Part shown: positions 1 to 31,088 of the stretch, one piece after another
Layout: each line of letters starts with the position of its first letter
Numbering within the stretch: the stretch's first letter is position 1
Source of the DNA: Mobilitalea sp.
GTDB taxonomy: Bacteria; Bacillota_A; Clostridia; Lachnospirales; Lachnospiraceae
DNA: 31,088 bases
Direction: 5' to 3'
NCBI GenBank assembly: GCA_029974875.1
Contig: JARKQP010000447.1
Location: forward strand, 1 to 31,088
The notes under the pieces: generated by a model
What the model saw: only the letters and a program-made list of their open reading frames with translations
Told to the model about the DNA's origin: nothing
Databases searched by the model: none
Position numbers and translations under genes: made by a program

Positions 1-802
1 TATCCGTAAACCATTGATTCAAGCCCTTGAAGAAAATCAAGGAAATTAGTTAGATGACTCCATACCTGATATGATCCGCAACATGTTTAACGACAATAAC
101 GAAACAGAGATATTGGTAGTTTCTCCGCGCTCTGATATTAATCCTAATTAGAAATTCCATTTTATTAAGCAGCGTTATTACATCTTTTGCACCTCCTCCC
201 GCAAAGACTCCTTGAATATGTGGAACTATTATGTAAAAGACGGCAATTATTTGGGGTACAATTTAGGTTTATCTACAAATGACATTCTAAAAAGCTTCTC
301 TGTCCTGAAAGATGAAAACGTTGAATTATTATATGGTAAGGTTATGTATAAAGTGTCAGAACAGATACAGTACTTAAAAGATGGCATTACAGATATCGAC
401 CGCTCTTTGCAAGCCAAATTAAATGGTATTGACGACATAGCATGGAGGGACGAACTGTATGATAATGCAAAAGGGCAAATTCTAGATTTTCTGGAGAGTG
501 CACGATTATTTTTTAAAGATGAAGCCTTCAAAGACGAAGATGAGTTTCGATTTGTTATCAAGCTGCCCACGGAATACGTGAAAAATAACCCCTCCGTACT
601 CGATGTAGGTTATGATGTGAAAGGAGGAATTATTGTTCCGTACTGCATATTAAATATTGAGAAAGTGTCTTTTAAGTCAGTTACGCTTTCCCCTATGTTA
701 GATAAAGAACTTGCGAAGCAAGGACTTAATAGATTTCTGGCTGATTGTGGATATGAGGACAAGCTGGAGATAAACCAGTCCGATATTCCCATCCGTTATT
801 AA
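1..802 (+). pseudogene. DUF2971-family gene, interrupted and cut by the window edge
   Basis: One plus-strand frame runs from the window edge to the TAA at 800-802 but holds two in-frame TAG codons, at 47-49 and 149-151. The open part after the second stop reads FCTSSRKDSLNMWNYYVKDG, followed by a YLGYNLG stretch and later DEFRFVIKLP. This is the usual C-terminal layout of DUF2971 proteins (a serine/aspartate turn, then MW.YY, then a glycine-rich stretch). The only starts downstream of the stops, for example TTG at 212, fall inside the conserved core and have no ribosome-binding site, so I read this as a decayed gene and not a 196-residue protein. The family is common next to defence and mobile loci, but its function is unknown. 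Family assignment is by motif memory only. Confidence 0.6.
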
Positions 803-968
803 GGTTTTTATTTTGAGGGCTTGAATGTATTTATTTCTAAGCTCCTATGTACGGCTGCTCATTGTATAGTCCTGCGTTTTTATTTCGGATAATGAGAGCT
901 CATATTTTTATGGAAAAAGGATCAAAACATACCCATTAAACTGAGGAAAAAGCCGGCCTCGCTGTTGG

Positions 969-1274
969 TCACAGGAAAAATTCCATGACAAAAACCACCA
1001 TACAGGCGGCTAGGGAAACCTGAAACAGGCTTTTTTCTTTATAAGCCAGAATGGCGGCCGTTAAAAGCGCGGCGGCGCCGGACCATATGCTTTTGGTAGC
1101 CATAAGGATGGCGGGAAATGTCATTACCGACAATGTTACATATGGGACGTAGTAAAGGAAAGACCGGATAAACGGGATCTTTATTTCCCTCCGGATCAAG
1201 GTCAGGGGAAGGACACGGATAAAATAGGTGACCGCGGCCATGACCAGTATATAAAGATAGATTCGGTTATTCAT
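969..1274 (-). CDS. azlD: AzlD-family branched-chain amino-acid exporter, small subunit
   Basis: A 101-residue, very hydrophobic protein with about four membrane segments and the AzlD signature near the N-terminus (VTYFIRVLPL, residues 15-24), then YVPYVTLSVMTFPAIL. AzlD is the small partner of AzlC; together they export branched-chain amino acids or analogues such as 4-azaleucine across the cytoplasmic membrane. The start has a good site (GGAGGG about 5 nt upstream), and its ATG overlaps the end of azlC by 8 nt (ATGAATAA), so the two are translationally coupled. Length is normal for the family. The transported substrate is inferred from family only. Confidence 0.9.
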   Translation of the reverse strand: MNNRIYLYILVMAAVTYFIRVLPLTLIRREIKIPFIRSFLYYVPYVTLSVMTFPAILMATKSIWSGAAALLTAAILAYKEKSLFQVSLAACMVVFVMEFFL

Positions 1275-1989
1275 GGGAACCCTCCATAGTATCTGTTACC
1301 GGGAACAAAGCGGCGGCAGCTCCCGCAATAACAACCGTAAGAATGATCAGCCTAAGCCCAGAAGAAACGTTTTGCAGTGCCGGAATCAGGAAAAATAAAA
1401 GGCTTAAAGCCATGGAAACCGCTATCACTCCGGCCAGAATCTTATCTGTCTTTGCAGGCGGAATGATAATCGCCAGAAACATCCCATATAAGGCCACTCC
1501 CAAAGCGCTTAAGGCTCTTTCCGGCAGAAGGGGCCCAAAGAAAGCGCCGGCCGCGGTTCCCAGTGTCCAGCCCGGAACGGCCAGGAGAAACAGGCCGTAG
1601 CAGTACCATGGATTTAAGGAACCGGATCTGCATACGGAAACTCCAAAGATTTCATCCGTTATTCCGTAACCGATCAGCAGACGATGGTAAAATGGGGTGG
1701 ATTTATCAAGCTTTTGGGATAGGGAGCAGGACATGAGGCAATAGCGCAAATTGATGACCAGCTGGGCAACGGCCATTTCAGCAAAGGGAGCGCCTGCTGT
1801 GATGATGCCCAAGCCGGCAAATTGTCCCGCTGATGTCAGGTTGGTAAGGGATATTACAATGGACTGCCATGGTGACAGTCCGAATTTTAACGCCATGATC
1901 CCAAAGGTAAAGGATACGGCAAAATAACCGAGGCAGATGGGAATCCCATCCTTTATCCCGGATTTTAGATGTTCTCTGCTGGTATTCAT
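1267..1989 (-). CDS. azlC: AzlC-family branched-chain amino-acid exporter, large subunit
   Basis: A 240-residue polytopic membrane protein. Family marks include GIKDGIPICLGYFAVSFTFG near the N-terminus, then LTNLTSAGQFAGL, and LVINLRYCLMSCSLSQKL with GITDEIFGV in the middle. I chose the ATG at 1989 because a perfect GAGGAGG lies 6 nt upstream; an in-frame start 19 codons earlier has no such site and would place promoter DNA in the gene. AzlC is the main channel-forming subunit of the AzlCD exporter. It is first in the azlCD operon and is transcribed divergently from a LysR gene, which is the usual arrangement for regulation by that LysR protein. A short hairpin (AGGGCG-TAA-CGCCCT, 2005-2019) sits in the untranslated leader. 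Confidence 0.92.
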   Translation of the reverse strand: MNTSREHLKSGIKDGIPICLGYFAVSFTFGIMALKFGLSPWQSIVISLTNLTSAGQFAGLGIITAGAPFAEMAVAQLVINLRYCLMSCSLSQKLDKSTPFYHRLLIGYGITDEIFGVSVCRSGSLNPWYCYGLFLLAVPGWTLGTAAGAFFGPLLPERALSALGVALYGMFLAIIIPPAKTDKILAGVIAVSMALSLLFFLIPALQNVSSGLRLIILTVVIAGAAAALFPVTDTMEGSHE

Positions 1990-2036
1990 AATTTGCCTCC
2001 TCATAGGGCGTAACGCCCTTATCATGCTTATAAAAA

Positions 2037-2080
2037 AATATACCATGATCCTTTACATCAGTAAAACAAATGTTTATAAT
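2037..2080. promoter_or_regulatory. Overlapping divergent promoters with LysR-type operator dyad
   Basis: Plus strand (lysR): TTTACA at 2052-2057, 17-bp spacer, TATAAT at 2075-2080. Minus strand (azlCD): TTTACT (complement of 2060-2065), 17-bp spacer, TATATT (complement of 2037-2042). Both -35 boxes lie in one perfect dyad, TTTAC-ATCA-GTAAA (2052-2065), which contains the T-N11-A pattern of LysR operators. Binding there could control both promoters. The sequence facts are direct; the regulatory role is inferred. Confidence 0.7.
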
Positions 2081-2118
2081 GGAAACATTAGAAAAACTGA
2101 TGATAAGGAGCTGGGAAC

Positions 2119-2994
2119 ATGAACCGGTACCGGGCAGTTATAAAGATCATGGAAACAGGAGGATTTACCAGGGCTTCCGAAGAGCTGGGGTATACTCAGT
2201 CCGCCGTCAGCCAGATGGTACAGTCCTTAGAGGAAGAGCTTGGTACAGTTCTGTTTGTCCGTTCCAAAAAAGGAGTGGTACTGACTCCCGACGGAGCAGA
2301 GCTTTTACCCTACATAAAAAATATATACCATGCTTACAGGGAACTTACAGAAAAGCGGAAAGAGATGGAAGGGATTCAGAATGCAACCATCCGGATCGGT
2401 ACCTTTGCCAGTGTGTCCTGTCACTGGCTGCCGGGATTAATTAAGACATTTAAGGAGAAGTACCCAGCGGTCAGCTTTGAGCTCTACCAGGGGGATTATA
2501 CAGCCATTGAGCAGTTAGTTAAGGATGGAAGCGTGGACTTTGGCCTTATCAATCCCCAGGCAGTAGGGGATCCGGAGCTTAAGACCATTCCGTTAAAGAA
2601 GGATCCCATGCTGGCTGTCCTTCCTCCTTCCCATCCCCTGGCCGGGCATAAGAAGATCATGCTAAAGGAACTGGCATCAGAACCTTTTATTCTTCTGGAA
2701 GAGGGCAGCTTAAATGAACCCATGGAATGCTTCCGTGAGCATGGGATCAAGCCCAATATCCAGTATATTGTCCATGATGATTATACGATTATGGCCATGA
2801 TTGAAAAGGGGCTAGGTGTCGGGATTTTATCAGAGCTCATATTAAATCGTGTGGATTACAATAATTCAGTAAGAGAGACAGAACCGCCCCTGGCCAGAAC
2901 CATTGGCGTTGTTTTTAAGGATAAAAAGATTCTCCCTGTTGCCAGCAGGAAATTCCTGGAATACCTTACGGAAGAATATGGGGGGAAGGTATAG
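2119..2994 (+). CDS. LysR-family transcriptional regulator, probable regulator of azlCD
   Basis: A 291-residue protein of standard LysR length. Residues 1-60 form the winged helix-turn-helix (GGFTRASEELGYTQSAVSQM, then LEEELGTVLFVRSKKGVVLT). The rest is a periplasmic-binding-protein-like effector domain (IRIGTFASVSCHWLPGL near 92-108; DYTIMAMIEKGLGVGIL near 220-236). The start is fixed by AAGGAG 9 nt upstream. It is divergent from azlCD, with a dyad overlapping both -35 boxes, so autorepression and control of the exporter are likely. The effector is unknown; amino acids or analogues would be the natural guess. Confidence 0.93.
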   Translation: MNRYRAVIKIMETGGFTRASEELGYTQSAVSQMVQSLEEELGTVLFVRSKKGVVLTPDGAELLPYIKNIYHAYRELTEKRKEMEGIQNATIRIGTFASVSCHWLPGLIKTFKEKYPAVSFELYQGDYTAIEQLVKDGSVDFGLINPQAVGDPELKTIPLKKDPMLAVLPPSHPLAGHKKIMLKELASEPFILLEEGSLNEPMECFREHGIKPNIQYIVHDDYTIMAMIEKGLGVGILSELILNRVDYNNSVRETEPPLARTIGVVFKDKKILPVASRKFLEYLTEEYGGKV

Positions 2995-3145
2995 CTTCCG
3001 TTAAAGGGAAGTTATGTCTTTTTTAGCAGCATTCCAGAGGGATTGATGTACGAACACCTGTTAATAGACTTCCAGAGTTTTCAGAGACAGGTTGGATGGA
3101 CATACATATTATATTGAAATAATTTATAGAAAGGTGATTATTTAT

Positions 3146-3454
3146 ATGGAAAAAGTTTATCATTATACAATAACGGATCAAGAGATCTTTGAGAATATTT
3201 TTAAAGACGAACAGCTCCTTATGAATCATGTCATTGTTTTACCAGGAAAAGTGTTTCCAAAACACCCAACTGACGCAATTGTATACATACTGATTACTCA
3301 AGGAGAGTTAAGCGTAACAATTGAAAACAATGCGCCTAAAACGTATAAAGCAGGTCAGGTGGTCAATATTCCTAAGGGCGTTAGCTCTGAATTAGGCAAT
3401 AGAGGTGATGAAGCTTTAGAGTTATTTGTTATTAAACATGAGTATGATCTCTAA
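3146..3454 (+). CDS. Small single-domain cupin protein
   Basis: A 102-residue cupin-like beta-barrel protein: HVIVLPGKVFPKHPTDAIVY, then a G-E-L-S-V turn (ITQGELSVTIENN), then the second cupin strand set (YKAGQVVNIPKGVSSELGN). The first cupin motif keeps one H (KHPT) but lacks the full HxH-E metal set, so metal binding is uncertain. The ATG at 3146 is preferred over one 18 codons upstream because AAGGTG lies 9 nt before it. Cupins of this size act as small enzymes, sensors or stand-alone effector domains; the role here is unknown. It stands alone between lysR and an unrelated membrane protein. Confidence 0.75.
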   Translation: MEKVYHYTITDQEIFENIFKDEQLLMNHVIVLPGKVFPKHPTDAIVYILITQGELSVTIENNAPKTYKAGQVVNIPKGVSSELGNRGDEALELFVIKHEYDL

Positions 3455-3729
3455 AGATATTAAAGTTTGGGATCTACATCAGATTATAAAAAATTATATT
3501 ACAACAAATATAACTTTATTAATCCCTTTATTTACTGGGTTTTGAATATTCTACACGAAAAAAGTAAGATATAAATAATATAAATAATTAGAACGATCAT
3601 GAAAATAAGCCTTTTATGTCCCTTATTTTTTTCTAAATAGCCTTTACATATTTTATTTTTGTCTTTGGAAGTGGAATTGCTATGATACTTTATGATACAA
3701 TTATTGCTAAAGATTCATAGGAGGAAGTT

Positions 3730-4569
3730 ATGGGTAGTATTCAAAAATTTTATGAAAAAACATGGTTTATGTGGGTTATGTTAATCTTTTTTGCTCCAAT
3801 TGGAATTTTTCTTATGTACCAATATAAGAGATTTAATCCTACCGCTCGCTTAATTCTTTCTATTTTTTTTGGATTGGTATTTATAAGTGCAATAGTATTT
3901 AGTAACACCAATAATAATGTAGAAACAAATGGGAGTGCATATGAGCAAAGTGATTCAGAACAAGGGTCAACGAGTGTACTTGGCCAAAGTACCAGTGGTA
4001 ATATCTATGACCGTAACGGAGTTCTTTTAGCTACAAATGAGCTTTCTTATTCAGTTATCATGGAGGATACCGCGATTCCTGATGATGAATATAATGACAT
4101 CATCCATAAATTGATCAAAATAATAGAAGATAACGGAGACTCCCTTTATAACGAATTTTATATCAGGCAGAATGAATCGGGTGAATTAGAGTTTACCGTG
4201 GAAGGCTCAGCCCTGACTCGATTTAAGAAGAATGCCTTTGCCGATGTTCTTGAGGATGGTAACCTGACCGAAGAACAGCTAAATGCGACCGCGCAAGATG
4301 TTTATGAGTTCCTGCGGACCGGTACCGGCAATGGCCATACCCATATGTTTAATATATCTGATAAATATTCCGTAGAAGATACGCTGAAAATCATGAGTGT
4401 CCGATACGCGTTATTCTGCAATTTTCCAAAGTATCTTCAGATTACGCTTGCGTCTAAAATAAGCGATGCCACTGTGGCAGCTATTATGGAAAGCGATGCT
4501 GATCTGAAGGGCGTTGAGATTCAACAGCAGACCAGCCGTGTTTATGAGGACACAACACCTACTCCATAA
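3730..4569 (+). CDS. Membrane protein with PBP dimerisation domain but no transpeptidase domain
   Basis: A 279-residue protein in two parts. Residues 1-60 are two membrane segments (WFMWVMLIFFAPIGIFLMYQ and LILSIFFGLVFISAIVF) of a type seen in many small clostridial membrane proteins. After a Ser/Gln linker, residues 92-275 match the dimerisation domain of class B penicillin-binding proteins (SGNIYDRNGVLLATNELSYS near the start; KYLQITLASKISDATVAAIM and GVEIQQQTSRVYED near the end). The protein stops where the catalytic transpeptidase domain would begin, so SxxK, SxN and KTG motifs are absent. AGGAGG 5 nt upstream supports the start. It may be a regulatory or decoy partner of PBP2/MrdA, or a truncated relic; the intact frame and good ribosome site favour a real gene. 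Confidence 0.72.
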   Translation: MGSIQKFYEKTWFMWVMLIFFAPIGIFLMYQYKRFNPTARLILSIFFGLVFISAIVFSNTNNNVETNGSAYEQSDSEQGSTSVLGQSTSGNIYDRNGVLLATNELSYSVIMEDTAIPDDEYNDIIHKLIKIIEDNGDSLYNEFYIRQNESGELEFTVEGSALTRFKKNAFADVLEDGNLTEEQLNATAQDVYEFLRTGTGNGHTHMFNISDKYSVEDTLKIMSVRYALFCNFPKYLQITLASKISDATVAAIMESDADLKGVEIQQQTSRVYEDTTPTP

Positions 4570-4711
4570 ACAGCTCCAACACTGACTCGGATCCTACAGC
4601 GACTTCATTAGAGAAAAGGAAATGGTAGGAGTGCTCGATACTACTTATAGTAAAGTATTTACAACTGTTATTTTTATACTTAAAATAACACTGGCTGGTA
4701 AACATTGCAAT

Positions 4712-4803
4712 TACTATTCGTTAAACTCTAATTTCGCGAGAAGGCTTGCTTCCTAGGCTTATCGCGATAATTTAAGTTTAACGAATAGTATGTAAACAGT
4801 TGC
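4712..4803. repeat. Left attachment region: 16-bp core plus long inverted repeat (candidate folded attP)
   Basis: TACTATTCGTTAAACT at 4712-4727 is repeated as an exact inverted copy at 4775-4790. Between them AATT and TCGCGA pair with TCGCGA and AATT, giving a nearly continuous hairpin with a loop near 4740-4761. The outer side of the right arm (ATGTAAACAGTTGC, 4790-4803) matches the sequence just outside the core at the other prophage end (GCAACTGT, 11235-11242) in inverted form, so the stem becomes longer in the excised circle. Confidence 0.7.
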
Positions 4804-4891
4804 GTGGGGAGTAGAGTGGTGGGAAAGTGACCCCCGTTAGGTAAGCCGTATTTCTCTGCGCTCCATCACTTTTAACAGGCGAACCCACCAT

Positions 4892-5047
4892 TTATTCTTC
4901 AACCAGAAAATTCCTGATTGCTTGAATACTTATGTCCATTTCGCACCAGTCTTTATTTCCATGGATTTCTACCCGGTGCTGGAAGTAGAATTCTATCAGC
5001 TTAAGTAATGCCTTACGCTGATTCCATGTTAATTGAATGTATCTCAT
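4892..5047 (-). CDS. Small prophage protein of unknown function (51 aa)
   Basis: A 51-residue frame beginning MRYIQLTWNQRKALLKLIEF and ending RNFLVEE. It is hydrophilic, probably helical, with no membrane segment or signal peptide. An AGGA lies about 9 nt before the ATG. It follows the next small gene on the same strand with a gap of 11 nt, suggesting one transcript, and it is the last gene before the left attachment hairpin. I do not recognise the family. Position near the prophage end and small size fit an accessory regulator, but that is a guess. Confidence 0.5.
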   Translation of the reverse strand: MRYIQLTWNQRKALLKLIEFYFQHRVEIHGNKDWCEMDISIQAIRNFLVEE

Positions 5048-5058
5048 AGGATAATTTC

Positions 5059-5238
5059 CTATAATGTAGAATTGCGAAGTATATGCTTGCCTAGACCGTA
5101 TTCCGCAAGATATGAAGAATATTCGTTTATATCCCCGGCAAACCCGGCTCCAACTGCAATTTCATATGTTTCTTTAAGCTGTGCATATTGCTTTTCGTCA
5201 AGAATGACCTCGGCTTCAATTTTTATAACTCTAAGCAT
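5059..5238 (-). CDS. Small prophage protein of unknown function (59 aa)
   Basis: A 59-residue acidic protein (MLRVIKIEAEVILDEKQYAQ at the N-terminus, then an AGFAGDINEYSSYLAEYG stretch). The ATG at 5238 is chosen because GGAGGT lies 6 nt upstream; a longer frame starting 21 codons earlier would pass through this ribosome site. It has no membrane segment. It forms a two-gene unit with the 51-residue gene downstream. The family is not recognised. Confidence 0.6.
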   Translation of the reverse strand: MLRVIKIEAEVILDEKQYAQLKETYEIAVGAGFAGDINEYSSYLAEYGLGKHILRNSTL

Positions 5239-5371
5239 CCCATTACCTCCAAATTGTATATACAGGCGGTATTTCTTCCCTACATGATTAGCGTAATCCA
5301 ATATAGACTACCATTAAACTAGTTCCACCAACTAAAGATACATACCGCCGTGACTATTATTTCATAATAAT

Positions 5372-5380
5372 ATTATATCA
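5372..5380 (-). promoter_or_regulatory. Candidate extended -10 promoter for the two small minus-strand genes
   Basis: On the minus strand the sequence TG-A-TATAAT (complement of 5372-5380) is a perfect extended -10 element. No good -35 box is seen 17 bp upstream. Transcription would begin near 5365 and leave a leader of about 125 nt before the gene starting at 5238. Confidence 0.4.
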
Positions 5381-5799
5381 GATCAAAATGTGATTTGTGT
5401 GCCGATACAAACAAATGTTCACTATTTGACTTTTTAACGTCATTACGTTATACTTAGCTTGGCTAAATTAATGTTTTGGCTGATATGTCGGAGAACCCGA
5501 CCGCCAATTAGAACTGTATTCAGTTTTCATGGTGCAGGAGTGGGGGACGTATTTCCCCCATTCTGGTATCAGCTTCATCCGCTTACGGTACCACTCGCTA
5601 ACCTTGCAGGGTTTACCAATGCCACCCAGAAACAACCGCTTGGACTATAACAAACAACTGTGTTAGTTTTTTATAACGTAGTAAACTAACAAAACCCGAC
5701 ATTGGTTCACGGTTGATATTCCTATCATTTTATTTAAAGTCGGAAACCGTTTAACTGTCCCCTCTCAACCCGACTTATATGTGTCAGGGTGTCGAATAA

Positions 5800-5858
5800 G
5801 TGTTGACACCTTTAACTTGATTCAATTATACTACTATTACAACTAGGTGTCAACACCT
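5800..5858 (+). promoter_or_regulatory. Promoter with two operator dyads for the RHH gene
   Basis: TTGACA at 5803-5808, an 18-bp spacer and TATACT at 5827-5832. Two related dyads flank it: GTGT-TG-ACAC (5800-5809, covering the -35 box) and AGGTGT-CA-ACACCT (5845-5858), with centres 47 bp apart. The next gene encodes a ribbon-helix-helix protein, so autoregulation through these sites is likely. Confidence 0.65.
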
Positions 5859-5895
5859 TTTTGACACTTTTTAAAAATATTTAAGGAGGTATTCC

Positions 5896-6135
5896 ATGCC
5901 GTCCGATTTACCAAGGTTTACCATTAGAACGGAACAGAAGAACATAGACAAAATAGCCTTTATCGCCACACAAGAAAGCAGAACAACAACAAAGCAAATA
6001 GAGTATTTAATAAAACAGTATATAGCCGAATACGAAGCTACCCACGGCGAATTACTAGTGGGAGAGAACGGCTCCGTTACCGTTACTAAACCACAAGCCA
6101 TCACGGGTAAGTCGTCAGCTTCCAAGACTGGGTAA
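5896..6135 (+). CDS. Ribbon-helix-helix (Arc/CopG-like) DNA-binding protein
   Basis: A 79-residue protein. Residues 6-50 fit a ribbon-helix-helix fold: a short strand with alternating polar/apolar residues (PRFTIRTE), helix A (NIDKIAFIATQES), a turn, and helix B (TTKQIEYLIKQYIAEYE). The tail is Ser/Lys-rich and probably disordered. AAGGAGGT 5 nt upstream fixes the start. Such proteins act as dimers on short dyads, and two matching dyads lie in its own promoter. It probably controls its own two-gene operon and perhaps copy number or lysogeny of the phage. Confidence 0.75.
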   Translation: MPSDLPRFTIRTEQKNIDKIAFIATQESRTTTKQIEYLIKQYIAEYEATHGELLVGENGSVTVTKPQAITGKSSASKTG

Positions 6136-6166
6136 CCAAAAAAGAAAAGCAATAGGAGGATATGCC

Positions 6167-6430
6167 ATGACCGAAGAAACTAAAATGATTTTAGACAGGC
6201 TGGACAAAGCGGAAAACTCACTAAGGAATGAAATTACATCCGTACAACTAACCCTCGAAAACGTAACAAACAGGAATATCGAAATAATTGCCGAAGGACA
6301 CCGGGATTTATCAAGGAAACTTGATGATGCATTAAAGGTTGAAAACGAAAAGGAAATGCTGTTAATCCGTGTAAACTACCTTGAAAATGAAATGCGTAAG
6401 GTAAAGGAACGGCTTGCAGAAATAGCTTAA
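6167..6430 (+). CDS. Coiled-coil protein of unknown function in the RHH operon
   Basis: An 87-residue, highly charged protein that is almost entirely helical. Heptad-like spacing of L, I and V runs from residue 8 to the end. The middle segment (LENVTNRNIEIIAEGHRDLS) and the C-terminal LIRVNYLENEMRKVKERL resemble a small coiled-coil family that I recall from clostridial mobile elements. AGGAGG 7 nt upstream supports the start. It follows the RHH gene by 31 nt and is probably co-transcribed with it. No function is known to me; it might be an oligomerisation partner of the regulator. Confidence 0.65.
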   Translation: MTEETKMILDRLDKAENSLRNEITSVQLTLENVTNRNIEIIAEGHRDLSRKLDDALKVENEKEMLLIRVNYLENEMRKVKERLAEIA

Positions 6431-6513
6431 TTACATCAGCCTGGCCATTGGCGGGACGCCCGGAAACACATCGTGCTGCCCGTCAACGGCACGGCTGTTT
6501 TATCATACAACCA

Positions 6514-6594
6514 CTACACATCCAGGATATCAAACAAAGCAAACCACAAGATACCCCATACCATACAAAGTAAGACATAAAGGATAAACTCCAT
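6514..6594 (-). CDS. Candidate 26-aa single-TM peptide
   Basis: The frame starts at the ATG overlapping the stop of the upstream Cys-rich gene (TGATG) and encodes MEFILYVLLCMVWGILWFAL followed by FDILDV. It is one membrane span with almost no flanks. GGCGGTG lies about 6 nt upstream. Tiny one-TM proteins are typical of filamentous phages (pVII/pIX-like), but this one lies in the replication operon, so the role is open. The frame is so short that chance cannot be excluded. Confidence 0.35.
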   Translation of the reverse strand: MEFILYVLLCMVWGILWFALFDILDV

Positions 6595-6776
6595 CATTTC
6601 ACCGCCTTTGCTAATTTTGTCATAGGTTCTCTTGCATAACACCCGGAAGCCACACAGGCAACGCATTCGCCTTTATAAAGGCATCCGTAATTTATCTCAC
6701 AGTACTTTCCCTTCATACACATACACCTGCCTAATTCGTCAGCATAGGCGCATTTAAAGTTACACCCTTTTTCCAT
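6594..6776 (-). CDS. Small cysteine-rich protein (60 aa, 9 Cys)
   Basis: A 60-residue protein with nine cysteines spaced C-X3-C-X8-C-X-C-X5-C-X5-C-X5-C-X2-C-X4-C and no signal peptide or membrane segment, so it probably binds zinc or another metal in the cytoplasm. Its ATG follows the stop of the preceding gene directly (TAAATG), which implies translational coupling in the rep operon. I do not recognise the family. The regular spacing resembles small phage zinc-binding proteins only in a general way. Confidence 0.6.
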   Translation of the reverse strand: MEKGCNFKCAYADELGRCMCMKGKYCEINYGCLYKGECVACVASGCYAREPMTKLAKAVK

Positions 6777-6986
6777 TTATTCGCCCTCACCTTCCAATAA
6801 CCTCAAATGACTACAACAAATATCATCAGCCACCATAATGATTCCTATATGGACTTCTTGACTTATTACCCCATGCACTTCTAATGCCATAAGATATCCC
6901 GCAATATAATGACGTATTTCAGCATAACCATATTTCCTTAACATTTTAAAATTTTCTCTTAAATACTCTCTGTCAATATCATTCAT
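6777..6986 (-). CDS. Small prophage protein of unknown function downstream of rep (69 aa)
   Basis: A 69-residue protein starting MNDIDREYLRENFKMLRKYG, with a conserved-looking YAEIRHYIAGYLMALEVHG core and an acidic end. I prefer the ATG at 6986, which overlaps the rep stop by 8 nt (ATGAATGA) and has GAGGAAAA upstream; a longer frame starting at 7079 would run far into rep and has no ribosome site. It probably depends on translation of rep. The function is unknown; its place directly after rep suggests a role in replication control. Confidence 0.6.
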   Translation of the reverse strand: MNDIDREYLRENFKMLRKYGYAEIRHYIAGYLMALEVHGVISQEVHIGIIMVADDICCSHLRLLEGEGE

Positions 6987-7581
6987 CACCGTTCTTTTCC
7001 TCGCTTTCAAATGGATTTGATTCATCATAATATGTATCCTCGATATGCACGAACCCTTCCCGGAGCCTTTTGGCTTCATCCCGCTTCATGCGGTTCAGCA
7101 TTTCGACCTCGTCATTATGTTCATCAACGATTTTGTTTATGATCGCCCCCGCCCGGCGGTAAACGTCCCAGTAACCGCATTTAGCGCAATATTTTGCGAA
7201 ATAAGTGTAAGAGATCTTGTATTCCTGTGATTCAATAAATTCAATGATTTCCGTTATGACCTCATTTTCCGTCTTGTCAGAAGAGTTAATACTAGCAGTA
7301 AGTCTTGTCTTTAAACTCCCCTCAACCTCGTCAATGCTGTACTGGTGCTTATCCTGATCATTAAGGTGTATGAGATATTCCAGCGCCCGGTCAAGGTTCC
7401 TGATCTTTTCTATGTAGTTCATTTCAATCCCAAGTTCCTTAGCAAGTGCTGAATTCCAACGCTTGTTATTGCCTACCGTTATGATTACATGCCAATGCGG
7501 TTTTTTTGCTTCCCCGTTTTCGTCAATGTCCTTATCATGCAGGATCACCGCATAGTCAAATGACCGCTTGATGCGTTCCAA
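6979..7581 (-). CDS. rep: Rep_2-family rolling-circle replication initiator, interrupted near its N-terminus
   Basis: The 200-residue open frame matches the Rep_2 (pMV158 RepB-like) HUH endonucleases: FDYAVILHDKDIDENGEAKK, then HWH (residues 29-31) as the metal-binding HUH motif, and RALEYLIHLND with a candidate catalytic Tyr69. It nicks the plus origin and starts rolling-circle replication. The frame continues upstream without a shift to an ATG at 7659 that has a strong GGAGGT site, but codon 8 is TAA (7636-7638). The missing part (DRKFALLLYPEDKTHGEAL) is the normal N-terminal strand of the family, so the expected protein is 226 residues. As it stands, expression would need read-through or a weak internal TTG at 7581. 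The matching origin lies about 300 bp upstream. Confidence 0.85.
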   Translation of the reverse strand: MERIKRSFDYAVILHDKDIDENGEAKKPHWHVIITVGNNKRWNSALAKELGIEMNYIEKIRNLDRALEYLIHLNDQDKHQYSIDEVEGSLKTRLTASINSSDKTENEVITEIIEFIESQEYKISYTYFAKYCAKCGYWDVYRRAGAIINKIVDEHNDEVEMLNRMKRDEAKRLREGFVHIEDTYYDESNPFESEEKNGDE

Positions 7582-7651
7582 TGCCTCCCCATGCGTCTTA
7601 TCCTCAGGGTAGAGCAGTAAAGCAAATTTCCGGTCTTAAAATGTTTCAATT

Positions 7652-7831
7652 TTACTCATGTTCCATTACCTCCTCAAGTCTTTTCTTGTTACCCTCATAT
7701 ATTGCATTTAGACGCTGAACAGCAGTTTCATACATTACATCCATTTCATCCATATCATCGGTTATAAACATACGGTTTATATTACCTTCCAACATATCCT
7801 TCTGAATTTTCAATTTCCTATACCAATCCAT
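7652..7831 (-). CDS. Small acidic helical protein preceding rep (59 aa)
   Basis: A 59-residue frame with an excellent AGGAGG 8 nt before its ATG, between the origin and rep. It begins MDWYRKLKIQKDMLEGNINR and ends RLEEVMEHE; it is rich in Glu, Asp and Met and predicted helical. Its end overlaps the rep start by 8 nt (ATGAGTAA), so translation of rep is probably coupled to it. This is the place occupied by the copy-control gene copG in pMV158, but the sequence does not look like a ribbon-helix-helix protein. Function unknown. Confidence 0.6.
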   Translation of the reverse strand: MDWYRKLKIQKDMLEGNINRMFITDDMDEMDVMYETAVQRLNAIYEGNKKRLEEVMEHE

Positions 7832-7856
7832 TCCGAAAACCTCCTAAAGTGTTTTT

Positions 7857-7949
7857 TGAACCATCCTGAACCAAAGCTGAACCATGTTCCATACCCCTTT
7901 GGTTCAAGGCAAACCATTGGTTTTAAAGGCTTACAAGCATTTTGAACCA
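7857..7949 (-). repeat. Iterons: TGAACCA repeats (candidate Rep binding locus)
   Basis: Three direct copies of TGAACCA at 7857-7863, 7867-7873 and 7878-7884 are spaced 10 and 11 bp, one helical turn apart. A fourth direct copy is at 7943-7949 and an inverted copy (TGGTTCA) at 7900-7906. The triple lies about 85 nt downstream of the predicted nick on the nicked strand. In pMV158 the RepB binding locus is likewise three 11-bp direct repeats some 84 bp from the nick. Confidence 0.7.
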
Positions 7950-7953
7950 TGAG

Positions 7954-7987
7954 CCAACAATCGCTTAGTCGTAGTAGCGATTGATGG
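7954..7987 (-). other. Double-strand (plus) origin hairpin with pMV158-type nick site
   Basis: CCA-A-CAATCGCT pairs with AGCGATTG-A-TGG (7954-7965 and 7976-7987), leaving a 10-nt loop at 7966-7975. On the minus strand the upper stem and loop read TACTACGAC (complement of 7968-7976), the nick sequence of pMV158-family replicons (TACTACG/AC). The cut would fall between 7970 and 7969 on the minus strand, so the displaced virion strand has the same sense as the structural genes. Confidence 0.8.
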
Positions 7988-8001
7988 TTTTAGTCCGTAA
8001 T

Positions 8002-8056
8002 TTGATAAAAATAGGAGCACCCCGGCGAGCCGGGGAACCCCTCTATTTTTTATCAA
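8002..8056. terminator. Bidirectional terminator after the Zot gene
   Basis: CCCCGG-CGAG-CCGGGG (8020-8035) is enclosed by TTGATAAAAATAG (8002-8014) and CTATTTTTTATCAA (8043-8056), giving a long stem with A and T tracts on both sides. The right arm includes the Zot stop codon. It separates the structural operon from the origin/rep region. Confidence 0.8.
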
Positions 8057-8909
8057 TATTTACGGTCACACAACCATTTTCAATCAGGTAGTCTTTATCC
8101 TGAAACCCGGAATCGGAAAGGCTATCAACAACCGCATATGTATCGTAACATTCACGCAATGCCTTATCATGCACAAAGAAATACATCCCACGGTTTTTAT
8201 ACTCGACAATATTCCCTTCACTATCCAGGATAGGCTCCCTACGCCTTACAAACGTAATACAACCAAGGATTGTAACGCATTCCCTGACCTCCGTTGCCTG
8301 GGTACGTAACGCCTTAGCAAGAAGGTGGAATGACTGGGCAGTGCCCAATATAATCCTCCTGTTTTTACGGTTCTGGGTGATTACCGTCAGCATCTCAGGA
8401 GGGAAGTTTTTGCTCTGGTTACTACTAAACCAGTTCTGTGTCTCATCCATAATGCAGATAACACCCTGTTTACCATTTTTATATTTAACCAGCTTTTTCC
8501 AATGCTTAAATTCATCATCCGCATATTTATACTTAATGTTGGATATACACTTGGATAAAGGGTATTCCAGTTGCATACGCCGGGCAAATTCTACCATTCC
8601 TATGCTCTTTCCACGTCCCTGTCTGCCGACAAATATAATACAGCCCTGGTATTTAAAAAACTCCGGGTCACGGTCTATCATATCGCTTGCATATTGCTTT
8701 GGGGCATCAATTATAAACCTCCTCAACATGCTTTTTTTCTTTAACCGGACATGCTGACCCTTCTTAAACCTTTTCCCCTGCTTCATCAAAATGAGGATGT
8801 TAATAAACACAAGCAGGAAGAAAAGCAGGAGAGCAGTGCCAACAAAATACAGGGGATATTTCAGCATACCAAAAAATCCCATTATAAGCTTTAAAAATAA
8901 GTCTAACAT
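8043..8909 (-). CDS. zot: Zot/pI-like filamentous phage assembly ATPase
   Basis: A 288-residue protein. Residues 8-42 are hydrophobic (one long or two short membrane spans), followed by a basic stretch. The ATPase domain has Walker A GRQGRGKS (95-102), Walker B GVICIMDETQNWF (149-161, with D155/E156) and a QNRKNRRIILGTAQ segment (179-192), all typical of Zot/pI proteins. In filamentous phages this inner-membrane ATPase drives extrusion of ssDNA while coat subunits assemble. Here the N-terminal span is placed as in Gram-positive inoviruses and no outer-membrane secretin is needed. GGAAGGTGG lies just upstream of the start. It is last in the structural operon, 11 nt after the pVI-like gene. Confidence 0.93.
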   Translation of the reverse strand: MLDLFLKLIMGFFGMLKYPLYFVGTALLLFFLLVFINILILMKQGKRFKKGQHVRLKKKSMLRRFIIDAPKQYASDMIDRDPEFFKYQGCIIFVGRQGRGKSIGMVEFARRMQLEYPLSKCISNIKYKYADDEFKHWKKLVKYKNGKQGVICIMDETQNWFSSNQSKNFPPEMLTVITQNRKNRRIILGTAQSFHLLAKALRTQATEVRECVTILGCITFVRRREPILDSEGNIVEYKNRGMYFFVHDKALRECYDTYAVVDSLSDSGFQDKDYLIENGCVTVNIDKK

Positions 8910-8920
8910 AAACCACCTTC

Positions 8921-9169
8921 CTATACCACCGGGAGCAGATCCCAGATCGTTTTTATTACTGTTACGGTTACCCGGAATGCCATCATGCCGACAATGAACC
9001 CTAATATGGGTGTAAGCTGTGCAAAAGGGATGATATACATAGCCATGCGGACATATTGTAACATAGGTTCAAGACTGGACATACTGACGTCAAACTGGAT
9101 GGAAGAGAGGGGGGACAGGAGAGTATTGACAATCACAAAAAGACCGTCCATCAATAATTCAGTAATCAT
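8921..9169 (-). CDS. pVI-like small membrane protein of the phage
   Basis: An 82-residue hydrophobic protein with about three membrane segments (MDGLFVIVNTLLSPL; YVRMAMYIIPFAQLTPILGF; VGMMAFRVTVTVIKTIWDLL). Its ATG overlaps the stop of the adsorption gene (ATGA) and lies just before the Zot gene. In inoviruses this slot holds the pVI-type minor coat protein (DUF2523-like in many species), which caps the virion end together with pIII. The sequence is too hydrophobic and short for a firm family call; the assignment rests mostly on position and topology. Confidence 0.7.
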   Translation of the reverse strand: MITELLMDGLFVIVNTLLSPLSSIQFDVSMSSLEPMLQYVRMAMYIIPFAQLTPILGFIVGMMAFRVTVTVIKTIWDLLPVV

Positions 9170-9909
9170 TTTTTACCTCCTTTTTGCCGGAACCCCTGGC
9201 TTATATCCATGCCCTTATCTGTAATCGCACCACTGCCGTTAATAATCTCCGGAAGACGCTTAAACACCAGGAATATGAATGCAATATAAACAAAGGCAAC
9301 AACAACCTTGTCAACAGTCGGTTTATACCTTGCATACCATGTCAGGTCAAGGACAAATGCATTACCGCCATAATTGTATTTTCCTTCCGTGTTTGCCAGG
9401 TTTACCGTAATCCTGGGAACCTGGCTCGACCCGTCCAGGAGGTATAATTTCATGTCCTTCATTAGGTCAGATACATCGTCCACGAATGCAAAATTCTTCA
9501 TCATGGAACCGAACTTTTTCCCCATTTCCTCGGCATCCGGGACAAATAACGCTTTTAATACATTCTCGGTTCCTTCCTTTATTTCATCCGCTAAGGTTGC
9601 CAGCTTGGTAGAAATTCCGGCTATTTTCCCAACTATAACACCTGCTTCATGGGCGATTTTATCTGTAATATTTACGGCTAAATCCGCAATACCACCGACA
9701 ATACGCCCGACCTCAGAAGCTATTTTATTTGTTATTGTCGCTATGCCTGATGCAATATTTGTGATAACGTTGCTAATGCCTTCCGCAATCCCAGAAAGCC
9801 AACCAAAAAGGCCAGTAATATCGGAAGGATTCCAAGGATTTGAACCGTTACCTTCGGGAGGAACTGTTGGAGTGGGATTTGGCTCAGTATTGGAGCCTTC
9901 GGTAGCGAA
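9166..9909 (-). CDS. -1 frame extension of the adsorption gene (long C-terminus)
   Basis: This frame codes for 247 residues from the T9 run to the TGA at 9166: a Pro/Thr-rich linker (NTEPNPTPTVPPEGNGSNPW), a long amphipathic helical region rich in I-A-S-G-I repeats, a FVPDAEEMGKKFGSMMKNFA motif, a soluble domain and one membrane span near the C-terminus (VVVAFVYIAFIFLVF) with a short basic tail. Between the T9 run and 9525 it has no usable start codon, and a TGA closes the frame a few codons before the run. It can therefore be made in full only as a continuation of the upstream frame after a -1 shift, giving 397 residues. A 119-residue product from the ATG at 9525 is possible but has no clear ribosome site. 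It probably anchors the adsorption protein at the virion tip. Confidence 0.72.
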   Translation of the reverse strand, partial: FATEGSNTEPNPTPTVPPEGNGSNPWNPSDITGLFGWLSGIAEGISNVITNIASGIATITNKIASEVGRIVGGIADLAVNITDKIAHEAGVIVGKIAGISTKLATLADEIKEGTENVLKALFVPDAEEMGKKFGSMMKNFAFVDDVSDLMKDMKLYLLDGSSQVPRITVNLANTEGKYNYGGNAFVLDLTWYARYKPTVDKVVVAFVYIAFIFLVFKRLPEIINGSGAITDKGMDISQGFRQKGGKK

Positions 9910-10358
9910 AAAAAAACCGTTGTCCCGTCACTTTTATACACATTATAATTTGACAATATCGGTGTCGTGCCAGTCCGTAACGGCATTGAATTTTTATTTC
10001 CTTGCACATAAGAAAATGAATCGGCACCTATAAGCGCCCGATAATAATATACATAATCTCCAATAACCGGAGTTACCATTGCTTCACCCGGCTGATCATA
10101 ATACATTTTTTGCTTACATGCATAACCATAATAATAACCATCCGTTGACTTACCAAGTACATAATATGGGGAACCTCCCATTTCGTGGCTCATGTTATTT
10201 ACTCTCTCTTTAAACGAAGCCATTGCCTGAGCATCCGTTGTAAATGCATAAGCTTTACCATAAAACAATCCACTTATAAACATACCGATCCCAAAAACAA
10301 CGATAAATACCACGAATTTATTCCGTAACGAAAGAATCCCTGCTTTTTGATTTTCCAT
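9741..10358 (-). CDS. pIII-like adsorption/minor virion protein, zero-frame product with coat-like anchor
   Basis: A 205-residue secreted membrane protein: signal peptide (hydrophobic residues 14-33, AYA cleavage motif ending near residue 38), a Tyr-rich ectodomain (residues 40-148), then from residue 150 a short tail ending in a membrane span and LRKALATLSQILHQA. The last 32 residues resemble the phage major coat protein (14 of 32 identical). At codons 148-150 the gene crosses nine consecutive T; a -1 shift there leads into a second long open frame, so this product is probably one of two. GGAAAGGA lies about 10 nt before the ATG. In the phage order this is the receptor-binding gene, after the coat terminator and before pVI. 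Confidence 0.78.
   Translation of the reverse strand: MENQKAGILSLRNKFVVFIVVFGIGMFISGLFYGKAYAFTTDAQAMASFKERVNNMSHEMGGSPYYVLGKSTDGYYYGYACKQKMYYDQPGEAMVTPVIGDYVYYYRALIGADSFSYVQGNKNSMPLRTGTTPILSNYNVYKSDGTTVFFSLPKAPILSQIPLQQFLPKVTVQILGILPILLAFLVGFLGLRKALATLSQILHQA
9908..9916 (-). other. Slippery run of nine T joining two frames of the adsorption gene
   Basis: On the minus strand the sequence is ACGG-T9-CGCTACC. Reading before it is in the signal-peptide frame. One extra T (or a -1 ribosomal step on T-TTT-TTT) moves reading into the 247-codon frame. The run satisfies the X-XXY-YYZ pattern and is also long enough for transcriptional slippage. A deletion mutation or a sequencing error in a homopolymer would look the same. 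Confidence 0.6.
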
Positions 10359-10388
10359 AATTTAATCATCCTTTCCATAAAAATTGGA

Positions 10389-10406
10389 GTGGGGATAATT
10401 CCCCAC
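10389..10406 (-). terminator. Terminator after the major coat gene
   Basis: GTGGGG-ATAATT-CCCCAC (10389-10406), read on the minus strand, follows the coat stop by 16 nt; an AATTTTTA stretch lies 4-11 nt after it. A leaky terminator directly after the coat gene is the normal way filamentous phages make far more coat than adsorption protein. Confidence 0.65.
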
Positions 10407-10422
10407 CCCAAGAGGTTGAAAG

Positions 10423-10572
10423 TTACGCACTGTGTAATACACCCTGTACGAATGCAATACCCTTGCGCAATGCAATAAAGCCAACCATTACCGGGATTAC
10501 GACAGGAAGCAGACCAATAATCTCTTCCAGAACCCCATTAAGCATAGTTCCGGTAATTACAGTATCTAACAT
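10423..10572 (-). CDS. Major coat protein (pVIII-like) of the filamentous phage
   Basis: A 49-residue protein: an N-terminal amphipathic part (MLDTVITGTMLNGVLEEIIG), one membrane span (LLPVVIPVMVGFIA) and a basic C-terminal helix (LRKGIAFVQGVLHSA). This size and layout are those of a filamentous-phage major coat subunit, whose basic C-terminus faces the DNA. AGGAGG lies 8 nt upstream. An in-frame ATG 8 codons earlier (MAEKEEKC) is possible but has no ribosome site. A terminator follows directly. There is no obvious signal peptide, which is acceptable for coats inserted by their own hydrophobic span. Confidence 0.82.
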   Translation of the reverse strand: MLDTVITGTMLNGVLEEIIGLLPVVIPVMVGFIALRKGIAFVQGVLHSA

Positions 10573-10602
10573 ACATTTTTCCTCCTTTTCTGCCATGCTA
10601 GG

Positions 10603-10752
10603 CTATTTAAAAAACATGTTGAAAAACTTATATGCATAGTGCAACAGAATGACGATCACAAAGAAGATCAGAAGAGAAGTAATCCCCTGTAATATCGTAT
10701 TGGTTGCACCTATTGCCATTTGAATATCTGTCAGTTGTTGGGTATAATCCAT
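10603..10752 (-). CDS. Small one-TM phage protein, probable minor coat or second coat protein
   Basis: A 49-residue protein: polar N-terminus (MDYTQQLTDIQMAIGATNTI), one membrane span (TSLLIFFVIVILLHYAY) and a basic/aromatic end (KFFNMFFK). It lies directly upstream of the major coat gene, on the same strand, in the position of the pVII/pIX minor proteins. AAGGCGGTG lies about 5 nt before the ATG. Its short leader region resembles nothing else in the operon. The exact virion role cannot be told from sequence. Confidence 0.65.
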   Translation of the reverse strand: MDYTQQLTDIQMAIGATNTILQGITSLLIFFVIVILLHYAYKFFNMFFK

Positions 10753-10871
10753 GTATACACCGCCTTTTCGGTCAGATTTTTAAAGATCACTAGGATCAAA
10801 ACCATTGGCACCTAAGGCAGGATTCCCAAAGTACGTGAATCCCACCCCAAGCTATTATGTCAACTAATAAT

Positions 10872-10914
10872 GTTTGTCAAGAAAAATAGGAGACCACGAT
10901 TTTTCTTGACAAAC
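10872..10914. repeat. Perfect 16-bp inverted repeat between the ssDNA-binding and coat genes
   Basis: GTTTGTCAAGAAAAAT (10872-10887) and its exact complement (10899-10914) enclose an 11-nt loop. On the minus strand it directly follows the ssDNA-binding gene, so it may be its terminator. The arms also carry TTGACA on each strand; on the minus strand TTGACA (complement of 10875-10880) with TAATAG 17 bp on could be the coat promoter. A packaging hairpin is a third option. Confidence 0.6.
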
Positions 10915-10924
10915 GCCAGGTCAA

Positions 10925-11173
10925 CTACTGGACTTTAACGACTTTGTCAATATTCACGTAGGACCGGTCAGAGCCGATACTAATACGGAGGTCACAGCTA
11001 ACTTTGTCCATACGCTTGATACCGTCAAACAGCTTCAACGTATCATCATTGATGAATACTTTCACAACGTCAACACCCTGCATGAGGGCAACATTGTGGT
11101 ATACCTTTGTAGTGTCTTTTTTACCCTGGATTGTCTCAATCCCGATAAATTCAAATTGTCCGTTCAGTTTCAT
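10925..11173 (-). CDS. Probable phage ssDNA-binding protein (gpV-like)
   Basis: An 82-residue protein of beta-rich, OB-fold-like pattern (MKLNGQFEFIGIETIQGKKD, then KVYHNVALMQGVDVVKVFIN and RMDKVSCDLRISIGSDRSYV). It is the first gene of the structural operon. Filamentous phages place a small ssDNA-binding protein (gpV) here; it coats new viral strands before packaging. The ATG at 11173 follows GAGG by 5 nt; longer in-frame starts (MAESEEK, or a further ATG at 11224) lack a ribosome site. There is no clear sequence signature for the family, so the call rests on length, fold pattern and position. Confidence 0.6.
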   Translation of the reverse strand: MKLNGQFEFIGIETIQGKKDTTKVYHNVALMQGVDVVKVFINDDTLKLFDGIKRMDKVSCDLRISIGSDRSYVNIDKVVKVQ

Positions 11174-11243
11174 TTTTTCCTCGCTTTCTGCCATGTTAGG
11201 CATAAAAAACAGTTGCTTAACCATCCTGTGGTCAGCAACTGTA

Positions 11244-11275
11244 TACTATTCGTTAAACTTAGGTTTTGCGAATAG
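11244..11275. repeat. Right attachment site: 16-bp core and imperfect palindrome
   Basis: TACTATTCGTTAAACT at 11244-11259 is identical and in the same orientation as the copy at 4712-4727. With the following bases it forms an imperfect palindrome (ACTATTCG ... CGAATAGT, with AAAC/GTTT inside), a shape expected of a tyrosine-recombinase site. The joined outer flanks (4711 to 11260) would be the empty chromosomal site. Confidence 0.65.
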
Positions 11276-11484
11276 TTATGTTTGCTTTGATATAAATATT
11301 CATGACTACCAGTTTGCCCATGCCCATTTGTCGAGGTACACAAATCTGGTAAATATCGTACATCTACTATTCATGGTGCTCTATCCAGTTAAAAGAGTGA
11401 CACAAAAATGGTAACATAGTGTCTTTTTGCAGCTATTATAGTACTAAATAGCAACTGTGGTTTTTGCCGGTAATTCATAGGTTT

Positions 11485-12207
11485 TCATATGGCATAAAGA
11501 GTCTCAAATACCTTTTTCTTATATATTTCAAATTTTCTCTTACCTATTAACTGTCTTTCAAGTCTTTGATAAATATCAGTTTGTATTTTTTGTTTTTTGT
11601 CCGTACAGACACAAATTATTGTTTCATTCCCACACACTGATGATAAGGCATTCATCATTTGATTGATACCTCCACGACCCTCATCCCATTCAACCATATT
11701 ACCATAAGGGACATCGGTAATGATAATATCGGGGATGAATGACAGGTCACTTACCTCAAAAACATTCCGTTTGAATACAGAAGTTTTTATATCTTTGGTT
11801 AATCGTTGTTCCATCCTATCAATGCTATGCAATGCTTCTGTGTGGGATACTTTCTTATATTTTTGGTATAAAGCTTCTAATTCATCCCTTCGTCTACTAA
11901 TTCCAGACTTTGTTAAAAGACCTAGATTATCTTCCGCTAATTTTAAACTCTCTGAATTTATATCGCTTCCATAAAGCGATGATATCGAGTTACTCTTTAA
12001 TAATCCTAGTATTGTAAGCATATATCCTCCTCCACAACAACAATCGTAAAGAGAAATATCCTTCTTTTTATTGGAATATTGCAAACATCTTTCATATATC
12101 TCCAAAGATAATCTTACTGGGAAGGTGGGTTCACCACCTACATGATATAATACTCTTCCACTAGCGTAATCCTCATAATTTTCATTTTTTGTATATTTAT
12201 ATTCCAT
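11485..12207 (-). CDS. AviRa-like 23S rRNA (guanine) methyltransferase
   Basis: A 240-residue SAM-dependent methyltransferase. The N-terminus (NYEDYASGRVLYHVGGEPTF, then PVRLSLEIYERCL) is the AviRa signature. Motif I is LYDCCCGGGYMLTILG (residues 54-69), the acidic motif is LYGSDINSESLKLAEDNL, and the catalytic-type motif is DIIITDVPYGNMVEW. AviRa methylates 23S rRNA and gives avilamycin/orthosomycin resistance in producers; clostridial relatives are usually housekeeping or of unknown effect. It lies about 225 bp outside the right prophage end on the same strand as the phage operon. Resistance is not shown by sequence alone. Confidence 0.85.
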   Translation of the reverse strand: MEYKYTKNENYEDYASGRVLYHVGGEPTFPVRLSLEIYERCLQYSNKKKDISLYDCCCGGGYMLTILGLLKSNSISSLYGSDINSESLKLAEDNLGLLTKSGISRRRDELEALYQKYKKVSHTEALHSIDRMEQRLTKDIKTSVFKRNVFEVSDLSFIPDIIITDVPYGNMVEWDEGRGGINQMMNALSSVCGNETIICVCTDKKQKIQTDIYQRLERQLIGKRKFEIYKKKVFETLYAI

Positions 12208-12302
12208 TATTTTTATTCTCCATAATAAAGATGCCTTTGCCTTGACGCATAATTGGGAATATTGTTTACTATAAGAAAAATTGATTCAATAAACATCCCA
12301 TC

Positions 12303-12782
12303 TCAACCTTTTATATTCTTATATTTCTCCATTACTTCTATAAATTTAGCACTGTCCCCACCATTATCAGGATGATATGTTTTGGCAAGCTCCCTAAACT
12401 TCCTTTTTACTTCAGCATTATCTGCATATATCGGAAGCCCTAATTGTGTAAGGATTTCTTCATCAATTATTGTAGCATCTGTAAATCCGCCTTCTTTGTA
12501 ACAACGGTAATATACATAATAAAAATACTCGTTAATTACATCCTTAAATTCATCTTTACTCATTAAGGCTAACCTTTTGATGGAATATTTTGCTTTCTCT
12601 GTGGATTCATCTTTTAGGTCAAAAAATTTATTCCATACAAGTTCTGCATTTTCAAATTCACTTAATGATTTCTTGTTATTTTTCTGTACGTCAGATTTAT
12701 TTAAACGAACTTTTATCTCAAGCTTTTTTAGTTTTCTTAACTTGCGCTTAATTTCATCATAATTATAATGAACCTGGGGCAC
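12303..12782 (-). CDS. J-domain protein with C-terminal DnaJ-like domain
   Basis: A 159-residue protein. Residues 1-110 are charged and helical with no known domain. Residues 112-159 form a J domain lacking some of its ends: LGLPIYADNAEVKRKFRELA, the HPD motif at 137-139, then NGGDSAKFIEVMEKYKNI. The HPD is needed to stimulate Hsp70 ATPase. A C-terminal J domain is unusual for true DnaJ but common in small adaptor proteins. The start is GTG with GGTGG just upstream. It precedes the AviRa-like gene on the same strand by about 95 bp; co-transcription is possible. The client is unknown. Confidence 0.8.
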   Translation of the reverse strand: MPQVHYNYDEIKRKLRKLKKLEIKVRLNKSDVQKNNKKSLSEFENAELVWNKFFDLKDESTEKAKYSIKRLALMSKDEFKDVINEYFYYVYYRCYKEGGFTDATIIDEEILTQLGLPIYADNAEVKRKFRELAKTYHPDNGGDSAKFIEVMEKYKNIKG

Positions 12783-12986
12783 TTTACCACCACCTATCTC
12801 CTATTGAGGCATAACGCCAAATCCGCTAACTCGTTGGCATCTGGACGATCAAATTTTATGATTATTTCTACCGAATATTATCAATTAAAAAAATTAAACC
12901 CAAAGCGCGGTATGATAATATTTTCAAAATACTCCATTACATCTTCATCGTTTGTCATTCCTACTCTTCTTTTACACCTTAGGATG

Positions 12987-13604
12987 TTAATCAACTCGGC
13001 AAACAGCCCGAACAAAGCTTGCTTCTGCTGAAATTTTCAAAGGGAACGCCATGACCTCAAAACTGTTTACATCAAGTAGATCCTGTAAATTTGTAATATT
13101 TTCTAAAACAAATATATCATTAGACAATAATGCTTTATGAATAGTAAACGGTGGAAAATCCGGGGATGGCATGTCCATACCCAACATCTTGATTTTTCTT
13201 GAAAGTAGAAAATCTGCTAATTCATCACTTACTTCCGGATGGTGTGTAAAATATTCTTCTTCGTTATAATATTTGTCAAAACCTGTGTAAAGCAGCACAA
13301 CACATCCGTCTGAAATCATTTCTTTGTAATAAGATTTCAGACGGATTGGATTTTCGCCCCGAACATCCAGCAGTACGCCCTTCCCGGCAAAATGATCAAG
13401 ATCAAAATCTGCAACAACCCTATTGTCATTTATCAGATGCATTGGTAAATCAATATGCGTACCCGTATGTAGGCATGTAGATAATAAGTATGAACAATAG
13501 TAATCTTTATCTAATGTCTTGTATTCCTGTAGGGAAGTTTTATAGTCCCCAGGATAAATTGGTGTATCTTCATTAAGAACGTGGGATATATCAATTAGTC
13601 TCAT
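12987..13604 (-). CDS. Cyclase-family protein (kynurenine-formamidase-like metal hydrolase)
   Basis: A 205-residue protein of the cyclase family (PF04199). Diagnostic motifs are LIDISHVLNEDTPIYPGD at residues 3-20 and the metal-binding HTGTHID at 46-52, followed by DLPMH. Members are Zn/Mn hydrolases such as bacterial kynurenine formamidase or isatin hydrolase. No kyn genes are nearby, so the substrate is open. AGGAG about 8 nt upstream of the ATG supports the start. Length is normal for the family. Confidence 0.88.
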   Translation of the reverse strand: MRLIDISHVLNEDTPIYPGDYKTSLQEYKTLDKDYYCSYLLSTCLHTGTHIDLPMHLINDNRVVADFDLDHFAGKGVLLDVRGENPIRLKSYYKEMISDGCVVLLYTGFDKYYNEEEYFTHHPEVSDELADFLLSRKIKMLGMDMPSPDFPPFTIHKALLSNDIFVLENITNLQDLLDVNSFEVMAFPLKISAEASFVRAVCRVD

Positions 13605-14200
13605 TGTTCAATTCTCCTTTCTATCAATAATAAGACCAGCTATTCTATTTGCATCAATAGATGTTGTCGCCAATTTTACAATCAGCAGAAAGAGTTTTCA
13701 TTTTTGAAAATCCCGATATTAAATAATCCGATATTAAATATTTCAGTTATACGTTCCAATTTCTCATCAACGGGAAAAGCAGGCCTATGATGCATATAAA
13801 AATTATACCTCAATTTTACAATTATACAAATATTTTTAAAGATATTGTCCAGAAATATTAGCAACTATTCTACTTCATGGCAATCATTTTAATAAAGCAT
13901 AATATATCTGGTGCATTACGTTCAATTACGCTATTATTTAAACGATTCGCGTGTCGGTATAATCACAATTAGTTTGTGGACATACCCTCTTCTATTTTGT
14001 ACCTGGTATGCTACAGTGATATCTTACCAATAATGACATTAACCCCGGGTGTGAATAAGCTCTAGTAGTCTATAGGCTTTTTATGATAAAATAAAAATTG
14101 ATTGGGATCTTGACTATGATCCATAGAGCGGTCCGACAATTAGTACTCCTGTAACAGTTATAAATCAAAGCAAATCTGAAGTAAATATGGAGGTGCGTAT
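13605..14200. other. Intergenic region without a supported gene
   Basis: About 600 nt, very AT-rich. A direct repeat CCGATATTAAATA occurs twice 15 bp apart (13713-13725 and 13728-13740). A 60-codon minus frame at 13682-13864 has no ribosome site and no recognisable content. The right end holds the leader and ribosome site of the MerR gene. Confidence 0.5.
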
Positions 14201-15019
14201 ATGTTCAAAATAGGTGAATTTTCCAAATTAACACAAGTGTCAATCCGGATGTTACGATACTACGATGAAATGGGATTATTAACGCCTGCTGAAACAGATA
14301 AGTTTACAAATTACAGGTTATATTCCATAGAGCAAATTCCTGTCTTAAATAAAATAATATTTTTGCGGGATTTAGGATTTAACGTTTCTGAAATTGCGGT
14401 TGCACTTGATCATTGGGATGATGAATTTATAACGGATCAGCTTGATAAGAAACATGTAGAAATTGAGAACATGATTAAGGCCGAGCAGGATAAGCTATCT
14501 AAAATTGAACTGGCGAAAAGGGATATCCGGCAGGAAAAGATAACGATACATTACAATGTTTCCATTAAATCCATACCCAGTTATCAGGTATTTTCTTTAA
14601 GGCGGGTTGTACCTGATTATTATGCCGAGGGTCAATTGTGGAAGGAAATGTCGGCTTTTGCAGACGAAAATAATATTTCCGTTTCAAACAATACCTTTAC
14701 CATTTATCACGACACAGATTATAGGGAAACAGACGTTGATATTGAAATATGCGCTCCCGTGGCCCGGATCGGAACAGATATGGGTGGTTTTACCTATCGG
14801 AATACAGATCCTGTGCCAATTATGGCATGTACTATGGTATATGGGTCTTTTAAAAACATTGCGGGTGCGTACCTTGCCTTTGCAAGCTGGTTGCAAGTAC
14901 ATAGCCAATACAAAATGGGTGGACCGAGCAGGCAAATTGTTCATCGTGGGCCATGGAATGAGGAAAACCCGGACAAGTACCTGACCGAAATTCAAATACC
15001 GTTGGAAAAGATAGACTAA
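14201..15019 (+). CDS. MerR-family regulator with GyrI-like effector-binding domain
   Basis: A 272-residue protein of BltR/BmrR layout. Residues 1-70 are the MerR winged helix (FKIGEFSKLTQVSIRMLRYY, then DEMGLLTPAETDKFTNYRLY). Residues 75-115 are the dimerising coiled coil. Residues 120-272 are a GyrI-like domain that binds small, often cationic or amphipathic, molecules (SIPSYQVFSLRRVVPDYYAEG; MVYGSFKNIAGAYLAFASWL). GGAGGT lies 8 nt before the ATG. It is followed after about 40 nt by a promoter with the 19-bp spacer of MerR-activated promoters, which leads into the TrmO-family gene; control of that gene, not only of itself, is likely. Confidence 0.92.
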   Translation: MFKIGEFSKLTQVSIRMLRYYDEMGLLTPAETDKFTNYRLYSIEQIPVLNKIIFLRDLGFNVSEIAVALDHWDDEFITDQLDKKHVEIENMIKAEQDKLSKIELAKRDIRQEKITIHYNVSIKSIPSYQVFSLRRVVPDYYAEGQLWKEMSAFADENNISVSNNTFTIYHDTDYRETDVDIEICAPVARIGTDMGGFTYRNTDPVPIMACTMVYGSFKNIAGAYLAFASWLQVHSQYKMGGPSRQIVHRGPWNEENPDKYLTEIQIPLEKID

Positions 15020-15057
15020 AAAATGTTTTAAAGATTTTGCAAGACGTCTTTTTGCTA

Positions 15058-15088
15058 TTGACTCTCACATGATGTGAGGGTCTACACT
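15058..15088 (+). promoter_or_regulatory. MerR-type promoter, 19-bp spacer, upstream of the TrmO-family gene
   Basis: TTGACT (15058-15063) and TACACT (15083-15088) are separated by 19 bp, longer than normal, as in MerR-activated promoters. The spacer lies in a dyad, GACTCTCACAT-G-ATGTGAGGGTC (15060-15082), 10 of 11 positions paired. The upstream gene is a MerR protein. Confidence 0.85.
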
Positions 15089-15129
15089 GAATTTGCAAGT
15101 TAATCAAATTAATCATGGAGGTATGCACT

Positions 15130-15606
15130 ATGCAGAATTTTGAGGTAAACCCCATCGGTAAGATCAACATAAACGATGACGGAATGTTCATTGAGCTTGA
15201 GCCAAAGTTTATCCCTGCGTTACAAGCATTAAACGGGTTTAGCCATATCAATGTTATCTGGTGGTTCAGTGAGTTTGACAGCGAGAAAGCAAGGGGTACA
15301 CTTGAAGCGTCACAGCCATATAAAAAGGCTCCGCCTGTAATGGGGATATTTGCTACAAGGTCGCCTATCCGCCCAAATCCTATTGCACTGACTACGGCAC
15401 AGGTTATTTATACTGACTTTTCAAAGGGAATCATCCAAATTGCCTATATTGACGCTAATGATGGAACGCCAGTGCTTGACATAAAGCCGTATACGCCAAG
15501 CCTTGATAGGGTTGAAAATCCCGTCGTACCGGAATGGTGCAGTCATTGGCCTAAAAGTTTAGATGAATCTGGGGATTTTGATTGGGGGAACGAATTTAAT
15601 TTTTGA
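15130..15606 (+). CDS. TrmO/YaeB-family tRNA methyltransferase-like protein
   Basis: A 158-residue protein of the TrmO (UPF0066) fold: VNPIGKI at the N-terminus, LNGFSHINVIWWF, GIFATRSPIRPNPIALTTAQ (the SAM/tRNA-binding signature) and DANDGTPVLDIKPYTP. TrmO methylates t6A37 of some tRNAs using SAM. This copy is single-domain and short, as many clostridial paralogues are. The ATG at 15130 is chosen because GGAGGT lies 7 nt upstream; an in-frame ATG at 15115 overlaps that site. It is placed behind a MerR-type promoter, unusual for a housekeeping tRNA enzyme, so it may act on a small molecule or be induced by stress. Confidence 0.85.
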   Translation: MQNFEVNPIGKININDDGMFIELEPKFIPALQALNGFSHINVIWWFSEFDSEKARGTLEASQPYKKAPPVMGIFATRSPIRPNPIALTTAQVIYTDFSKGIIQIAYIDANDGTPVLDIKPYTPSLDRVENPVVPEWCSHWPKSLDESGDFDWGNEFNF

Positions 15607-15712
15607 TATCCCGTGCCGCTCCATATGATAATGGATAACATAAGCCGGACAAGCTTGACAGTTATACCTAAGAAAAAGGTTAAATTGCCTGCTTATGAAG
15701 TGACAGGTTAAT

Positions 15713-15751
15713 AATTGAAGTGGCAAAATTTTAATTGAAATGGCAGATTTT
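15713..15751. repeat. Two tandem 19-20 bp units, possible IS-end remnant
   Basis: AATTGAAGTGGCAAAATTTT (15713-15732) is followed by AATTGAAATGGCAGATTTT (15733-15751). Tandem imperfect end repeats of this kind occur at termini of IS21-like elements, but no transposase fragment is convincing here. Confidence 0.3.
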
Positions 15752-15772
15752 AATAATAGGTCACTTTTAGGA

Positions 15773-15804
15773 GCTCTCCAACGGCAGCTATGCAGTTGGA
15801 GAGC
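15773..15804. terminator. Terminator between convergent genes
   Basis: GCTCTCCAAC (15773-15782) and GTTGGAGAGC (15795-15804) form a perfect 10-bp stem with a 12-nt loop, followed by CTTTAT on the plus strand. It lies between the TrmO-family gene and the convergent hydrolase gene. Confidence 0.7.
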
Positions 15805-15830
15805 CTTTATGCTTAGAGATGTGCAAGAAG

Positions 15831-17222
15831 CTATTCCCCATATACTCCTTCAGAAGAAAATTTCCCGTCTCCCTTTAATACATCATCAAAAAACTCCAGT
15901 ATAAGCCTATTTTCAAGCCTGATACTCTCCTTCGCGTCAACCTTATCTCCCTCCCCGTTTAATAAATAAGCAAGAAAAGGGGAAGATAGGGACAGGTCTG
16001 TAAGGGTCAGGTGCTTTGTACCCTTCAGGTATACATCATAGCTTTCCGCACATATCTGGTCCGAAATTTTATTGCCCGCATATACCCCTGTATCCGTGCC
16101 GTCCTGCAGCTGCACCCATACCTGGTCGGAATAGATATTAAGGATCGGCGTGTCATAGGGCTTCCTGACCGCAACAAATTCGTCTGCACCGGCATCATAG
16201 ACCATCTCGCTAAAATACGGACCGTCAATATTAATCACTGCATTCACATCGGCACGTTCCCTTCCGATCCATACGCTTGCGGCAGCACCCATGGAATGCC
16301 CGAATACACCGATTTTATTGCTATCAATGATTTGATATAGCTTCATCCTGCCATCCTGTTGGGTCTGCAGGGAGTTCGCATCCTCTTCCGGTTCTGCATC
16401 TGCCGGTGCCGGATCAGCCAAAGCTGAGCTTTGCGAAACATTTTCCAGGATGGTATCAATCGTGAAATTAATGTCTTCCGTTCTGATTTTCATCCATTTC
16501 TCTATGAGCCCATATACCTCTTCCTTGGTATAATAGTCATCTTTATTGGAATTGACCACCTCGTTCATATATGCCCGGTTGACAGTTACCACATGCCCAT
16601 CCTCTGCTTTGGTATAAAAGGAATGCCCCGGATGATCAATGGAGCAAACCACATAACCATGGCTGGCCAGCTCTTCAAAGGCAGAAAAATTACTGTCCCT
16701 GATGCCAAATGCACCATGTGAAAAGACCAGCAGCGGATATTTTCCGTCCGCATTCTCCGGATACCAGAAGCCAAGATTCACCTGTCGTTTACCACCCGTA
16801 AAATAATCCGTAATAGTATCGCTTGTATAAGTAAATTCTGCCGTGGCGACACCGAATTTTCCTGTGGGCTCCGGTTCTTCATACTGGGGGAAAAGAAAAG
16901 CCGGAACAAGTGCCACTGCGGACAGCAAAATCATGGAAAATGCTTTCAAGATGATATTTCTCCGGCTGAATTTTCTTATTTTTCTTTTGGATATAATTAA
17001 AACATATGCCCCTCTGACCGCCAGGAATAACAATAAAGCTCCCAGAAGGTACCAGCGCATATCCCAAACTATTATTTTCGTCACACAAAGTATTAGAAAC
17101 ATTATAAAGGCTGCCAGGCGTAAATAGCACCTTACCATTACGTTTGCGCCTTTTGTCCTTAGACAATAGATTGCAAATGCGATCTCAAATACTAAAAAAA
17201 ATATAAATATTATGTTTGCCAT
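15831..17222 (-). CDS. Membrane-anchored alpha/beta hydrolase (PAF-acetylhydrolase-like)
   Basis: A 463-residue protein. Residues 1-112 contain four membrane segments (about 1-20, 34-52, 57-78, 92-112). The rest is an alpha/beta hydrolase outside the membrane: oxyanion segment FSHGAFG (167-173), nucleophile elbow GHSMG with Ser310, and a late histidine in KGTKHLTL. Layout and LGFWYPENADGKYPLLVFSH resemble PAF-acetylhydrolase/dienelactone hydrolase-like lipases. An acidic, Ala/Pro-rich insert (about 262-290) precedes the elbow. No clear ribosome site sits close to the ATG, but the hydrophobic N-terminus supports this start. The substrate is probably an ester or lipid at the cell surface. Confidence 0.85.
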   Translation of the reverse strand: MANIIFIFFLVFEIAFAIYCLRTKGANVMVRCYLRLAAFIMFLILCVTKIIVWDMRWYLLGALLLFLAVRGAYVLIISKRKIRKFSRRNIILKAFSMILLSAVALVPAFLFPQYEEPEPTGKFGVATAEFTYTSDTITDYFTGGKRQVNLGFWYPENADGKYPLLVFSHGAFGIRDSNFSAFEELASHGYVVCSIDHPGHSFYTKAEDGHVVTVNRAYMNEVVNSNKDDYYTKEEVYGLIEKWMKIRTEDINFTIDTILENVSQSSALADPAPADAEPEEDANSLQTQQDGRMKLYQIIDSNKIGVFGHSMGAAASVWIGRERADVNAVINIDGPYFSEMVYDAGADEFVAVRKPYDTPILNIYSDQVWVQLQDGTDTGVYAGNKISDQICAESYDVYLKGTKHLTLTDLSLSSPFLAYLLNGEGDKVDAKESIRLENRLILEFFDDVLKGDGKFSSEGVYGE

Positions 17223-17388
17223 AGTGATCCTCTCATCTTCCTTATAATTCTATGCATAAAATAACATACAGAAAATAGAAAGTAAATATAGGGATGCCCA
17301 TGTTGATGCTGCGGGCTGATAAGCTGTATCAAATGGGCGGTAAGCTGTAAGACCCTTCTGCAAATGCGAAACTTATTCCATATTAGGC

Positions 17389-17811
17389 TTATTCTTTTCT
17401 TCCTGACCTAAGATTCGCCAGCTGCTGGTTGATATCCTTAGCGGTTTTCCGGTCAATCAGCCAGGTAACGAATATCACAAGGACGTAAATCAATAAAACC
17501 TCCAACGCCAGCAACACGCTCTCCCTCACTTCTGATACCTGCCCCATAACATTGCCAAAGGTAATGATTACAGCCTCCAGGAGAACAAAGTGTACGACTG
17601 TACGGATGCATTTGCTTTTGTAGGATAATTCCTTCCTTGTATAATAAACAAGGGCTGGAAGATCTCCGGCAAGTGCAAATAAGGCCGATAGCAGGATTTC
17701 CCTGAAAGTAAATGCATGGGACGGATTAAGCAGTGCCGTTACTAAGATAATGGCCGTAAAAATAATAAAATAGTCCCGGACCATACTACTGAATAGATTT
17801 GTCTTTTTCAT
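17389..17811 (-). CDS. DUF3021 membrane protein, partner of the LytTR regulator
   Basis: A 140-residue protein with four membrane segments (FIIFTAIILVTALL; ILLSALFALAGDLPALVYY; VVHFVLLEAVIITFG; VLLALEVLLIYVLVIFVTWL) and a short charged tail. DUF3021 proteins are encoded directly after LytTR regulators in Firmicutes. In the streptococcal HdrRM and BrsRM systems the membrane partner holds its regulator inactive. Here the gene follows the LytTR gene by 6 nt. The signal is unknown. Confidence 0.88.
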   Translation of the reverse strand: MKKTNLFSSMVRDYFIIFTAIILVTALLNPSHAFTFREILLSALFALAGDLPALVYYTRKELSYKSKCIRTVVHFVLLEAVIITFGNVMGQVSEVRESVLLALEVLLIYVLVIFVTWLIDRKTAKDINQQLANLRSGRKE

Positions 17812-17817
17812 ATGCTA

Positions 17818-18261
17818 TCACACTCCTAACCCAATCTTGCTTTTAAGCTGTGGTACATATTGTCTGGATATGACCACTGTTTCCTTATTATCTAAAACCG
17901 CCTCAAATCTGCCGCTAATGGATGGGCGAACCAGGGTGATCTTTTCGATGTTTAATATTATTGATTTGGAACAGCGGAAGAAACGCCTATGCTCACATAA
18001 TTGCTCAAGCTCATATAGCTTTAGCTTGGATTCATAGACTTTACTTTGGCAATAAATAAAAACCTTGTTCTCTACCGCCTCAAAATAGTACACATCACCA
18101 AATAATATCCTATGTATATCATTTTGCATATAGCCAATCAGCTCCTTCTCCTGCTTTTTGAAGCTATTGACATAGGATACTATCTCATCCGTTACCTCAT
18201 GACACCGTATGAGAATCTCTTCCTCCTGCTCTTTTCCAATGGTTTCGATTGTGATTTTCAT
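17818..18261 (-). CDS. LytTR-family DNA-binding regulator
   Basis: A 147-residue protein. Residues 1-45 are an acidic N-terminal region; residues 46-146 are a LytTR domain (IHRILFGDVYYFEAVENKVF, LKLYELEQLCEHRRFFRCSK, SIILNIEKITLVRPSISGRF, VISRQYVPQLKSKIG). There is no receiver domain, so it is a one-component regulator controlled by its DUF3021 membrane partner. Two sets of short tandem repeats lie just upstream and may include its own binding sites. Confidence 0.9.
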   Translation of the reverse strand: MKITIETIGKEQEEEILIRCHEVTDEIVSYVNSFKKQEKELIGYMQNDIHRILFGDVYYFEAVENKVFIYCQSKVYESKLKLYELEQLCEHRRFFRCSKSIILNIEKITLVRPSISGRFEAVLDNKETVVISRQYVPQLKSKIGLGV

Positions 18262-18281
18262 TTTATTGTACCTTCTTGTGG

Positions 18282-18360
18282 TTAATATTGACGGTTAGTA
18301 TTGACGGTTAATGGATACCCGCTCTTTTTATGGATAGTAACTATTTATGGATACTAACTA
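18282..18360. repeat. Two short tandem repeats upstream of the LytTR gene
   Basis: TTAATATTGACGG and TTAGTATTGACGG are adjacent (18282-18294, 18295-18307). Then TTTATGGATAGTAACTA and TTTATGGATACTAACTA are adjacent (18327-18343, 18344-18360). They fill the gap before the LytTR gene. The first set, read on the minus strand (ACCGTCAAT), resembles a LytTR half-site, but its 13-bp period is shorter than usual. Confidence 0.6.
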
Positions 18361-18386
18361 TTTTTATGATTCGTTGTGTGGATCTC

Positions 18387-18773
18387 TCATTCATGCAATT
18401 CCAGCGGTAATCCATCCGGATCTTTAAAAAATGTCATTTTCTTGTTCGTATAGGTATCCATTCTAACCGGTTCACATTCGATACCCATGTCATTTAACTG
18501 GACTATGGTTTCTTCGATATTAGTTACCTTAAATGCCAAATGCCGTAACCCGCATGCCTCGGGATTATTAACGCGCTTTGGCGGATTGGGCATGCTAAAT
18601 ATCTCAAGCTCACAATCGCCCAGGGCTACATCTAGCTTATAGCTCTTCCTTTCTTCCTGGTAATTTTCACGTATGGCAGTGAAGCCTAATTTGTTTACAT
18701 AAAAATCCTTTGATTTTTCGTAGTCTGATACGATAATTGCTACATGATGTATCTGGTTTAGCTTTAATTTCAT
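18387..18773 (-). CDS. VOC-family (glyoxalase-like) protein
   Basis: A 128-residue single-domain protein with the two beta-alpha-beta-beta-beta modules of the vicinal oxygen chelate fold: LNQIHHVAIIVSDYEKSKDF then YVNKLGF (module 1) and GLRHLAFKVTNIEETIVQLN then FFKDPDGLPLELHE (module 2). H9/H10, H76-type and the terminal E residues would bind a metal. It resembles the SMU_1112c/YaeR-like VOC proteins more than true glyoxalase I. It may act on aldehydes or antibiotics; the substrate is unknown. Confidence 0.87.
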   Translation of the reverse strand: MKLKLNQIHHVAIIVSDYEKSKDFYVNKLGFTAIRENYQEERKSYKLDVALGDCELEIFSMPNPPKRVNNPEACGLRHLAFKVTNIEETIVQLNDMGIECEPVRMDTYTNKKMTFFKDPDGLPLELHE

Positions 18774-18848
18774 TTTGAATCTCCCACATTTATAGTCTTT
18801 AGTCTTTTATAATTTACTTCTGTATAATTTTCGTTTTTTGTAATTTGG

Positions 18849-18896
18849 CTCTCTAAAATTTCAGCTCTTTAGAATTTCGGCCTCTTAGAATTTCCG
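18849..18896. repeat. Three tandem 16-bp degenerate repeats
   Basis: CTCTCTAAAATTTCAG (18849-18864), CTCTTTAGAATTTCGG (18865-18880) and CCTCTTAGAATTTCCG (18881-18896) follow one another; more diverged copies may extend to the left (TATAATTTTCG, TGTAATTTGG). They lie between the VOC gene and the HAD gene, both of which point away. Confidence 0.6.
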
Positions 18897-19058
18897 CAAT
18901 TTTGCTTTACTACAATTTAATCTTTTAAATTAGTTTACATAATAATATTCTGTCTATACATATAATTAAACCTTTACATTCCTATCACGTGATGTTATAT
19001 TAATGCTAGCATTTTCAGACCACTAACAGAAGAATCATCAAAAATAACGGAGAATATT

Positions 19059-19865
19059 ATGATCAAATTAATTGCAACTGACATCGACGGTACCCTACTG
19101 CGCAGCGACCGCACTCACTCCGGTGAGCTGCCTGCCATATTACATACCTTGAAGGAAAATAACATCCTATTTTCCCTTGCCAGCGGAAGACCCTATCTGT
19201 CTCTCTTAAACTCTTTCAGCATCGATACATCGAATATACTTTTCATCGCCGAAAATGGTTCCCATGTGGTTTACCAGAATAAAATTCTGACGATCCATAC
19301 GCTGGACTCGGATACTATTACAAGGCTGGCGAATGTCACAAGGAAAATACCGAAAGCCTACTCCGTCCTGTGTACTCCGGAAGGCGCTTATATAGAGGAG
19401 GATGATCCGGACTTCATTAAGGAATTAGAAAATTACTATTTCAAGTATACCCTCGTGCCGGATGTAACAAAAGTTCAATCCAATGTAGTGAAATATTCCG
19501 TATGTGACCTTGCCGGTGCAGAACAAAACAGCTATCTCGGCTTTGACGATTTTAAATCCACCCTGCAGGTCAGCCTTGCAGGCCACTCATGGCTCGATAT
19601 AATGATAAAGGGTGTGAATAAGGGGAACGCCATCCAGGAGCTTCAAGCCTCTTTGAACATAACGGAACAGGAAACCATGGTATTTGGGGATTATTTAAAT
19701 GATCTGGAAATGATGAAAAGTGCATATTACAGCTATGCTATGGAAAATGCACATCCCGAGCTTTTGGAAGCTGCCCGGTTTAAAGCCCCAAGTAACAATG
19801 ACGATGGTGTTGTCCTTAAAATCAAAGAAATGTTAAATAATAATTTGGTTCCTCTTGATATATAA
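19059..19865 (+). CDS. Cof-type HAD-superfamily phosphatase
   Basis: A 268-residue HAD type IIB hydrolase. Motif I is ATDIDGTLL (catalytic D8 and D10), motif II is SLASGRP, motif III lysine is in GVNKGNAI and motif IV is VFGDYLNDLEMM. The cap between motifs II and III is the alpha/beta cap of the Cof family, which dephosphorylates sugar phosphates, pyridoxal phosphate or flavin precursors. GGAGAA lies 7 nt before the ATG. It stands alone on the plus strand and ends just before a tandem-repeat array. Confidence 0.92.
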   Translation: MIKLIATDIDGTLLRSDRTHSGELPAILHTLKENNILFSLASGRPYLSLLNSFSIDTSNILFIAENGSHVVYQNKILTIHTLDSDTITRLANVTRKIPKAYSVLCTPEGAYIEEDDPDFIKELENYYFKYTLVPDVTKVQSNVVKYSVCDLAGAEQNSYLGFDDFKSTLQVSLAGHSWLDIMIKGVNKGNAIQELQASLNITEQETMVFGDYLNDLEMMKSAYYSYAMENAHPELLEAARFKAPSNNDDGVVLKIKEMLNNNLVPLDI

Positions 19866-19883
19866 TATTACATTTTAATGAGT

Positions 19884-20031
19884 TGTGTTTCATTAATTAT
19901 ACTGTGTTTTATTAGTATACTGTGTTTCATTAGTTATACTGTGTTTCATTAGTTATACTGTATTTCATTAGTCATACTTATTTTATTAGTAGCACGTATT
20001 TCATTAGTAATACTGTATTTCATTCTCTTTT
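19884..20031. repeat. Tandem array of about 8 units of 18-19 bp
   Basis: Units of the type TGTGTTTCATTAGTTATAC begin at 19884, 19903, 19921, 19940, 19959, 19978, 19996 and 20014. Units 3 and 4 are identical; the others differ by 1-6 bases. The last unit runs over the stop codon of the convergent PAP2 gene. The array fills the whole gap between the HAD and PAP2 genes. Confidence 0.85.
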
Positions 20032-20562
20032 GAATTTGGACGGCTTCATTACCCAAAAGATCCCCGCTCCTATCAGGATACCTAGCATAATGCCTGCCAG
20101 TACATCGGAAGGATAATGAACCCCCAGATACATCCGTGAGAAGCCAATGCAGCCGGCAAGAAAATATCCGATGATTCCATATTTTCTTGGCAGGCAAAGC
20201 ATTATCACGGTTGCCGCCGCAAATGACGTCGTAGTATGCCCTGATGGGAAGGAATAGCTCCCCGGCTCCGGAATCAGGGCAGTTAATCCGGGCATCGCAT
20301 GAAAGGGACGGGCACGGCAGACAATCTTCTTTAGTATTTCATCTACTAAAATCGTAGAAACGATGAGGGACAATAAGATTGTTAGTCCTGATTTCCGGTA
20401 TTTCTTAACCAAAAGCAGAACAAAAGCCGTCACCAGCCAAATAAACCCTCCATCTCCCAGTCTCGTGACAAATATAAAGATAGGGTTCAGGAATGGATTC
20501 CGTACATTCTCCTGTATCCAGTATAGTATATTTTGATCCAGTTGCGTTATTAGATGCACCAT
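20020..20562 (-). CDS. PAP2-family membrane phosphatase
   Basis: A 180-residue membrane protein with the three PAP2 motifs: KKIVCRARP (K...RP), SYSFPSGHTTTSF (PSGH) and SRMYLGVHYPSDVLAG (SR...H...D). About five membrane segments surround them. Such enzymes remove phosphate from undecaprenyl pyrophosphate or phosphatidic acid at the outer face of the membrane. I chose the ATG at 20562 because GGAGG lies 8 nt upstream; an ATG 16 codons earlier has only a distant site. The gene end lies in a tandem-repeat array. The substrate (BacA-like or lipid) cannot be decided. Confidence 0.9.
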   Translation of the reverse strand: MVHLITQLDQNILYWIQENVRNPFLNPIFIFVTRLGDGGFIWLVTAFVLLLVKKYRKSGLTILLSLIVSTILVDEILKKIVCRARPFHAMPGLTALIPEPGSYSFPSGHTTTSFAAATVIMLCLPRKYGIIGYFLAGCIGFSRMYLGVHYPSDVLAGIMLGILIGAGIFWVMKPSKFKRE

Positions 20563-20820
20563 GCTGTATTCCTCCAGATCATATTCTTTATACCTCCAGT
20601 TCCAGCTCATTTCTTAAGTAAAACCTCCGGATTCGCCCAAGCAAACAAGCCTTTTTATACCTTCCATGGTGATTATTGCATATTTTTTGCATTTTGTACA
20701 GCAGGTAAAAAAGTAGAATTTTCCCGATAATGGGGCATGGTAACATTGTCACATTGACAGATGCAAATATATTGGGGCACCTCATATGATAAACTATAAA
20801 CATTTTCTGGAGGTTCTCAT

Positions 20821-21036
20821 ATGAGTAACTTACTTTCAGCTTTATCCTGTGGTTGTGATTCTAAAGAAAGCGGTATGAACCCTATGCTTATGATCATCTT
20901 ATTACTCTGCTTATGCGGTGGTGATAACGGTATACTTGGCGGCTGCGGCTGCAATGATTCCTGTGGCTGTAATAACGGACTGGATGGCATTTTGCCGCTG
21001 ATACTGATCCTTTCCATGTGCGGTGGCTCCTGCTAA
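20821..21036 (+). CDS. Small Cys/Gly-rich hydrophobic protein (71 aa)
   Basis: A 71-residue protein with two hydrophobic stretches (MNPMLMIILLLCLCGG and GILPLILILSMCGGSC) separated by a Cys/Gly/Asn-rich core (GGCGCNDSCGCNNG). It has eleven cysteines and ends in Cys. GGAGG lies 7 nt before the ATG and a very strong terminator follows, so it is a real single-gene unit. The composition resembles small sporulation or spore-coat peptides of clostridia, but I cannot name a family. Disulfide or metal cross-linking is possible. Confidence 0.7.
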   Translation: MSNLLSALSCGCDSKESGMNPMLMIILLLCLCGGDNGILGGCGCNDSCGCNNGLDGILPLILILSMCGGSC

Positions 21037-21088
21037 AGGGAGGCAGCTGCAAGAAGCACTAAATAAGATTAAGTCAACATAACATAAG

Positions 21089-21142
21089 AAGGTGATAGAC
21101 TATTTTATGGGTCATTCCATTTAATAGTCTATCACCTTTTTT
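21089..21142 (+). terminator. Strong rho-independent terminator after the Cys/Gly-rich gene
   Basis: AAGGTGATAGACTATT (21089-21104) pairs perfectly with AATAGTCTATCACCTT (21123-21138), followed by a run of T to 21142. The A tract on the left makes it partly bidirectional. Confidence 0.9.
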
Positions 21143-21282
21143 ATCCTTGATAAAACACCTTTAAGTCAGCAGTTGGCTTGCCCTTTCACAGGCCTCATAA
21201 ATGATATCATAATTTTCATCAATCTTAAAATAATGTTAACGGAGCAGGATTCTATTATAGCATTTGGTGAAACATTTATTAT

Positions 21283-22218
21283 CTATCCGGCATTCCTTGC
21301 ACTCATCCAAGCCACAACATCCCCCATAACTTCCTCCCGGTTCGTTTCATTGAGCATCTCATGCCTTCCGTCAGGATAAAGCTTGACCGTAACGTCCAAA
21401 ATACCCTGTTTTTTATAAGCCCGGTACAGCTTGTTTACGCCCTTTCCGGCACCGCCGACCGGGTCTTTACCGCCGGAAAAGATGTAGATGGACAGATCCT
21501 TTGGTATCAGGGCCACATTACTTGCCTTATCAATTTCCTTTAAGCCCTTCATAAAATCATAGAAGAAGCCTGCCGTAAAGACATCGCCGCAATAAGGATC
21601 CTTGATATATTTATCCACCTCATCATTATCCCTGCTCAGCCAGTCAAATTCAGTGCGGTTTGGCTTAAATGCATTATTAAAGCTCCCAAAGGAAAGCTGG
21701 TTCATCCTTTCACTTTTTACTTTTCTGCCCTTCTTTTTCACTTCCCAGCCGGCAACCATAAATCCAAGGTTATGCAGCAGCGCTGCGGCACCGTTGGAGC
21801 CGGATAGAATTGCCCCCTTCAGTTCCTTACCGAATAGCATAAGGTATCTCTGGGTAGCAAATGAGCCCATGCTGTGCCCGAATAAAAATACGGGCAGGCC
21901 GGGATGTTCCTCTTTTATCAAGGTCGTTAACTGATGCATATCCTTGACCATCCACCCAAAACCATCTTCCTCTGCCAGATAACCGACCTTTTCAAGGCTG
22001 CCCGCTGTTTTTCCATGTCCCCTATGGTCATTTGCGTATACAAGATATCCGTTCTTTGTCAGAACCTCGGCAAACCGCTCATATCTGGCTGCCGTCTCTG
22101 CCATACCATGTGCTATTTGAACCATACCCTTGACTTTTGTATCAGGCTCAGGGCTCCAATGGTAGACGAAAACCTCCGTTCCATCGCCGGATTGAAAACT
22201 AAAATTCTTCGATAACAT
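21283..22218 (-). CDS. Lysophospholipase/monoacylglycerol-lipase-like alpha/beta hydrolase
   Basis: A 311-residue serine hydrolase of the Hydrolase_4 type: VQIAHGMAETAARYERFAEV (oxyanion HGMAE), YANDHRGHGKT, nucleophile elbow GHSMG with Ser116, acid in FSGGKDPVGG and histidine in DGRHEMLNE. These are the hallmarks of lysophospholipases and monoglyceride lipases. There is no signal peptide, so it is cytoplasmic. The ATG at 22218 is chosen for GGGGGAAGGTG just upstream. No operon partner is seen. It is well separated from the upstream aminotransferase. Confidence 0.9.
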   Translation of the reverse strand: MLSKNFSFQSGDGTEVFVYHWSPEPDTKVKGMVQIAHGMAETAARYERFAEVLTKNGYLVYANDHRGHGKTAGSLEKVGYLAEEDGFGWMVKDMHQLTTLIKEEHPGLPVFLFGHSMGSFATQRYLMLFGKELKGAILSGSNGAAALLHNLGFMVAGWEVKKKGRKVKSERMNQLSFGSFNNAFKPNRTEFDWLSRDNDEVDKYIKDPYCGDVFTAGFFYDFMKGLKEIDKASNVALIPKDLSIYIFSGGKDPVGGAGKGVNKLYRAYKKQGILDVTVKLYPDGRHEMLNETNREEVMGDVVAWMSARNAG

Positions 22219-22383
22219 AAGACACCTTCCCCCTTTTATTTTTATTGCAAATCCCAAAAGTTATTCTATTTTAAAGCCTGCTCATTCCTTAATATTAGTA
22301 TAGTTTTAATTGCCCGTTACTGTCAACCTCTGGATATTTTGGAGCGTGTATTATGGATATTTTGAATTCCTGTTATTACACAG

Positions 22384-23598
22384 CTATTGTATATAAGTAG
22401 CAAGGAAATCCTTCAAGGAATCCACAGCCGTCTTAAGCTGCTCCAGCTCCGGCAGGTATACGATACGGAAATGATCCGGCTGTTCCCAATGGAAACCGCC
22501 CCCATGGGTCAATAAAATCTTCTTTTCCTTTAGGAAATCCAATACCAGCTTCTCATCATCCCGGATGTTAAATTTCCTCGTATCAATTTTCGGGAAAATA
22601 TAGAAGGCTGCCTTTGGCTTAACGGCACTGATTCCGGGAATCTCCTTTAACGCATTGTATATGAATTCCCTTTGCTCATAGACACGCCCGCCCTTTACCA
22701 GCAGCTGCTTTGTCTCATCCGTATGTTTCAATGCCGCTTCAATCAGTGATTGTGCCGGAACATTGGAACATAACCGCATGGAGGAAAGCAGGTTAATTCC
22801 TTCGATATATCCCTTTGCATGGGACTTGTCGCCGGACAGGCACATCCAGCCACAGCGGTAACCGGCAATCTGATGGGATTTTGATAATCCGTTGAGGCTT
22901 ACCGTCAGCAGGTCAGGGGCAAGGGAAGCAATTGCAATATGCTCCTGGTCATCCATTACCAACCGGTCATAGATCTCATCTGCAAATATAATCAGGTTAT
23001 TCTGCCTTGCCAGCTGGACGATTTCCTCCAGAACCTCCTTTGGATAGAGGGCTCCTGTCGGATTGTTTGGGTTGATTACGACAATCCCTTTGGTATTAGG
23101 CGTTATTTTCCTTTTAATATCCTGGATATCCGGACACCACTCTGCCTCCTCATCACAGATATAATGGATTGTATTCCCTCCTGCCAGGATGACGGATGCC
23201 GTCCAGAGGGGATAATCCGGAGCCGGAACCAGAATCTCGTCTCCTGGGTTCAGTAAAGCCTGCAGGGATAAAGTGATTAATTCACTGACGCCATTTCCCG
23301 TATAGATGTCATCTATGGTCACATTGGGGATATTCTTCTGCTGGCAATACTCTGCAATGGCAATTCTGGCTGACCTGATGCCCTTGGAATTAGAATATCC
23401 TTCCGTGTCCGTCAGTTGCACCGACATGGCCCGGATTATTTCCTCCGGTGCCCGAAAGCCAAAGGGCGCAGGGTTTCCGATGTTCAGCTTTAATACATCG
23501 ATTCCTGCCGATATCATCCTGTTTGCCTCATCCATAACCGGTCCCCTGATATCGTAGCATACATTGTCCAACCTTGTAGATTTAGCCAATTTTCTCAT
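22384..23598 (-). CDS. Alanine-type aminotransferase (class I/II PLP enzyme)
   Basis: A 404-residue fold-type I aminotransferase. Marks are GNPAPFGF (41-48), NPNNPTG (176-182), FADEIYDRL (206-213), the PLP lysine K240 in LNGLSKSHQIAGYRCGW, and a C-terminal HFRIVYLPE with the carboxylate-binding Arg. The sequence is closest to AlaA/AlaT-like pyruvate-alanine aminotransferases. The ATG at 23598 follows GAGGAGG by 6 nt; an ATG 20 codons upstream lacks one. The gene lies behind a T-box leader whose apparent specifier is GCA (Ala), which supports an alanine-forming role: transcription would rise when tRNA-Ala is uncharged. Confidence 0.9.
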   Translation of the reverse strand: MRKLAKSTRLDNVCYDIRGPVMDEANRMISAGIDVLKLNIGNPAPFGFRAPEEIIRAMSVQLTDTEGYSNSKGIRSARIAIAEYCQQKNIPNVTIDDIYTGNGVSELITLSLQALLNPGDEILVPAPDYPLWTASVILAGGNTIHYICDEEAEWCPDIQDIKRKITPNTKGIVVINPNNPTGALYPKEVLEEIVQLARQNNLIIFADEIYDRLVMDDQEHIAIASLAPDLLTVSLNGLSKSHQIAGYRCGWMCLSGDKSHAKGYIEGINLLSSMRLCSNVPAQSLIEAALKHTDETKQLLVKGGRVYEQREFIYNALKEIPGISAVKPKAAFYIFPKIDTRKFNIRDDEKLVLDFLKEKKILLTHGGGFHWEQPDHFRIVYLPELEQLKTAVDSLKDFLATYIQ

Positions 23599-23704
23599 AA
23601 AAATCCTCCTCTTCACTTTTGTTAGTAGTAATTGCGACGCTCTACCGCTATTTTTCACGGACTGTACAGCTTCGCAATTGACAGAGCCTAGATTAGCCAG
23701 GAAT

Positions 23705-24043
23705 AAAAAAAGCCCTAAACGTCATTTAAAACGTTTAGGGCGAATATATCATCCGTGTTACCACCTAAATTCAGAGACACCTCTCTGCACTCTGCCAGTA
23801 CAATCATACTGCCTCCCTGTAACGTGGGAATACGTTGAAGCCTACTAGGATTTTATTATGCATCCGTTCGGTCCAAAGCTCCAAGACTGCTTCCATACAA
23901 ACTCCATAAAGATTCGCACCAACCATCTTCTCTCTGAAATATCCTTCATATGTACTACTTCTTTTCATAGCCTTTTCTTTTTTTATATAATGAAGGCTTA
24001 AGGCCTGTAGCAATCATGCTGACATTGCTGACCTTCATTAATT
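23705..24043 (-). promoter_or_regulatory. T-box leader (tRNA-Ala type, apparent GCA specifier) of the aminotransferase gene
   Basis: On the minus strand the leader holds the stem I motif GATGGTTGGTGCGAATC (23911-23927), a specifier region GGAAGCAGTC (23885-23894, with GCA at 23888-23890), the T-box AGGTGGTAACACGG (23753-23766), and the terminator GCCCTAAACG/CGTTTAGGGC (23712-23741) with a run of T (23705-23711). The TGGT bulge would pair with ACCA, matching the A discriminator of tRNA-Ala. Uncharged tRNA would stabilise the antiterminator. The specifier choice is by eye. Confidence 0.9.
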
Positions 24044-24049
24044 TTTCTT

Positions 24050-24078
24050 ATTCTAACAATTTAATATCCCTTTGTCAA
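24050..24078 (-). promoter_or_regulatory. Promoter of the T-box leader
   Basis: On the minus strand TTGACA (complement of 24073-24078), 17-bp spacer and TAGAAT (complement of 24050-24055). It lies between the aldo/keto reductase stop and stem I of the T-box, so the aminotransferase has its own transcript starting near 24043. Confidence 0.8.
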
Positions 24079-24093
24079 TACCTGAAATTTTTA

Positions 24094-25050
24094 TTAATTT
24101 TTATCTTGCCCTTCTTCGAGCCAAAGATATTCAGCCTCACTGAGCCATTGCCCCACGGTACCGGCTGTCGTTGCCACATGCTTAGCGGAGGGGCTTGTAA
24201 TTGCATAGACATCAAAGGGTGCTTGAAACAAATAGATCAGTGCCAGCTCCGCCACCGTAGTTTTCTTTTTCTCCGCCAACTGCTCCAATCTTGAAAGCCG
24301 TTCCATATTTTGCGGATGATAGTATTCTTTGATGAAGCCTTCAAAAAACATGCCTTTTACTTTATCCAAAGGATCTGTGGACTTCACTTTTCCTGATAAG
24401 AAGCCCCTGGCCAGGGCGGAGTATACAAATACGGGCATTTGATTCCTGCGGTACCATTCCCGTTCCTCTTTGTTCCTTTCCCCGGCAAGGCAAATACTAT
24501 CGAAGGGATCCTCTATCTGCTCCAGGTAGCTATAGCATTGTTGGGCAACTGAAAAACCCTCTAAACCTTTCTTATAGGCATATTCCTGAGCCTCTTCGAG
24601 CCTGCCCCTGGCCCAGTTAGAAACGCCAAATATACCAATTTTATTAGCAGACTGTAACTCATTTAGCGTTTCAATAATCGCCCCCACATTGGTGGTCTTA
24701 TCATCTTTATGCAGGAAATAAATATCCACAAAGTCCATTTTCAAGTTTTTCAATGACTCTTCCAATTCACCTTTGATTAATTCTGGTGTGATTTTAATGT
24801 CTGTCCCAATCATACAGCCTTTGGTAATAATCGTGATTTTGTCCCGGTTCTCGCGCTTTGATACCCAGTCTCCTAAGGATGCCTCGCTGCCCCCATAGCC
24901 CCTTGCCGTATCAAAGGCTGTTATTCCTGCTTCATAAGCACAGTCTAAAGTCTCAGCAGCATCTTTTCCGCCCCACATTTGAGGAGTGGCAGCTCCGTAT
25001 ATAATCCGGGAAACCGGATTTTTAACTCCCTTAAGCTTTGAATATTCCAT
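24094..25050 (-). CDS. Aldo/keto reductase
   Basis: A 318-residue NAD(P)H-dependent oxidoreductase with a TIM-barrel fold. The catalytic tetrad is visible: D47 and Y52 in FDTARGYGGSE, K77 in IITKG and H114 in IYFLHKDD. FGVSNWARGRL and YSALARGFLSG are typical of the AKR family. The start at 25050 follows GGGGGT with good spacing; the ATG two codons earlier is too close to that site. It probably reduces carbonyl compounds or sugars; the substrate is not predictable. It is transcribed separately from the T-box aminotransferase downstream. Confidence 0.92.
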   Translation of the reverse strand: MEYSKLKGVKNPVSRIIYGAATPQMWGGKDAAETLDCAYEAGITAFDTARGYGGSEASLGDWVSKRENRDKITIITKGCMIGTDIKITPELIKGELEESLKNLKMDFVDIYFLHKDDKTTNVGAIIETLNELQSANKIGIFGVSNWARGRLEEAQEYAYKKGLEGFSVAQQCYSYLEQIEDPFDSICLAGERNKEEREWYRRNQMPVFVYSALARGFLSGKVKSTDPLDKVKGMFFEGFIKEYYHPQNMERLSRLEQLAEKKKTTVAELALIYLFQAPFDVYAITSPSAKHVATTAGTVGQWLSEAEYLWLEEGQDKN

Positions 25051-25322
25051 TCTCATACCCCCTTCTATTCGTGTTTTTTTTCATCTCAATAATACTATTA
25101 TAATAATATCATTATTTTGTTATTAGTATAGTTTTAATCACTGGCCGCTGTCAAATAATATTAACCATCTAATTTTATTCATACTCCGCAAGAAGACTCC
25201 TGCCTCTAAGGTTGTGGGATGAATTGCCATAAAGCTCTTGCAATAATATCCAATCCATGCCATAATCAAAATTTTATAATTAGCTAAAAGTGATTCCCTT
25301 TTATCTAGGGCTTATTTTTAAT

Positions 25323-25376
25323 AAAAAAAATTCCGGCTTATCATTGCAGATATTATCTCTTCAACGATAAACCGAA
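25323..25376 (-). terminator. Terminator after the rhodanese-like gene
   Basis: On the minus strand TTCGGTTTATCGTTG (complement of 25362-25376) pairs, with two wobbles, with CAATGATAAGCCGGAA (complement of 25331-25346), and is followed by eight T (complement of 25323-25330). It lies 70 nt after the gene stop. The rest of the 25051-25445 gap shows no gene. Confidence 0.75.
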
Positions 25377-25445
25377 ACATTATTTTACTTTGGTATCTAC
25401 AGGACATTGACAGACAAGCTTTGGAAGAGCTTGACTTAGTCTGCA

Positions 25446-26264
25446 TTAGCCGATATGGAACATTTTTTTTATTCCTCCCACAGAAAAAGAATTAACAAAC
25501 CCTTGGGAACGGGCATATCTTACTGCTTCATCCGCATTGATACCATAGCTACAAAAGAAGACGATAAAAGACTCCTTTGCTATATTGCCAAGCCAGTCCG
25601 GAAGCTCCAGGGGAGATAGTGGAATACTTCCTTCTAATTTCTCTCCTGCCTGTTGTTGCCCTTCCACCCCGCGCAGATCTACCAGGATGCCTCCCTTTGC
25701 CAGCTGCTGTCTGGCATAGCTAAGGGATATTCTAAACTGCACTGCTTCACGGAGAGGGAGCCGAAGTCTTTCACCGTTTTCAAGGAGGAGCTGCAGGGCA
25801 TCCCCGTCTATATTGCCTTCCATGATGCCAACGTCTGCTACTTTCTTTATCCGGACACATTTTGGGCAATCCGGAAGAGTTACCAGCTCCCCGTTGCCGC
25901 ATAAGAGAAAGACCTGCTTTGTCATTTCATCACAGAGGATGCCGTTTACCCTCCCTGAAGCACGCCAAAGGCCGGATACCGGTGATGTTGCTGTCAGGTT
26001 CATCTGATCCCAGACACCTCCAAGGAGGGATTGGAAGACACAGGGATACCCATCCTCTTCGGACAGTCCCGCCGCAATAAAGCCCTGGTCAAAGCATTCT
26101 AACGCTGTAAAGCTGCAGGGCGGATAATAGTCCTGGTATATCTCATTAAACTTTAACTCTTCCCAGACACCAACCTTAAGCCTTTGCCACAGCTTACCCT
26201 CCGGTGATAGTCCAAGTACCGGTCTGCCTTCCATTCCGCCACATTGTTTTATGTCATGCTTCAT
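25446..26264 (-). CDS. Protein with C-terminal rhodanese-like domain
   Basis: A 272-residue protein. Residues 1-165 show repeated short beta-hairpin motifs (GLSPEGKLWQRL, GGVWDQMNL, GNGELVTL) that suggest a partial beta-propeller-like region. Residues 176-272 are a rhodanese domain: GGILVDLRGVEGQQQAGEKL, GSIPLSPLELPDWLG, FIVFFCSYGINADEAVRYAR with the active-site Cys in FFCSYG, and SVGGIKKM at the end. Rhodaneses carry sulfur or act as sulfane/protein-binding modules. It has its own terminator and lies downstream of the GH3 gene on the same strand. The combined architecture is one I cannot name. Confidence 0.72.
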   Translation of the reverse strand: MKHDIKQCGGMEGRPVLGLSPEGKLWQRLKVGVWEELKFNEIYQDYYPPCSFTALECFDQGFIAAGLSEEDGYPCVFQSLLGGVWDQMNLTATSPVSGLWRASGRVNGILCDEMTKQVFLLCGNGELVTLPDCPKCVRIKKVADVGIMEGNIDGDALQLLLENGERLRLPLREAVQFRISLSYARQQLAKGGILVDLRGVEGQQQAGEKLEGSIPLSPLELPDWLGNIAKESFIVFFCSYGINADEAVRYARSQGFVNSFSVGGIKKMFHIG

Positions 26265-26412
26265 TCTATTATCCTTCTTCCATACCGTAGACCTCTATAA
26301 TATAGACCGTTCATAAAGCAGATTTGCTCCAGGCAAAATCTCCGATCCGAGCCAAGGCCTCTATACCATGAACCCTTATAAAGGTGATATTATTTATGCT
26401 TCATCCTGTTAT

Positions 26413-26452
26413 AGGGATTGCTTCATAAAACCTGCTTTATAAAGCAATCCCT
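26413..26452. terminator. Hairpin after the GH3 gene
   Basis: AGGGATTGCTT (26413-26423) and AAGCAATCCCT (26442-26452) form a perfect 11-bp stem, extended inward by TAAA/TTTA. There is no T run after it on the minus strand, so it may be a transcript-stabilising hairpin or a weak terminator. Confidence 0.5.
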
Positions 26453-26475
26453 AAAGGTTATTGTAATATCATTAA

Positions 26476-29067
26476 CTATCTAACTGCGAATGCTACTTTC
26501 GTACTTTTCGTAATATTTTCATACTGAACGGTTACAACAATGATAGCCGTACCAGATCCCAGAGCTGTTACTACACCATCAGGATCAATATCTACAACTG
26601 TAGAATCCGTACTTTGATACTGGATCATATACTCCTTTGCCTTAAGATGTACCGTATCCTCAAGCGTTGCGGCTACTTCAATCACTGCCTTTTCGCCCTG
26701 CTCAAGCACCTGCTTGCTGCTATGGGCATAAACATTGCTGAGGGCAGCCCTCCATTCACCTGTAATACCAACCTCGGCCGCCAAAACAATATCCGCGGAG
26801 CTTTTTCCAATCTCCAGCTTATAGGTGCCTGGTTCTACAAGCATCTTCTTTTTCAAATAGCTCCAGAAGGTGATATCAGAAACCGGAAGCTCCAAGGTTA
26901 CCCGTTTCTTCTCTCCCGCTTTCAGCCAAATCTTATCAAAGGCCTTTAATTGACGGAAAGGCTTATTATCCGATGTTCCAGCTGGAATCACCTTGGAAAC
27001 ATATAATTCAACGATTTCAGCGCCGTCCATTTTGCCTGTGTTCTGCAGGTCAAAGCTTACCTCTATTTTTTCATTTGCATCAAATTCCTTACGGTTGATC
27101 ACCAGGTTGGAATATTCAAAATTAGTATAGCTGAGGCCATAGCCGAAGGGGAATAATACATCACCTTCAAAATACATATAAGTACGTGTTTTTAAATCCA
27201 GGGTATCGTGCTTTCTCAAGCCATAATCATTGACATGGGGAAGATCTGACAGGGAGCGGTACCAGGTTGCGGTTAGCTTCGCATTTGGATTCACCTTTCC
27301 AAACAGTACATTAGCCATCGCGGTTCCCTGTTCCTGCCCTGCGAAATGGGCATTTACCAGAGTATGTGCCCGGTCAATAAATTCGCCGGTAACTGCACCG
27401 AGTGTGGTCAATACGACAACGGTATTCGGATTGGCCTCCAGCAGCTTTTTAATTTTCTCATCCTGCCCGTAAGGTAAATCCAGGGTTTCCCGGTCATGCT
27501 CCTCAGAGGCGTTGGTTGCATCCGTACCGGCAACCACGATTACATAATCCACTTCTTCTGCCGCCTTTAAGGCGCGTTCCATCAGCACCTCATTGTCAAC
27601 ACATTTATCCGGATCCTCCGGCTGGAATTTCTTCGGAGCCATAAAGGCCATTGCAGCATCCTGAGGATTCACATTAGGGCCAAAGAAATCACCCATCATT
27701 TCTGCCATTCCTTCCTGATCCATACCAGGAAGCATATCCATCAGGCCTGATTTGCCAAATTCCTTATCCGTGCACCAGCCCTTTTCGTAACGGACCTCAA
27801 TTCCGGTTCCAGCCACTTCATTTTTGATACCATCCAGCGCAAGGACATTGATGACCGTGTCAACTACTACTGACATGCTGCCGGCACTGTAGCCGCCCAG
27901 CTCACGGTAAATTGCGTTCGGACCCACAACCAGGATGCTCTTTACCTGATCCTTCTGGATTGGCAGAAGGTTCTTCTCATTTTTTAACAGGACAATGGTG
28001 TCGTTTGCTATGTCGACGGCAAGCTCTGCCATCCCCTTACTGCAGATATATTCTTTGCCAATATGGCTGTAAGGAACCCTTTCCTTATCATCGAATAAAC
28101 CAAGACGGAATCTTGTAGTGAAGATACGGATTAGCGCGCGGTCAATGATTTCCTCCTGGATCAGACCTTGCTGGACCGCCATTAACAGTGACTTTTTGTG
28201 TTCTGTGCCACAGCTCATATCCGTTCCTGCAATCAAGGTCATGGCCGAAGCTTCTTCCATATTCTTTGCATAGAAATGCCCGGAGTGCATGTTCGGTGAC
28301 ATGGAGAACATTGGATTGGTATAAGTGTCAGCCACAGCGCCGCAGTCTGAAACCACAAAGCCGTCAAAGCCCCATTCCTCCCGCAACAGGGTGGTTAACA
28401 GCGTATCGTTACAGGAGGCCGGAACACCGTTGATCCGGTTATAGGAGGTCATGATGCTCTGTGCCTTCCCTTCCCGGATTGCATATTCAAATACCTTTGC
28501 ATAGTATTCACGCAGGGTCGCCTCGTCCACATCGGAGGAGCCCCTGTGCCTGTTATTTTCACTGCTGTTGAGGGCATAGTGCTTTGGCGTGGCAATGACC
28601 TTTATGTATTTCTCATCCTCACCTTGCAGTCCCTGGATGTAACCTGCCGCCAATTTGCCTGCCAGATATGGATCCTCCCCAAAGTTCTCATCACTCCTGC
28701 CGTTACGGGGATCCCGTGCCAGGTTGATGGTGGGGCACCACATATTCAGCTCATCCCCGCAGGTATTATAGTATGCCCGGCACTCATCTGCGATGGCATC
28801 CGTAACCTTCTTAAGCTTTTCCACATCCCAGGACTGGCTCATGGCAAGGCAGACCGGATAGCTGGTAACATCCATGGGCCTGAATTTGAAGGGGCCGAAA
28901 AAGCCATGGGAAGCCTCACTCCAATAGTTATAGTAAGGTATCTCAAGTCTTGGGATGGCGGCTCCATGATTTGATACTTGGCTGATCTTTTCCTCCAGGG
29001 TAAGCTTCGACACCAGGTCGGCTGCCCTTTCCTCAAATGTCCGTGTTTGATCCTTGTAAATACTCAT
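26476..29067 (-). CDS. GH3 glycoside hydrolase (beta-glucosidase/xylosidase type) with Big2-like C-terminus
   Basis: An 863-residue protein without a signal peptide. Residues 1-350 are the GH3 TIM-barrel-like domain (CPTINLARDPRNGRSDENFG; KH at 162-163; nucleophile D241 in GFVVSDCGAV). Residues 360-650 are the alpha/beta sandwich domain (IVLLKNEKNLLPI; VDYVIVVAGTDATNASEEHD; LPFGYGLSYTNF equivalent near 635). Next comes the fibronectin-III-like domain (ANEKIEVSFDLQNTGKMDGA) and finally a bacterial Ig-like Big2 repeat (STDSTVVDIDPDGVVTALGS). The layout is that of intracellular xylosidases/glucosidases, but a Big2 domain is usually extracellular, which is odd. An AGGAGG-type site (AAGGAGGT) lies 5 nt before the ATG. 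Confidence 0.93.
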   Translation of the reverse strand: MSIYKDQTRTFEERAADLVSKLTLEEKISQVSNHGAAIPRLEIPYYNYWSEASHGFFGPFKFRPMDVTSYPVCLAMSQSWDVEKLKKVTDAIADECRAYYNTCGDELNMWCPTINLARDPRNGRSDENFGEDPYLAGKLAAGYIQGLQGEDEKYIKVIATPKHYALNSSENNRHRGSSDVDEATLREYYAKVFEYAIREGKAQSIMTSYNRINGVPASCNDTLLTTLLREEWGFDGFVVSDCGAVADTYTNPMFSMSPNMHSGHFYAKNMEEASAMTLIAGTDMSCGTEHKKSLLMAVQQGLIQEEIIDRALIRIFTTRFRLGLFDDKERVPYSHIGKEYICSKGMAELAVDIANDTIVLLKNEKNLLPIQKDQVKSILVVGPNAIYRELGGYSAGSMSVVVDTVINVLALDGIKNEVAGTGIEVRYEKGWCTDKEFGKSGLMDMLPGMDQEGMAEMMGDFFGPNVNPQDAAMAFMAPKKFQPEDPDKCVDNEVLMERALKAAEEVDYVIVVAGTDATNASEEHDRETLDLPYGQDEKIKKLLEANPNTVVVLTTLGAVTGEFIDRAHTLVNAHFAGQEQGTAMANVLFGKVNPNAKLTATWYRSLSDLPHVNDYGLRKHDTLDLKTRTYMYFEGDVLFPFGYGLSYTNFEYSNLVINRKEFDANEKIEVSFDLQNTGKMDGAEIVELYVSKVIPAGTSDNKPFRQLKAFDKIWLKAGEKKRVTLELPVSDITFWSYLKKKMLVEPGTYKLEIGKSSADIVLAAEVGITGEWRAALSNVYAHSSKQVLEQGEKAVIEVAATLEDTVHLKAKEYMIQYQSTDSTVVDIDPDGVVTALGSGTAIIVVTVQYENITKSTKVAFAVR

Positions 29068-29472
29068 AGGTACCTCCTTAAAATATTTTATAACTATAGT
29101 TTAGCCCTTTTGCCAAATTTGTGTTGCCGATTCCCGCCATTTCCTATCCCATTTCTGGACATACTCACCTTATGGAACAAATGGGATAAAATAAGGGTAA
29201 AATCAGAATAGAATCAAAGTAATCAAATTGGTTTACATAACATGATTATGATAACTTAAATGAGGTGCTTTAATCCTATATCGGTTTCAAAACATCAATT
29301 AAAGAATAAATATTTTAAGGATAAATTTTTCATCATAAAATATAACGCTGCCAACCCAGAAATATATTTTACGATAAAAGCTACTTACCTTATTTGGATT
29401 AATTTATTTATTTGAATTAATTTATTTTTATCCTGGATCAAACAATTTACAGGAGAATTACAGGCCACCTGA
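29068..29472. other. Gap between the two GH3 genes, with a dyad
   Basis: About 400 AT-rich nt without a gene. ATCCCATTT (29146-29154) and AAATGGGAT (29179-29187) form a 9-bp inverted repeat 24 nt apart in the leader of the 863-residue GH3 gene, a possible operator or leader hairpin. A direct repeat built on AATTAATTTATTT (29396-29428 region) is also present. Confidence 0.4.
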
Positions 29473-31088
29473 CTATGAACCGGCGTTCTCTACTTTTATC
29501 CTGCCCTCTAACAGATCCTTCCCGGCGCTGCTGGTTCCGATATATACTTCATATTCCATATGCTCCAGCTCAAATTGGCCGGTTGCCGTATTGTACCACT
29601 TTACTTCTTCCCAGGGACATAGGAGGGAAATTCTTGTTGATTTACCAGGAGCAAGCGTAACCCTCTCAAAGCCCCTTAACAGCTTATCCGGCCTGTCGAC
29701 CTTGGAGTTTTTGAAGCCGATATAAAGTTGCAGGACCTCATCCCCCGCCCTGTCACCGGTATTCTTCACGGTACAGGAGGCCGTTATCCCTTTTTTATCT
29801 GCTGTAAAATCCCCATCACTGACCTGGAACCTGGTATAGGAAAGGCCGAATCCAAAGGGCAGACCAGCTTCCTTCCCTTCCTTCTCCAGCTTGGCATAGC
29901 CATGATAATAATCATACCATTGATACTCTGTATGCCAGTTGATCTCCGGCAAATCCTCTTCCCTCTTTGGAATTACAAACGGCAGCTTCCCGCTGGGATT
30001 AACTTCACCGAAGAGGATTTCACCCAGTGCAGTTCCCCCTTCCATGCCCGGATAGTATGCCATCAGTATGGCTCCCACCCCTTCCTTCCATTCCTCCAGC
30101 ATAATCATACCGCCGCCAAACAAAACTACAACCGTGTTTGGGTTAACCCTGCTTACTTCCTTAATCAGCCTGACCTCCTCCGGGTGAAGCCCCAGCTGCC
30201 CTGCCCGGTCGCCGCCAGCGCTTATTCCTGTGATTCCAAGCTCTTCTATGTCTGTAAATTCCCCTTCATCCAGATAATCATAGCCGACGGTAAAGATGAC
30301 TGCATCCGCTTGGGAAGCAATCCGCTTTGAATGCTCCAGGTTCATGCCCTGGTAGAAAACCACCTCTGCAGCCGGCGCTGCATTTTTGATCCCCTTCAGG
30401 GGCGTGACCGCGTAAGGAGGCCATACATTGCTGGAGCTGCGGTCCCCTGTATTTTCAGCATTCCCAAGCCGCCCAAGTACTACGATCCTGGCGGTCTTCT
30501 TTTTATCCAGGGGCAATAAATTATTGTTTCTAATCAGTGTGATTCCTTCCCTTGCGGCCTGCAAGGCCAGCTTCCTGTGCTTACCATTCCCTATTATTTC
30601 CCCGCCATACGGCTTTGTGGCAGCTACCTTTCCAAAGGCCAGCAGGGTACGGATGATCCTTAGGGCGGCATCGTCAATGATTTCCACCGGGACGGCTCCG
30701 GCTTCTATGGCCTGGAGGAGCTGCTTGCCAAAATACTGCTCAAAGCACATTTCTATGTCCATCCCGCCCAGTGCCGCCTTCACCGTATCCTTGACGCCGA
30801 AGCAGAAATCACTGATAACAAAGCCATCAAAGCCCCACTCCTCTTTCAGCACTTTATTAATCAGGTAGTCATGATGGCTGCAGTAAACTCCCTGATATTT
30901 ATTATAAGCGGTCATGACACAGGCGGCTCCTGCCTTAATGCATTTCTTAAAATGGGGTAGGAATACCTCCCGCTCTGTCCTTTTATCACATTCAATGTTG
31001 ATCTTAAATCTTGAATACTCCATCTGGTTAAAGGCATAATGCTACAGGCAAGCAAATACCCCTTCCTTCTGGAGCCCCTAGACCAGTT
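29473..31088 (-). pseudogene. Second GH3 glycosidase, cut by the window edge and with two in-frame TAG codons
   Basis: The frame runs from the window edge to 29473. From the ATG at 31023 it is open for 516 residues and covers the end of the GH3 barrel (EEWGFDGFVISDFCFGV with the nucleophile D72), the alpha/beta sandwich (ITLIRNNNLLPLDKKK; LPFGFGLSYTRF) and the fibronectin-III-like domain. Upstream in the same frame the GH3 sequence continues (GLQKEGVFACL, then HYAFNQMEYSRFKIN) but is broken by TAG at 31042-31044, where KH is expected, and TAG at 31078-31080. The ATG at 31023 lies inside conserved sequence and has no ribosome site. It is therefore probably a pseudogene unless TAG is read through. 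Confidence 0.75.

What the first reader, a model, noticed from the sequence alone, without database searches (positions are those of the whole stretch)
9166..10358. Adsorption gene with two C-termini joined by a T9 slippery run
The signal-peptide frame ends after 205 residues in a coat-like membrane anchor. A -1 shift at nine T (9908-9916) leads into a 247-codon frame with Pro-rich linker, long helical region and its own TM anchor, and that frame has no start codon of its own for almost 400 nt. Both alternatives look like real protein, over about 160 bp of dual coding. This suggests programmed slippage making short and long adsorption proteins.
Basis: partly seen in the sequence, partly recalled or inferred. 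Interest (0 to 1): 0.85.

Follow-up and report, generated by a model that had tools for sequence, protein, structure and literature searches.

The report
Frame-slip gene makes two phage proteins
A filamentous-phage gene in this bacterial genome appears to make two proteins that share a front half: one ends in a look-alike of the phage's coat protein and the other in a long host-attachment tail. Very different relatives keep the same trick, some with a different kind of frame-slip signal and two with two separate genes.

Summary
The window carries an integrated inovirus-like prophage (rolling-circle Rep, coat, Zot). Its adsorption gene has T9 at 9908-9916 (minus strand). Frame 0 ends in a segment homologous to the phage's own coat protein. 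Frame -1 gives a Pro/Gly linker, a helical region and a pIII-like membrane tail.

Of 62 Zot-bearing loci scanned (window included; some fragments without a recognisable adsorption gene), 12 have this -1 dual-coded layout. Nine have the run at the junction (eight T9, one T10). Three have no T run but a ribosomal-frameshift layout: heptamer, 5-6 nt spacer, 7-bp stem. Two further relatives (L035, L039) encode a coat-anchored and a long protein as separate neighbouring genes. The coat-like end beats all 2000 synonymous-codon shuffles in 10 of 12 loci. T9 length is kept although its codon phase varies, which points to RNA-polymerase slippage.

Sequencing error and a chance frame are effectively excluded; phase variation is unlikely. 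Expression was not tested. What the short product does is inferred: probably a receptor-binding domain built into the virion, like natural pVIII display. My literature searches showed no report of recoding in filamentous phages. DNA behind P0006, a close single-frame relative, was not available.

The parts
9741..10358 (-). Frame-0 ORF: signal-like N-terminus (by eye), N-domain, coat-like C-terminal anchor; short product, 205 aa
   Evidence: homologues P0002, P0011-P0016
9908..9916 (-). T9 slippery run (codons GTT TTT TTT TCG, run begins at second codon base)
9744..9905 (-). Coat-protein-like anchor in frame 0 (54 residues)
   Evidence: 29.4 bits to independent coat HMM, 0 of 2000 shuffles; predicted helix at residues 161-204
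9741..9907 (-). Dual-coding stretch (frame 0 anchor; frame -1 Pro/Gly/Asn linker and start of helical region)
9166..9907 (-). Frame -1 tail of the long product: linker, helical region, FVPD...WYxxxKP region, membrane tail; no ATG for about 380 nt
9253..9306 (-). Hydrophobic pIII-like C-terminal segment of the long product (VVVAFVYIAFIFLVFKRL)
   Evidence: position counted by hand
10423..10596 (-). Major coat gene (start most likely at 10572, MLDTV..., after an AGGAGG)
10384..10411 (-). Terminator-like hairpin (12 pairs, 7 of them G-C, then T5) between coat and adsorption genes
   Evidence: consensus match only; 5 found in the region, 3.6 expected
8921..9169 (-). 82-aa membrane protein between adsorption gene and Zot, present in the same place in the four relatives aligned
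8043..8909 (-). Zot/pI-like assembly ATPase
   Evidence: PF05707 Zot 23.4 bits (cut-off 20.3); 66% identical to L001
6979..7581 (-). Rolling-circle replication protein (Rep_OBD)
   Evidence: PF01719 E 4.5e-18

Best explanation
An inovirus-like prophage makes two adsorption proteins from one gene by a programmed -1 change of frame. Frame 0 (default) gives a secreted N-domain fused to a coat-like helix. RNA polymerase slippage on the T9 run puts a share of mRNAs in the -1 frame, giving the same N-domain on a flexible linker, a helical stalk and a pIII-like membrane tail. Related phages reach the same pair by ribosomal -1 frameshifting (heptamer plus spacer plus stem), and two by separate genes. 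Shown by sequence: both frames are under selection, the layout is conserved, the shift signal is exchanged. Inferred: that the shift happens in cells, that T9 acts in transcription rather than on the ribosome, and that the short form is packed among coat subunits so that it displays the N-domain on the virion while the long form caps the tip.
For: 12 of 62 Zot loci, window included, have the same -1 dual frame with a coat-like or hydrophobic frame-0 end. The nine T>=9 runs at this junction all give the same relation. T9 is kept in three codon phases (1 in six loci, 0 in L018, 2 in L019), with T10 in L033. On the Zot-coding strand T>=9 is rare elsewhere: 2 others in the nine T-run loci and 4 in 344,788 nt of the 53 other loci, none of the four at such a junction. 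Nine is the length at which A/T runs are selected against in a large share of bacterial genomes (PMC1088944, passages). The coat HMM score beats all 2000 synonymous shuffles in 10 of 12 loci (narrowly in L025, 11.3 against 10.5 bits). The three loci without a T run have a heptamer, a 5-6 nt spacer and a 7-bp stem (0, 0 and 2 of 500 shuffles), while 8 of 9 T-run loci have no such stem. Shift type changes inside supported clades, e.g. L030 and L033 at 100/100. Two-gene versions: L035, L039. The third frame stops within 2-11 codons in 12 of 12.
Against: No RNA or protein data. Two of 12 anchors are weak against shuffles: L019 84 of 2000, L026 32 of 2000; these two anchors gave no coat-HMM hit at E <= 0.5. 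Hydrophobicity alone is not special: shuffles reach the observed value often (8 of 2000 in the window, but 1019 in L003 and 645 in L019). L018 has both T9 and a 7-bp stem (9 of 500), so ribosomal shifting is possible there, and every T9 also contains a T_TTT_TTT heptamer. L028 has a T9 further downstream joining two parts of the tail without a coat-like end. Many relatives have a single-frame long gene, so the short form is not essential to all. G_GTT_TTT in L003/L030 is not a perfect X XXY YYZ heptamer. The N-domain model is poor (mean pLDDT 52.9), so no receptor-binding fold is shown. L018's frame-0 ORF is cut by the contig start.
Confidence: 0.85

Rival explanations
1. The T9 acts on the ribosome (U_UUU_UUU slip) rather than on RNA polymerase; products are the same.
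For: Every T9 phase leaves an in-frame T_TTT_TTT; three relatives do use ribosomal-type signals.
Against: A ribosomal site needs only six or seven T and usually a stimulator (recalled); here the run is 9 or 10 in 9 of 9 whatever the phase, and 8 of 9 lack a comparable stem at the right spacing.
Confidence: 0.17
2. Phase variation: the T run changes length in DNA, so a phage population holds short-form and long-form genomes.
For: T9 runs are mutable in DNA (recalled); L033 has T10; P0006 is an in-frame long form; L028 has a T9 at another place in the gene.
Against: The nine T>=9 runs at the junction keep the same frame relation, and L033's T10 has a shifted phase that preserves it. The four T>=9 runs in the 53 other loci lie in the tail (L028), in the 82-aa-type gene (L038), after Zot (L045) and outside any ORF of 40 aa (L010), none at such a junction with the long form in frame. 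Stem-type sites in L003, L030 and L026 cannot vary this way.
Confidence: 0.06
3. Sequencing or assembly error, or a decayed gene, in the window.
For: Homopolymers are error-prone.
Against: Eleven other loci from different contigs share the layout, and the frame-0 end is a conserved coat homologue.
Confidence: 0.01
4. Two separate proteins: frame 0 as read, and the -1 frame started internally on its own.
For: L035 and L039 do have two genes.
Against: After the slip point the -1 frame has no ATG for 27 to 203 codons in 11 loci and none at all in L013; first GTG/TTG codons lie at 32-155. Single-frame relatives fuse the tail to a signal-like N-terminus (P0006, P0010, L014, L023).
Confidence: 0.04
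5. The short product is a membrane-held immunity or regulatory protein, not a virion part. This concerns function and is compatible with the shift itself.
For: It has a signal-like start and one hydrophobic anchor; no virion data exist.
Against: The anchors keep coat features: by eye K or R follows the hydrophobic stretch, and the last 20 residues hold 2-6 basic residues in 14 of 14 anchors, with one acidic residue in one (L035). Anchors fit their own phage's coat better than by permutation (0 of 20000; 13 of the 14, as no coat was found for L018), though shared ancestry confounds this and own rank is first in only 3 of 13.
Confidence: 0.35

Closest known systems
Shigella mxiE and similar genes with T-run transcriptional slippage
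   Same: Two overlapping frames joined by an extra nucleotide made in transcription at a run of U (PMC1088944, passage; that the mxiE run is T9 is recalled).
   Different: There the useful product is the fusion (recalled); here both C-termini look functional and the overlap codes for two proteins. Not a homologous gene.
dnaX of Thermus versus E. coli
   Same: Homologous genes reach two products by transcriptional slippage in one and ribosomal frameshifting in the other (PMC1088944, passage; a paper on this seen by title only, in a reference list).
   Different: Bacterial replication gene; the shifted product there ends at nearby stop codons (PMC5009743, passage) rather than in a second conserved domain.
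Tailed-phage recoding (tail chaperones; coat extensions of T3 and Lactobacillus phage A2)
   Same: A structural or assembly gene gives two C-termini by frameshifting (PMC5009743, passages).
   Different: dsDNA phages, unrelated proteins; no filamentous phage gene in the passages seen (the one mention is of display libraries).
Filamentous phage pIII and pVIII (M13; recalled)
   Same: The long form has the order signal, N-domain, flexible linker, C-terminal membrane tail; the short form ends in a pVIII-like helix with basic end.
   Different: No match to a pIII or pVIII family was listed; a fusion of a pIII-type N-domain to a coat-type helix is known to me only from engineered phage display (recalled).

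Membership tests
Inovirus-like prophage | Zot/pI-type ATPase | tested here: met
   PF05707 23.4 bits, above the 20.3 cut-off
Inovirus-like prophage | Rolling-circle Rep and short coat gene in one cluster | tested here: met
   Rep_OBD E 4.5e-18; coat HMM (the coat has no Pfam match)
Inovirus-like prophage | Filamentous virion produced | not testable with these tools
   needs induction and microscopy
Programmed transcriptional slippage | Run of 9 or more A/T at the frame junction, conserved across homologues | tested here: met
   9 of 12 dual loci
Programmed transcriptional slippage | mRNAs of mixed length | not testable with these tools
   no RNA data
-1 ribosomal frameshifting (window) | Stimulatory stem 4-9 nt after the site | tested here: not met
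   window best perfect stem 4 bp, 199 of 500 shuffles as good; pseudoknots not tested
-1 ribosomal frameshifting (L003, L030, L026) | Heptamer plus spacer plus stem | tested here: met
   the L003/L030 heptamer is imperfect
pIII-type adsorption protein | Match to a known pIII family or structure | tested here: not met
   no pIII family among Pfam or PHROG hits; PDB profile search gave 30 weak hits (E 0.14-0.95), none a phage protein
pIII-type adsorption protein | Position between coat and Zot, signal-like start, linker, C-terminal hydrophobic tail | tested here: met
   read by eye, no signal-peptide program
This lineage's major coat family (frame-0 end) | Scores against an HMM of separate coat ORFs beyond shuffles | tested here: met
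   window met; 10 of 12 loci

The most novel reading that the evidence does not exclude
Natural phage display: the slip gene makes the default short product a minor coat subunit carrying the receptor-binding domain, spread along or near the end of the filament, while slippage sets the ratio to the long tip-anchored adsorption protein, so one run of T tunes how a filamentous phage presents its receptor binder.
Probability: 0.35. Interest if true: 0.92.

Novelty: new variant of a known kind. Interest (0 to 1): 0.83.

Why it matters
If true, filamentous phages join the viruses that use programmed recoding, and their attachment protein is really a pair with two anchors. It makes testable how inoviruses of this group set the stoichiometry of receptor binding. 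It is a compact natural case of one gene keeping two products while swapping RNA-polymerase slippage, ribosomal frameshifting and gene splitting. It also suggests that gene callers cut these adsorption genes in two: six of eight protein-database relatives of the tail start inside it or at the junction, though short contigs may explain some of them.

Tried and rejected
Error, decay and chance reading were tested and rejected. A separate start for the tail was checked and found unlikely. Direct protein queries of genome contigs and viral contigs found no relative; alignments of the tail, Zot and the 82-aa protein did. A last scan with L019 Zot found only itself. tblastn of the tail in phage and plasmid records: no match. 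Named Zot relatives in phages and plasmids were listed; nine were fetched (L004-L012) and none showed the -1 coat-anchored pair, though several show +1 overlaps between neighbouring genes. Structure of the 205-aa ORF: low confidence, so no fold search was run. PDB sequence searches: nothing useful. A plain Markov model expects about 4.5 T>=9 in the nine T-run loci against 11 found (up to 12 in 200 simulations), so the count alone is not significant; the place and rarity elsewhere are. RNA folding z-scores alone did not separate the groups; the spaced-stem test did, and it was chosen after seeing those folds.

Full report
The observation. On the minus strand of the window, ORF 9741-10358 (205 aa) contains GTT TTT TTT TCG with T9 at 9908-9916. 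The -1 frame is open from 9927 to 9166, with 246 codons after the run and no ATG until codon 127.

The surroundings. The cluster around 6594-11224 has the order expected of an inovirus-like element: coat (10423-10596), adsorption gene, an 82-aa membrane protein (8921-9169), a Zot/pI ATPase (PF05707 above its cut-off) and a Rep with PF01719. A terminator-like hairpin sits between coat and adsorption genes. No whole genome is held for the window.

The short end is a coat homologue. The frame-0 end aligns with the phage's own coat. I built an HMM iteratively from short ORFs (35-150 aa) of the loci; the final set had 34 coat-like ORFs, a few of them weak (L048 and L061 the weakest), and no adsorption-gene anchor. 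The window's anchor scores 29.4 bits. In 2000 shuffles of the -1 frame's synonymous codons none reached that (best 11.6), and only 170 left frame 0 open. Across the 12 dual loci the observed score beat all shuffles in 10 (L025 only narrowly); L019 was reached by 84 of 2000 and L026 by 32 of 2000. Hydrophobicity alone is a weaker sign: shuffles reached the observed peak in 8 of 2000 for the window but in 1019 for L003, so it is the match to the coat, not mere hydrophobicity, that counts. In the reverse test (frame 0 fixed) the -1 frame stayed open in 1 (L019) to 1623 (window) of 2000.

The long end is a family. The -1 frame has 8 relatives at E <= 1e-3 in the protein database. P0006 and P0010 carry the tail in one frame with a signal-like N-terminus; the other six begin inside the tail, or in P0009 near the junction, as a gene caller would do with a shifted frame, though several lie on short contigs. 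For the frame-0 product, searches gave P0002 and P0011-P0016 (P0011 and P0012 are the products of L013 and L003). All seven match the coat HMM at their C-termini, full-sequence E <= 1.2e-5 in a search of ten proteins.

Relatives. Alignments of Zot, the tail and the 82-aa protein brought in IMG/VR contigs. With phage and plasmid records, 61 distinct loci besides the window were scanned for overlapping frames upstream of Zot: 44 and 17 new ones (count checked). A few are near-copies, such as L043/L044 and L058-L060, and in some (e.g. L041, L056, L070) I recognised no adsorption gene. Twelve of 62 have a -1 pair with a hydrophobic, coat-like frame-0 end: window, L001, L003, L013, L018, L019, L024, L025, L026, L030, L033, L036. 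L018's frame 0 begins at the contig edge. Eight have T9 and L033 has T10; L003, L030 and L026 have no run.

Mechanism. The run starts at codon position 1 (counting from 0) in six T9 loci, 0 in L018 and 2 in L019, so different peptides (VFFS or LFFS, FFF, SFFL) give the same nucleotide run. On the Zot-coding strand T>=9 is otherwise rare: of 11 in the nine T-run loci, nine lie at the junction; the other 53 loci hold four in 344,788 nt, none at such a junction. Baranov et al. report that the length at which A/T runs are selected against is nine in a large share of bacterial genomes (PMC1088944, passages). A ribosomal site would need only six or seven T (recalled). I therefore favour transcriptional slippage for T9. 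In the three loci without a run the best perfect stem 4-9 nt downstream is 7 bp with a 5-6 nt spacer (L003 and L030 GCTCCAC/GTGGAGC; L026 GCCCTCG/CGAGGGC), matched by 0, 0 and 2 of 500 dinucleotide shuffles, behind G_GTT_TTT or A_AAT_TTT. Eight of nine T-run loci have nothing comparable (85 to 497 of 500 shuffles as good); L018 does (9 of 500). This test was chosen after looking at folds, so it is a strong pattern rather than a blind prediction.

Evolution. On a Zot tree of 35 rows (12 dual, 21 without a dual frame, 2 unclear) the dual layout is mixed with single-frame loci: 6 changes between dual and the rest among 33 rows. Shift type changes within supported groups: L030 with L033 (100/100), L018 with L026 (95/84), L003 with window, L001, L013 and single-frame L014 (99/99). 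L019's branch is very long and its place unsure. The coat HMM applied to the forward frames upstream of Zot in these 35 then showed that L035 and L039, first counted as single, hold a separate ORF ending in a coat-like anchor (E 0.00046 and 0.0001) just before the long adsorption gene. In L035 both products have a signal-like start, and the long gene's likely GTG start lies 14 nt before the short gene's stop codon; in L039 the short ORF lacks a clear signal.

What it does. The short product should be exported, be held by a coat-type helix with a basic end, and be available to the Zot-driven assembly machine. In 14 of 14 anchors the last 20 residues hold 2-6 basic residues; one has an acidic one. 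Anchors fit their own coat better than permuted coats (0 of 20000; 13 phages, L018's coat not found), though kinship confounds this and own rank is first in only 3 of 13. By analogy with M13 (recalled), the long form is the tip-bound receptor protein. That the short form is a virion subunit is inference.

Against. No expression data. P0006, in-frame with FFF near the junction, could be a lineage with another run length or no run. L028 has T9 in the tail without a coat-like end. Most relatives do without the dual frame. The predicted structure of the 205-aa ORF is poor apart from the C-terminal helix.

Literature. Full-text searches for inovirus with frameshift (15 of 17 listed) and with slippage, Inoviridae with frameshift (20 of 22 listed), filamentous phage with transcriptional slippage, programmed frameshift and ribosomal frameshift, and inovirus with Firmicutes and adsorption protein listed no paper whose title or listed abstract start reports this; most of those papers I did not open. 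In the main text of the large inovirus survey PMC6813254 the terms frameshift, slippage, adsorption, pIII and overlapping do not occur; I read no more of it. PMC5009743, PMC1088944, PMC3711429 and PMC7762161 were seen as passages only. The library holds open-licence papers only, so subscription papers were not searched.

Noticed in passing
window 4712-4754 and 11244-11286: A 43-nt direct repeat (72% identical, sharing TACTATTCGTTAAAC) flanks about 6.5 kb that include the phage cluster; possible attachment sites.
   Followed up: no
L003 near 5215 and L030 near 1255: Two phages from different Zot clades share an identical stretch around GGTTTTTCAGGGAGCTCCACAGG; P0012-P0014 and P0016 keep the VFQGA peptide there. 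It may be a mobile ribosomal-frameshift module.
   Followed up: partly
L028 5109: T9 in the tail part of the adsorption gene with a -1 continuation but no coat-like end; assembly error, variable run or another slip.
   Followed up: partly
L003 4357-4740: Two coat genes in tandem in one phage.
   Followed up: no
P0012, P0013, P0014: Close relatives with almost the same N-domain but, in P0012 against the other two, clearly different coat-like anchors, suggesting that the anchor evolves fast or is exchanged.
   Followed up: no
window 23733-23977: T-box leader on the minus strand, 130 bits.
   Followed up: no
window 20821-21036: Short Cys/Gly-rich ORF on the + strand (71 aa) with hydrophobic stretches; not identified.
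   Followed up: no
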